A stretch of DNA of 64,000 nt from Lepiota brunneoincarnata (Eukaryota; Basidiomycota; Agaricomycetes; Agaricales; Agaricaceae). The stretch lies in assembly GCA_023014365.1 (NCBI GenBank), contig JAEBUN010000021.1, positions 806,001-870,000 of the forward strand, given 5' to 3'. Below are positions 1 to 64,000 of the stretch, piece by piece. How positions within the stretch are numbered: position 1 is the stretch's first letter; every line of letters starts with the position of its first letter. Both the position numbers and the translations under genes were made by a program. The notes under the pieces were generated by a model that was given only the letters and a program-made list of their open reading frames with translations, did not search any database and was not told the DNA's origin.

Positions 1-698
1 TTGAGGGTGTATTCAAGTCTTTGAAGTTTGTAGTTGTTTAATGGGTTGATTTTAGCACAGTATTCTTTGGCTTGTTTGTGTCTTCTTTCTTCTTGTTTGT
101 AGTGTTCCTTTAATTCTCTTTCTTGTTGTATTCTTTGTCTTTCTGCTAGTTCTTCAGCAAAACTTGTTCTTGTATGTGTTGATGTACTTGGAGTAGGCAA
201 GTCAAATGGAGATGGAGGATAGAAGGGGGAGGGTGTTTGAATGGGGATAGGGTTTCTTCTGGGATCTGGGTTTTGGGTTCCTGATCCTGAGATTCTACTT
301 CTTGATTTGGGAGGAGGTGATGGAGTTTCTCAGGCCAAGAACTTCTTTGGAGGCGTGGTGGTAGTTGTCTCGTGATTGATTATCGCTAGAAGGATGAAAA
401 ATTGTGTTGCGATGATGGATATTCCTGAGTACAGGTTCCACAATCTGACAATGCAGCAGTGACAAGGGCACGTGATATGTTCGAGTTCTAAGGTGATGAT
501 TTGGTAGGCGATGAGGGTGGCGGTGGAAGTGAAAACAAAAATGAGTAGGTAAGCCAGATCTTCTGGTGAGGAGAGGTTGAGGGATGTAGTGATGGCTACA
601 CAGAGAGGGGGTTTTCTTTCATACACTGTTTTGAATGACCAGAGTACCTCAATGTGTTCAGTACATTGGCAGAGTAGAGCAGAGTAGAGGGCGAGCAA
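1..698 (-). pseudogene. Gypsy C leader/gag N-terminal frame with two hydrophobic segments
   Basis: The minus-strand frame from 698 has two hydrophobic stretches (around AYLLIFVFTSTATLIAYQI and GISIIATQFFILLAII) separated by a Cys-rich CPCHCC patch. It then meets TGA at 330-332 and continues in frame into a Pro/Ser/Arg-rich and then a Glu/Arg-rich charged region. The copy at 54308 onward preserves CPCHCC, the second hydrophobic stretch and the Pro-rich region, and has an Arg codon (CGA) where this copy has TGA. So this looks like the N-terminal part of a gag-type ORF broken by a C-to-T change. Conservation in two copies suggests coding. The membrane role is only inferred. Confidence 0.5.
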
Positions 699-727
699 GG
701 GATAAGCAGCAGAGTATCTTAGTGTTT

Positions 728-1112
728 TGTTACCCGGGTTAGGGGTTCGCTCTTGAGTAGCACGGGGTTTGACACAGGATGTCTATACAGACTTGGTCCT
801 GTCCTACTGAGCGTGACTTGGAGACAATGGAGCACTATAAGTCCAGCCAGTTATGGCAAAGAGGTATAGGAGGCAAGAACTTTATAATACTAAGATAAGG
901 ATACAAGGTATTGTACTGTATCCTTATATACTTCTAAGTGTGGCTGTACTCCTACTATACTAGTTCAGACCAGAGTAACTATGAGTCAGAGATAAGAAAA
1001 CATGAGGTGTATACTAAGAATAGTCCTTCTGATGTACACTACTGATGGTTTCATAGTGACATGGGAATGTAAACTAAAAGTAACCGTCCTTCTGATAAGA
1101 CTTCTGATAACA
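728..1112 (-). repeat. LTR C, 5' LTR of the left-edge gypsy C element
   Basis: A 385-bp unit that on the minus strand begins TGTTATCAGAAG and ends GGGTAACA, so it has TG..CA ends. The same unit occurs as a solo LTR at 9909-10294 and as a split solo LTR at 41962-50231, which confirms both boundaries. Confidence 0.88.
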
Positions 1113-1635
1113 CTTAGGGCTTTAATCTCTACTTGTACAGGCCTTATATACCTATGAGACACTATATACTCATTATAGGTAGTTGGGCTGTTCTACTGGT
1201 CATCCGCAGTCTTGACCATGATGCGCATCCTAGCTGATGGCATCCTACTGTTATTTATATTACAATGAGTCAGTGTCCTTGTTCTTACTGCTGTGCGATG
1301 TTCCATCACTTTCCTCTGACTCATAATCTTCTTCTCCCGATTCTATCTCCATGGAGTCCCCTTCATTCTTGCTCTCCACTCTCTCGGTACTTCCATCTAC
1401 ATCAGAGGTTGGATTGGTTGATCCATGGCTGTCCTCTTCATCCTCGGGGTATTCCAGAATATCCTCCAGAGTTATCTCCATTCCTGCTTCTCTTGCCAGG
1501 TCCTGCATGGTGTTATAATATTCCCCTTCTTTGTCTTCATACTCCTGTGCTCATAACTGGTCTGTGGTCTCCTGTACCCATCTTGTAAAGTCGAATAGTT
1601 GTTCCTGTTCCTCTCAATCCAGACTATTCATAACA
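1113..1635 (-). repeat. LTR F (minus), truncated on the left by gypsy C
   Basis: On the minus strand it starts TGTTATGAATAG at 1635 and matches the complete LTR F at 51620-52330. It ends at the gypsy C insertion point at 1112/1113. It contains the same internal acidic ORF (minus, 1508-1260, with EITLEDILEYP). The missing ~190 bp should lie left of the window. Confidence 0.75.
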
Positions 1636-1640
1636 AATGG

Positions 1641-1994
1641 AGAATGAGGACACTGACTCATTGTAAGATATAAATAACAGTAGGATGCCATCAGCTAGGA
1701 TGTGCATCATGGTCAAGACTGCACAGGACAAGTAGAACAGCCCAATAACCTATAATGAGTATATAGCATCTCATAGGTATATAAAGGCCTGTACAAGTAG
1801 AGATTAAAGCCTCAAGCTTTAATCTGGTTAACAGCGGTCGTTAACCCCTCTCTGCCTTAACTTGGCATGTTCCCTCATTATCTCATTGAGTGCAATCCAC
1901 TAAGCTCTGCAAGGCCAACCATCTCAGACACCTTGTAGAGTGATTGAAGGCCTTCTCCAGTTATCTTCGGATACAGAAGGAGCAAGGATCATAA
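1641..1994 (+). repeat. LTR F (plus), 5'-truncated copy in inverted orientation to its neighbour
   Basis: The 3' half of the LTR F family, matching about 51974-52327, from the GACTCATTGTAAG region to GGATCATAA. It lies back to back with the minus-strand LTR F at 1113-1635. About 165 bp (1116-1280 against 1640-1815) therefore forms an inverted repeat. The simplest reading is that LTR F(-) inserted into an older LTR F(+) whose other half is outside the window. Confidence 0.65.
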
Positions 1995-2209
1995 TAGTTA
2001 CACCCAAATCATATCACAACCCTAACCTTGCAAATGCAAGGTCTGCACCATGCCTCCATGGCCTCTAGTATACACTATCAATGGATGAATGGGTGAAAAC
2101 ATGCCCAGTATTTGCAAACAATGTACAAACAAAACAATCCCAAAATAGGATATGTTACAGAATGCTTGACATAAGCTTACTGGCTCAACATGAGCTTGCT
2201 AGCTCAACA
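1995..2209 (-). repeat. Copia-1 3' LTR, U3 portion
   Basis: Minus-strand sequence starting TGTTGAGCTAGC at 2209. Immediately before it is a polypurine tract (minus-strand GAGGGGGAG, plus positions 2210-2219). Only ~215 bp are seen before LTR F sequence begins, so the rest is displaced or lost. I could not align it to the presumed 5' LTR right of 50605. Confidence 0.5.
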
Positions 2210-3643
2210 CTCCCCCTCAAGCCATGATATGCCCAAGGGCCGGTGTGAAATGCTTCACCTTAAGTGATGGAAGTGCTTTTGTGAACACATTGGCCACCAT
2301 TTTGTGTGTAGGGCAATAGATCAGCCTGATCTTGCCTTCTTTGACAACTCATCAAACAAAATGGTACTGGACATTGATGTGCTTCATCCAAGTGCAGTAT
2401 TGGTAGTCTTTTGCAAGGGCAATAGCCAATTGGTTGTCAGAGTGGAGTGTAGTGGGGGGGGAAAATCTTCTGCAAAGACCTGGGAGATGAGAGAACAAAG
2501 CCAGAGGGCTTCCTTAGCAGTGTGAGTTGCTGCCATGTATTTGGACTCTGTGGTGGACAGGATAATGAGTTCCTGTCGCTTGGCACTCCACAAAACAGCA
2601 CCACCATTGATAAGAAATGCATACCCAGAAGTGGTCCTCCTGTTCTCAGCCATGTTTCCATCTGCATCTGTATACCCTTCTAAGGTTCCCTCTCATGCCT
2701 CTGTAAGTCAATTTGAGGTCTCAAGTGCCCTTGAAGTAGTGAAAAATTCACTTTACAGCCTCCCAGTGAGCAGGGCCTGGGTTCTTGGTGAATCTTGAGA
2801 CAACCTACACAGTGTATGCAATATCTGGCCTCATGCCAATTGCTGCATACATTAGCATGCCTACAGCCTCCTGGTATGGAATTCTGGCCATAAACATAAT
2901 CTCAGCAGTTATTCTTGGGCTATGTTCTGATGTAAGTCATGTGGAGGGGTCCATAGGGATTGTCACTGGTTTTTGGTCCTCAAAACCAAAACAGTGGAGG
3001 GAGGAGTTGATGTAGGCATCCTGAGACATGCTGAGGATGTGCTGTTCATGTATGCAAGCTATCTGGATGCCAAGTAGCTAGTGTATCTTGCCCAGGTCAG
3101 TGATCTCCACATAATCAGAGATTTTTGTCTTCAGCCAAACAATGAGGGTGATGCTGGTGGCCATGAGAGTGCAGTCATTGACATGCACAGCAAGAATGGT
3201 GAGGTCAGGCTCATTGTGCTTGTAAAAAACACACTGGTCAACTTCACAGTGCATGAAGTTCAAGTTGTTGACCAGTATCTCACATAAGTGTTGATACCAT
3301 CAACATCCTAACTGTTTTAGGCTATAAAGGGTCTTCCTCAATTTGCACAGTTTCCTGGGGTGTGTAGGATCCTCAAATGCTGGTGGCTGTTGTATGTATA
3401 TGGTCTTGTCCTTGCTGAAGACACCATTTAGGTACACTCCCTTTATGTCAATCTGGTGGATCTCCATGTCTCAATCTGCTGCAATTGCCAGGATTGCTCT
3501 GATTGATGGGAGCTTAGCAACAGGTGCAAACATATCAAAATAGTCCATATCAGGGACTTGGGAGAAGCCTTGTATTTGACCACATTCCCACTAGCATCCT
3601 TCTTGGCCTTGAAGACCCACTTAGATCCAACCTCATTGATGCC
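2210..3643 (-). pseudogene. Copia-1 reverse transcriptase C-terminal part and RNase H, decayed
   Basis: Minus-strand fragments carry copia signatures: EVGSKWVFKAKKDASG at about 3640-3590, DMDYFDMFAPVAKLPS near 3530, VDQCVFYKHNEPDLTILAVHVND at 3245-3175 in pieces, and an RNase H with TTSGYAFLINGGAVLW and STTESKYMA at about 2640-2530. The frame changes several times and stops interrupt it, so no functional polyprotein remains. The upstream piece of the same RT lies at 7356-7598, beyond the hAT insertion. Confidence 0.8.
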
Positions 3644-3651
3644 CTCTGGGG

Positions 3652-6600
3652 TAGGGGTGCCAAAGTTCAGTTCAGTTCAGTTCAGCATCCTCTCAGCCTG
3701 AACCTGAACCTGAACTGAACCCCCCAAACTTGGTTCAGGAGGTTCAGTTCAGGGTTCAAACAGGTTTGAACTTGAACCTTTTGATACTATGTCATAAACA
3801 TGTTTATATTGGCAATAAACTAATCAAAGTTCCATTCCTTGAGCTCCCATTCCTTTGCTTCTACTCCCCCATCTAGAAGTCCAGTTTTATACCCATCTTT
3901 TGTAATTTGTAAAGCTGTAAAGGTGGGACCTTCAAGTGAATTGCTACTAGAGAAAGCCCATTCAGATGACACTGAAGAGCCAGGAATGGCTAGATAGTCT
4001 CTAGCCATAGTACCCAAGGTTGGATACTTTGTATGGTTGATCTAGGTAAGAAATCAGAAAAATATTTAATGCCAAAAAATAGATATAACTCACTCCCCAC
4101 CATGCTATAATATCTTCTACTGGCTCAATACCAGCACCTAAATACTCATCCAACTCATGAAACACATCATGAGTAAATGAGGATGCCTGGGATAATCGTT
4201 GTTGCATTGCTCAAGCTTGTGCAGAAGTTCCCACTTCTGAAAAAATATTTGATGAGTGTTGGAACTGTGGCTTGGGTTCCTTATAATATGCCTTAAACTG
4301 AACCAAGCCATTAGAAAAGTCAAGATAAATCAACAAATATTACACACCACTTCTCGGAATTGATCTTTTGCTTTTTGACAATCAGCTGGAGCCCACTTTT
4401 CTTCAAAATGCTCCATTTTGCAGCTTGGATCAAGCACTAGTATAATTATTAGCAGAAGGTCAAGAATAGGAATAAAATCATACCAAGAGAAATAAAATAA
4501 GCATCAGTATCAGCAATTGTTGTATGCCATTTTTTGAGCTTATCTATCCCTGCTTGAATACCATCCTTAACCTGTGCAAACCTTGGATGAATTATCAAAT
4601 GCTCCCATTTTTCAATCACATATTCAAGCTTAGGGAGAGCATGAGTGATGGATGAATGAGTAGCAGATGAAAATGATGACTGAACACTGGCAGGAACCTA
4701 ATAGAAATGAGAAAACTTTGTATGAGTAGAATAAATATTACTTACTGCCAAAGTATCTTGCATGAGCTCAAGAAGCTTCCACTCCTCCTCAACCAAGTAA
4801 TAATCCAAATACATCTTGCCTTTTAACTTAGGAACAGATCCAGAGTCATCTGCATTTTTGATAAATTTACAAACTCCCTGTTCCAGGATTCAGAATACAC
4901 TCAATTTAAATATTAAAAAAAACATACCTTCTTCAATAGGAGTAATCATTCAAGGAGATTATACATTGAACTCCAGCGAGTATGAACCCATTTGACAAGC
5001 TCAAGTTCAGGTACTGATTCCTCAGCACAGCAAATAGAAAAGTACTTCTTTGCCTGAGGTGATAAGCAGACCTTAAAAGATATATAATTTATAAGTTAAT
5101 ATTTGGTATTGCTTTGGGAAAGAGAAATACCTGAGTAATAAATGCTAAGACCTTTCCAAGAACATCTCCTGCATCAAATGAAACAGCATTATCTACATCT
5201 TCATCATCCTCAACTTCACCCAATTGATCCCAGTCAATTTCATCCTTATCAGATGAGACTGCTTTAGCTGTAAAATGAGTAGGGCAGATAGCTTCAATAA
5301 AAGCCTTAGCACCAAGATGAATAGTATGCTCAATGCATCTTCAATTTAAAACATATCAGAATAAAATATAAACCAAATCAAAAATCACTCACCTAATATG
5401 CCACTTACGAGCAATCCACCTATTTGAAGGTGTGTCAAGTGTATGTTGAAGCACCTTGAGAGCTTTGTCATTTGCTGAAGCATTATCAGTAGTAATCCAA
5501 CCAATCTATAAATCATCAATCAGTTGAAGTCATTTAAAAATCATAAATCAATACTTTGGACTGAATTTTGTACTCATTGAAAACACCAAGAACAACTGCT
5601 GCCAAATTCTCACCACCATGGTTGCCTTCAATCTCAGGAAAACCTATAAGGTGTGACTTCAGCCTCCAGATATGTGGTTGATCAGGAGGAGAAGCAATGT
5701 ATTGAACAGTAATGGCAAGAAAAGGTTTCATATCTTCTGTAGTCCACCCATCAAATGTGGAAGATATTTGTCCTGGTTGATTCTGAGATATAGTCAGTAC
5801 CAATACTAGAAGATATGTCAAAAGAATATACCTGAAGGACTTTTGAAAGACAGTAGACCACAATCTTTGCTTTGTGTTTCACCTCTTCTGACATCTTGGT
5901 ATGGTGAGGAATATCACTTTCCCTTGTTGATGGTCACTGATAAATAAGAAGCTTGCGGAATGATGGCTGGAGAAATAATTAGCTCCAAATCATCAAGAAT
6001 GAATATGGAACCTTACCTGATCATCCTCAACTAGCCAATGAGTTAAATGCTCAATAAGCCCTTCCTTTGTCCACTTCACAGTTGGCACTATGAATGTATC
6101 AAGTGTTTTCTGGGCAGTCACACTCTCCTTGTCAGTTGGTTTAAATACACAAGACCTCTCAGCTTCAGCAAGTGTGACAGGATGAGGCACAAAATCCAAC
6201 TCCTGGGCTCGCATCATATAAAATTCACCATGTGTCTTCCAATTCCTGATAAACCAATGAAAAAAGAGTATAGATTTTAGAAACAACTTTACATACTGCC
6301 CAATATGTTTATGACAAGTTGTTACACTCCCAGTCATCCAAATACTCTTATCAGGATCACACCCTTTTTGTTTTGCAAGATGACTACAGGATCCACATAT
6401 GTTAGAAGTGAATTAATACAAGAACAAGTTTACTTACCAGCAGATCTCACACCACCACCCCTTTATCTGAACACCATCTTTTAAATGTTCTTCCATCTGC
6501 CAGCATGCCCGAATGTCTTCGGTTTGCTCATTGCAGCCACGATGAGCATGTTTTTGCTGGAAAAAATAATATTAGTATGCCAATTATCAGTAATATTTGA

Positions 6601-7347
6601 AGCCTGTGAAGTGGCTGCCTGATCTTCTTCAGGAGGACCAGCTGCCTCCACTGACTCTTTCAGGGGTATGTTGTCTTGCTTTGAGGCTGTAAGACATATC
6701 AGATATTGATTAAAACATGGAGGACAGGGGCCAGACCTTTTTGAGGTGGAAAAAAAGCAGTGAGAGTGACCAGACCTGGGTCTGGATCCCCTTGAGCCTT
6801 CCATGTTGGTTTGGAGGTGCATTGATTGGGGAGACATTGACTAGTGACACACTGTGCTGGCTGTTTACCCTTGAGTCCTTGAGATTCATGGGTTGGCTCA
6901 AGGGTGTCACTTGCAGGAGGGAGGGGTGTTGTTTCAGCACTTGGTGAGTAATTTCAATCGATCTCAGAGGCCTCCCTGAGCGAACTGTCCAGATTTAGTG
7001 CACAGTTGTCTTCGGACATGATAAGCACAGGACACATGGGGATTTGGCAGTGTTGATAGTGTGGGGGAAAGAGTGAGTGAAAAATCAATGAAGTTGGAAC
7101 TTTGTTGATGTTCAGCAAGCACTGCCACTGCCACTGCAGCCCTCACCACTGATCACCCTCAACTCATGCATTTGAACACATTCAAATGTGTTTGGACATG
7201 TTCAGGTAGGCTGGCCACAAGGCCAAACCTTGAACCGAGTCGACAGGCCTATGCCTGAACCCAAACCCAAACCGGACTGAACCTTTGGGTTCAGTTCAGG
7301 GGGTTCAGGTTCGAACCAAACTTCTGAACCAAACTTCAGTACCCCTA
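3652..7347 (-). mobile_element. hAT-superfamily DNA transposon with perfect 8-bp TSD
   Basis: Ends are TAGGGGTGCC.. on the left and, reverse-complemented, TAGGGGTACTGAAG on the right. This hAT-like terminal inverted repeat is flanked by CTCTGGGG at 3644-3651 and 7348-7355. Removing 3652-7347 plus one TSD rejoins the copia-1 RT frame (..WELVDAPE + INEVGSKW..). Subterminal zones at 3660-3790 and 7215-7340 are packed with CTGAACC/GGTTCAG motifs. The transposase is on the minus strand. Confidence 0.92.
3820..6545 (-). pseudogene. hAT transposase, intron-rich and decayed
   Basis: Minus-strand exons in order: a BED-type zinc finger (GWWCEIC before an intron at about 6385-6440, then TTCHKHIGQY); a linker with FVPHPVTLAEAERSCVFKPT; the catalytic-domain segments STFDGWTTEDMKPFLAIT (about 5760) and IGWITTDNASANDKALK (about 5500); LVKWVHTRWSSMYNLL (about 5000); and the C-terminal hAT dimerisation region DYLAIPGSSVSSEWAFSSS (about 3990), ending at 3820. 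Roughly ten short GT..AG introns separate them. An in-frame TGA after SMYNLLE and other breaks indicate inactivity. The start upstream of 6545 is unclear. Confidence 0.75.
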
Positions 7348-7355
7348 CTCTGGGG

Positions 7356-7598
7356 CATCCACTAGCTCCCAAGTTCCTGCTTTCTGGAGTGTGTTGAGCT
7401 CCTCATGAATTGCTTGCTTCCATAGGTGCCAGTCTGCTCATTTTCAAGCTTCTTTTAGGTTTCAAGGCTCTAGTGCCTCAGCCTCTGCCATCTCTGCAGC
7501 AAAAACATGGACTTCCTCCCACTCATTTGCCTCTACTACTATAACTGCACAACCTTCTTGAAGGTCTCAAGCTTTCTGGCTTGGCATTTGAGTACATT
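7356..7598 (-). pseudogene. Copia-1 reverse transcriptase N-terminal fragment
   Basis: Minus-strand reading gives EELNTLQKAGTWELVDAPE, the typical start of the copia RT domain. It is bounded on the right by the CACTA insertion (TSD ATT, 7596-7598) and on the left by the hAT TSD. Upstream of the RT motif the frame has stops. Confidence 0.75.
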
Positions 7599-7625
7599 CA
7601 CTGTAAGACCCAGGGGGTTGTAAAA
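7599..7625 (+). repeat. CACTA left terminal inverted repeat
   Basis: 27 bp starting CACTGTAAGACCC, pairing 24/27 with 39733-39759. The TIR runs into a hairpin, GGGGTTGT..ACAACCCC, at about 7614-7637. Confidence 0.9.
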
Positions 7626-8649
7626 AACAACCCCTGATTCTGACATAAGGGATAGTCAATTCCCACCATATATGGAAATATTAGTGTTGCAAATATTCAT
7701 TGATAATGTAGCAATTTACACACCCTAGTACACTTAATTATCACACTTAATGGAGGAATGTTGCTTTGTTTAAGGTTGTGAAGGGTCATAATTTGCTTCA
7801 AATTATTAAAGATTTACAACCTTTGTTCAGAAGGAAACTGAAGAAAATTCTACCCTTATTCCAAAGGAAATCACGACCTTTGTTCTGGGGTAAATCATGG
7901 CAATTAGTCAGTGGAAGAGACAACAATCTTGGTTGTCATTCTCAACTATGAAAGCTGCAGGAATTGAGTGTTCAGGTGGTCAGTCCCCTCAGGTATGAAT
8001 GTCAAAAATAGTTGTGATTGATAACCATTACTGCAGTGATAAGCAACAATATAACTGTACTGTTGCAGAGGGCAGATGATGGCTAGCTAGCTAGAAAGAT
8101 GTATTATAGGATAGTGAAGTACAGCTCTTCCTCTTACCTAGATTCCTTGATCCCATCTCTCCCTCCCTCTGTCTCCCAACCTTCACTATTGTGGGAGTAG
8201 CCTCCTGGCTACGTGTGGAAATGGTATGGAGATGACAAATGTTGGACATGGATGACAAATGATGGAATGGAATGATGACCCTGGATTGTTCATACCTTCA
8301 GTCTTCAGATAAGTTCCCATAAAAATGTATGTAAAATTTCTCCATAACGTACTTGTAAGTTTTCCTCTGTGTTCCCATCCCACAAAAATCTACCTCTGTT
8401 ACATTTGTTTCACCTATACATCCTCTCATAGTTATATAGTTTCACTCCCTTTTGTGCATTCATTGTCTTCTCTAGCCCACAAGTAACATAGGACCACTTT
8501 CTCTACCATATTTTATATAGATGTTTGGAGGATTCATTCTCCAGTGAAAATATATCCTTGTATCTTGAATACTCATCACAATCTCTTTCCTCCCCTAGTC
8601 CGACTCAAAGACACTCTCCTCCCCTCTTGAACTCATCAACCTTCCTACA

Positions 8650-9597
8650 CTATTTTCTCCTTAGCCTCTTCATCTTTCCGGCACTCTCCTTTGCTTTTCT
8701 CTTTACCCCCACCAAAACACCAGTGTCCTCATCATTGTCCTCAGGTTCCTCCTCCTCATCATGATCTGTCTCTTCCTCATCACAACCTATCTCTTCCTCC
8801 TCATCACAACCTGTCTCTTCCTCCTCCTCATAACCTGTCCCTTCCTCCTCATCAAGCCCTGTCTCTTTCTTGTCATCACTACCCCCCTCTTCCCTATCAT
8901 CACCACTGACTCCCCCATCGCTACCTGCTCCCACTTCATCTGCACCCTTATCACTACCGATGTACTCTGTGTTGTGCCCTTCCTGCTCAAAAGCATCTCC
9001 AATCTCATCATTTTGATCCTTGCTGGCACTCTTCAAAGCATGAAGGGTTCTTCGAGTACCAGTCCTTTTATTTTTGAGCACCATCCTTATGATCTTGATG
9101 GTGGCCCAGTTTCCTTCATAACACTAAAGCTGTTCATGTTGAGTGTGCACCTGTGTGATGTACATAGTTGGTGTATGTGGTTAGGAATTATGACTAGTTA
9201 AGAATAAACATACAATATTGGCAATCTTGGCCAAGACAACTGGGTCTTGGCGCCTCCAATCAATGTTGCGTTGTATATCTGCATGCTCCAGGGCACGTTT
9301 AACAAGTGCCTATGGCAGGCATTAGCATTGAAAGTAAAATGAAGCAGAACTTACCTGGCAGTGCATGTAAAGTGGCTGGTTGTTTTCCAAGCCCATTTTG
9401 CCCTGAAGGTCTGCAATGGTGCCATGGGGGTGGGGGATCTCTTTTATGTTGTTGCCCTTGGCCTTCAAGGCAGTGGTTTTCTTCAGCTTATCAATCTCTG
9501 CTGAATGATGTCAGTTGCATAGATAGTACCCAGAGAATAATATCTTGCCTTCTTGTTTTGCAACCTTGGCTTTGGGGGCTTCAGGACATGTTTCCAT
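8650..9597 (-). pseudogene. CACTA-associated gene: NWATIKI domain plus acidic repeats and basic tail (one in-frame stop)
   Basis: A three-exon minus-strand gene: 9597-9355, 9309-9214 and 9123-8650. The introns are 9354-9310 (45 bp) and 9213-9124 (90 bp), with GT..AG ends and preserved phase, giving about 270 residues. The N-terminal part contains EIDKLKKTTALKAKGNN, then RNIDWRRQDPVVLAKIANI and NWATIKIIRMVLKNKR. The C-terminal third is a run of acidic repeats (variants of GCDEEEEI) ending in a Lys/Arg-rich tail, KRKAKESAGKMKRLRRK, a likely nuclear signal. One TGA interrupts exon 1 after YYLCN. I know similar proteins only as companions of agaricomycete CACTA elements. A DNA- or chromatin-binding role is inferred, not shown. 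It diverges from the plus-strand genes of the same transposon. Confidence 0.6.
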
Positions 9598-9908
9598 GCT
9601 TGCAAGGGAAAAAGACAACAACTGCGACAAAAATACATCAGCTAAGCTAGAAGGTGAGACAACTTGACATACAATGTCCTACTTTGCTAAGAAGCTCCAC
9701 ACGGGAATGGAGCTGTCATTAAATTGAGAGGTGATGGTACAACCAAGACTGCAGCAGCTGCAGATGGAGGTGACAGTGTTGCACCACAAAATCATTTCAT
9801 TTGTGAAATCACTAGCTAATAAAGTAACTAACTCTCCATTACTGAATAATATCAGTATATGGCCATGGTCAGACACTGGGTGCAAGAGATTTAGAATACT
9901 ATCTAAAA

Positions 9909-10294
9909 TGTTATCAGAAGTCTTATCAGAAGGATGGTTACTTTTAGTTTATATTCCCATGTCACTATGGAACCATCAGTAGTGTACATCAGAAGGACTA
10001 TTCTTAGTATATGCCTCATGTTTTCTTATCTCTGACTCATAGTTACTCTGGTCCGAACTATTATAGTAGGAGTACAGCCACACTTAGAAGTATATAAGGA
10101 TACAGTACAATACCTTGTATCCTTATCTTAGTGTTATACAGTTCTTGCCTCCTATATCTCTTTGCCCGCAAACTGGCTGGACTATAGTGCTCCATCATCT
10201 CCAAGTCACGCTTAGTAGGACAGGACCAAGTCTGTATAGACATCCTGCCACGAACACCGTGCCACTCAAGAGCGAACCCCTAACCTGGGTAACA
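9909..10294 (+). repeat. Solo LTR C with TSD TAAAA
   Basis: 386 bp, TGTTATCAGAAG..GGGTAACA, flanked by TAAAA on both sides (9904-9908, 10295-10299). The undisturbed target is visible in LTR G copy 2 near 18352-18362, which proves the insertion. This is the fourth nesting level: copia-1 > CACTA > LTR G > LTR C. Confidence 0.95.
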
Positions 10295-11437
10295 TAAAAT
10301 ATGTGAAGGCGGACATCTCAGAAACAGAACCAGAACACCCAGACAAGTAAAAGTGATGTTAACTAACTTATGGGTGACAAGGCTGTGGAAGAATGACTCT
10401 GGTATGAATGTACCCAAGCATTGTATCCGATACCATGTTAACTAAGATATTAGTTAAGATACTCATGACTGCACAAAAAGACCCATTTCTTCGCCTCTGC
10501 CCTAGAAAGCGGACAAGTTGCAACACCTATGTCATCCAGATGGTACCTAGTCATAATAACAGGTCCAGGAGTGAATCTTGACAAAAGAATGTAGGGATTA
10601 GCTGAATGCCCTGACAAAGAATGTCCCCTTGGAACGGTTCTGATAATATTGAAACCTAAGGGATCAAATGGGGGTATCCCAGAGGGTACTCAGGGAAGGA
10701 TGCCCCCTTATAGAAACAAAAAGAGATCAGAAATGATGAACTAGAAAATGAAGATTGATAAGAATAGAATAAGCTAATTAATTCTAGTGTTAGTCTACTA
10801 CCTGAAGACTATGGAAGTGGACTTTAGAACATTAGGGTTGAAAAGCTCAGGTGTGGAGAGTCCAAGAATAAAATAAAAACCAATAGATAAACGTTAGCAA
10901 GGAAACTTGCTAACTTGGCTGGCTGTGATATAAATAGCCAGGCACCTAGGGAGCAAGTCCCTGAGAGAAAATTGATGTCGCTGATATCGGAACTTCTAGA
11001 ATAATGCTCCTAAATGATGAGGGGACAATAAAATGATGAAGCTGAAGGCTTGTTTCAGGTATACCCATAAGTTAATTGTATATTGTTATAAAAACTCATC
11101 TGTAAATTACATGGAAGGCAAGAAACCACTTGCCTATTTCCCCCCCTGATTGTATGGTTGATTAGGATAGGAATATAAAGCAATTTTACACGATTTTCTT
11201 CGGTCATAAGACCATCAGAGACTTAAAGAGTTATACTTTTTAAAACCAGACCCTTTGAAATGATTGAGATATTGACAGACCCTTCTGCTTGACTTGAGAA
11301 CTGAATATGAGTTGCTATGCCTCTTCTGTTCTTAAGTAGAAAGTTCACTAACTTCCATTTCTTTGTGTTCCTCTTAGAGGCCTTGCCTCAGAAGTATACC
11401 ATTGAATTGTAGAGCTGTTTAATTGAGAAGCGAACAT

Positions 11438-11830
11438 AGTATGCTAGGGCCTGTTGAAAATGCTGTCCACTAGGTCTATCTAGCTTAAAGATACTTACTG
11501 CAGGAGCTTGCTAGAAGCCTGTCTCACTGAGTAGTATAACAAGTTTTATTGCCTTGTTCAGAAGCTGTAGTGCGCTAGGGCCTGTTAGATAATGCTGTCC
11601 ACTAGGCCTACTAGCTTAAAGACACTTACTGCAGGAGCTTGTCAAAAGCCTGTCTCACTGGGTAGTGTAAATTTACAGTATTGTCAAGAGAAAAGGATGT
11701 AGTATGCTAGGGCCCGTTAGAACATGTTGTCTGCTAGGTCTACGGAGGTTCACTGATTGCAAAAGCTTGCATTTTGCCTGACTTATTGAATTGTGAAGAT
11801 ATTAGTTAACATATTATATAGTAACAACCG
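11438..11830 (+). repeat. Three tandem ~131-bp repeats inside LTR G
   Basis: Units begin at about 11438, 11569 and 11701 with AGT(A/G)(T/C)GCTAGGGCC and share GTCC(A/G)CTAGG and CTTACTGCAGGAGC motifs. The third is the most diverged. The same array is at about 19497, 19627 and 19759 in copy 2. Confidence 0.85.
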
Positions 11831-12034
11831 TCAAAGTTCCCATTGTATTCAGATAGAACAACTGCCTGTCTAGTTGGAGACTAAGAGAATAATGTACCAA
11901 AACCCCAAAAACACTAGAATTGAATATATTTCTGGAGATTTGTGACAACCTCTCCCCCACAAACTTATAAAGTCGGAATTAGCGAACCTGTTAATGAACT
12001 TCATTGTCAATCTTGTAAAGTAATCTGCATTTCA

Positions 12035-13340
12035 ACGGTGCTATTACCGATGGTGGACCATCTGCAAATAGTCATAAGCATGAGTTGGGGGAAAGTGATG
12101 CAAACAGGCCCCGTAAGAAAAGAAAAGTGAGTTGATTGTCATAGAAGGGTATTATGGGAGCTAACTTTCAGGAAGATTACAATAACCATCCACATCAAAG
12201 TTTGTGAGACAACGCAGTCACCCACAAAGGTATCTAAGAGGTTGAACAGGAAAGATCGTAAATAGTAGAGGTGGGAGAGATATGTGTATGTAGTTACAGA
12301 TATATCCAATTATACTATGTGGCCCACAACGCAACTTGGCACTCCCAGAGTGGATCCCACTAGCACCACTCTCTATTCCCATTACTGATTTGCACTGGCT
12401 AATCTGGTCTGTAACATGCATGGATATAAGCTGATTCTGATTCAATAAGGTCTCGTTGAGATCAATTGGCAACCCCTACTTCTTCGCTAGTCATCTCATA
12501 TCCACCATGTCAGTATTTCATCTCCTTGGGGAGGGAGGGAGAGGTGACCAGGTTGCGAGCACAGCTGTGTCAGCAGTGCTGGTCTTTGATCCTCGAGGCA
12601 AGACAGAGAGAGAAGAGGGATGAGAGAAGTCAGGTAGATGTTTTGCTGATCTGTCCTACTGACCCAAGGCACAGTCAGAGATATGGGGCGGAAGACAAGG
12701 ATTTTATTAATGAAGTTTAGAGCAGAACTGGAAGGGCATGAAATAAGTTACGAGGGGAGAAGACAGCAAGCAAGGTCCGTTTCCTTATAACATTGTTGCA
12801 CCATACTCTTCATATATACAGATCATCATCACAAGGCCATGTTAGAGGGTCTTTGGAGATCCAAGACCATCATCCCAAGACCACAAATGAGGAGGAGAGG
12901 TCTTTGGAGATCCAAAGACCACTCTAACTCTAAAAACAAGTATGTTCCTCCAGCAGTTGAGTCGAATTTGCAGCAAGGAGGTGGTAGTGTGGAACTTGAA
13001 GGCTGAAGGCACTGCACACCATCAGCATCACACGACCAGAAAATTGTTAAAGGTCAGGTGATGCCTCTGATCTGTTGGTGCTGTGATCCACACCTAGTGC
13101 AACCACCACCACTGTTCCCCTCAAGTCAATGACTGCAAGCACACGTTAGCGTAAGTCAAGAAACCACAAACCGATTCTACCTGACCAACTTCTAAACAGT
13201 TATTGCCCTCCCACTTGACACCTTAAGCTTGTAACACCTGTCTGAGGATCTCCTTGGATGCAGAGCTTGAAGCACCCACACGGTTTCTGTCAGAGTTTGT
13301 CTGAGGATCTCCTTGGACATTAGCTGGCAGGATCTCCATC
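12035..13340 (+). other. CACTA interior without recognisable gene; leader with TCTGAGGATCTCCT repeats
   Basis: No ORF here is supported. From 13230 the sequence TCTGAGGATCTCCTTGG occurs twice just before the first plus-strand gene. Related copies occur before the Tnp2 gene (about 16605 and 16660), so this stretch probably includes a duplicated promoter or 5' leader. Confidence 0.5.
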
Positions 13341-16090
13341 ATGGCAGGGTGAGTCTCCATCGTGAATGGTGACACTTTCTATTCACCCAACAGCCAGCAC
13401 AATCTCGCGCTGGTGGAGGACAATACAATTGAGAGCTTTCATACATTTGTGCTAGGTGCCTTGACAGCCAACGATTTCCAACAACCACAATGGTGGACTG
13501 CACAAACAGAGTGGTTGAGCTGCATCCCCACCATACCCGCGGCTTACAGCAGTGTATTGGTAGAGTCGTTGGCTCACATCCCACAGAAATTTACCCATAC
13601 AGGTTCGGATGGATTTAGTTTGCCAGAACAGGTTGTTTTGCAGTGGCTAGCGATCAAGAACAGTCTGGATGAAATCACACAAATTCTGAAGACCAAGAAT
13701 GGCCTGAATTTTCTCTGCCCGTTTGCCCCTTCTAGTTTCAGGTATCACCAAAAACACAGCACAGAATCACGTGCACGGCATCTCGCTACCAAAGCCTGTG
13801 ACTGGTTTAGTATATGGTTGGGCTTACTCCACTGGAAAATCCACAAGATCATAGATCCTGGCTATTATGAGGGAATCACACCCGCAAAATGGGTTGTTCA
13901 GGTCGCAATGGTGCGCAAGTTCAATCAGGTGCTGCTGGATAGTCTCCAAATGGCACCGCTGTTGCAGAGATACTGGGACATAAACTGAGCAGGTGTGATT
14001 CTCCATCTCCTGCCCTGGCCATTGCAGCCAAGCCCTGCCTATTTCATGAATATCAATGTCCCTGTATGGTACCATTGGAGTCCTACAACAGATCCATCAT
14101 ATCCTGCACCTAGTGCCCATGAACTTCAACTGGCAACCACTTGGATTGCAAAGACACCTCACTTCCCTGCTACTAGCCACTGGCTGCTCATCGCATTTTC
14201 TGATGTACCCCGTGAACGGCCACTCCCATCTTCCAAATTTGACACCGGTGATGAGTTTCTGCCATGGGAACCAGACTCTTTTCAACCACAACCACCAGAT
14301 GAAGATTATGATATGTCAATTGATGAGCCCACAGATGGAAGCTCACCAGACGTACATGTATATCTCACCAAAGGAGGAACGGTGAGGATGGAGTCCACCA
14401 GGTCTGGGAGAACATCTTGGGAACCATTCTTTCAAGAGCATGCAGCTGCCGTTGCCAAGCTGAAAGCAAGAGGGACCACACTGGATTGTCAAAAATGGGA
14501 GAACCGAGAGAGGAACCCACCCACTACCAGTGCACCTGTCTTTGTCTGGGATTGGGATTTTGATGATCCCACCAAGTTTATACAACAACTTGTGAGGAGA
14601 GATGAGCGAGAGAGTATGCTTGCAGAACATGGCCCAGGGCAGAAATGGTATGATGCTGTTTTCAATGAGTGGCACTGTTGTACAGAGTGGGGGAAGGATG
14701 AGGATAGTGATGATGAAGACATGCACAAGGTCCAGGAGGTTGCTGTGGGCCCAGTTGGGTTGCTTCAGGAGTGGGGAGACCAAAGTCAGGCTCCTACAAG
14801 CACAGCTGAAGTTCCTTGGGGGGAGATATCAGAAGTTGAGCAGGCCACGCAACTTGTTCCTGTATCAACCCATCTGGTTGACAGTGACCAATTCATGGCT
14901 GACAATTTGCAGTGTGCAACTTTGGAGATCCTTTATAACCAGTTTGGCTTCACAGTCCCCACAGACCTGAATGAGAATGACACCGTAGTTGGACCCGTGA
15001 ATGGGAGGAGCTTGATTCACACTTTGGGGATTACATGGACACCTTTGGAAAGTCTATTTTTCTCCACACCACTGGGTCAAAGGTGTTTAAAGTTCCTTGC
15101 CTGTTTTTCCGAGAAGCTTCCCCCACAGCCACATATCCAAGAGTGGGACTTAGCTGACTCTAATCCTCACACCTTGATAAACTCACACCAGTTGAAATAC
15201 ATTCGAGTTGTAGCCAACTCAACTGATCAGATGTACATGTTTGATTTTGGATCAGAGTCCACTGTGCCCTGGAACCTTGCTGTATATACTGCAACAGCTG
15301 CTCTCTCCATTTGCAGGATGGGGAGTGACATTAAAGAGAAAGACATTGTGCTGGAGTTGGTTATGGCTGGGACACATTTCCACACACTTCAATCTGCTGC
15401 TACCCTCAGGGCCCTTGGCATGGGAGTGCTGCCTCAGGCGGTATCAGTTCCGCTCCATCTGCTAGACCACAAGTTCACTAAGATGGACTATGAATTCTAC
15501 CATCAGCAGTGTCAGATCATTTTGAAACAGCATTGTGGTTGGGCAGCATTGTTGTGTGGGGGCTTTGTTTGCCACATTGCTCTCAACACCATTGGTGTAC
15601 AGGGTGCTCTATCCAGCCCATCAGGCAAATATCATGATGGTTCGCTCATGTATTCTGTTATGGATGAGGCAGGAAACGAGTTTTTGGATGATGACTTGAG
15701 CCAGGATGAATTGGACGTAATCTGTGGGTTATATGTCTCATACACAGGTCTGAGTTCTTATTCCATTCATATTTAATGTGTTACTGACTACAATCTTCAG
15801 GCCAGGGAGAGGACAAAAGAAAATTGTTGTGGTTCCCCTTGACACACCTCTACAAGGGATCAGGTGAAGATTTGGGACGTTGGTCTGACCGGATGAATGA
15901 TCTCTACAACAGACAAGTGGCTTGTGCAATGGGATACTGTGAGGATGAGAAGATGGGATTCCCTTGGACTCCGTCAACTTGGCGCCAGTGGCTGAGAGGT
16001 GCCCCTGAAGGACAACGAGCGATGAAAGTCCTCAAAGAACAATCCAGGGAATTTATCAACAAGTTTGGTCCCCCTGGTGCCCATCAGTAG
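13341..16090 (+). pseudogene. CACTA-borne large hypothetical protein (WHCCTEWG family), one in-frame TGA
   Basis: One open frame runs from about 13362 to 15747, broken only by TGA at 13986-13988. The codons read RYWDIN-stop-AGVILHLLPWP, a probable TGG-to-TGA change. Intron 15748-15800 (53 bp, branch-like CTGAC) splices in phase to a last exon ending at 16090 (..MGFPWTPSTWRQWLRG..). ATG at 13341 is followed by TGA after three codons, or by a splice donor (gtgagt at 13349), so the true start is unresolved. The product would exceed 880 residues. Motifs include WKIHKIIDPGYYEG, an acidic linker and EWHCCTEWGKDEDSDDED. I recognise it only as a recurrent agaricomycete hypothetical protein. No catalytic motif is evident. 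Confidence 0.7.
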
Positions 16091-16942
16091 ATTCATCATG
16101 TCGTAGTTATGTTTTTTTTTGTTGGCTGGAATAGTGTCATGTAAATACAGAAGTACCTGAAATCATGAGTCATTTATTTGAATCTCTACCAGGCAAGCTA
16201 AGTTGAACACGAGTTACACATATGCTGAAGTCAATGGCTTGACCTATACATCTGTAAGGCTGATCCTCTTAGCTCTATTGTCACCTCCTTGCCATCATCT
16301 ATGGATCAAGGACATTGCATCTATAAGATGTTCCATTCACCCCAGAAACAGTGGGGATATCTGTGCAGCAATCACAAGAGCACATGAGAAAATGAGTCAG
16401 GTGATGCCCTGATCAACAGGATGTGTTTCCTTCACACATTCCCTTCCACCATCATGATCTCGGTTGTTAACTGCCTGGAACCTGCTTAATGGATGAGGTA
16501 AGTATTTATGAAGGTCAAACTCTCATCTACTGACACTCAACATAGATGTTATCTATGTATCTCAGCCATAGAAATTGGACGCCAGTCTGTGGCTATCATC
16601 TGAGGATCTCCTCAGATGTAAGCACAAAAACTCATACTGGAACACCCCTCGGGTACTGTCTGAGGATCCCCTCAGAGGCTAACTGAGAGTTCCCAAACTG
16701 CTGTGGGTGATCATTGTGAACAGTGACACATGCTACTCTTTGGATTGGTGGATGTTAGGCCAGACGTCCACCTTCACATACCAATTCCTTGTCCATACCC
16801 TCCCATTATGTAGAAGCATTCCTCGCGACAAGTAATATATGCTTGTTAATCTGTCTCACACATCCCTGCGTGAGTCACCCTGCATCGGCAGGAAAAGTCC
16901 ACCAGGCTGTGCTATCGTGCATTTTTTCTCTCCACCCTGGTC
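16091..16942 (+). other. Intergenic region of CACTA with second copy of the duplicated leader
   Basis: No supported gene. The part at 16600-16740 resembles 13225-13375: TCTGAGGATC(T/C)CCT twice, then GTGAA(C/T)(A/G)GTGACAC. The two CACTA genes therefore share a related upstream region. Confidence 0.55.
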
Positions 16943-18227
16943 ATGCCTATCCCCTGCACCTGCGGTTGTGGCCTGCAAGTGACATACACTACGAGACAAA
17001 ACCATTTGAATGGTTGTGGAAAGACGTCACTCAGAGCAAGTGTTTTAGCAGAGCAAGAACGACTGGGGCATGCTTCCTTGCTCCCCAACCACCAACACTG
17101 CTGGATTCCACCTCAGGACCACTGGGGGGGAGACTCCAAAAAGCAGCTGCAATCTAGTTCTGACCAGGACGGCAGCTGTAAGCGGACTAAAGCAGCTCAA
17201 CCTGAGGTGCACCAACCTCCTGGAATATTTTCTACCTCCCAAGCCAAAACGGACTTCACAGAAACCCTCCCTGCATTAGAACAAGATGGTGGTGGTAATT
17301 TCCTTGAAGCATTGCCATCTATGCACCAGCCAGACAGGTTTGTGGATAGAACCAGGCGCATGAGGGAGCAGTGATGGGGAAATAACCACCTGCGAGATGA
17401 TGGTTCTGGGCCTGCCTGTAGGAATCATAACAACAGTGAAGACAAGGGGTTTGATGGTGTTGTTGGAGCTGATCCAGAAGTTTCCCAGCCTGAAAACTGT
17501 GAGAGTGATGAAGACTGCAAGAGCAATGAAGCCTGTGAGAGTGATGGAACCTGCGAGAGCAGTGAAGATGGCAAGGTCAACGAAAACAATGGCTTGTTTG
17601 CGGGGTCTGAAGCAGCTGGTATTTCCTCTTGGGACATGCTTGAGGAAACCTTTGAGTGTGAAGCAGTGTCCGCAGCCACAGGTTTGTCCTTGCCCTATGA
17701 ATCACCTGCCTCGCTAACAATACTTCAGATATGAATGCCTTGGGAGATTCAGACCTTAATCTACTTTGTAGTTATATGCTCAAGGTGGAGGACCACATAA
17801 CTGAGTGCACCTTCAGTCAATTCCATAAAGCCTTTCCAGGCAGCAGTCAGGTTAGCCTAAAAATGACCAAGAAGTGCATTCAATCCCTGTCTGGATTTTG
17901 GCCCGTACAATACAGCTGTTGTATAAATAGTTGTGTTTGCTTTGTTGGGCCATATGAAGACCTTGCTGAATGCCCCAACTGCAAGGAAATGCGATACACA
18001 ACTAATGGAAAGCCACGCAAGACATTCAAGTACCTTCCCCTCATCCCTCGCCTACAAGCTATGTTGGCAAACCTCACACATGCGAAAAAAATGCACTATC
18101 AGGGAGAACACATTCATGAGCCTGGCATCATTAAGGACATTTTTGATGGTTCCCATTATCAGTCCTTACTCAATACTCTCATCCCTGATACAAGTCATCC
18201 CATGTACTTTTTCTCTGATGAGCGTGA

Positions 18228-20093
18228 TGTTGCGCCGCAAAATCATTTCATTTGTGAAATCACTAGCTAATAAAGTAACTAACTCTCCATTACTGAATAA
18301 TATCAGTATATGGCCATGGTCAGACACTGGGTGCGAGAGATTTAGAATACTATCTAAAATATGTGAAGGCGGACATCTCAGAAACAGAACCAGAACACCC
18401 AGACAAGTAAAAGTGATGTTAACTAACTTATGGGTGACAAGGCTATGGAAGAATGACTCTGGTATGAATGTACCCAAGCATTGTATCCGATACCATGTTA
18501 ACTAAGATATTAGTTAAGATACTCACGACTGCACAAAAAGACCCATTTCTTCGCCTCTGCCCTAGAAAGTGGACGAGTCGCAACACCTATGTCATCCGGA
18601 TGGTACCTAGTCATAATAACAGGTCCGGGAGTGAATCTTGACAAAAGAATGTAGGGATTAGCTGAATGCCCTGACAAGAATGTCCCCTTGAAAAAGTTCT
18701 GATGATATTGAAACCTAAGGGATCGAATGGGGGTATCCCCGAGGGTACTCAGGGAAGGATGCCCCCTCATAGAAACAAAAAGAGATCAGAAATGATGAAC
18801 TAGAAAATGAAGATTGATAAGAATAGAATAAGCTAATTAATTCTAGTGTTAGTCTACTACCTGAAGACTATGGAAGTGGACTTTAGAACATTAGGGTTGA
18901 AAAGCTCAGGTGTGGAGAGTCCAAGAATAAAATAAAAACCAATAGATAAACGTTAGCAAGGAAACTCGCTAACCCGGCTGGCTGTGATATAAATAGCCAG
19001 GCACCTAGGGAGCAAGTCCCTGAGAGCAAATTGATGTCGCTGATATCGGAACTCCTAGAATGATGCTCCTAAATGATGAGGAGACAATAAAATGATGAAG
19101 CTGAAGGCTTGTTTCAGGTATACCCATAAGTTAATTGTATATTGTTATAAAAACTCGTCTGTAAATTACATGGGAGGCAAGAAACCGCTTGCCTATTTCC
19201 CCCCCTGATTGTATGATTGATTAGGATAAGAATATAAAGCAATTTTACACGGTTTTCTTCGGTCATAAGACCACCAGAGACTTAAAGAGTTATACTCTTT
19301 AAAACCAGACCCTTTGAAATGATTGAGATATTGACAGACCCTTCTGCTTCACTCGAGAACTGAATACAAGTTGCTACGCCTCTTCGGTTCTTAAGTAGAA
19401 AAGTTCACAACTTCCGTTTCTTTGGGTTCCTCTTAGAGGCCTTGCCTCAGAAGTATACCATTGAATTGTAGAGCTGTTTAATTGAGAAGCGAACATAGTA
19501 CGCTAGGGCCCGTTGAAAACGCTGTCCACTAGGTCTATCTAGTTTAAAGATACTTACTGCAGGAGCTCACTAGAAGCCTGTCTCGCTGAGTAGTATAAAA
19601 GTTTTATTGCCTTGTTCAGAAGCTGTAGTGCGCTAGGGCCTGTTAGATAACGCCGTCCGCTAGGCCTACTAGCTTAAAGACACTTACTGCAGGAGCTTGT
19701 CAAAAGCCTGTCTCGCTGGGTAGTGTAAATTTACAGTATTGTCAAGAGAAAAGGATGTAGTACGCTAGGGCCCGTTAGAACATGTTGTCTGCTAGGTCTA
19801 CGGAGGTTCACTGATTGCGAAAGCTTGCATTTTGCCTGACTTATCGAATCGTGAAGATATTAGTTAACATATTATATAGCAACGACCATCAAAAGTTCCC
19901 ATTGTATTCAGATAGAACAACTGTCTGTCTAGTTGGAGACTAAGAGAATAACATACCAAAACCCTAAAAACACTAGAATTGAATATATTTCTGGAGATCT
20001 GTGACAACCTCTCCCCCACGAACTTATAAAGTCGGAATTAGCGAACCTGTTAACGAACTTCGTTTTCAATCTTGTAAAGTAATCCACATTTCA
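18228..20093 (+). repeat. LTR-like unit G, copy 2, inside the Tnp2 gene
   Basis: 1866 bp, TGTTGCGCC..ATTTCA, flanked by GTGA/GCGA (or GTGAT/GCGAC), i.e. a TSD with C-to-T differences. Removing it restores the Tnp2 frame (FFSDERD + IALSLSTDSFG). TATA-like GATATAAATAG lies near 18986. Compared with copy 1 it keeps more CpG (e.g. ACCCGGCTGG against ACTTGGCTGG). Confidence 0.85.
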
Positions 20094-21281
20094 GCGACAT
20101 TGCCCTCAGTCTTTCAACAGACAGCTTTGGTCCATTCAAACAGTGTGATAAGACATGCTGGCCCATCCTCCTTGTCAACTACAATCTCCCCCCTGAAATA
20201 TGTTTCCAGAAACAGTACCACATTCATGTTGGTACAGTCCCAGGTCCAAAAAAGCCTTGGGATTGGGATTTGTTCTGCTGGCCACTTGCTCAAGAACTCA
20301 TCCAACTTGAAATGGGTATCAAAGCTTTTGATGCGATCAGTCAATCAGTATTCTTGCTTCATGCCTATCTCATTGTAGCATTTGGTGACATTCTGGCCAT
20401 GGCCCTAATCATGCGCATGAAAGGGCAGAATGGTATCAGCCCATGCCATATCTGCAACATCAAAGGGATTTGCTCACAATCTCACACTTACTATGTCCCT
20501 CTTTGATGAGATAAGATCCCTGAAGCAAATCCTCCTCGATACAACCCATCTAATCTCCCCATTCATACTCATGAGGAGTTTTTAGAGCAAGCGCATGCTG
20601 TAGAAATGGCCCTCAGTAACTCCATACATGAAGAGCTTGCCAAACAATATGGCATCAAAGGGATACCGATCCTCAGTACCATATCTTCACTCTCATTCCC
20701 ATCTTCATTCCCATTTGACTTCATGCACCTCATTTGGGAAAATTTGATTCCCAACCTCATTCTGTTCTGGACTTGTGAATTCAAGGACCTAGATCACCAA
20801 GGCAAAGGTTGTGTTATTGCAATGCAAATCTGGAATGAAATTGGTGCGGCTATGGCAGCATGTGGTGCAACAATCCCAGCAGCTTTTGGAGCTTCAGTAC
20901 CCAACATTGTGACTAAATGGTTGCAAATGACTGCCAAGATGTATGCCATCTGGACACTCTATATTGCTCCAGTTGTGCTCTGTGGCAGGTTCACAAACAC
21001 AAAGTACTATGACCATTTCATGCAGCTTGTCAAACTTTTGAAGCTCTGCTTGTTGTTCAAGCTCACAGAAGAGGAATTGAAACAGATTGATGAGGGTTTC
21101 AAGTCTTGGGTTCAGATGTATGAGAAGTGAGTATCTACCTTCTACGTTGTGCTCTTATACTTAAATCAATGCAGACTGTACTATCAAAATGACCCTGTTT
21201 GACTCTCTGCTTGTCCTCTGACTCTCCATGCCCTTCTTCATATTGCATGGGGTATCCAGGTGGTGGGTCCTGTCTGGACGT

Positions 21282-22567
21282 TGAAAAGGTAAAAACGTTC
21301 GTATGTTTTAATATGGATAGTGGGCTTGTTTTCACTAAGCTTAGCCAAAATTCGATAAGCTTAAGCTAATACAAGTGGAATGAGATAGATAAGGAACAGT
21401 TTCGTCTTTTAGGGTGTTCTGGGGGTGTGTTCTGACAGCGAAATTCAAGAGAGTAGTGTTTTAGAGGTTAACGAACAGCCGTTGAAGTTATCTTAGCCGT
21501 ACGGTGCAACAATGAAAGGACAATCCCTGTCAATTCAAAGCGCGGGGTCTCTAGTCTCTGGTCTCTGGTCTCTGTCTCTGTCTCTGTCTCTAGCACTCTG
21601 GAACTCTAAACTCTGAACTCTGGTCTCTGTCTCTGTCTCTGGGTTGGTCGACGACCGAAGAATTCACACTTAACGACGCACACTAAATAGCCCTCTGAAA
21701 CCGTTCTTGATCACGGCTCGCAGACTTGCGTGTGGAAGCGGGGGTGAGACCTCTTGCTTCTCCACTGAACAAGTGCGACCGTATTTATATTGTTTAGATA
21801 CATACGAGAGATAGTAAATATGAAATAGAAAACAATAAGCTTAATTGTTACAGGCACTGTAGAACATTTTGGAAGGTTCGGCAGCATTTCTACCTTGCCC
21901 TGGGTTATGGGTTTTTCTCTGATTAACGAATGGCAATCCAGCCAGACGTGTTTCGTGCTCGTCTGCATTATTCTGCGTCCACGCGAGCGCGTTAAGACTC
22001 CGGATCAATTATGATCGGAATGTATAGCGGATGGACAGTCCCTTGATCCGTTGTAATTAATCTCAGTTAAGCAATAGGCCGAGGTGCCGGGACCCACAAA
22101 GCACTCGTTAATTAGGAGTCTTTGATATTTCTAGGGTTTTGGGCATCGGGTGTCGCCTCCCGAACGTTGAACGTTCCGTTCCGTGGTCCGGTCATCATTA
22201 TTGGGCTCGCTTTCGACGTAATACTCCTGCGACAGCCGCTAGGTACATTCTTTATATTCAAACGCATCCGGGTTCATCAGAAAACTGCTCGTAAGGTCCC
22301 TTGATGCGACCGGAGTATACTCGATAGACTATGTAGAGTCCTGAATCCCTCTGGAAAGCGTTCCGATAGTTTGGTTCACTAAGCTTAGTGATAATGAACT
22401 GGTTTGAACACTTCCAAGGCTCGAATATCCTCAATTCGGTCGAACTGGCTACTACGGGACATAGTACCAATCCTCTATAGAGTTCTTTAATGATATAGCC
22501 AATGATTCTATGTAGAGAATCGTTCCGGAGTACGGAATTCATGTATAGGCGTGAAATCGGCGTATCA
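21282..22567 (-). repeat. Gypsy A 3' LTR
   Basis: Plus-strand ends TGAAAAGG..GTATCA. It contains four TAAGCTTA palindromes (21336, 21356, 21836, 22380), a (GTCTCT)n-like tract at 21547-21650 and a minus-strand TATAAATA at 21782-21789. Confidence 0.95.
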
Positions 22568-22578
22568 TCTCCCCCTAA
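22568..22578 (-). other. Gypsy A polypurine tract
   Basis: Minus-strand TTAGGGGGAGA directly precedes the 3' LTR start (TGATACG). This is the expected site and composition for plus-strand priming. Confidence 0.75.
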
Positions 22579-22892
22579 CCAATTGCTGACTGTCCTCAGT
22601 CATTATCTCCTTCAAATTCGCAGTATCTGAGTCTCTCTGACGCGCTCTATGGTCTAGAACGTTCACCAGCTTCGAGGGTAGCGCACTTTCGCTAAGCTTA
22701 TTCCAAATGATGTCATGTCACCGAGTTTAAATGTATAGATCAACTGCTTGTTGCTATAGCTTAAATTTTTATCTCTTTATTGGGTCTTTTAAATGTCCCA
22801 AGGTCTCGTTTCCTCTCTTTCGTTCTCCCTCTCACTCTTTATTCGTTTTATCCTGCTCGCAGATCACTCCTTAACGCCCACTTCTATCAACA

Positions 22893-24931
22893 ATGGACAG
22901 AAACACGCGCAGCAGCAAACGTGCCCGATACGAAGTAGACACGGACTCCTCCTCTGGTGAGTAGAGTTCGTGTTACAATCATCTTTGTTTTTCCTCACAC
23001 TGTCCTCAGACTACGCTGGGCCTAGCACTGCCCCTCCGGCCTCTCAGGACGCGCCCTCTTCGTCGATTGCGCAACGTAAGTCTCTTTTCTCTCGCTCTCG
23101 TTGTTTTCCTCATGCTTTCTTTGTCCTTAGGTCTCACTATTCGCCTCCCGGCGCGTCGCAACCTCCTTCCTCAATGGGAACCACCAGCACCACGTGTTAG
23201 GAGAGCTAGAGGAGGGCGCGTGGGACGAGGAGCTCGCGGAAATCGCCAGGGAGGTGTGGATAGGACCCCTCCCCCACCGTACTCGCCGCCCCGCGAACCA
23301 ACCCCTCGGCCGGCCACTCCCCTGTCCACTCCTGTGCCGCGACGCGTCATCTCGATCGCGTCACTGTGCAATCCAACTGACGAGAGTTCTGCCGGATTGT
23401 CCGCAGAACTTTCGTTAGGTATTCCTGTCGGCGGGCCCTCTGGTGGATTATCCACAGAGGCTCCGCCCAGTTCAATGTTGCTGCCTCCTCTCGCCGTCTC
23501 TCTGCGCACCCTGGACGGTGAAGGCTCGCTGGTGCTCCCTCCCCTGTGTATTGCGTCAGGTTCAGAGGTGCCGGGCCCTTCAACAAACCGCCCCTCCTCT
23601 CCTGTAGCCTCTTCGGCTACTTCTACGCGTAAGCTTAAGCCTTTTTCTGCTTATTTCTCCGCTCCTGCTAATAGTGTGCCTCATAGCTCGTATCCCTGCC
23701 GCTCTCAAAGGCAAGCAACGTGCACAGTCATCTGCGCCGCCCCCGTCGCCTCTGTTCCTGGCGAGTTCAAATTCGCCATCGCATTCTCCGGTCCCAGAGG
23801 TCTCCCAAGAAGACCTCTTCAAAATTTTTAACTGGTCCTCTACCCTGGTCGAGCGGAACGCATTGGCCTCTCCCAGGTGTCCTACGCCCTCGCTTCCTCA
23901 CTTGGCTTCTGCTTCAGTCGAGTCTCTCCCAAGTCCCGCGGAGGCTTCGCCTTCTCCAGATTTGGAGCTCCTCTTGGAGCCTTCGCCTGTTCCCCAGGAG
24001 CCGGCGTTCGTTTTTCAAGACTCATTCTTAGCTTCTCCAACCCCCGTCCCCTCTCGTTTGCCGAGCCCGGTGGTCCCAGACACATCCCAGTCCTTGCCTC
24101 CCCAAGCCGGACCTTCAGGGTCGCGTCGCGCGCGCGTAACCCTACCGAAGAAAAGCTCTAACACGCGCCCAAAGAAATATACTCCCCGGGCGCGCATCCG
24201 ACGTTCTGAAGCCGAAATAATCCGGGATCATGGATACCGGCACCCAGTCCCGCTCTTTTGTGAGGACTTTTCTAGGCTGCTGGCAGCTAGCCAGCTTTCG
24301 GTACGTTCTCCAAGTTTTTCTCGTGTTTCCTTATTAACTGTTTTGCCCCTTCCCTAGTACGTGCCGCCTCGGTCTCGGTGCACTACTTGCGCCGCTCGTA
24401 AATTGGAGTGCGAGCCTCTGGGCAAGGGTAAGAAGTGTCGCAGCTGCGACCTGTACAACTACCCCTGTACCTTCGCAGACCATCCGCGAGTCTCGGCTGG
24501 CGTTGCGAACGCCCTGGTCACGTCCTCACTGACCAGTGAATACCGTAAGTTTCTCTGTTCACTGTTTTTCCCATTTATTTACTTTTTATTTCCCAGATCT
24601 TGCTGCCTTCGCACGTGTTGCGTCCTCCAGCTTGGTCAGTCTGGAGGCCAATCGTGTTGCCTACGAGGCATCGGCCTTCCACCACCGCCGTGTAATCTAC
24701 CAGTTCGTCCAGGAGATGCAAGCTACCAGGACGGCCTTGGACGGTAACGACGTGGCGTTCGTGGAGATGGGTATGGCCGAGTCCCTCGAAGACGTCCAGG
24801 CGTTCTTCGAGTTTGCTGACAACTTTCCGGGGGTCCCGACATACGAAGAATTCGAGGAGCTCAAATCGCTCCTCTTCCTCGCTTTCCCGATGACTCAGGA
24901 TCCGGAGTCTGTCTTGGAGGACTTGAACTAG
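22893..24931 (+). CDS. Antisense accessory gene A1 of gypsy A: Zn2Cys6 cluster protein
   Basis: Six exons on the strand opposite gag-pol: 22893-22956, 23010-23075, 23131-23628, 23687-24300, 24358-24544 and 24597-24931. All introns are 52-58 bp with GT..AG ends and in phase, giving about 587 residues with no internal stop. The N terminus is MDRNTRSSKRARYEVD (basic, NLS-like). A long Pro/Ser-rich middle follows, with an Arg/Gly patch (RGGRVGRGARGN). Residues ~422-451 form C-x2-C-x6-C-x8-C-x2-C-x6-C, exactly the fungal binuclear zinc cluster spacing. The C-terminal ~140 residues look helical and acidic. The gene starts 326 bp from the 3' LTR and converges on pol. In the family this cluster binds DNA; that it binds this element is inferred. 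The acceptor of exon 4 could also be 12 bp upstream. Confidence 0.82.
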
Positions 24932-25500
24932 TGCCTGCTTCCCTTTCCTCTCTTGAATGTAATATATCCTCTTGTCCTGTATATAGTTACATTTCGCTTA
25001 ACAATTCTTGTCTCTTGGTATCTTTCTGAGTTAAGCTTAAGGCCCTTCTGGAATATCCCAAGCTAAGCTAAGGCTTCCAGCCGCTTATACGCTCATCAGA
25101 TATTTCTCTGATACTTCTGCTATGTTTATTGACATCTCAGCGCGCCACGATTCGCCATGTGTAGTGAACCGGTCATCCGTTCCGGCTTCATTTACAAGCC
25201 CGAACCCGAACCAGCCTGTACACGGGGTTTGACGCGCCATTTGCGCCACTTGGGGCCCGTCTCCCCCTAGCCAAATTGAAATCGGTGCCCTCACCGTTCC
25301 ATCCGAATCCCTGTGCACACTGATAACCGCGAGACCCTGGCGACCTGTTACCCAATAAGGCAACTGTGGTTCAGCTAGTCTGTCGAAGGCTGGCTACTCA
25401 AGATTACAGGTTTCCTAGGCCTCTCAGGTCATAAGCTTAGGGTGGAGGGTGCTCTTTATCCACTCGTCATGATTCGTCATCACTGCCGACAGCCTTTTCT

Positions 25501-25507
25501 TATAAAA
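25501..25507 (+). promoter_or_regulatory. TATA box of antisense gene A2
   Basis: TATAAAA lies 46 bp before the proposed ATG at 25553. This leaves room for a start site near 25530, and suggests A2 has its own promoter inside the retrotransposon. Confidence 0.55.
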
Positions 25508-25552
25508 GCGAGGGAGCGACGTCTCATTCTAGCAGACACTCTTCGTAAGAAA

Positions 25553-26900
25553 ATGGCTTCTTCGATCCCCAACCTTCAAGTCGAGCTCGACGATCTCATC
25601 AGCAACACCAAAGGTCGTCTTCAGCGCCTGCAAAACGGTCAAGTCGCTCGTCCCCTCGTCGAGAAGGCTCTCCTCGCATTCGACGCCCCTGGGGTATGTC
25701 TATTCTTTTCATGCTTCTCTCGCTGTTCCTCAATCATTTCTAGTCTGCTTATATTGAAGCGTTATCGGAGGATAATGAAGCTATCAAGCTTCATGTCAAC
25801 CAAGACTACGTCTTCCGTATTCGCAAGCTCTACGAAATTTACCAAAACAACTACCATTCGTCTTATGAGATGCCCGCGATCTATAAGGCGCTCTCTGAAT
25901 GCTGTAGCCGCATTAATCGCGTCCGCTCTGAAGAATCCCACAAAACCCGTACCGAAGAGGCTCAGAACCCGTCGTCCACGACTGGCTCTACTTCCTCCAA
26001 CGTTGCCGAAGGCTCTGCTGTCCCCAAACGCGTAAGCTTAGCGTTCTTTTGGCTTCAAATCGTCTTCTCATGCATAAGCTTAGCCTCGCAAGGGTCGCAA
26101 GGCCCCTATCTCTGCTGCTGTTGTGGTAGACACCGATACCGAGCCTGCGGAGAGTATGAATAGTGCCTCCAACTCCCGAGCAACTGGTGCTGACACGGTA
26201 ATCTAGCTGCTTCTCAACCTATTACATTGGCTGAGATCATCGCTCGCCTTCAGGACATGATGGTCGACGAGGAGGTCTCTCAAGCTATCGTCGAAGAGGT
26301 TCGTGTAGTTCCGCCTTATCGCAAGCGTCGTTTGTCTACCTCCGACGTGGTGCGCCAGCTCCACTCCCCCCAACCACTGATTCTGACTTCCTCTCTCTCT
26401 AGGAGACTGTCAAAAAGTCCTCATCGTCTAAAGGCTCTGTCCGTCTTCTTCCCTATTGTCAAGTTCCCAATATGAACACTAAACACTGCTGTTATGTCCG
26501 GGCTGAACAGGTTCTAGCCAAAGCCAGCGCCAATACTGCCAAACGCGCCCGTACCGAGTCTGCTTCTGATGAGCGCACCTTCGCAGGCTTATCCGGTGGG
26601 CAATTTCTCACTTCTGTTCGTTAAGCTTAGCGGTTCTGACACTTTTCCCGGGCAGCTCGTTTGCTCCAGGAACTCCAAAACCTCCTGTCTCACTCTCGCG
26701 ACGAGTACGAGTCTGAATCTCGCAGTGACGACGCTCGGTCTGTCAAATGCGACCTCAATTCGCTCAGCCGGGACTTCATCGAGGCTATTCCCTCGCTCGA
26801 AGCTAACTTAAAGAGGTTCCAATTCCTCATTCAAGAGCGCATCCGTCTCAAAAGTCTTTTGCGCAACCTCTCCGACTTGGACAAGCCCCTCCCCACTTAA
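25553..26900 (+). CDS. Antisense accessory gene A2 of gypsy A, unknown function
   Basis: Plus-strand, multi-exon. Exons 25553-25693, 25744-26031 and 26084-26197 join in phase through introns of 50 and 52 bp. Later exons (about 26236 to 26900) are less certain, with probable acceptors at about 26400, 26510 and 26655. Recognisable stretches are MASSIPNLQVELDDLISNTK, a Tyr-rich helical segment (VFRIRKLYEIYQNNYHSSYE), a Ser/Thr-rich linker with PRKGRKAP, and a helical C terminus (IPSLEANLKRFQFLIQERI) ending at TAA 26898-26900. I recognise no family. Intron 26032-26083 begins and ends in TAAGCTTA palindromes, and the stop codon also lies in one. It sits between A1 and the end of pol. Confidence 0.6.
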
Positions 26901-26978
26901 GCTTAACGCTTTTACAGTCCCTAGGATAGTTTTCCGTCGATAAGTAGATAGTTCTGTCCACAATATCAGGTTTTTTTT

Positions 26979-29900
26979 CTATCCTTCCAACTCTTCCGGC
27001 TCCCATCTGTCACTAGGCTCATCCTCAGTAGTCTCCTCCAGGGTCTTCAGTCCCTCTGGCGACAGATCTATCAACTCTTGTAATTCCGGCGGCAACGGTA
27101 TATGTTTCCTGGCTAAGTAGGGAATTACTCTGAACGCCGCCACTTTATTCTGCCATACCGAACCGTCCAACTCTGCCAGGATATAAGATCCTCCCTTTGA
27201 TCTAGATATGACCACCATGGGTCCTAGATACCTGGGTTTCATCTTCCTGTCTGCTGAGCTCTCTATAGCCGTATTTCTCACTAATACTAAATCTCCCGCG
27301 CCGAAGCGATAGTCTTTTATCTTATGCGCTGCTTGCCGTTCCATTTCCCAAGCCTTGCTAAGCTTAGTGTCTGAAACACGCTGACGCATCTCCTCAACAT
27401 GCCGAACATGTTTTGCCAAAGCCTGAGCTCGATATCCTATCAACTCGGCCGTGGTCAAGTACTTATTCGGTAGCTGCACCAGCCAAGTGGCCTCTTTGAC
27501 ATCCAAAGGTAGCGTCGGGTGCGCTCCGGTTACCAAAAAGTACGGGGAACACCCCATTCCTTTTCTAATGGTGATCCGATCTGCCCACATAACGTGCGGT
27601 AGGTGCCAATACCACTTTTTGACGTCTCCATCTGTAGCTTTGTACAACATTTGTCGCACATCCCAGTGGGGTCGCTCAATAATCCCGTTCGCTTTGGAAT
27701 TGTAAGGAGATATCGTTACTCCCTTTATCCCATATTTTTCTTCCAGCCATCGAACAGCTTTCTTAAATGGAGAACCGTTGTCCGTGACAATCTTCACTAT
27801 ACAGCCCCATCGGCAAATGATATCTTCGAATAACCACTGCGCGATCGAACTGGCGTTCTCTTTTCTCAACGCCTTTGCCTCCATCCAAGATGACAGTCCA
27901 CACCTTCCATGCACAATATAACTACACCCATTAGAACTTGGCGTCATATGTAGTGTGTCCACATGTAGCACTTGGAATATCGACGGCGTGGGCGTTACTA
28001 TTGGCGGCGTCTCGATGATCACCTTTTGCCGTTGCTGGCATAGATGGCACGATTGCACATACCAAGCTACGTCTCCTTCAACTTCCGGCCACCAGAACCT
28101 CTGCGTTATAAGCTTAGTGGTTGCGTATATTCCTCTGTGCCCTAGGAAGTCGTGGCTGGCTCGCAACATATACATACGTTGCTCCTTATCCACTACTAGC
28201 TGATGCTGACCGCTAGGACTCGTCCTATACAGCCTCCCCTCTTTATCCAAGAAGAAATGCTCTACCATATGCTTAAGCTTACGCAGATCTGGCTCATCCA
28301 AGCCTTCAGCTGCGCTACTGCCCCCTGTTTTCAGGTATTCCCTGACTTTGGGTATCCTTTCATCTTGTATTCGCGCTGTATCTGTCCTGCGCGACTCATC
28401 ATATGTTTCCTCTATCTCGGCCGACTTTTCCTCTTCGAAATCTGGCACTAGCCTGACATCCGTCATTAAGCTTAGTACTTGTCGATGGTTTTCTGGACAG
28501 GCTGGGTCTTCTATAACCCTAAGCTTAGCCTGTTGTTCATCCAAGTACTCTTCCCGGGCTTGATCCAGCTCATACTCAAAATCATACACATCACGCGCCA
28601 GACCCTGGTTGAAGCCAGAGCGACTGTCGATCTCATCGCAGAAGGCTTCCAAGGGTAAAGGATCTGCGGCCCCTGGATCTTCTTTGATCAGTTCGAACTC
28701 CTCTCCTTCATCCTCGGATCCATCGTCGAAGCGACGGGCTGTCTCATCACCGGGATAGTAGCGTCGCCTGGACAGTCCGTCCGGTCCAAAGTTCTTCCCT
28801 TCTTTGTGTACTAGCGTGAAGTGGAACGACCTAATGAAGTCCACCCAGCGGTTTACTGTGGCGTTCGGGAGCTTCCCTGGGTTGTTTAACATCCCGAAGA
28901 GAAACTTCGCATCCGTCTCCACCACTAAGTTTCTTGATCCCCACAGTAAATATTTCTCTTGTTCCAGCACCATTCTTAAGCCGCATAGCTCTCGCTTGGG
29001 CTGAGAGTATCTCTGCTGTCTTTCATCCAATAATATTGACCCAAACTTCACATAATGTATAAGCTTAGCGTCTTCTCCATCTCTCTGATATATGTAGTAT
29101 CCCACCGCCCTCCATGAGGTATCCACGGCTACTACTATGGGTTGTTTACTCGGAAATTCGGGGTTCCTGGTCGGGAAACAGCGCTGAATCGCATCTTTCA
29201 GCTCCTGCTGCGCTTTCCGTTCGTTTTCTCCCCACTCAAACTCTTGCCCTTTTTTAAGCTTTTCGTACAGAGGTGCCGCTATGGCTATGAACTTTGGGAT
29301 ATGATTCCTGCAGCGCGTAGCTGTTCCTAGAAAACCCCTTAGCTCGGAGACATTCTCGCAATCCCCCCATCTTAATATCTTCCCAATGGTGTCTGTAGCA
29401 GGCAACCGTCCTTTATATGAGCATTCAAAACCCACCACGGTGATTTCATCAGCGCAGATAGTCGTCTTGGGCCCAGAGAAGGTCCCTCCTACGTATTTCA
29501 TCCTCTGTAGAATCCTATTGACGGTCTGCATGTGTTCCCATACAAATCTTCGGATCCCTGGGTTCTCTTTCAACGTCTCTTCCGTGCCATCTGGCAACTC
29601 ATATCTAGTTTTCGGCCCTCTGATAGGTACATCATCTATGTACGGCATCGTGTATTCTGGTATCTCACTGGCTAGGATCGCTGTTACATCCTCATGGAAT
29701 ATAGGCACTGAGTTGGTCCATCCCATGGGTAATGTCACTAAGCGTAGCGCTCCAAAAGGCGTCTGGAACGTTGTTAAGTCCCGAGACGACTCAGCTAACA
29801 GTCGCTCGTCATAGCCAACATATAGATCCAGAATGCCTCCGCAAGCTCTGCCTGCGAAGTGCATCGCCAAATCTTCCGTTGCTGGCGGCAGTCCTGAATG

Positions 29901-30728
29901 CGCTATCGTCACTCTGTTCAGCGGCTCCAAGCTGTGTACCAGTCTCAAACTTTTCCCATCTTTCTTCACCACACAGAACCATCGGGATCTATAGGATGAG
30001 TTCGACGGCTCGTATACACCAGCACTAATCTTTCTCTTTATAATGGCACAGACTTCATCATAGATCGCTGGTGGAATCGGAATGGGCTTCTCCACCCACG
30101 GAGTATGTTCTACCGTCGGTATCTCGATCGGCGGGAAGAAGTCTTCCCTAAAACATCCCCTCTCCTCATCTGTCCATGCGAATGCCCTTTCCTGAAGCAT
30201 CATGACTTGGTGCATCAGCTTTCTTTCTTCTGGCCACAAGAGATCCCCTGCATGGGCTTCATCCAGCTTAAGCTTGCGCTCCTCCGTATATCTGCCTGTC
30301 GGGACAAACTCTGGAGGATGCATGCTAAGCTTAGGCATTTCTGCCAGCGGATCCCCTTTTATTTCTCGTTTTATCCTGAATTTCTCCGGTAAATCACCTA
30401 ACACTGGCCTCACTTTTAAAGCGACTGGTTTATATTTCTTCCCAGCCAGGCATTGTACAATATCTTCGTCATCCCCTTCAGTTTCGAAGACAGTCATTCC
30501 CTGACCCTCCGTATCCTGTGCGTTGGCGATGCGCCCTAGGCACGATAACGCCGTTGCTCTATCTTCCTGTGGGCAGTCCTCATCGCGTATGACTCGGTCA
30601 ATGAACATTAGCTGTAGCTCGGCCTCTGAGAAGCTTCCTTTTGCTAAGCTTAGTGTTTGTGCGACGACAGGGCCCTTCTCATCATCATAGTCTATTATAC
30701 AAGCCACCTCTCCTTGTCCCTCAGTCAA
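26979..30728 (-). CDS. pol: Gypsy A Pol: reverse transcriptase, RNase H, integrase
   Basis: 1249 codons without a stop. [22 protein letters not shown] about residue 250, LPMGWTNS about 333, catalytic YIDD about 363. RNase [16 protein letters not shown] about 530. Integrase: zinc motif ([16 protein letters not shown]) about 865-905 and DDE core ([22 protein letters not shown]) about 925-1040. No chromodomain is recognisable at the C terminus. It copies the element RNA and inserts the DNA. The frame begins at TTG 30728 overlapping the pro stop (TTGA), with no ATG there, so expression probably needs -1 frameshifting or reinitiation. Confidence 0.92.
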
Positions 30729-31858
30729 CTCATCGAGGTTTCTTGAAAATTTTGACTGTTTTCCCTAAGCTTAGGAGGATTACACTCTCCTCGAGCATAA
30801 GTTGGTAACACAGCCCGTTCTCTGGTATTTGGGTCCGTAATAACCAAGGTTTGCTCGCCACTGGCGCTATTCCTGACTTCGCTAGCCGTCATTACATCAA
30901 AGGGTCGTCCCAAGAGTACTCGATACGCGGGGTTACGAACGATGTGAACTTGCAAATAGATTGTGACTCCCCCGCAGGTAAAGCCTACGTTCTTTGCCAG
31001 TCCACAAGTCTTTTCAACCTGCCCATTCGCACTCTGCAAATTTATCGTAGTATCTGGATCCCAAGAAACTTGACATGCAATCGCCGCTTCCTGACTCATG
31101 GAGACGATCTGTGACCCGCTATCTAGCAAGGCCTCTTCCTGCCGAATCCCATTTATCAGAGTTGGCACTACTCTCAACGGCTCGCATTCTTTCGCAATAA
31201 ACACTTGCCGTCCCCTGTCTCTTCGAGGAAGTGACTCCAAGTACTGCATGATTGGATCCTGCGCTACCCAGGCTTGGGTTGCCGAGCCTTCTCGGAGCAC
31301 TGTATCATACTTCCGAGTGCCGTCTGCTAGCTCCGTTATCATGACTTGTACTGGCCCACTATTAATCTCTATATCTTCTGTATCATCGTCCCAGGGCCCT
31401 ACTCCTGCTATTAAGCTTTGACTCGTGGGTACCCGTTTTCTCATAATGCGCTCCCTATAAGCGTTCCTGTATATCGGTGACAATGCCAAGAGTTCTCCAT
31501 GCGATACTGAGGCTTCTCGCTTCAATACCCTGCTGAGTACTTCCTCCACATCGACACTCCTCTCTATAGGGGCCTGGTGCTTATACGCAGGCTCCTTCTT
31601 AGATGGTTCCATCCTTCTGACAGGCAACGGTGGCACCTCAACGACCGGGCGCAGTGGTTTCACATTTCTATATGGTAATTCCCCTGCTGCGGCACGCACT
31701 GGTTCCTCCGTTGTCTGCCCTATTTCCTCATTTTCTGATTCTTCTGATCGCTCGGAATCCGACGCGTCCTCAGGAGTCTGTCCTCTGGCGAAGGCGACCT
31801 TCTTCTTCAGAGCCGGCTCCTTCCTCGAACCCTTTAGAAACCCGACTCCGAGTTCCAA
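30725..31858 (-). CDS. Gypsy A protease ORF
   Basis: 377 codons. The aspartic protease active site is [13 protein letters not shown] about residue 245, with a later VLLGRPFD flap/C-terminal motif. The first ~120 residues are basic, acidic and Pro-rich. It overlaps gag by 25 bp at 31834-31858 in another frame and touches pol at its stop. The ATG at 31858 allows independent initiation or reinitiation. Confidence 0.85.
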
Positions 31859-33576
31859 GTCTTCGCGCCACTCCTGGTGTCCAAATACTGGCTTGCCGAG
31901 GGCGTACCATCCGTCAGACCACTAAGCTTAGCCTGTATCTGGGCCAATTGCTCGGCCAAAGACTGTATCTCGACGTTATCATCCTTTCTTGTCATAAGCT
32001 TAACCTTTGGGGTACTCCCAGCGTGGATGGCAGCTGTCTCCAACATTTCCATGCGCTGCTTCAGACGGCGGATTTCTTCTTCCGCTGGCGACCTTTGGTT
32101 TTCTGACCTCGGGAACGCTCTCTGTGCAAACACTGCTGACGTTGGTACTTGCGGTAACTCAGGCTCAACCTCCGGCAGTTCTGGTATCTGAACGAAGAGT
32201 TGTCCCTTTGTCGCATAGTACTTTGCCACTTTCTCTTTAATAGGCCCTTCTCCTCGAGGGATACTCGAGCCGTCTCCCATATATATTTTGTTCCCTTCGA
32301 CTCTAATTCGGCCGGCTTGTTTATCCGCCTCCATGTCCGGGCAGAATAACCAACTATGCCCTAATAACCAGCAGTAGAAACACTTGCGATCGGAAAGCGA
32401 CCCTGCCGGCCCACTTCCGGTATTCCTCTGGGCGTGATTATAACCGGCATGATTATGTCCGTCTTTCGCCGAGCTCTCTAAATATGTTTTTAAGGTATGC
32501 CCCTGGATATTCATGAGGTCCTTAAGCTCAGCGAGGCCACCTGCCATCTGCGAGACTTCATCCTGAAATTTCTGCTTTAAGCTTTGCAGTTCTCGCTTTA
32601 CCACCGGGTCATAAGTCCCTGTTCCGGACGTCGCAGGTGGATGGCTCATCGATGCCGAGTTTACCGGCCTCAAATCCTGATGAAGGGATCGCATAAGTGT
32701 TTTGCCAATCGAAATTTCGACAGCTTTATCCACGACAATCCTCCAATCATAGGGGTCCTCTTCGCGTAAATCCTTCGCAGTCAGTGCCGACCCATCACTT
32801 GCGGTTCTACGCGCCCCGGTGATCGCTAATCTCGCATTGAGCACATCCTGGAACACCGAGTCCAGTGCGCTCGTAAATAACTCGACTAGCTCTCGGTTCG
32901 AGACTACCGCCGGCGACTTTAGACACTTCTCTGCTTCGAGAATGAATCGCCTTTTAAAGTCCAAGACTTTATGCTCCTCATTCATCGCAATGCCTCTACT
33001 CTCTGCGCAGAGTTCCCTCAAGCGTCGCACTGAGCCCTGCTCGGCTGCCACAGCCTCGGGATACTCTTTCTTTAATCTCTCTACGAAGCCTGTCCAGCTT
33101 CCTGCTAAGAACTCCGCAAAACTCATCCACTCTTCACGGATATCCTGGTCCACATATGACACCGCCCAATTTATTCTTTCTGCCTCGTCCGTCGTCTTCG
33201 TTATCGTGAAGAGACGTTCCAGCGTCCAGAGATAATTTCTCAATGTCTGTGGTTTTGATGCATCCCACCTGGGAGCATTATTGCTAAAGGGAATTGGCAT
33301 ACGCTCGTGTCCCATTTTTCTAGCTGTAGTCGTCGTCGACGGCGTAGTTTGGTTTGTCTGTACAGTCGGAGTTGACTGTGATATCTGTGGTACCGTGGGG
33401 GCACCAAAAGGGTTCGTATGAAACGAGTTTTGGTTTGGTAACGCTAAGCTTAGCGTAGGAACGGTCTGACCGTCCTGGTTTTCGGTGTGCAGAATATGCG
33501 CTATGTTGCGAGCTGAGGCTGGCAGCCTTATAGTAATTCTGGGAGCAGTAGAGATCGGCGGTACGGCTTCTCTCAA
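31834..33576 (-). CDS. gag: Gypsy A Gag
   Basis: 580 codons. A Thr-rich N terminus is followed by a retrotransposon gag domain (NYLWTLERLF, WMSFAEFLAGSWTGFVERLK, about residues 115-275). A coiled region follows, then a zinc knuckle C-x2-C-x4-H-x4-C (CFYCWLLGHSWLFC) about residue 400, and a second coiled segment. It forms the virus-like particle and binds RNA. The ATG used is the first in the frame. The region between the PBS (33863) and 33576 is leader. Confidence 0.88.
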   Translation of the reverse strand: MREAVPPISTAPRITIRLPASARNIAHILHTENQDGQTVPTLSLALPNQNSFHTNPFGAPTVPQISQSTPTVQTNQTTPSTTTTARKMGHERMPIPFSNNAPRWDASKPQTLRNYLWTLERLFTITKTTDEAERINWAVSYVDQDIREEWMSFAEFLAGSWTGFVERLKKEYPEAVAAEQGSVRRLRELCAESRGIAMNEEHKVLDFKRRFILEAEKCLKSPAVVSNRELVELFTSALDSVFQDVLNARLAITGARRTASDGSALTAKDLREEDPYDWRIVVDKAVEISIGKTLMRSLHQDLRPVNSASMSHPPATSGTGTYDPVVKRELQSLKQKFQDEVSQMAGGLAELKDLMNIQGHTLKTYLESSAKDGHNHAGYNHAQRNTGSGPAGSLSDRKCFYCWLLGHSWLFCPDMEADKQAGRIRVEGNKIYMGDGSSIPRGEGPIKEKVAKYYATKGQLFVQIPELPEVEPELPQVPTSAVFAQRAFPRSENQRSPAEEEIRRLKQRMEMLETAAIHAGSTPKVKLMTRKDDNVEIQSLAEQLAQIQAKLSGLTDGTPSASQYLDTRSGAKTWNSESGF

Positions 33577-33862
33577 AGCTGCAACTGCTGAACCACTCGC
33601 TGTGTTCGCAGCTAAAGCGCTAACGGGATCTTTTCGCTTTCGAGAGGTACTAGCGGCGATGAGGCCTTCAGAACCTTCTGGACGATTGGAGTTCCGAGTA
33701 GTTCTCTGTTTTGGTGGGTCGACCTTCCTGAGACTGCTCTCGAAGGACGTTTTGGGTGACTTTACGGTCTTTGCTTGAACCTTTTTCTGCTTCGCAGGTG
33801 AAAGGCGGGCCAGTGTCCAAGTCTTTTGGTGTTTTGTCTCGTGAAATTCAACTGAAAACCCC

Positions 33863-33879
33863 CCTCGCGGTGGGCTCCA
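33863..33879 (-). other. Gypsy A primer-binding site
   Basis: On the minus strand, two bases after the 5' LTR end, TGGAGCCCACCGCGAGG starts with TGG as expected for pairing to a tRNA 3' CCA end. I cannot name the tRNA without the genome's tRNA set. Confidence 0.65.
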
Positions 33880-33881
33880 GA

Positions 33882-35166
33882 TGAAAAGGTAAAAACGTTC
33901 GTATGTTTTAATATGGATAGTGGGCTTGTTTTCACTAAGCTTAGCCGAAATTCGATAAGCTTAAGCTAATACAAGTGGAATGAGATAGATAAGGAACAGT
34001 TTCGTCTTTTAGGGTGTTCTGGGGGTGCGTTCTGACAGCGAAATTCAAGAGAGTAGTGTTTTAGAGGTTAACGAACAGCCGTTGAAGTTATCTTAGCCGT
34101 ACGGTGCAACAATGAAAGGACAATCCCTGTCAATTCAAAGCGCGGGGTCTCTAGTCTCTGGTCTCTGGTCTCTGTCTCTGTCTCTGTCTCTAGCACTCTG
34201 GAACTCTAAACTCTGAACTCTGGTCTCTGTCTCTGTCTCTGGGTTGGTCGACGACCGAAGAATTCACACTTAACGACGCACACTAAATAGCCCTCTGAAA
34301 CCGTTCTTGATCACGGCTCGCAGACTTGCGTGTGGAAGCGGGGGTGAGACCTCTTGCTTCTCCACGAACAAGTGCGACCGTATTTATATTGTTTAGATAC
34401 ATACGAGAGATAGTAAATATGAAATAGAAAACAATAAGCTTAATTGTTACAGGCACTGTAGAACATTTTGGAAGGTTCGGCAGCATTTCTACCTTGCCCT
34501 GGGTTATGGGTTTTTCTCTGATTAACGAATGGCAATCCAGCCAGACGTGTTTCGTGCTCGTCTGCATTATTCTGCGTCCACGCGAGCGCGTTAAGACTCC
34601 GGATCAATTATGATCGGAATGTATAGCGGATGGACAGTCCCTTGATCCGTTGTAATTAATCTCAGTTAAGCAATAGGCCGAGGTGCCGGGACCCACAAAG
34701 CACTCGTTAATTAGGAGTCTTTGATATTTCTAGGGTTTTGGGCATCGGGTGTCGCCTCCCGAACGTTGAACGTTCCGTTCCGTGGTCCGGTCATCATTAT
34801 TGGGCTCGCTTTCGACGTAATACTCCTGCGACAGCCGCTAGGTACATTCTTTATATTCAAACGCATCCGGGTTCATCAGAAAACTGCTCGTAAGGTCCCT
34901 TGATGCGACCGGAGTATACTCGATAGACTATGTAGAGTCCTGAATCCCTCTGGAAAGCGTTCTGATAGTTTGGTTCACTAAGCTTAGTGATAATGAACTG
35001 GTTTGAACACTTCCAAGGCTCGAATATCCTCAATTCGGTCGAACTGGCTACTACGGGACATAGTACCAATCCTCTATAGAGTTCTTTAATGATATAGCCA
35101 ATGATTCTATGTAGAGAATCGTTCCGGAGTACGGAATTCATGTATAGGCGTGAAATCGGCGTATCA
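33882..35166 (-). repeat. Gypsy A 5' LTR (promoter side for gag-pol)
   Basis: Near-identical to 21282-22567. The minus-strand TATAAATA at about 34381-34388 is the likely core promoter for the gag-pro-pol transcript. Palindromes at 33936, 33956, 34435 and 34979 match those of the other LTR. Confidence 0.95.
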
Positions 35167-36055
35167 ACGTATTGGGCATTTCCTATGGAGCATCATTGCA
35201 ATACTCTACTTCCATCAATCAGAAGTAGACACCACCCTTACAAATCCATCAACACCTTTGTTACAGCAGCTGCACAGCTAAATCAAATACAATTATTATA
35301 TGATCTTTATGACATGCTATCTTTGGATCCTGACAAGAAGGAAACCGACAAAACTGTCCATGATTTATGTATGTTCAACTTGTCATCACATCATTATTAC
35401 TTATTTACCTCTTGTAAACAGACCCGCTTTACATGCTTTCTGCCCTGCGACCATGTGAAACCCTACCTCCACCCATATATAACAAAGTTCTAGCTTCTTT
35501 AGCAACACGCTTCAATGTCACGAAGCAAGTTATTCAATCTGTCATAAAACCAGATCAGCTTGTTGTCCAATATGGCAGAGTAACTTGTCTTGAAGGAGGT
35601 GATCTCATGATTGCCTGTGATTTGGTTGGGAAGAGAGAGGACAGTCAGGATGCATCCTTTGTACAAGTGAGCACTATTGCCCCTTCCTGTATATGATATC
35701 TGAATGTTCCCCATTCCAGTATATTCAACTTGTAGATCGGCATGCTTGCCAAAAGAGAAGGACACCAGAATTCAGGCCATGCAATTTCTTTGGCCAACTA
35801 AAGTGCATCCTTGTTTTGGAAATCCTGTCCACACCACAACTCAACTTAGCCATGCCAATGACTGCTATCCTGGCACTTATTCACAGTGTCAAGGCAACAC
35901 GAAAAAACGGCATTTATTATTACAGTTATAAAGATTGTGGTATTGATGAAGTCGTTGATCTAGGTACAGTGCAGTGTGTTGTTGGAAGGATATTAGACAG
36001 GGGTGAGTGGGCCATCATAGATAGAAGCCCTGATATGGAGATCCAGGTGGACTAA

Positions 36056-37417
36056 GGAATGGTTTATGAATTAATACAATCAGAGCTGTGCTCCTGATCC
36101 ATTTCGGTCATCCCAAGGTCAATGCGCATACCAGGAAAATAGCTTTACTCACCAGACGATTATGTAGAATAACAGAATCTGTGCAACTGACCTGACCGCA
36201 TCTAGGGTTGATAACAGATTTGTCAGGAGAATATGCAGTGTCCTCATTTTGCCTGTGGCCTACCTGTAGTCGAGAAAAACAAGGCAATGGGCACAACCTG
36301 CACGAGTGCCGCACATATCGCCCCTCCCTATTTTACGGCCATTCAATTTGGACCGGGCAATGGAAATGACAAGCAACTCACATCAGAAGCTAGGTTGGGC
36401 CCCAGAAAATGCAGTAGCTGCCTGTCAGCTCTTGTCCTGAACAAGCAAATATAAACACGGTTTCTGATGACAAAAATTGAGGTGATTTTGATTTTGAAAG
36501 TTAATGAAAGGATTGATGGAAACTTTGGCTAGTATCTCTGCGAAGGGATATAGCATGGGGTGCCATTTACCTTGTGCAATGGCATTAGCATGGCAGGGAT
36601 CCATGATGGGGTGACTCGTTTCTTGCTCGGCATACAAGTCTGTCGCTCTTATCTATAAGAATATGGCACACAACCACTTAGGGAGTGAACACAGGGCAGG
36701 GGAGTTAGCTCTGGCACTAGAACTTCCTATTCATTTAATATTGAGGGCAGGTTGAAAATTTCTGATATTTGATGTTTGGTGTGCAACTATACATGAATGA
36801 AAACGTCAAGTAGATCCCCATACTGGCGATTCATAGGTCCAGCCCTGAAGAACAGCGACATGTCGCCTGGACAATTATGCGATACATGAACTTAAGCATT
36901 CTGTGGCAACCACCCACCCATGCTTATGCCATGTTCATATTGTCAAATTTTTCCAAATGGCTTGCGAAATGATGAGTCCCTGACAGATTCCCGGCAGAAC
37001 GTCCTCCTCAGCTGCGATGCCTTTCTCAAATTTAGACAGGTTGTAATACCAGTTTCCAGCTACTGTCATGCTGAATAGTGTTGGCAGCAGAGGGACACTA
37101 CGTGACCCAAAAGGGATGGTCCATGTGGCTCAACAAACCTGACTGCTATGCATTCATATGACAAACCAACCTGAAACAAGATGGAAGGATGTGAACTGAC
37201 ACCTTGTCACACCACACAGGAGAGACAGGTGCCTCGTGCAGACAAGGTCGTTGACCTAAGGTGTTAGAACCTAAAGGTTGAAAATCCCCTGGAAGCATTT
37301 GGACCATACACCCTGGAGAGCTTGAGGAGGGGCTTGTTGTCGTGAAAGGTTGATGTGGGTGGCAGCTAGCCTGAGTGCCTGCAAAGGCTTAGCTACAACA
37401 TGCGGGCACCGTCTTGC
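36056..37417 (+). other. CACTA 3' region, no recognisable gene
   Basis: Starts right after the Tnp2 stop. I find no ORF with family resemblance, only short shadows. It runs to the solo LTR B. It is probably 3' untranslated and subterminal transposon sequence. Confidence 0.5.
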
Positions 37418-38078
37418 TGTCATATCCACACCAAACCTAGAGCTTAACCATTAGGCTTCGGCTTCTCGACTCCATGTGTGCTCCACACGACAACCCTATG
37501 CCCTCCGACTCGGCCCCGACTGGCTCCGACCGCAACCCTTCGCCCCGATCATGCGACCTACCTCTACACGTGCCACGATCACCTGACCCTCGGTGCTCCC
37601 ATTGTCCAGTTCTCCATTCTCCGTCTGTAATCAGAATACGTTACCAGTCTCCATACCCGTACCGGTCTCCATTCCATTCGAAATTATTCGTAATCCGCTT
37701 GTAACCATATGGGTCTCCGCTTTGCTCCGCACGTAGTCAGTACGAGTCATAATTCGTCAAGCTAGTAGTATATATACCGTAGGCACTTGGCTTGTACTCC
37801 TCAGTCTGATAATCGAATCGAGCAGCGGACCAGTCCCCTGTTCCCTATCCTCCTCTCTCTCTGCCTCGCCCCGCTTCGGCCCTGACTTCCTGAAATACGG
37901 ACTCGGACAGTAGGAGGGCACAGCACATAAGCTGAGGCCGCAAGTCCACTCTCCGCCCGAAGTACTCCGCCTCGGTCCCACCGTCTACGTACTGACGTCG
38001 TCCCGTCCCCCGGTTACCTTATACCAAGGATACCACCCCGACCCTCCGCTTTGGTTCCGACCCGCACCGGCTCTAACA
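37418..38078 (+). repeat. Solo LTR B inside CACTA, TSD CTTGC
   Basis: 661 bp, TGTCATATCC..GGCTCTAACA, the same length as both LTRs of gypsy B. It is flanked by CTTGC at 37413-37417 and 38079-38083. It contains the TATATATA box and the TCAGTCTGATAA start-site motif. Confidence 0.93.
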
Positions 38079-39732
38079 CTTGCAGGTGACTGCTTCGCTT
38101 GACCTGACCCAATCATATCAAACCCAACTCGAGGGGGGGATATATTAATTCATCAAAGGGTAGCAATGTAGTCATGCTGATCTGAGCACATACCTTGTGA
38201 GCTTCCAGAATCAATTGGGATCTTAACAAAATACTGCAACGTTTGGATCCAGGCTCGGCTAGTTCCCTTGTACCTTGAGATGGGAGGAAACTGGTACCAA
38301 CTACTACAGAGGGGTCGGAAAGATGTAAAGATGCCCCCACTTGGGGGCATCCTTCACTAGGGATGAGGGTGCCTTGCAGGAATCCAACTGAACAGAACCA
38401 ACATCTATTTGAGGGGGGACTAAGGAACTCAACCCCTCCTAGTTACTACATACATGAGGTAGCAGATTCCAATAGATATCACGTCAAAGAAGTGCAAATC
38501 CTGGTGTAAGCCAGGTCTGTGGGCTTACAGTACATGTTTCACCCTTTACCCAGTCAATTCAACTGAAATCCCTCATATATCTTCCAAAAAAGACATAAAA
38601 ATACACCAAGATTTAAAGATACAACCCCACAGATTGCCCTGATGGATCACCAGCCATAATATTTGACCTCCTTCAGACTCTTCCCCCCAACCTTCCATTT
38701 TCCTCCATTCTTGTAAAGCCGTGCCCCCGGCAACTTGCTACCATATCCATATAGATGAAATGTCAAAAAAGCGTGATCATTGTGGAATGCTCACACTGTC
38801 CAGTGGTCGTGACTATCAGTGTCCAAGCTGTGTTTCTGACCCCTAAATTTCCCTCCTCCATCAACTGTCTAACTAATTTCATTGAATACTCACATCAGGA
38901 CCCATGCCACATCCCTATCTCCAAGAACTCCTGAAATCTCATCCCTGAAGTCCACCATCGCTTTCCCCAGCACCCGCCTTGCTCATTTCCTGTCCTTTAC
39001 ACTTGGGTTCGTGTTTGCATTGTGTGAAAAGACATAGTGGTGTGTATGCATGGTGGCTGAGAGTCATGATGGCGGCAGGGAAGAACTATGATGATGGACA
39101 CAACACCAACGACAAGCACGCATGACAGTGACAAGGTCGTTCTTTATTTCTCCTCATTCCATCCTAATTTATGGTTAGTGCTCTAGATGACATTACCTCC
39201 CTATTGTGTCTTTATACCTCAAACACACCTGTTCTGACCTACAGTTCAATGTATGAAACAGTCACGAATTCGCAGCTCTCTATACATATGTCCTCTATAC
39301 CTCTACATACAGGTTGTAGCCAAACAGATGCCTGAATACTGCTAATATCTTGTCTAACTCACCAGCTTGCCAAACAGGATGAGCACTATAAGTAGATCCC
39401 TCTCTTCCTGCTGACAACAATAAAACCTCCAGTATATTAATCTACCATATTCCAATATTTAATACCAATGAAAAGCAATCTTCCTAAAACTGTTGCACTT
39501 TCCTAAGGCCTGAAAAACAATAATATGTGTGGTATACCTATTCCCCCCCTTTGAGGTGTTTTTCCACCCCTCTGGACCACCATATATTACATTGTTTTAT
39601 CCATGACATTTTCTGGCATAAATATCTAGACTTACCATTGAAAATGACCTTACTGAAAATGTTGTTTTTTCCTACATCTTGAGAAACAACACTATCCATA
39701 ACTATTTACACACTTCACTCTTTAACGTCGCA
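38079..39732 (+). other. CACTA right-end region, non-coding as far as seen
   Basis: No supported gene. A 10-bp perfect hairpin arm pair (GATGCCCCCA / TGGGGGCATC) lies at 38330-38351. A short frame from 38760 with CPSCVSD is too small to call. The last ~220 bp before the TIR are AT-rich subterminal DNA. Confidence 0.45.
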
Positions 39733-39759
39733 TTTTACAACCCCTAGGGTCTCACAGTG
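39733..39759 (-). repeat. CACTA right terminal inverted repeat
   Basis: Reverse complement starts CACTGTGAGACCC. It differs from the left TIR at three positions. It is followed directly by the TSD ATT. Confidence 0.9.
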
Positions 39760-39762
39760 ATT

Positions 39763-41956
39763 GAGAACAGGGTGTATGGTAGGCATTTTTGGCAGTATCT
39801 GGTTGCTCTATGGGTTTTGTTGGAGAGTTCTCTGGGGCTGAGGCATAGGGTAGCACTATAGTGCTTAATGTTGCAGCAGGTATGTTTGCCTCTGCAGTCT
39901 CATTTGCTAGTGCTAATGTCACTTTCTCCCCCTTGAGACTAGCAGTGGCAAGGTGGCCCTTTATATACTGAATATTTTACTCAACAGACACTTTTCAAGT
40001 GTCAGGCCACCAAATTCATACACCATTGCTGGTCTTGTCAAAACCTAGCCATTGTCCCTCCCTTACCCTCACTGACAGCTTGTTGCAATCCTCTACTTGC
40101 ACCCACACCTTCTCCCTGAACTCATGGACCTCTGACATAACAGGTTTACAACCATGGACTATTTTATATGGTGTTTTCTCATTGAGGGCTCTTACACTGG
40201 TTCAGTTTATGAGCCAGATTACATGTTTGGCTGCCTTACCCCATAGATATTGGAGAAGCCTGCTTGTATGGAGGAGTGCTCAGACATCCTTGAGGATGGT
40301 CTGATTTCGCCATTCTGCTATGCCATTGTGTTGGGGAGTATCATATATGGTGAACTTTTGCTTGGTCCCTCATAATTTCAAATACTCTTTGAAATCTTTA
40401 CTAGTGTACTCACCACCTCAATCTGAATGAAGGGATTTGATCTAAGCTTCATATTGGACTTCACACCAGGCATCAAATGCTTGGTAGGTCAGAAATACAT
40501 CATATTTGTTTGCTAGTAGTTAGAAATGGATATATCATGACCAATCATCAGTGAAGGTGATGTAGTAGCTCTTTCCCCTTCATGTCTACACTGGTGCTGG
40601 CCCCCACATGTCACTGTGGATCTTTTGGCCAAACTCTGTTGCTCAATCACCTATCTACTCTTTCAAGATGGGCTTTTGAGTGAGTTTTGCATAAGCACAT
40701 GACTTGCACTTGATAGGATTGTTTGCTAATGGTTTTTCGAGGTTGATACCAGTTATCATTCTCTTCTCAACAAGTTTTTGGGCAATCTGGGGTGACATGT
40801 GTCCAAGATGGCAGTATAGTTGATCTAGATTTATCTGTATGTCAACAGAGTTTGTCTTCACTTGTCCATCTGCTGTTGTAAACTTGTACAGCCCTTGCTT
40901 GGACTGTGGTATCTTGGCCACCCACTTTCCCCTTGCATTATGCATTGTGCACCTCCCTTCAGCAAATTTCATGACTAGCCCTTGTTCATCTAGCTTTCCC
41001 ACTGATACAAGAGTGTACCTGACTTTGGGTGCATATAGGACATCTCATAAATGGATGCTTGTCATCTCAGCACCATTTGGTAGGTCTATTACCATACTCC
41101 CCTTGCCTGTGGCACTGAATTGCTGTTTGTTTGCAGCTTGTAATGGCTTTAATTCAATTGTTTCAAAATCATAGAAGGCTTTGCAATATGGAGATATGTG
41201 CCATGCTGTACCAGAGTCAATGATTATGACATAAGGTGGGTGTTCCTCTGACTGAGCCACAATTGGTATCTCATCACTTTTGTCTGTGAGGGCACATTCA
41301 TTGTTTTCTTCCCCACAGGTTGGGAATATATCTGGTGAGGTAAGATTATCCTCATTATCCAGGGTCTCTGTCTCCAAAAAAAAGGCTTCATCATCTGTCA
41401 TGACTGCATTGGCCTCCTGCCCTTTTGGGGCACTAGCTGGTTGTTTCTTTTTCTTTGGTGGTTTCAGATAGTCTGATCTCCAGTGGCCTTGTTCATTGCA
41501 ATTAAAGCATTTTCTGGGTGGTTCCTTTGTCTCCCATCTAGGCTTCTTGGGACAATGTTCTACTGCCATAGTGTCATCCCCCTCCAAATTCTTTGGTTTA
41601 GCCTTAGAGCTGGAACTTGACCCATGCAACTTCCATGAGCATAAGCAATCCCATTCATCACACAACATGGTAACTAACATATCAGGATATACCATGCCAC
41701 CTATGATTTTCACTGCAGATAGCTGTGATGATGTGAAGTTTGCAAGTTGGAAGGGAAGTAATCAGAGTATTGTGCTTCAGTAGTCATCATCATTGATTGT
41801 TATTCCCATTGTGTACAACTCTGTCCTCCTGGTCCTCAGGTCATTTAGGAACATCCTAACACCACCATCTTTGGGACATCTGGACTCCAAAAACCTTGCC
41901 CACATCTCCATTTGGCTGAAAGCCCCTCAGTACATGAATTCTTGTACTATGGCATC
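39763..41956 (-). pseudogene. Copia-1 gag end, protease, GAG-pre-integrase and integrase, decayed
   Basis: Minus-strand order: zinc knuckle CFNCNEQGHWRSDY at about 41510 (last Cys now Tyr), protease IIDSGTAWHISPY at about 41220, GAG-pre-integrase with HLGHMSPQIAQKLVEKR at about 40800, and integrase core GGEYTSKDFKEYLKL and TPQHNGIAEW at about 40440-40300 with stops. The part nearest 39763 is the variable linker before RT. It resumes at 7598 beyond CACTA. Frames change repeatedly, so it is inactive. Confidence 0.8.
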
Positions 41957-42042
41957 CCAGATGTTATCAGAAATCCATATCAGAAGGATGGTTATATTTA
42001 GTTTGAATTCCCATGTCACTATGAAACAATTAGTATTGTACA

Positions 42043-42703
42043 TGTCATATCCACACCAAACCTAGAGCTTAACCATTAGGCTTCGGCTTCTCGACTCCAC
42101 GTGTGCTCCACACGACAACCCTATGCCCTCCGACTCGGCCCCGACTGGCTCCGACCGCAACCCTTCGCCCTGATCACGCGACCTACCTCTACACGTGCCA
42201 CGACCACCTGACCCTCGGTGCTCCCATTGTCCAGTTCTCCATTCTCCATCCGTAATCAGAATACGTTACCAGTCTCCATACCCGTACCGGTCTCCATTCC
42301 ATTCGAAATTATTCGTAATCCGCTTGTAACCATATGGGTCTCCGCTTTGCTCCGCACGTAGTCAGTACGAGTCATCATTCGTCGAGCTAGTAGTATATAT
42401 ACCGTAGGCACTTGGCTTGTACTCCTCAGTCTGATAATCGAATCGAGCAGCGGACCAGTCCCCTGTTCCCTATCCTCCTCTCTCTCTGCCTCGCTCCGCT
42501 TCGGCCCCGACTTCCTGAAATACGGACTCGGACAGTAGGAGGGCACAGCACATAAGCTGAGGCCGCAAGTCCACTCTCCGCCCGAAGTACTCTGCCTCGG
42601 TACCGCCGTCTACGTACTGACGTCGTCCCGTCCCCTGGTTACCTTATACCAAGGATACCACCCCGACCCTCCGCTTCGGTTCCGACCCGCACCGGCTTTA
42701 ACA
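42043..42703 (+). repeat. Gypsy B 5' LTR
   Basis: TGTCATATCC..GCTTTAACA. The upstream part is rich in CCGAC/CGG triplets (about 42128-42160). The core promoter is TATATATA at 42394-42401. The likely transcription start, TCAGTCTGATAA, is at 42426. Confidence 0.95.
42394..42437 (+). promoter_or_regulatory. Gypsy B core promoter and proposed RNA 5' end
   Basis: TATATATA at 42394-42401 is followed 32 bp downstream (first T to first T) by TCAGTCTGATAA at 42426-42437. The spacing fits a TATA-driven start there. The 12-mer is the exact complement of the primer-binding region. Confidence 0.65.
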
Positions 42704-42706
42704 GTG

Positions 42707-42718
42707 TTATCAGACTGA
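42707..42718 (+). other. Gypsy B self-priming primer-binding site
   Basis: TTATCAGACTGA, three bases after the LTR end, is the exact reverse complement of 42426-42437 at the proposed RNA 5' end. Tf1/sushi-type chromoviruses are known to prime with the 5' end of their own RNA. There is no TGG-type tRNA site here. Confidence 0.7.
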
Positions 42719-42756
42719 AACTCCTCCTGTCCATTACACTCTAATCCTTTCTAACC

Positions 42757-44163
42757 ATGGTCTCTCGAACAGTCACCCGTCCCCGCACTCGGGTAACTCC
42801 AGCCGCTCGCCGTAGCAAACGCATCATTCGACAATCTCCTTCCGAGGAATTACAACCCGACCCCCCGAGGGTTTCTCCCCCTCGCCAACAATCCATCGTG
42901 CCCTCAACTCCAGACCGGTTCAGTGAAGATATTCAACCTTCACTATTCCAGACTCCCAACGGCCCCGACGGTGGCCCCGACCCAAATCCCGATCCCAGCG
43001 ACCCTGGTGATCCCGACGACTACCCTGACAATGGGGACGGACCCCCGGACGACGACGAACCGTCAGACAACAACGACAACAATAACAACATTCCGCCTGG
43101 CAACACCCAAAATGACCATGACCAACTCCTGCTCCGAGTTTTCCAACGAATAGCCGATCAAATGGACGGCCGTGGGAACTCTCAACCCCCACAGCCTCCC
43201 CGAACCCCCCATACCAAGGCTCGCGAACCTGACATCTTTACAGGTTCCGACCCCACCAAACTCAAACCTTTCCTCTTCCAATGTCGACTCTACTTCCGTA
43301 CTAACCCGGCCCAGTTCGCTATCCCCGCCACCAAGGTCAACTTCGCATTGACGTACCTTACCGGCGTGGCCCAGCAACACTTCGAAATCGGCCTCGACGA
43401 GGCCGACAACCACGGAATAATGCACGATTGGATCGAGGACTGGGATCAGTTCACCCTGGAACTGCAGACCAATTTCGGTCCCGCGGATCCGACCGGGGAA
43501 GCTGCTGAGCAGCTTGACTCCCTCCGAATGCGCTATGACGAAAAGATCGCCGTCTACAACGTCGACTTTCTCCGTCTGGCCAGCCAACTCCGCTGGGGTG
43601 ATGAGGTATTCTGTCACCGCTACTACAAAGGCCTCCCCGACCGCATCCAGGACATTCTGTCCAATCGGCCCGACGGCAAGCCCGACACCTTCATTGAAAT
43701 GCGAGCAGCAGCAATGAAGATCGATGCTCGCTACTGGGAACGCCAACGCGAGAAGGTCCGCGCCAAAGCCGCTTCGGACCCGACCGCCTCTAGGAAACCT
43801 GGAGGCAACCCATCCCCTTCCACCGCGACAAACCATCAACCTGCCGCCAAGCCTGCCAACAGTAACAACAAAAGCAGCACCCCCAGTAATAACATCTTCA
43901 AGGGCAATCCGCCCAACCCGTCCGCCGGTCAGAAATCGGCCCCGCCAAAGTCCGACCTTACTAGTAAACTTGGTAAGGACGGTAAATTAACCCCCGAGGA
44001 ACGTCAACAACGTTTCGACAATAACCTCTGCCTTGTCTGCGCAGATCCCAATCACAGGGCTGCCAACTGCGACAAGAAGAAATTCCCTGACGCCAAGGCT
44101 AAAGGCCGACAGGCTCAGATTCCCGAGACAGACGCGCCGGCTCTCCCGAGCTCGGAAAAATAG
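42757..44163 (+). CDS. gag: Gypsy B Gag
   Basis: 468 residues. A basic N terminus (RRSKRIIRQ) is followed by an Asp/Pro-rich low-complexity stretch (about 65-125) and a retrotransposon gag domain (KPFLFQCRLYFRTNPAQF to YYKGLPDRIQDIL, about 165-300). A Pro/Asn/Ser linker follows, then a zinc knuckle C-x2-C-x4-H-x4-C (CLVCADPNHRAANC) about 425-438. It ends GAA AAA TAG at 44161-44163. The A5 run before the stop suggests a -1 frameshift into pol. The start ATG is 54 bp after the LTR and in a good context (ACCATGG). Confidence 0.92.
   Translation: MVSRTVTRPRTRVTPAARRSKRIIRQSPSEELQPDPPRVSPPRQQSIVPSTPDRFSEDIQPSLFQTPNGPDGGPDPNPDPSDPGDPDDYPDNGDGPPDDDEPSDNNDNNNNIPPGNTQNDHDQLLLRVFQRIADQMDGRGNSQPPQPPRTPHTKAREPDIFTGSDPTKLKPFLFQCRLYFRTNPAQFAIPATKVNFALTYLTGVAQQHFEIGLDEADNHGIMHDWIEDWDQFTLELQTNFGPADPTGEAAEQLDSLRMRYDEKIAVYNVDFLRLASQLRWGDEVFCHRYYKGLPDRIQDILSNRPDGKPDTFIEMRAAAMKIDARYWERQREKVRAKAASDPTASRKPGGNPSPSTATNHQPAAKPANSNNKSSTPSNNIFKGNPPNPSAGQKSAPPKSDLTSKLGKDGKLTPEERQQRFDNNLCLVCADPNHRAANCDKKKFPDAKAKGRQAQIPETDAPALPSSEK
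44153..44163 (+). promoter_or_regulatory. Candidate -1 ribosomal frameshift site between gag and pol
   Basis: C-GGA-AAA-ATA in the pol frame against GAA-AAA-TAG in the gag frame. A Lys tRNA on AAA (44158-44160) can slip back one base onto AAA (44157-44159) just before the stop. The pol frame is open on both sides. No downstream pseudoknot was tested. Confidence 0.45.
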
Positions 44164-47100
44164 TCGGCAGTCCTCAGGCCTCTGCACAGACTGAGGATCG
44201 CATTGAACTCTGCTGTGCTCCAGAGAGTTTCCGTCTCAATGCGTCCGCTCTTTCCGATCCAAACTCTCTTCATATTACATTAACTTCTCCTTTAGTTACT
44301 TTGTTACCCTCTGTTTCCGCTCCTGTACTCTCCGCTTCGGACCCGCTTTCTACAATGGACAATGTAGTTAGTTCTGACTTTTCTTCGTCTTTTTCTCCTT
44401 TCAAAGCTCTTGTTGATAGTGGTTCTACTCACTGTTTTGTGGACTCTTCTTTCGTTCGTTCTCATAGTATTCCAACCTCGTCCATCCCGGCTATTGAACT
44501 TCGGTTATTTGATGGGACCTCAAACGCCTACATTACGGAACTTGCGCAACTGCCTGTATCCTTCCCCTCCGGTGAATCTATCATTTTGGACACTTATGTC
44601 ACCCAGCTCGACTCTTCCTGTTCTGTAGTCTTAGGACACAACTGGCTCACCCGCTACAATCCGTTGATTGACTGGGCTTTGGGCAGTATTACTTTCCGGC
44701 CATCCCTACTCGAGAATCCTGCTTCCGTCTCTACCTGCGTCGCACCCGCATCGGCTCCGCCTATGGCCGCCCCTGACTCTCCTGACCTAGGTTCACCACC
44801 CCTGTCCGGGACCTCGTCCCAATCTGTCCCCCTTGCGAAACCGCACATCTCCTTGATAAATGCTCCTGCCTTTATCCGCGCTGCCAAGCTCCCTGGCTCC
44901 CAACAATTCCGAATCAATCTTTCCGCCGCCTCCGCATCGGCCGCGTCCTCTTCTGTCTCCGAGGAACCGCCTGACCTCTCGTCCATCCCCGAGGAATACC
45001 ACGAGTTCGCTGACGTTTTCAGTAAATCGCGTGCTGACACACTTGCTCCACACCGCCCTTACGACCTCCAGATTAACCTAGAGGATGGCGGTCAGCCTCC
45101 GGTCGGTACCATTTACTCCCTTTCACAATCGGAGCTTGGAGCTCTACGTGATTTTATTGACGAACATTTATCTATTGGTTTCATCCGCCCCTCCACTTCC
45201 CCTCATGGAGCCCCGGTCCTCTTCGTCAAGAAAAAGGACGGCTCCCTCCGCTTATGCGTTGATTTTAGAGGTCTCAACCGTATTACCAAGAAGGACCGCT
45301 ATCCCCTTCCGCTCATCTCCGACCTCTTAGACTCCCCTCGCAAAGCTCGCGTATATACCAAGATCGACCTCCGCCACGCCTACCATCTTGTCCGCGTTGC
45401 TGACAGCGACGAATGGAAGACCGCCTTTTGGACCCGCTACGGCTCCTTCGAATGGATGGTTATGCCTTTCGGCCTCACCAATGCCCCCGCCACCTTCCAG
45501 CGGTTCATGAACGATATATTCAAGGACATGCTCGACGTCTGCGTTACTATCTACCTTGACGACATTCTGATATACTCCGACAACCATAGTATCCATCGTG
45601 ACCAAGTCAAGGAGGTCCTCAAGCGGCTCCGCCAACACGGTCTATACGCCCGCCCTGACAAATGCCAGTTCCACTCTGACACAGTGGAATATCTCAGCTA
45701 CATTCTCTCCCCCGACGGCCTCTGAATGGACCAATCTAAAGTCAAGACCATCCAGGAGTGGCCTGAGCCTAAGAAAGTCAAGGACATCCAGTCCTTCTTA
45801 GGCTTCGCCAATTTCTACCGTCGCTTCATTCACGGATACTCCGACATCGTCGTTCCGCTCACTCGCCTCACCCGCAAAGACGTGAAGTGGAATTTTACTG
45901 ATGATTGTCGCGAGGCCTTTAACTCCCTGAAGGAAGCATTTATCTCCGCCCCCGTCCTCACTCCTTGGGTCCCCGACGCTCAGATCATTGTCGAGACCGA
46001 CGCCTCCGACTACGCCCTTGCAGCAATCCTCTCTATCGTCACCGACGATGGGGAGGTCCATCCCGTTGCATTCCATTCCCGCACCTTTAACACGGCCGAA
46101 CTCAACTATGACACTCACGACAAGGAACTCCTGGCAATATTCGAAGCCTTTCGCATCTGGCGGCACTATCTCGAAGGTGCCCCCCTTGCTATTGATGTGG
46201 TCACTGACCACAAGAACCTCAAATACTTCTGCACCACCAAGATCCTGACTCGCCGCCAAGCTCGTTGGTCCGAGTTCCTATCCCAATTCCACCTCGTCAT
46301 CCGTTTCCGACCCGGCCGCCTCGGCACCAAGCCTGACGCCCTAACTAGACGATGGGACGTCTACCCTAAAGGGGGGAATAGCGACTATGCATCAGTCAAC
46401 CCACACAACTTCCGGCCTGTGTTCACTCACGAACAGCTCGTGGCCTCTGTCCGTGCCACCACTCTTTACGCCCCTTCCCTTCGCGCAGCTGTAGTCATGG
46501 ACCTCGATCAGCTACACCGCGATATTCTCGCCGCCCTACCAGCGGATCCGACCGCTTCCGCCCATCTTGCCAGCCCAGAAGGCCGTTGGTCAGTTAATGA
46601 TAAAGGTTTCCTCCTCTTAGACGACAGAATCTACGTCCCTGACACCGACAATCTCTGACTTCGGGTCCTCCAGTACAAGCATGATCACGTCCTAGCCGGC
46701 CACTTCGGTCAGAATAAAACGCTGGAACTCATCCGGCGCGAATACACCTGGCCTAGCGTCCGCACCTTCGTCAAGGATTTCTGTAAGTCTTGCGTCACCT
46801 GTATGAGGTCTAAACCCCAGCGCCATCACCCCTACGGTCTCCTTAAGCAACTCCCCATCCCCGAACGCCCTTGGAATTCAATCTCCATGGACTTCATCGA
46901 AAAACTTCCCGCCTCCTCCGGCTATGACGCCATCCTGGTAATCGTTGACAGACTCACCAAGCAATCCCTCTTCATCCCGACTTATGATACCGTCACCTCC
47001 TCCGACCTCGCCCGCCTATTCGTCCTCCACGTCTTCTCCAAGCACGGCGTACCCGAACATGTTACCTCCGACCGCGGCTCCGAATTCGTCTCCCACTTCT

Positions 47101-47966
47101 TCCGCTCATTGGGACAAGCCCTTGACATGAAGCTACATTTCACCTCGGGCTACCATCCAGAAGGCGACGGACAAATGGAACGCACCAACCAGACCCTCGA
47201 ACAATACCTTCGGGTCTATTGTAACTACCAACAGGACAATTGGTCCGAATTACTACCCCTAGCTGAGTTTGCTTACAACAACGCTCCTAGTGCCACCACC
47301 GGTATCTCCCCATTCTTCGCTAATAAAGGATACCATCCGAACATCACAGTTCATCCTGAACGCGATCTTGCCTCCGCCTGGGCCCGCCATTTTGCTGTTG
47401 ATCTCGACGACCTACATACCACCCTGAAGTCCGAAATAGCGCTAGCCCAGCAACGTTATCAGACCTCCGCCGACGCCCGCCGACTCCCCGCCCCGGACTT
47501 CAAGGTTGGACAAAAGGTATTCGTGAAAGCCCAATTCTTCCGCACCACCTGTCCCTCCAAAAAACTCTCTGAAAAGTACCTTGGGCCTTATGAGATCATT
47601 GCACAAGCAGGTACTCACTCCCTTACACTCCGACTTCCCGACTCCATGCGTGGAGTACACCCAGTCTTCCATGTTTCCATGCTCGAACCAGCCACACCTA
47701 ACACCATACCTGCCCGATCGGATCCGCCGCCCGCGCCGGTTTCCATTGACGGTGAACCAGAATACGAGATTGCCCGCATCGTCGACTCTAAGATCGATCG
47801 GCGCCGCGTGTGCAAGCTCCTCTATAAAGTCATCTGGTTAGGTTACGAAGACACTGAAGAAGAGTCCTCGTGGTTGCCAGCCACCGAGCTTGAACATGCT
47901 ATAGATCTCGTAGAGGCTTTTCATTCCTCTTACCCTGCAAAGCCTGGTCCTCTTCACTCACTTTGA
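44157..47966 (+). pseudogene. pol: Gypsy B Pol with chromodomain; two in-frame TGA codons
   Basis: About 1270 codons in one frame. Protease ALVDSGSTHCFVDSSF about residue 85; RT with YTKIDLRHAYHLVRV, MPFGLTNAPATFQRF and YLDD about 465; RNase H ETDASDYALAAILS about 615 and TDHKNLKYF; integrase zinc motif HDHVLAGHFGQ..CVTCM and DDE core (SMDFIEKLP, TSDRGSEFVS, HPEGDGQMERTNQ); chromodomain EYEIARIVDSKI..VIWLGYEDTEEESSWLP about 1200-1260. TGA at 45723-45725 (..SPDGL-stop-MDQSK) and 46656-46658 (..DTDNL-stop-LRVLQ) break it; both would be CGA if one C-to-T change is reversed. Otherwise it is intact. Confidence 0.92.
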
Positions 47967-48038
47967 GTTACTGACCACACATCGCACCAAGAAACAACCA
48001 TGTATTAAACAAACCAAAAAAAAAACAACCCCGTACAA

Positions 48039-49124
48039 CTACCTATCGGTGTCGTCTCCAGAGAGCCCGGGCGACCCATTCACTTCTTCCATCAAATCCT
48101 GCACCTCCTCCTCCGAAGCGGGCCCGACACTCCCCTCTGAACCCTCCGTCTCCGAAAAATTTCCACTCGACCAATTTCCGTCCACCTGAGCCTCCCAACG
48201 CCGTAGTTGCTCGTAGCGGCCAGCAAGCGACCCCATCTTGTCGACCTTTTCCCCCAACCGAGCGATGGACCGCTCAATTCGCACCTCCAGGATGTAGATT
48301 TTCTTGACGGTCTCCTGGTGCCTTTCTTCGATGAGCCGTTTCAACTCTACAAGGTCCATCAATTGGCATCCATCATAATACAGGATTCCTTACTCACCTT
48401 CGAATTGCTGGCCCGACAAACCACCGGCCCCGCTCGGCTCCGTCTCCTCTTGACCCCCGCACCGTTTTTTCATTTTGCTGCACCGACGGCAACTCCTGGT
48501 GTTACTAAGAAACTATCAGTATGTAGTCCGGAAATCCTCCAAAATGACTTACCCGCCGGCCACCTCACATGGGACCCCGTCTCGCTGGCACCTCCAGCAG
48601 GGATTCTCGCCCCCGAATACGTGCGCATGGCCCCGTCGCGGGGCCGCCCTTGCCTTTGCCTTCCCCTTACCCTTACCCCCTGAATCCCCGGAGTCCTCCT
48701 CCCCCTCTTCCTCCTCGTCCCTCGCCTCATCCCTATCCGTATATTCGGAATCCGACTCCTCCGTATCTACTTGCATCGGGTCTTCCGACAGACGGCTCGA
48801 CGAGGCCCCTGTGGTCGTCGCAACGAGTCGGGCCCAAATCGCCCGACGCTCTGCCTCGGCGGTTTCCTCTTGCTGCCTCCTGATCTCCTCCGCATATCGC
48901 TCCTTCGCGCGCTCTTCCGCTTGTCGCTGGCACAGCTCTATGAGCCGCCGTCGCTCCTCCTCTTGGCGCTCTATTGCCAGCCGCCGCTCCTCCTCCTCTT
49001 GCCGTTCCTCTTCTTCTAGCCTCTCGATTTTGAGCCGCTCTCGTTCCTCTCGCTCCGCCTTCTCTCTCAGTAATCGCGCCTTGCGCTCCGTAGCGGTCGG
49101 TTGACGGGATGGTTGTCTGCTCAT
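48039..49124 (-). CDS. Antisense accessory gene of gypsy B: coiled-coil plus Zn2Cys6-like cluster
   Basis: Three minus-strand exons, 49124-48553, 48504-48398 and 48346-48039, with 48- and 51-bp GT..AG introns in phase, giving 328 residues without stops. Residues ~12-100 are a highly charged Glu/Arg helix (coiled coil). Then come an acidic patch, a basic patch (GKGKAKARAAPRRG), and at 176-206 C-x2-C-x6-C-x9-C-x2-C-x6-C (CWRCQRDGVPC..CRRCSKMKKRC), the spacing of fungal binuclear zinc clusters. The first intron falls between Cys3 and Cys4. The C terminus has a second coiled coil (ERHQETVKKIYILEVRIERS). It starts 136 bp from the 3' LTR and converges on pol, ending 73 bp from the pol stop. The DNA-binding role is inferred from the cluster. 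Confidence 0.82.
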
Positions 49125-49246
49125 GGGGGTAGGAGGTCAAGTTGTGTCCTCTCAAATTCGAATCAGTTCACCTTTTTTTTTATACCCTCGTGGAATTTTC
49201 CGGTGGGCCCCGGTCTAGACCGCCTTGGGCCTCGAGGCTCGGCCCT

Positions 49247-49256
49247 AAAGGGGGGG
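49247..49256 (+). other. Gypsy B polypurine tract
   Basis: AAAGGGGGGG, three bases (CAC) before the 3' LTR. Confidence 0.75.
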
Positions 49257-49259
49257 CAC

Positions 49260-49920
49260 TGTCATATCCACACCAAACCTAGAGCTTAACCATTAGGCTT
49301 CGGCTTCTCGACTCCACGTGTGCTCCACATGACAACCCTATGCCCTCCGACTCGGCCCCGACTGGCTCCGACCGCAACCCTTCGCCCCGATCACGCGACC
49401 TACCTCTACATGTGCCACGACCACCTGACCCTCGGTGCTCCCATTGTCCAGTTCTCCATTCTCCGTCCGTAATCAGAATACGTTACCAGTCTCCATACCC
49501 GTACCGGTCTCCATTCCATTCGAAATTATTCGTAATCCGCTTGTAACCATATGGGTCTCCGCTTTGCTCCGCACGTAGTCAGTACGAGTCATCATTCGTC
49601 GAGCTAGTAGTATATATACCGTAGGCACTTGGCTTGTACTCCTCAGTCTGATAATCGAATCGAGCAGCGGACCAGTCCCCTGTTCCCTATCCTCCTCTCT
49701 CTCTGCCTCGCTCCGCTTCGGCCCCGACTTCCTGAAATACGGACTCGGACAGTAGGAGGGCACAGCACATAAGCTGAGGCCGCAAGTCCACTCTCTGCCC
49801 GAAGTACTCCGCCTCGGTACCGCCGTCTACGTACTGACGTCGTCCCGTCCCCCGGTTACCTTATACCAAGGATACCACCCCGACCCTCCGCTTCGGTTCC
49901 GACCCGCACCGGCTTTAACA
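49260..49920 (+). repeat. Gypsy B 3' LTR
   Basis: Same length and ends as the 5' LTR. The polypurine tract AAAGGGGGGG (49247-49256) plus CAC precedes it. Confidence 0.95.
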
Positions 49921-50236
49921 GTACATCAGAAGGACTATATTTAGCTTATGACTCACTCTCTTATCCCTGACTCATAATTACTCTGGTCTGTACATTTATA
50001 GTAGGAGCACAGCCACACTTAGTATCATATAAGGATAAAGTACATCACTATGTATCCTTATCTTAGTGTTATACAGTTCTTGCCTCCTATACCTCTTTGC
50101 CTTTAAAACTAGCTGGACTTATAGTGCTCCATTGTCTCCAAGTCACGCCTAGTAGGACAAGAACAAGTCTGTATAGACATCTTGCCTCAAACACCATGCT
50201 ACTCAAGAGCAAACCCCTAACCCAGGTAACACCAGA

Positions 50237-50605
50237 CTTCCTTGACATAGTTGAAACTCTCTGTCATTATCAGGATAGAGTCTGGTAAATGTTGTGACAG
50301 CAGGGAACACACTATGTCTTTGTCTCTGTTCCATTCTTGGATGTCTGCATCCATTCCTACAGGGACTGGGAGGGGTGGTAGATGTAGTGGTAAGGGTGGA
50401 ACATGGGTTGCTTCCATCAAAGTGACCCCATAGTCCTTTTCCACATATGACAGTATAGAAATGCATGGAGAATATTAGCCAGTTTGTGCCTTGGAGATTG
50501 AGGGGTGGTACAGAGGTGAAGAGATTGTCATTTATGGTATCCATTGTGTGTATGATGCATTGTAACAAGTATTAGAAAAATTTTAATGGGTTGGGGCCCA
50601 TAACC
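50237..50605 (-). pseudogene. Copia-1 gag N-terminal part and primer-binding site
   Basis: Minus-strand NWLIFSMHFYTVICGKGLWG at about 50485 and LLSQHLPDSILIMTESFNYV at about 50300 are the typical copia gag start. The frame continues at 41956 across LTR C. At 50605-50594 the minus strand reads GGTTATGGGCCC right after CTACA. This is one mismatch from the complement of the initiator tRNA-Met anticodon loop, the primer used by many copia elements. Stops and a shift are present. Confidence 0.75.
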
Positions 50606-51109
50606 TGTAGAGAAGGTATAAATGGGGTAAGATGTCACCCCTGGATACTTGTTTTGCTGGATCTCTAGTCTGGGATCTAGTGATCTGTAGGCTTAGGCTT
50701 GGAGCCTAAGCTAAGCTGGGCCCACTGTAATAGCCTTACAGAGCTTTGAGCCTGGCCTGGGATTTTGTAAGCCCTGGGCCAGCAGCCTATGCCCCAGCTT
50801 GGCCATCAGGTGGACTTGAACCTGAAAAGATAGCAGTACACAACATGCTCACAAAATATATAGCTTATCCTATGCCAAAAATTGTGCCAAGCATAATTTA
50901 CACCAAGATCAAAGCTTTTCAGGCTGAATGGACTCAATGGAGCCCAGATCTGATGGCCAAAGCCTAATCTGAAATGCAAACAGTACCCATCACTGGGCCT
51001 AGGCCCACCCTAAGCTCCTGTAAAAGGCCTGGCTTACATATATCTGTTTTTTTGTCACAGTCCTCCCCTGTTTTTATAAGTATGATGCTTACAATACCTG
51101 GAACCACAC
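50606..51109 (-). other. Presumed copia-1 5' LTR region, outer boundary not resolved
   Basis: On the minus strand an LTR-like end (..CTTCTCTACA) abuts the primer-binding site. A plus-strand TATAAAT near 50619 and many GGCCTGG/GGCCCA motifs are visible. I could not match the outer end to the 3' LTR remnant at 1995-2209. No gene is supported. Confidence 0.4.
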
Positions 51110-51429
51110 TGTTAGGGGAGTAAGTCAGCTGGAACCAAGATAATATTCAGGTGCTGATCACAATTGGCACATGTACTACTTATATACAGTAATGGTCTGC
51201 ACACAGACTGGGCAGTCAAACACTAAGTAACTACCAGTAATAATGTGCACAAACAATATACACACAATGATAATTGCACACAGGTTGCACTTGGAGATGG
51301 GGGTGGCTGAAGGCTGAGGCCAGGCTCAGGCATTGGGCATCAGCTAGAGTGGCTGAGCCCAGATGCCTTACCACAGACCCCTAGGCATACCTTGTGTAAG
51401 GGGGGGTGCACAAAGCCAGTCCCCTTACA
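51110..51429 (+). repeat. Solo LTR-like unit E, TSD CACAC
   Basis: 320 bp, TGTTAGGGGAG..CCCCTTACA, with an inverted GTTAGGGG/CCCCTTAC end. It is flanked by CACAC (51105-51109, 51430-51434). A second copy is at 62261-62582 with a different TSD. Confidence 0.9.
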
Positions 51430-51436
51430 CACACCC

Positions 51437-52720
51437 TGTGGTACAACTACATATAATAGGGGTCTGTTGGTAATTAATGGGGAGACAAACAATTGAGAAA
51501 GGAATGAAGGAAATAAAAGAAAATAACCCTTGAATTAGGGCAGAGTGAGTCCATAAGAATAAGAATAAGTCCAGTCCATAGGTCCATTTGTACAATGCCA
51601 TAGCTTGTTCAGGATTGACTGTTATGAACAGTCCAAACAGAGAAGAGCTGGAGCAAGTATTCAACTTTACAAGATAGGTACAGGAGACCACAGACCAGTT
51701 ACAGGCACAGGAATATGAAGACAAAGAAGAGGAGTACGATAACACCATGCAGGACTTGGCAAGAGGTGCAGGAATGGAGATCACCCTAGAAGATATTCTG
51801 GAATACCCCAAGGAGGAAGGAGACAGCTATGGATTGACCAATCCAACCTCCAGCACAGATGGAAGCACTGAGAGAGTGGAGAGCAAGAATGAAGAAGAAT
51901 CCATGGAGATAGGATTGGGAGAAGAGATTATGAGTCAGAGGAAAGCAATGGAACATCACACAGCAGTGGAATGGAGAACAAGGACAGTGACTCATTGTAA
52001 GATATGAATAGCAGTAGTATGCCATCAGCTAGGATGTGCATCATGGTCAAGGCTGTGCAGGACAAGTAGAATAGCCCTATAATCTATAACAAGTATATGG
52101 TATCTCATAGGTATATAAAGGCTTGTACAAGTAGAGATTAAAGCCCTAAGCTTTATTCTTGTTAACAACAGTCATTAACCACTCTCTGCCCCAACTTGGC
52201 ATGTTCCCTTGTTATCTCATTGAGCACAATCCACTAAGCTCTACAAGGCCAACTATCTTGGACACCTTGTTGAGTGATTGAAGGCCTTCTCCAGTTATCT
52301 TTGGATACAGAAGGAGCAAGGATCATAACATTGACATTCAGGATCTTGGTGTGTAATTGTGTTATTTCTGTTGAAGCAGCAAGGCATAAGCAAAGTGGCA
52401 ATGGACACTCATGTTGAAGCTTGAGAGAGTTGCTGAGAGAAGATAAAAGTAAGTTGTAGAGCAAGTAGATTGTTCTAAGGTAATACAAGAAATGTAGAGC
52501 TGTATTTATACTTGTCAGAGTTCACAGCATGTACTACTCATGTAGATATGAAAGGAGTCATATGTATGCATAGTGAGTCATAGAGGTCAATGCAGTCAGA
52601 ACAAGTGAATGGCATTTCAAGCTCAAGACTACATATGACTAGGCATATGTCATAGAGTAAAGGCATGAGCACAAGACAGTGTCAGCAGCCAGAAAAGGAA
52701 AATATAAATTATTTTCAACA
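51437..52720 (-). repeat. Copia-2 3' LTR, split by LTR F
   Basis: On the minus strand it starts TGTTGAAAATAA at 52720 right after a polypurine-like tract (GAGTGAGGGAGAA). LTR F is inserted at 51620-52330. The outer end near 51437 (TGTGGTAC on plus) is a guess. Confidence 0.45.
51620..52330 (+). repeat. Complete solo LTR F with internal acidic ORF, TSD TTGAC
   Basis: 711 bp with 8-bp inverted ends TGTTATGA..TCATAACA, flanked by TTGAC (51615-51619, 52331-52335). An ORF-like frame begins with ATG at base 5 of the unit (MNSP.REE..EQVF.FTR) and continues, with one stop here, through EITLEDILEYPKEE and an acidic Glu/Ser tract. The same frame is recognisable in the copies at 1260-1635 and 58097-58487. 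LTR identity is inferred from ends and TSD; a non-autonomous DNA element is the alternative. Confidence 0.8.
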
Positions 52721-54307
52721 TTCTCCCTCACTCAGATGTTGGGAAGAGGAACTAGGAGGTAGAGTTTATAAACTCAATACCTAGCAAAGGACAGAAACAT
52801 TCAAACTTTGTTTGACCAAGGTTTTTCATCAAAAGATCAGCAGGATTTTCATTCCCATCAATTTGAGATACCACAATCAATTTATTCTCAACACATTCCT
52901 GAATATAATGATACTGGATATCAATATGCTTTGATCATCTTTCTGTTGCAGGATTAATGCTCAAGAAGATAGATCCCTTATTATCACCATTCAAAGGTAA
53001 AGTGGGAAGTTCAAACATGAGCTCATTTAATAAGGAGTGTATCCACATCAACTGATGGCTACAATCAGAGAGAGCCATATATTCTGCTTCAGTGGAAGAG
53101 AGTGTGACTGTTTTTGCTTGCAGCTAAGCCATGAAATAGCGCCAGAAGCAATGTTGATGAAATTTCCTATTACAGATCATTGCTTAATTGGATCTGATGC
53201 CCAATCTGAATCAGAATAACCAATTATTCCTTCACCCTTCTTTTCATCATAGATGATTTGATAGTTGGTTGTACTGAGCAAATAGTGGCAGATATATAGC
53301 ACTTTATCGTAATGCTCTTATTTAGGATTTACAGAAAATTGCACCAGATTGGTGATGGCATATGCAATACCAGGTTGCGTGCCAATCATAAGATACATCA
53401 AAGAACCAATAATCTGTTGGTACTTTTGTACAGAGATCTGGATTGACTTCTCCATCATTGATGGATGATTGGTAACCAGTGGGAAGTGGTGCAGGGAGCA
53501 GGTTGAGCAGTGACTCCAAAATGCTCTAGAACCTTTTGTAAATAACTCCATTGGTCAAGGTATATCTTTCAATTTTTCCTATTGTGTACAATACACATAC
53601 CAAGGAATTCTTTGGCTACACCAAGATCACAACAATCCCATCACTCCATAAATTCACCTTTCTTCTGGTTTAGAAGGGCAGAATTATTTCCCATAAAAAG
53701 TGCATCATTGATATAGACAACAGCAATCACAATATCACCAGTCTTTTTATCTTGATAGATATATAGGCCAGCATCAGATTTACATCACTTAAAGCCAAGT
53801 GTCTGCATAGATTCAGACATCTCATGCCACCAGGCTAAGCTGGCTTGCTTAAGGCTGTATAATGCATGTCATAACCTCCATACCATATTCTCTTTACCAG
53901 GAATATGAAATCCCTCTAGGTGTTCCATGTAGATTTCTTCATCCAGTTTGCCATTTACAAAGGCAGTTTTTACATCCAATGCTTTGATATCCCAGTCTTC
54001 AAGTGCTGCCAATGCAAGAAGTATTTCAGTAAATTTGTAGTGGACAACTGGAGAGAATAGCTCATCAAAATCAATACCTTCAATTTGAGAGAAACCTTTT
54101 GCCACTAAGTAAGCATGTTTATGGCCATCAGATTTTTCAGCAAAAACCCAATGGTTTTGGATAGCCTTTCAACCTTTTGGGAGTGGCATCAAATCATATA
54201 CTTTGTGCTTCTTTAATGCTTCTAATTCCTTAAGGCATGCCTTTTAACCATTCATTGCATGATGCTTTAGAAAGCTTCATTAAATCATGGAAATTGGTAG
54301 GTACATG
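52721..54307 (-). pseudogene. Copia-2 reverse transcriptase/RNase H fragment, decayed
   Basis: Minus-strand RT blocks: QIEGIDFDELFSPVVHYKF and DVKTAFVNGKLDEEIYME at about 54080-53915, and YQQIIGSLMYLMIGTQPGIA at about 53430-53360. RNase H remnants follow toward 52750. Frames are broken by stops. The upstream half (gag to integrase) is missing, cut off by the gypsy C sequence at about 54308. Confidence 0.75.
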
Positions 54308-56198
54308 CATCACGTGCCCCTGCCACTGCTGTGTTGTCAGATCGTGGAACCTATATTCAGGAATATCCATAATCGCCACCCAATTCTTCATACTTCTAGT
54401 GATAATTGATCGCTAGACAAATATCACCACACCTCCAAAGAAATTCTCAGCCCGAGAATCCCCATCACCCCCCCCTCCCAAATCGAGAAGCAGAATCTCA
54501 GGATCAGGAACCCAAAACCCAGATCCCAGAAGAAACCCTATTCCCACTCAGACACCATCCCCATTCTATCCTCCATCCCCATTTGATTCACCTAAACCAC
54601 GTGCATCAACATCCATTCAACTAGTCCCAACAACATCATCAAGTTTCTCAGCCGCATTAGCCAAAAAACAAAGACAACGTGAAGAACAAGAAAAACGCGA
54701 TATCATCGCAAACCAGCTTTCCCCACTTGAACTTAAAAGACTTCAACAAGCCGTACAACAACCAAGAGAACTCACAGGTTCTGAAGAGAATCTCCCTTCA
54801 AGACACAAAGCCTTCATCGAACTCAACTGAGGAAAAACTCCCATAGATAACGATTCAGACGTCTACATAACAGACGACAACCAATCAGATCCCAATCCAC
54901 AACCACCCGCATTACCCATCGCACCCTTAGCCCTACCGGCTCCTCCTTTACGACCAACACAACCACCATCACCACCACCGCCACTGCCACCCGGACAATC
55001 ACAAATAATGGCCACTGCAGCTACCCCAAAGGAGTTAGGACTCCTCAAACCCATCGCCTTTGATGGAACTAGAAGACTATTTGAAGATTGGATCTTCCAA
55101 TGTGAAGTTTACGTGCTCGCCAATGCAACCACTTACAACACCAACCTCACTAGGACCCTATTTGTCCTCTCGACGATGCAATCAGGAGATGCCCAAGCCT
55201 GGGCTAGACAATACCTCCACGAGAGAAATGCCCAAACTCAACAAGGGCAACCCATAGCCATGGAGTCATGGGACAACTTCACCGCTCGACTTAGGGCCGA
55301 CTTCACCCCAGCAGACGAACATGCGTATGCGCATACCAGACTTCAAACCCTGCACCAAGCAGGCAAACCAATGACTGAATTCAACGCTCAGTTCAAAGAA
55401 CTCATCCGCCAATCCGGACTAAACGAAGATCGCACATTGATCGATCTATACCGCAAGGCAATCGACTGTCACATTGCCATGAAAATTGACGAATCAGAGA
55501 ACCCTCTGACAACTATCACCGCTTGGTACACCCGAGCCAATAAACTCGACGACAATTTCCGCCGAATCAATGCCCTCTATGGCACCCCCAGAAATACATT
55601 TCCCCAGAGGAACCAATACCAACCCAACCGTGGACCAAGCTGTCCAAACAACAACGTGCCCTATGCACAATTCTACCAGAGGAGCAATGCTCCACGATTC
55701 ACTCCACGCGACCCACATGCCATGGAAGTAGACCATGTCACAATAGAAGAAGGATTCGAAGATCCTTATCCCAAAATCCCACAACTGGAATATACCAAAG
55801 AAAACTCTGCACAAGAACCGTTGGAGTTAGATGCCGTTGTCACCGGACAACAAATGAAATCATACCAAAACCAGGAATGCTTCCGATGTGGAGCCAAAGA
55901 TCATTGGGTCAGCAAATGCCCTCAACCGCCGCCAGCTAGACGCTTCCCAGGAATGCGCACCAATCCCCCTCACCCTGCGAGAAACCCCAACCGTCCCTTT
56001 CCTGGACAACAAAACACTTGTCCCGGATTTCCAAACCGGAATGCCCAACAATCACCGCAACGCAAGTATTCCCTTGCCGTCGCAGAAGTTGCATCTCAGA
56101 TGTGCCAAATGATCAATGATCTCGATCCTGAACTCCAACAAGAACTCCACTCCGCGCTAGCCGAGGACCCGGAGATGCGTCCATTCCAGGATTTTTAA
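54308..56198 (+). pseudogene. gag: Gypsy C Gag
   Basis: The frame from ATG 55008 gives 396 residues with a retrotransposon gag domain (FDGTRRLFEDWIFQCEVYVL to RTLIDLYRKAI) and a zinc knuckle CFRCGAKDHWVSKC at about 55880-55920. Upstream the same frame continues back through a Pro-rich and Arg/Glu-rich region to the hydrophobic leader seen in the left-edge copy. It is interrupted by stops at about 54415 (TAG) and 54830 (TGA). So 55008 may be an internal ATG and the original protein longer. It is broken in this copy. Confidence 0.75.
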
Positions 56199-56374
56199 AA
56201 AGGAATGCTGTTGACAGATGTGCCCCTGCACATTCCAGAACTCAGAAGGACATTCCATACTCTCACTCCCAGAAGGACATTTTCTCAATAAACTCTGTAC
56301 AATTACAACTATCCCTGAATAAACGATCCATTTTCTTACCCATCAAGATTTGGAGTGAACGGACATCAAAACCC

Positions 56375-58092
56375 ATGGCCATCACCGCCCTGATAGATTC
56401 AGGAGCCCAAGGGAACTTCATCTCCCACAAAGTCGTTGAACGACATGGTTATCAAACCAAACGGCTGGACCAACCAATTCCACTCAGTAACATTGACGGA
56501 ACTGATAATCAACATGGCAAGATCCATGAATACATCAAAATCAGAACCATCATTGATGGAAGAGATTGCATGCTAGAAGCGTACGTCACAAATACTGGTG
56601 AGAAAGACCTCATCATCAGATTTCCCTGGCTGGAACAATACAATCCCGACATCAACTGGAAGACCAAGATGTTTTCTTGGAAACCACAAATTGATCACCA
56701 AGACTTTTCCAAACTCCTCAGAACCCTACGACGACCTGTCAAACTCAACTCCATTGCCATGGACATAATGGCCGGAAAGACCTCCCAACCTGAGGAAAAC
56801 CCCAAAGAATACGTCAACCTATCAAATGTTGATCTTGACACCTTCTCTTTGGAAAGAGAAATGAATCCGATGCTTCTAACCCCATTAGAAGTAAACGCCA
56901 AAGCTACACATGCCACAACACTCCACAATGAGCAACACAACCCGACAAGATTGGCAAACCAAAAAGGAAAACAACCGGAATCAAACAAGGAACTACCCGA
57001 GATCCCTCAAAAATTTGCTCGATGGGCTAGAATATTCAACAAAAAAGCCTCTGAACGATTCCCACCATCAAGAACATTTGATCACGAAATTGAACTAAAA
57101 CCAACATTCAAAGCAAAATCGATGAAACCCTATCAAGTGCCACCTGCTGAAGAAAAAGCACTGAAAGAATTCATAGACGAAAACCTCCGAAAAGGCTACA
57201 TCCATCCTTCAAAATCCCCTATGGCATCACCCTTCTTTTTCGTTGCCATCAAAGGAGGAGACCTCCGACCCTGCTAAGACTATCGTTATCTAAACGATCA
57301 TACTGTCAAAAACGCCTACCCAATCCCCATGATTTCCTCTATCATGGATAAACTCAAAGGAGCTAAGTATTTCACTAAGCTCGACGTCCGCCTAGGATAC
57401 AATAATGTCAGAATCAAAGATGGCGATCAATGGAAAGCAGCGTTCAAGACTCCCATGGGTCTTTTCAAACCGACTGTTATGTTTTTCGGACTCTGCAATA
57501 GTCCCGTGACATTCCAACATATAATGGACGCGTTATTCTCCGAAATAATGGAAAAAGGAGGAATCATCATCTACATGGATGATATCCTACTCTATGGTAA
57601 AACCCAAGAAGAAACCGACCGACTTACGGAGAAAGTACTGCAAATCCTGCAGGAAAACGACCTCTACCTCAAAACAGAGAAATGCGAGTTCAACAAACAA
57701 TGACTCAAATATCTTGGCATGATCATCACGCCAGACAAGATCAAAATGGATCCCGGAAAACTCAAGGGAATAGAAGACTGGCTAGTACCAAAAACAGTCC
57801 GACACGTTCGGAAATTTATCGGATTTTGTAACTTCTACCAGAAGTTCATCCGCAACTACTCCCACCACACCAAACCCCTGAACCAACTCCTTTCCAAATC
57901 AAACAAATTCGAATGGAAAGAAGAACAACAGAAAGCATTCGAAATACTCAAGAATGAATTTCTAAAAGAACTGGTACTCCTCATGCCCGACTCCACAAAA
58001 CCCTTTGAAATAGAAGCCAATGCTTCTAAATTTGCATCAGGAGCTGTCCTATATCAACACAACATCAACAGAATACGGAAACCTGTATCATT
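56375..58092 (+). pseudogene. pol: Gypsy C protease, RT and partial RNase H
   Basis: One frame with TAA at 57275-57277 (RPC-stop-DYRYLN, probably CAA before) and TGA at 57701-57703. Protease TALIDSGAQGNFISHK at the start; RT with [27 protein letters not shown] and catalytic YMDD about 57575; thumb and connection; RNase H begins (FEIEANASKFASGAVLYQ) and is truncated at 58092. Integrase is absent. Confidence 0.85.
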
Positions 58093-58487
58093 CTATTCAA
58101 AGACGTTCGTATGAGTCACTGTCCTCATTCTCCATTCCACTGCTGTGCAATGTTCCATCACTTTCTTCTGACTCATAATCCTCTTCTCCCAATCCTATCT
58201 CCATGGTTTCTTCTTTATTCTCACTTTCCACTCTCTCAGTACTTCCATCCATGCCAGAGGTTGGATCAGTTGATCCATAACTGTCTCCTTCCTCCTTGGG
58301 GTATTCCAGAATATCCTCCAAGGTTATCTCTATTCCTGCATCTCTCACCAAGTTCTGCATAGTGTTGTAATACTCCTCCTCTTTGTCTTCATACTCCTGT
58401 GCCTGTACCTGGTCTGTGGTCTCCTGTTCCCATCTTGTAAAGTCAAATACTTGTTCCTGTTCCTCTCTGTCTGGACTGTTCATAACA
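58093..58487 (-). repeat. LTR F fragment (minus) with the longest version of its ORF
   Basis: Starts TGTTATGAACAG at 58487 on the minus strand and ends at about 58093. The frame MNSPDREEQEQVFDFTRWEQ..EITLEDILEYP..ESEESDG is open for ~130 codons without a stop. It is truncated at the same internal motif (GACTCAT) where the plus LTR F fragment at 1641 begins. Confidence 0.7.
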
Positions 58488-58918
58488 CCATCACTCTGGG
58501 TATTTGTAGATGACCAGTGGCTAGTACATGACATTATTGAGCAGCAGCTGTTGCAACACTTGAATGGGTCGCCTACATCACAGTTGCTAATGCTCTGTAT
58601 TGGAGAAGGCAGAACAGAGAAGTCATGCATAATACAGGAGGTTATAGAGACATATTGTGAACATGGTGTTGATTCTTGGCTTGCAAGAATGGCAACATTG
58701 GGAATTGCAGCTACTTTAATTGATGGTGAAACTTTCCATAGCTGGTTGTGCATTGGCATTGCATCTCTGAAAGGAAATGAGTGGATGTCAAAGGGAACCA
58801 AGATTACAAAGGAAAAACAAAAGTGCAAGATTCTGCCCAAACATCTGTTGATCATTGATGAATGCTCAATGATGACAAGCAAATTATTGGCTTTAATGAT
58901 ACTGAAAAGGTAATAGGT
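58488..58918 (+). pseudogene. Pif1-like helicase fragment (Helitron-type or host)
   Basis: Plus-strand frame with a degenerate Walker A (GEGRTEKS in place of GxGGTGKS), GIAATLIDGETFHSWL and Walker B LLIIDECSMM, typical of Pif1/RecD2-like helicases. Only ~140 residues remain, beginning at the LTR F edge and ending at 58913. In fungi such scraps commonly derive from Helitrons. No Rep domain or Helitron end is visible. Confidence 0.65.
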
Positions 58919-60034
58919 TTTTGTCCCCAGGTAATGTTACAGGCACACTCAATACACTCTAGCTAGTGAGAAGAAGTGTACACCTTTCATGAACACTAAG
59001 TTCACAGGGCTTGGAAAGTTATCAAACTCAGAGAGTGATGGTGCAAAAGTCAAGTTCTGTCCTACCATCACTTGACAATAGTAAGTACTCAATGGATTGT
59101 GAACTGGTGAGCAAGTAACTTTACTCACTACTAGTTCAAGGATAGAGAGTTCATTAACTTAGAGTCCTAACTCATTTCATGGATGGCTCTCAAGTCAACA
59201 GGGGTAGTGCACAAATAACTTTACTCATAGCTAACCCAAAAGTTTGAACAAATTGCAATTAGGAGCCTAATGTATTTGGACAATGGTCCTCAATCACTGA
59301 TTAAGTCTACCACTTAGAATCCTAAGTGTCCCTCAGACAAATGGTTCTCAAGCTGACAGGCTAGCTAAGAAGGTATGACTACCACCTAGGATCCTAGATA
59401 TCCCCAAGACAAGTGGTCCTCAAGCTAGTATTCAATCTCTGAAGTCAATCACCACTTAGGATCCTAGACATCACCAAGATGAGTGGTCCCTGAGCTAGCA
59501 ATCAATCTCAGGTGTTCATAAACATCTTAGCTAGGAAGCAATCACTCCACAGACAAACAGGCATATTCAGACAGTCAAATGAGATGTTAAACACTGTAAT
59601 CAATGGGGGGAAAGAATCCCAGCAGAATGCTTGCCCTACCCCCCCCTTGATGGCCTTATTTTATACTACTAATACATGCAGTGCTTTATACATATTTAGG
59701 AATAGCTTATACATCCTTTTCCTTTCTAGCTTTTCCATTCTAAGTGATATCATATAGCTGACACATCCTCCTACTTGTCCCCATCAGTGGTTCTCCCTAT
59801 GTTTCATGATTGGAGCCCTATTTCCCAGCTAGGTTATCTGATGTTTTGGCACCATAACTGGGTTGGCTCCTTCCATTTTAGTCTCCCAGAGTTCCTTCAA
59901 ATCTCTTTCAGGCATCTAAACTTTAGTAAATAAATCAGGCAGCTTTGTTCCCTCTTCAGGCAACCCCTCAGATTGCAAACCATTGAGTTTTACTCTATTT
60001 TCCCTTGGTTTGTGGCTTCAGACAAATGTAGCTA
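58919..60034 (+). other. Non-coding stretch with tandem repeats
   Basis: No gene is supported. About 59150-59515 holds diverged tandem repeats; the remainder is AT-rich unique-looking DNA. Confidence 0.5.
59151..59515 (+). repeat. Diverged ~75-bp tandem repeats with TTAGGATCCTA core
   Basis: Clear units start at about 59311, 59389 and 59451: ACCAC(T/C)TAG(G/A)ATCCTA.., then ..(A/G)AGTGGTCC.., then ..GCTAG... Two more decayed units precede them. Confidence 0.7.
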
Positions 60035-60141
60035 CAGTGGGTCAAAAAACTGTCCCAATGTTTTCACCATCTGGAAAGATCAGCTAATAGTGGACCAAGG
60101 TGATTACGTAGATACTTGGGAAAATAGACCATGATAATATA

Positions 60142-61745
60142 CAGTAAGGGACAAAACCCTTCCAATGATTTTTATACTTCAACAAATATGTTAATAACTG
60201 CCCACCTACTAAGGATGAAACCTTCATATTTTAATTGGGAATACCTATATGACTCATATATCATCCTGCCAAATATCATTATGTCATATGCCATTTTGGG
60301 AAGTCAGTGAATTAAACAATCATTTAAGGTCATTGGAAGGGTTTTGTCCATCTCTAAGAAATTACCAATAATTACACTTTTAGTACTTTGTATACCCTCC
60401 CCTGGCATCCAAGACAGCCTGAACCCTATCAGGCATACTCTCTATCAGATTCTGACACACTTCTGCTGGAATCTGATCCCATTCCTTTTGTGTCCTATCC
60501 CATAATTCTTCCATCCCCTGAGGTGGAGTGTCATACTCCCCTAACTTGATTTTAAGGTGAAGTCCACAAATGTTCAATTGGATTAAGGTCTGGAGATTGT
60601 GGGGGCCACACCATAACCTCCATTTCGGCTGCTTTGAACCATTTTTGAGCCTTGATGCACCTATGTTTGGGATCATTATCTTGTTGAAAGACAATATCCT
60701 CCACCTCTTTGTCATACCACTCCAGGCTCCCCTTGAGTTCATCCTCCAAAATGGTGACAAATAGATCACCATCCATCTTACTATTAATCTTGGCTGCCAA
60801 TCCTGGACCCTCCCACAGCATACAGCCCCATACCATGATAGAACCTCCTCCAAACTTTGTGGTTCCCTGCACCAGCCTATCACTAAGCCTCTCCCCTGCT
60901 CTTTTCCAGACCCAAACCCTGCTATCTGACCCTAAGCAATTGATTTTGGTCTCATCTGACCAAACCACCCTCTTCCAGTCTTCCAGGATCCAGTCTGCAT
61001 GTGCCTCTGCCCACTCTAATCTTTTCCTCTTGTGTATAACAGAGAGTTTAGGCCTTTTCTGCTTGACTACAGCCTTCATTCCAGCTTTTTTGAGTGCTCT
61101 GCAAACTGGTTTAGAGGATAGAGGTTGGTCAATGACAGTACAAAGGGTTCTGGTGATTTGGGAGGTATTTTCAGCCCTGCAGGATGTGATAAGATGAGTG
61201 GCATATTTGATATTGCCAACCAAAAGCTTAGTTGGGTGGCCACCAAGTGACTTTGAAAGTGTTGAATGATGTTTGGAGCAAAGATGAGATATAGTGCTGA
61301 GGCCAAGACCAGTGGTAAAAGCAATATGGGTAGCAGAGTGGCCTTTGTCCAAAAGAGAAAGAATATGGTTGCATTGAGTCATAGAGAGAGATCACATGTT
61401 AGCAAAATGAGGTTGGGGGGGTGGTGTGAGCTAGGGGAGTGAGCAGCTATATTTATACATTATTCCAACCAGTCACATGACATTTATTTGCACTTATTTG
61501 GCTATAATAAACAAAATCATGTGATTAGAGTAGAGATGGACAAAACCCTTCCAATGACCTTAAATGATTGTTTAATTTACTGACTTCCCAAAATGGCATA
61601 TGACATAATGATATTTGGCAGGATGATATATGAGTCATATAGGTATTCCCAATTAAAATATGAAGGTTTCATCCTTAGTAGGTGGGCAGTTATTAACATA
61701 CTTGTTGAAGTATAAAAATCATTGGAAGGGTTTTGTCCCTTACTG
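60142..61745 (-). mobile_element. Tc1/mariner element, 1604 bp, TSD TA
   Basis: 215-bp terminal inverted repeats (60142-60356 and 61531-61745) start CAGTAAGGGACAAAACCC and are flanked by TA on both sides. Each TIR carries the motif GGACAAAACCCTTCCAATGA at its outer end and the inverse at its inner end. The transposase is on the minus strand. Confidence 0.93.
60380..61382 (-). pseudogene. Tc1-type DD34E transposase with one frameshift
   Basis: Minus strand from 61382: an N-terminal helix-turn-helix pair (HILSLLDKGHSATHIAFTTG), then catalytic residues in VVWSDETKIN, VFQQDNDPKH and PDLNPIEHLW, i.e. D, D and E with 34 residues between the last two. A 1-bp indel near 60555 shifts the frame right after NPIEHLW. 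The correct tail (KLGEYDTPPQGMEELW..ARGGYTKY) continues in another frame to 60380. Otherwise it is full length (~330 residues), so recently active. Confidence 0.88.
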
Positions 61746-62008
61746 TAGCATATTGAAATCCTGAATCTGTTTAAATCACATGATTTGTCTGAGAAGTAAT
61801 GGATCAATTGATTATTTAAAATATTAACTCATTGGGACAGTTTTTTGACCCTCTGTCATTTTCCTAAAATCTGGTGTTGGACAGGCCAAATCAATACCAA
61901 ATCAAGTGTGGGGATAACAAAAATTGTCATGTGACCTCTTCTATATCACATGATTATATTGAAATCACTTCAACCATCTTTTCTTCTTACCATTACATCA
62001 TAGAGGTT

Positions 62009-62999
62009 TGTCATATCCATGCTAAACCTAGAGCTTAACCATTATACTTTGGCTTCTTGACTCCACATGTGCTCCACATAACAACCCTCTGCCCTCCGAA
62101 CTTGGCCCTGACTCACTCCAACCGTAACCCATTGCCCCAATCACATAACCATCTCCACATGTGCCATGGTCACCTGACCCTCAGTGCTACTTTCCAGTTC
62201 TCCATTCTCTATCCATAACCAAGAGACGTTATCAGTCTTCATACCTGTACCAGTCTCCATTGTTAGGGGAAGTAAGAGTGCCAGAACCAAGTTGATATTT
62301 GGGTGGTGAATACAATCGACACCCACACTACTTATATACATAGTGGTCTGCGCACAGACCAGGTAGCCAAACACTATGTAGCTACTAGAATATAATGTAT
62401 ACAAACAATATACAAACAATGTCAGTTGTATGCGGATCAGACTCGGGGATGGGGGTGGCTGAAGGCCAAGGCTGGGCTTAGGCATTGGGCATTGGCTAGA
62501 GAGGCTGAGCCCAGACACCCAACCACAGACCCCTAGACATACCTTGCAGTAAGGGGGTGCACAAGATGCTAGTCCCCTTACATCCATTCCATTTGTAATC
62601 CATTCATAATCTGTTTGTAACCATATTGGTCTCCACTTCACTCTGTCTGTAGTCAGTATGAGTCATAGTTCATAAGACCAGTAGTATATATACTGTAGGT
62701 ACTTGACTTGTACTCCTCAGTCTGATAATCAAATCGAGCAGTGGACCAGCTCCCTGTTCCATATCCTCTCCTCTCTTCTGCCTCACTCCGCTTTAGCTCC
62801 AACTTCCTGAAATACAGACTAGGACAGCAGGAGGGCACAGCACATAAGCTGAGGCCACAAGTCCTAAACCCCCCCACCCAAAGTACTCTGCCTTGGTCCC
62901 GAAGTCTATGTACTGACTTCGCCCTATCCCCTGGTTACCTTATACCAAGGATACCACTCTGACCCTCCGCTTTGGTCCCAATCCGCACTGGCTCTAACA
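62009..62999 (+). repeat. Decayed solo LTR B, split by LTR E
   Basis: TGTCATATCC..GGCTCTAACA with ~664 bp of LTR B sequence around the LTR E insertion. Flanks AGGTT/GGGTT suggest a 5-bp TSD with one change. Compared with gypsy B, most CpG sites have become TpG or CpA, so it is much older. Confidence 0.85.
62261..62582 (+). repeat. Solo LTR-like unit E, TSD TCCAT
   Basis: 322 bp, TGTTAGGGGAAG..CCCCTTACA, flanked by TCCAT (62256-62260, 62583-62587). Homologous to 51110-51429. Confidence 0.9.
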
Positions 63000-63047
63000 G
63001 GGTTATATCTTTTACCCAGTGCTCTCAAGTTATTTTTCTTCTTCAGA

Positions 63048-64000
63048 ATGGCTACTCCCTGCAATAAACTCAGTCCAAACTGGTCTAGGCAAGAGTACTA
63101 TTGAGCACATCATGAAAGAAGTTGATTAAGATGAGGAAAACAATAAAGGAGGACAACCCTCCATGCTATCTTCTCAGAATAAATAATCAATAATTGACTA
63201 AATCACCACTGGGAAGCTGGACAATACTGTTCAAGCTAAGTATTGTCCAGCTTCCCAATTCATACACTCTATTCTCTCTACTCCTGTCACACTTCAAACA
63301 ATCTGAAATATGCTCAAAAAGAACAATTTCTGGTCTGTTGTTAGACCAAATGACTTCTTTTTAAGAAGTAACACTGAGCTGCTCACTTCAGATTGCCCAC
63401 AAGCATAAAGATTGGACAGTAGGAGATTGGAAACAGATATTATGGACAGATAAAACAAAAATCAACAAGCTTGGGTCATATGGGAAGATGTATAAGGAGG
63501 GAAGGACTCTTAGACAAGACTATTATTCTTACTATTAAGCATGAAGGTGGTGGTACCATCATGGTATGGCAGGCTATGGGGTGGAAAAGAGTAGGAATGC
63601 TAGTGGAGGTTGAGAGGATCATAGATGTAGAGCAGTACTATGAGATTTTGGAATATGGGATGGTGAATAGCTTTGAAACTTTGGAGATGGAGGAGGAGTG
63701 GATATTCCAGTAGGACAATGATCCAAAATACAACTCTAAAGGGGCAATAGAGTGGTTTGAAGATAACAATATGTAAGTTCTACTATGGCCAGCACAATCT
63801 CCTGACTCCAAATCCATTGAACACCTCTGAATATACTTAAAGAACCAGTTGAAGGGATATGAGAAACTACCTGAGGGAATACATGAATTATGGGACAGGT
63901 TGGTGGTAAAGTGAAATAGGATTGCTGCAGAAAGATGTCAAAAGCTTATAGAAAGCATGACCAGAAGGCTCAAGGCAGTTATTAAGGCAAAAGGAGGCAA
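63048..64000 (+). pseudogene. Second Tc1/mariner transposase, decayed, runs off the window
   Basis: Plus-strand remnants in order: TGLGKSTIE (HTH), SILSTPVTLQTI, DIMDR-like DETK region at about 63440, GGGTIMVWQAMGWKRVGMLVEVE at about 63550, VEQYYEILEYGMVNSFETLE, a QQDNDPK remnant at about 63715, the PDLNPIEHLW equivalent at about 63800, and MTRRLKAVIKAKGG at the end. Many stops and shifts. A perfect 18-bp inverted repeat interrupts the N-terminal part at 63211-63256. Confidence 0.8.
63211..63256. repeat. Perfect 18-bp hairpin
   Basis: GGGAAGCTGGACAATACT and its exact inverse, separated by a 10-base loop, inside the decayed Tc1 gene. Confidence 0.9.

Follow-up and report, generated by a model that had tools for sequence, protein, structure and literature searches.

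VANDAL elements are DNA transposons, and in another DNA transposon, maize En/Spm, the element-encoded protein TnpA acts with repeated short motifs of its own element and is linked to demethylation. In the Drosophila gypsy insulator, repeated Su(Hw) sites lie inside a Ty3/Gypsy element as one cluster read by a host protein. An antisense extra ORF (brtn) between pol and the 3' LTR is reportedly present in Boty of Botrytis. Antisense extra ORFs at this place are also found in the plant elements Retand, Grande and RIRE2; Retand TRP28 is predicted to bind DNA, its role being unknown, about half of Retand elements carry tandem repeats in the antisense-ORF region, and the available portions of these papers mention no dispersed palindrome (PMC11963269, PMC7264820). 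The closest system is that of the VANC proteins and their VANDAL targets in Arabidopsis. As far as the available portions of the reports go, a short motif is concentrated there in one transposon family and seldom occurs in other TEs, motif density matters and the element encodes the binder; the VANC6 and VANC21 motifs differ, and the VANC21 sites (YAGTATTAY) lie mostly outside coding sequence, in arrays that share one orientation (PMC5735166, PMC10398659). In titles and abstract openings of the papers that searches of the open-licence PMC literature listed, we found no description of a dispersed motif of such kind in a retrotransposon, and TAAGCTTA, the palindrome described below, had no match as a whole word in that literature.

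The window, that is, the whole stretch of 64,000 nucleotides analysed here (Lepiota brunneoincarnata contig JAEBUN010000021.1, positions 806,001 to 870,000), contains a Ty3/Gypsy-type LTR retrotransposon with gag-pol on the minus strand and two predicted antisense genes, A1 and A2. The class assignment is based on LTRs, a target-site duplication, a protease, RNase H and an integrase zinc-binding domain (Pfam and reading of the sequence); RVT had no Pfam match in the window copy, and the gag-like ORF matched no Pfam family. The pol homologues are Agaricus bisporus proteins named integrase-catalytic, and a pol search of IMG/VR gave no matches.

21282..35166, minus strand: LTR retrotransposon; 4-bp target-site duplication ACGT at 21278-21281 and 35167-35170, read from the sequence
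21282..22567, minus strand: 3' LTR, 1286 bp, four sites
22893..24931, plus strand: A1, predicted gene model, 6 exons, about 587 aa
24358..24544, plus strand: A1 exon with CX2CX6CX8CX2CX6C, a Zn(2)-Cys(6)-like cluster
24597..24931, plus strand: last A1 exon, predicted long N-terminal helix, possible dimer coiled coil
25553..26900, plus strand: A2, predicted, several introns; exons 1-3 (to 26197) by script, the rest by eye
26979..30608, minus strand: pol ORF, 1209 aa, RNase H and integrase zinc-binding domain (Pfam), seven sites
30725..31612, minus strand: protease ORF, 295 aa (PF13975), one site
31834..33315, minus strand: gag-like ORF, named by position, 493 aa, two sites
33882..35166, minus strand: 5' LTR, 1285 bp, same four sites as the 3' LTR
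starting at 34388, minus strand: TATAAATA, TATA-like, of gag-pol, 46 bp downstream of the site at 34435

A1 and A2 have the place and orientation of the extra ORFs of Retand, Grande, RIRE2 and Boty, and the proteins are different. As in En/Spm, short motifs are repeated within the element, those of En/Spm lying near the transposon ends; repeated candidate protein-binding sites in a Ty3/Gypsy element recall the gypsy insulator, which differs in its single cluster and host binder. The sites, including one place at which the word has been gained in other copies, are as follows.

21336..21343: 3' LTR
21356..21363: 3' LTR
21836..21843: 3' LTR
22380..22387: 3' LTR
22693..22700: upstream of A1
23630..23637: overlaps predicted A1 intron donor (GTAAGCTTAA)
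25032..25039: downstream of A1
25432..25439: 61 bp upstream of the A2 TATA-like TATAAAAG (25501)
26033..26040: at predicted A2 intron donor
26075..26082: at predicted A2 intron acceptor
26622..26629: in A2 intron, placed by eye
26898..26905: starts with the A2 stop codon TAA, placed by eye
27359..27366: pol coding, TKLS
28109..28116: pol coding, TKLI
28274..28281: pol coding, RKLK
28467..28474: pol coding, LSL
28520..28527: pol coding, AKLR
29060..29067: pol coding, AKLI
30269..30276: TAAGCTTG in the window copy; TAAGCTTA in 18 copies outside the window's subfamily
30326..30333: pol coding, PKLS; TAAGCTCA in the same 18 copies
30645..30652: pol open frame, upstream of the ATG
30766..30773: protease coding, PKLR
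31923..31930: gag coding, AKLS
31995..32002: gag coding, VKLM
33445..33452: between 5' LTR and gag ATG
33936..33943: 5' LTR
33956..33963: 5' LTR
34435..34442: 5' LTR, 46 bp upstream of TATAAATA
34979..34986: 5' LTR

An exact recount in the window returned every coordinate given by the initial annotation, 28 in the element and a single one outside it (2172), hence 29 in all. The zero-order expectation for the element is 0.19, in agreement with the roughly 0.2 chance copies estimated earlier, and 100 dinucleotide shuffles of the window gave a mean of 1.00 copies (maximum 4). Eight of the 28 occurrences are four sites shared by both LTRs, leaving 24 distinct sites when one LTR is counted. Even spacing was considered and rejected (gap CV 0.82, indistinguishable from random placement). 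The statement that most copies extend to CTAAGCTTAG proved wrong, the extension being present in just 11/28. Placement in coding regions of both strands was confirmed for the minus strand, whose gag, protease and pol ORFs contain 10 of the 24 distinct sites, and not for the plus strand, where the modelled exons of A1 and exons 1-3 of the A2 model contain none; the latter point is provisional, because the exon models are predictions and the sites concerned can also be read stop-free in some frame. The site at 30645 also lies in the open frame of pol, upstream of its first ATG.

Selection on the 8-bp word as DNA is well supported by comparison of the genomic copies, from which L009, the window copy itself, was omitted and in which gaps were scored as differences. 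In six diverged copies, non-CpG differences numbered 12/656 within the 8 bp versus 117/1481 at 4-13 from the centre; the drop coincides with the palindrome edge, and both half-sites are constrained. From trinucleotide context, 50.0 differences would be expected inside the word in these six copies together, against the 12 observed. Words were retained in 72/82 cases, versus 51.8 for matched control words (P = 0.0003). Copy by copy, P < 0.05 was reached in 3/10 copies in the retention test and in 4/7 in the context test; the statistical weight rests on the pooled tests rather than on single copies. In copy L042, site 23630 was scored as lost in the copy-by-copy retention and footprint counts, though its word is complete and merely interrupted by a gap in the alignment, and site 26898 is partly deleted. 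One site has been replaced: 30326 was lost and 30269, 57 bp away, was gained in the same lineage, in 18/18 copies outside the window's group with both places covered and in 0/13 inside it, which amounts to a single event on the tree. An inherited accident, in which an ancestor was rich in copies by chance or TAAGCTTA is slow to mutate, would draw on the common descent of the young copies and on the lack of CpG in the word, but the change deficit persists against pooled composition-matched, CpG-free and trinucleotide-matched controls, and the flanks differ among the 24 distinct sites, so that these are not duplicates of one another. We regard such an accident as highly improbable.

K-L is the reading at nine of the 10 ORF sites and L-S-L at the remaining one, which qualifies the reported use of more than one frame. 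Constraint on the K-L dipeptide at the protein level would account for the nine, but protein-preserving codon shuffles of gag, protease and pol, the control proposed by the initial annotation, rarely yield the word (means 0.01, 0.012 and 0.045, versus 2, 1 and 7 in the window copy). Synonymous changes at coding sites were zero in 5/5 copies tested, with 1.9-3.7 expected per copy. Of 27 aligned pol homologues (from 120 listed, 1464 in all), on average 11.1 share the residue at a core position of the seven pol sites, versus 16.2 for pol residues as a whole. Sites in the LTRs and other non-coding DNA refute the peptide constraint, to which we assign a negligible probability. The earlier proposal that selection acts on the DNA itself is borne out by the footprint, the matched controls, the zero synonymous change, the poorly conserved residues and the loss-plus-gain event.

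A role in RNA was also considered, with UAAGCUUA acting in dimerisation or packaging of the genomic RNA or as an antisense splicing signal. The word is self-complementary; at 23630 and 26033 GTAAGCTTA serves as the predicted donor of an intron, and at 26075 the word makes up a predicted acceptor. However, the majority of sites lie away from predicted splice junctions, the constraint covers both half-sites, and in MFE folds the sites were fully unpaired in 2/24 cases on either strand, versus 15/120 control words on the minus and 16/120 on the plus strand. We consider this role very unlikely.

TAAGCTTA would then be a site at which a symmetric (dimeric) protein binds double-stranded DNA, and about two dozen such sites would have evolved and been retained in the LTRs, promoters, introns and coding regions of the element. 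The most likely binder, judged from sequence features, is the predicted antisense product of the element itself, A1, a putative protein of the Zn(2)-Cys(6) type. Zn(2)-Cys(6) binuclear clusters follow the pattern CX2CX6CX5-12CX2CX6-8C, into which the A1 cysteine spacing fits; a point against A1 is that proteins of this type usually read CGG-like half-sites. The six cysteines (C8, C11, C18, C27, C30, C37) are invariant in 5/5 aligned sequences. With E allowed up to 10, Pfam PF00172 (Zn_clus) matches 5/5 A1 sequences (lowest E 0.0017) and scores 18.9 bits on the window exon, below its 21-bit gathering score; the unrelated zinc model zf-ChsH2 does better on that exon (22.6 against its own cut-off of 23.2) and matches 2/5 sequences. 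Against PDB sequences the zinc exon had a sole match, RSC30 (E 6.3), and its predicted structure is poor (pLDDT 48.5). The last-exon model has a mean pLDDT of 63.9, with values < 50 at residues 1-12 and 93-110. No homologue of A1 residues 330-587 was found at E <= 0.001 in about 5.8 billion proteins (candidates of similar length with shared words); a search with the last-exon alignment gave a single match, P0121, which is the window's own exon except for the first residue. The zinc and C-terminal exons are under constraint (dN/dS 0.04-0.18), the first exons under less (0.22-0.50). A2, or a complex of A1 and A2, might bind instead: A2 is conserved (dN/dS 0.12-0.37) and its model contains the basic stretch KRPRKGRKAP. 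Against this, no DNA-binding domain was detected in exons 1-3 (181 aa) with Pfam (best E 0.03, unrelated families), and one exon had no match in NCBIfam. We consider A2, by itself or with A1, an unlikely binder.

The genome contains 5370 copies of TAAGCTTA, versus 419-842 for three control palindromes, which rules out an equal genome-wide frequency. The motif is present in other copies of the family, as the earlier reading requires; the family's site pairs genome-wide, 557 of LTR type and about 125 internal, roughly account for the excess, and by these counts little enrichment remains outside it. Among single-site loci, L001 and L002 have no similarity to the element, and L003/L005 and L007/L008 are two LTR places; L039, L040, L043 and L044 are not members of the family. 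In two other presumed Gypsy families (6 kb sampled of each, less than whole elements), neither TAAGCTTA nor other dispersed palindromes were found. These distributions bear on the possibility that a host factor (a transcription factor, remodeller or boundary protein) is recruited to the sites for expression, with A1 and A2 otherwise employed. The sequence evidence is the same for a host factor as for A1. Both readings draw on the sites found 46 and 61 bp ahead of the TATA-like boxes of gag-pol and A2. The genome also has a stand-alone A1-like gene (L039, L040); the 10 kb analysed of each has no TAAGCTTA, which counts against A1 as the binder. CACTTGCGG, with five copies at each of these two loci, was dropped as an alternative motif, since the loci are near-identical duplicates with internal repeats. 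MoIsw2, a Magnaporthe remodeller, is reported, in the available part of the source, on retrotransposon-linked palindromic motifs (PMC11481914). However, with so little enrichment beyond the family, a host protein targeting TAAGCTTA would have few other uses, and the gag and pol sites exceed what promoter recruitment needs. We therefore judge a host factor the less probable binder, though a serious candidate.

With A1 as reader, the locus resembles VANC rather than the VANA-type system named in the initial annotation. A family-specific short motif at high density is found in both, and A1 would be the counterpart of the element-encoded VANC protein. In contrast, the word here is palindromic, scattered and also present in gag-pol coding sequence of an LTR retrotransposon; the non-coding arrays of VANC are not seen, given 10/24 sites in ORFs and a spacing no different from random. 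If bound all along the element, A1 would mark it as self, so that its promoters stay active or silencing is resisted, the weakest step of the scheme; host genes would be left untouched because they carry no dense array. CpG decay in the copies implies methylation-type silencing, and there is no clear sign of protection near sites when decay is taken as a proxy for methylation: in older copies it is no lower there than elsewhere, and the youngest copies show a weak dip (10/367 vs 228/4186, P = 0.027, uncorrected). On balance we favour, with moderate confidence, the reading in which the palindrome is the site of a dimeric protein, A1 is its binder and the element is marked as self in the way VANC marks VANDAL. 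The fuller claim of a retrotransposon self-recognition code that includes the ORFs and is read by the element's own antisense zinc-cluster protein, which selectively opens chromatin, is put forward tentatively.

Little is known, as far as we are aware, about how retrotransposons stay expressed in fungi that mutate or methylate CpG. With its compact word, a candidate reader in the same element, more than 100 internal copies and hundreds of LTR-type pairs, this family is a clean system for testing if class I elements have an anti-silencing or self-activation code of their own; it also suggests that a code of this kind can take precedence over codon choice in gag-pol. The self-recognition code, if true, would amount to the equivalent of VANC in a retrotransposon, independently evolved in fungi, and would shape site turnover and codon choice.

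The palindrome TAAGCTTA is an 8-bp word recurring through one Ty3/Gypsy-type retrotransposon, the minus strand of which encodes gag, protease and pol. Element and predicted genes are as follows (window coordinates):

21282-35166, minus strand: Ty3/Gypsy-type retrotransposon, intact at both ends; LTR lengths 1286 and 1285 bp
22893-24931, plus strand: A1, predicted gene with several introns, antisense to gag-pol, between pol and the 3' LTR
25553-26900, plus strand: A2, predicted gene with several introns, antisense to gag-pol, between pol and the 3' LTR

The two LTRs differ by 3 substitutions and 1 indel, and the flanking 4-bp duplication, read from the sequence, is ACGT. Each LTR also carries TCTCTG-type short tandem repeats (21550-21640 and 34150-34240). 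Judged by eye, the ORFs flanking the element (20606-21130 and 35101-36055) resemble pieces of another mobile element, which looks like the possible target of the insertion; the 20606 ORF had no Pfam match.

The element carries 28 copies of TAAGCTTA (24 distinct sites with one LTR counted) and the rest of the window a single one, compared with at most 4 occurrences in dinucleotide-shuffled windows (n = 100). The outer T and A matter, since 28 of the 34 AAGCTT hexamers in the element fall within the full word. Just outside it a G is more weakly preferred (26/48 half-sites), and 11 of the 28 sites extend to CTAAGCTTAG. The sites are spread over the element as if at random. The gag, protease and pol ORFs contain ten of them, of which nine are read as K-L and one as L-S-L; the 2, 1 and 7 words observed in gag, protease and pol, respectively, compare with means of 0.01, 0.012 and 0.045 after protein-preserving codon shuffling (2000 shuffles each). 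No site was found in the modelled exons of the antisense genes (all of A1; exons 1-3 of A2). Sites of that region lie in predicted introns and near promoters; two more were placed by eye, one in a downstream intron of A2 and one on its stop codon. These sites can be read stop-free in some frame as well, so that the predicted exon models of A1 and A2 are provisional. Both ends of one predicted A2 intron (52 nt, 26032-26083) are formed by sites 26033 and 26075, so that the palindrome supplies the donor GTAAGCTTAG as well as the acceptor CATAAGCTTAG.

Conservation of the word was examined in other genomic copies. A set of 29 further pol-region loci (L010-L038) comprised 13 near-identical copies and 16 in a second group at about 93-97% identity; every copy retained all, or all but 1-2, of the sites it covered. 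CpG decay is fast in this family: CpG makes up 12% of positions in the 13 young copies, and 238 of their 326 base differences were C-to-T or G-to-A at CpG. The pattern, a methylation-type signature, is seen over 21282-35166 and in L010-L048. Selection tests therefore excluded or matched for CpG. In six diverged copies (L021, L041 with L047, L042, L045, L046 and L048), non-CpG differences numbered 12/656 within the word vs 117/1481 in the ten positions outward on each side, with the step in rate falling at the edge of the word, and the 12 differences observed at sites compare with 50.0 predicted from trinucleotide-context rates. Whole words were retained in 72 of 82 cases vs 51.8 for CpG-free control words matched for copy coverage (P = 0.0003, 20,000 draws); because the draw was made over words, shared ancestry of the copies acts equally on sites and controls. 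Taken singly, three of the 10 copies reached P < 0.05 in the word-retention test.

Site retention and single-copy tests in diverged copies (synonymous changes observed in coding sites were 0 wherever an expectation is given)
Copy; sites retained; trinucleotide-context P; synonymous changes expected; synonymous-deficit P
L021; -; 0.031; 3.3; 0.038
L038; -; 0.055; 3.0; 0.048
L041 with L047; 21/24; 4e-5; 3.7; 0.024
L042; 7/10; 0.15; -; -
L045; 15/16; 0.006; 1.9; 0.147
L046; 7/8; 0.003; -; -
L048; 8/9; 0.10; 3.3; 0.036

Between the window and the diverged copies, pol shows dS of 0.19-0.35 and dN/dS of 0.07-0.19. Across all ten mapped copies, only 1 of 33 synonymous-capable positions in coding sites had ever changed vs 310 of 1847 outside. 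Among 27 pol homologues at 55-67% identity that we chose from the 120 listed, site-encoded core residues were identical in a mean of 11.1 vs a pol average of 16.2, and 3 of 14 were kept in at least 25. On the whole, these bases are required by the DNA, and the residues that they encode are not required by the pol protein.

Site turnover was seen at one place. Copies of the window's group have the word at 30326 and TAAGCTTG at 30269; the 16 copies of the second group, together with L041 and L048, have TAAGCTCA at 30326 and the intact word at 30269. The swapped arrangement was found in 18/18 of the latter vs 0/13 of the former, and 3 mapped copies do not span the places. The loss of one site is paired with the gain of a second at a distance of 57 bp, and the two form a single event on the tree. 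Selection acting on the number of sites nearby would have this outcome.

The word is a trait of the element's own family. Over the 55.6 Mb genome (95 contigs) it occurs 5370 times, vs 842, 419 and 675 for ATTCGAAT, TTAGCTAA and AATCGATT. There are 557 occurrences of the LTR-type site pair (11-13 intervening bases), 128 of an internal pair spaced as 28467/28520 and 124 of one spaced as 26033/26075; the reversed pair patterns had no occurrence genome-wide. From these counts we expect a family total of roughly 4700 (4 sites per LTR plus 20 per internal part; our own arithmetic), and family and background therefore suffice for the excess. Two other presumed Gypsy families, recognised via frames of 1222 and 1304 aa with an integrase zinc-binding domain, contained neither TAAGCTTA nor any repeated 8-bp palindrome in 6 kb each. 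Among the single-site loci checked, L001 and L002 do not belong to the family, and two other places proved to be LTRs. With 557 LTR-type pairs to about 125 internal ones, the genome seems to contain many solo or partial LTRs of the family.

Conservation of a perfect palindrome in both halves, in coding and non-coding sequence alike, suggests that the putative reader is a symmetric protein bound to the DNA duplex. Reading in RNA loops is unlikely, as folds left 2/24 sites fully unpaired vs 15/120 and 16/120 for controls. The element's own candidate is A1. Its six cysteines, invariant in 5 aligned sequences, are spaced as in Zn(2)-Cys(6) clusters of fungi, and a long helix is predicted after the cluster; proteins of this type are often dimeric DNA binders via a coiled coil. 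PF00172 was matched by all 5 A1 sequences, the window sequence falling under the gathering score; on the latter zf-ChsH2 scored higher, likewise under its cut-off. The sole PDB sequence match was RSC30 (E = 6.3), and the zinc exon gave a poor structure model. Purifying selection acts on the zinc and C-terminal exons of A1 (dN/dS 0.04-0.18) and less strongly on its first exons (0.22-0.50).

A stand-alone A1-like gene, about 61% identical in the last exons, is present at L039 (2382-3939) and at L040, two places 97-99% identical to each other. It retains the six cysteines, and the two exons compared are stop-free; no other element part and no TAAGCTTA was found in 10 kb at either place. A1 may derive from this gene, or the gene may be a captured or domesticated copy of A1. 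At L039 it lies near a histidine-kinase-like ORF (named by eye) and is surrounded by diverged duplicated blocks (755-2266 and 5455-6708, 76-79% identical). In the protein collection, a search that detects only sharers of short exact words found no relative of the A1 C-terminus except the window's own, whereas pol had 1464 relatives at E <= 1e-20, the closest named among the matches listed being Agaricus bisporus proteins (67% identity), which makes a mushroom-forming basidiomycete the probable host. Given the contrast between A1 and pol, A1 and the word may be joint, lineage-limited acquisitions.

The gene layout itself is not new, since plant elements are known with antisense ORFs in the interval from pol to the 3' LTR, among them Retand with a predicted DNA-binding TRP28 domain (PMC11963269). 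The VANC21 target YAGTATTAY is enriched in VANDAL21 and rare in other TEs, lies mainly in non-coding, single-orientation arrays, and differs from the motifs of VANC6 (PMC5735166). TAAGCTTA is similarly family-specific and dense in its element; however, the element class is different, and the word is palindromic, scattered and also placed in coding sequence, with a reader that is only putative, and we therefore do not class the element as a VANC system. The sites might serve transcriptional activation or anti-silencing. As to the former, the TATA-like boxes of gag-pol and A2 have a site 46 and 61 bp upstream, respectively. As to the latter, CpG decay shows methylation-type mutation of the copies, which would give anti-silencing something to act against; near sites, however, decay was only weakly lower in the youngest copies (10/367 within 25 bp vs 228/4186, P = 0.027 uncorrected) and not lower in older ones. 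We lean towards a combination of the two roles.
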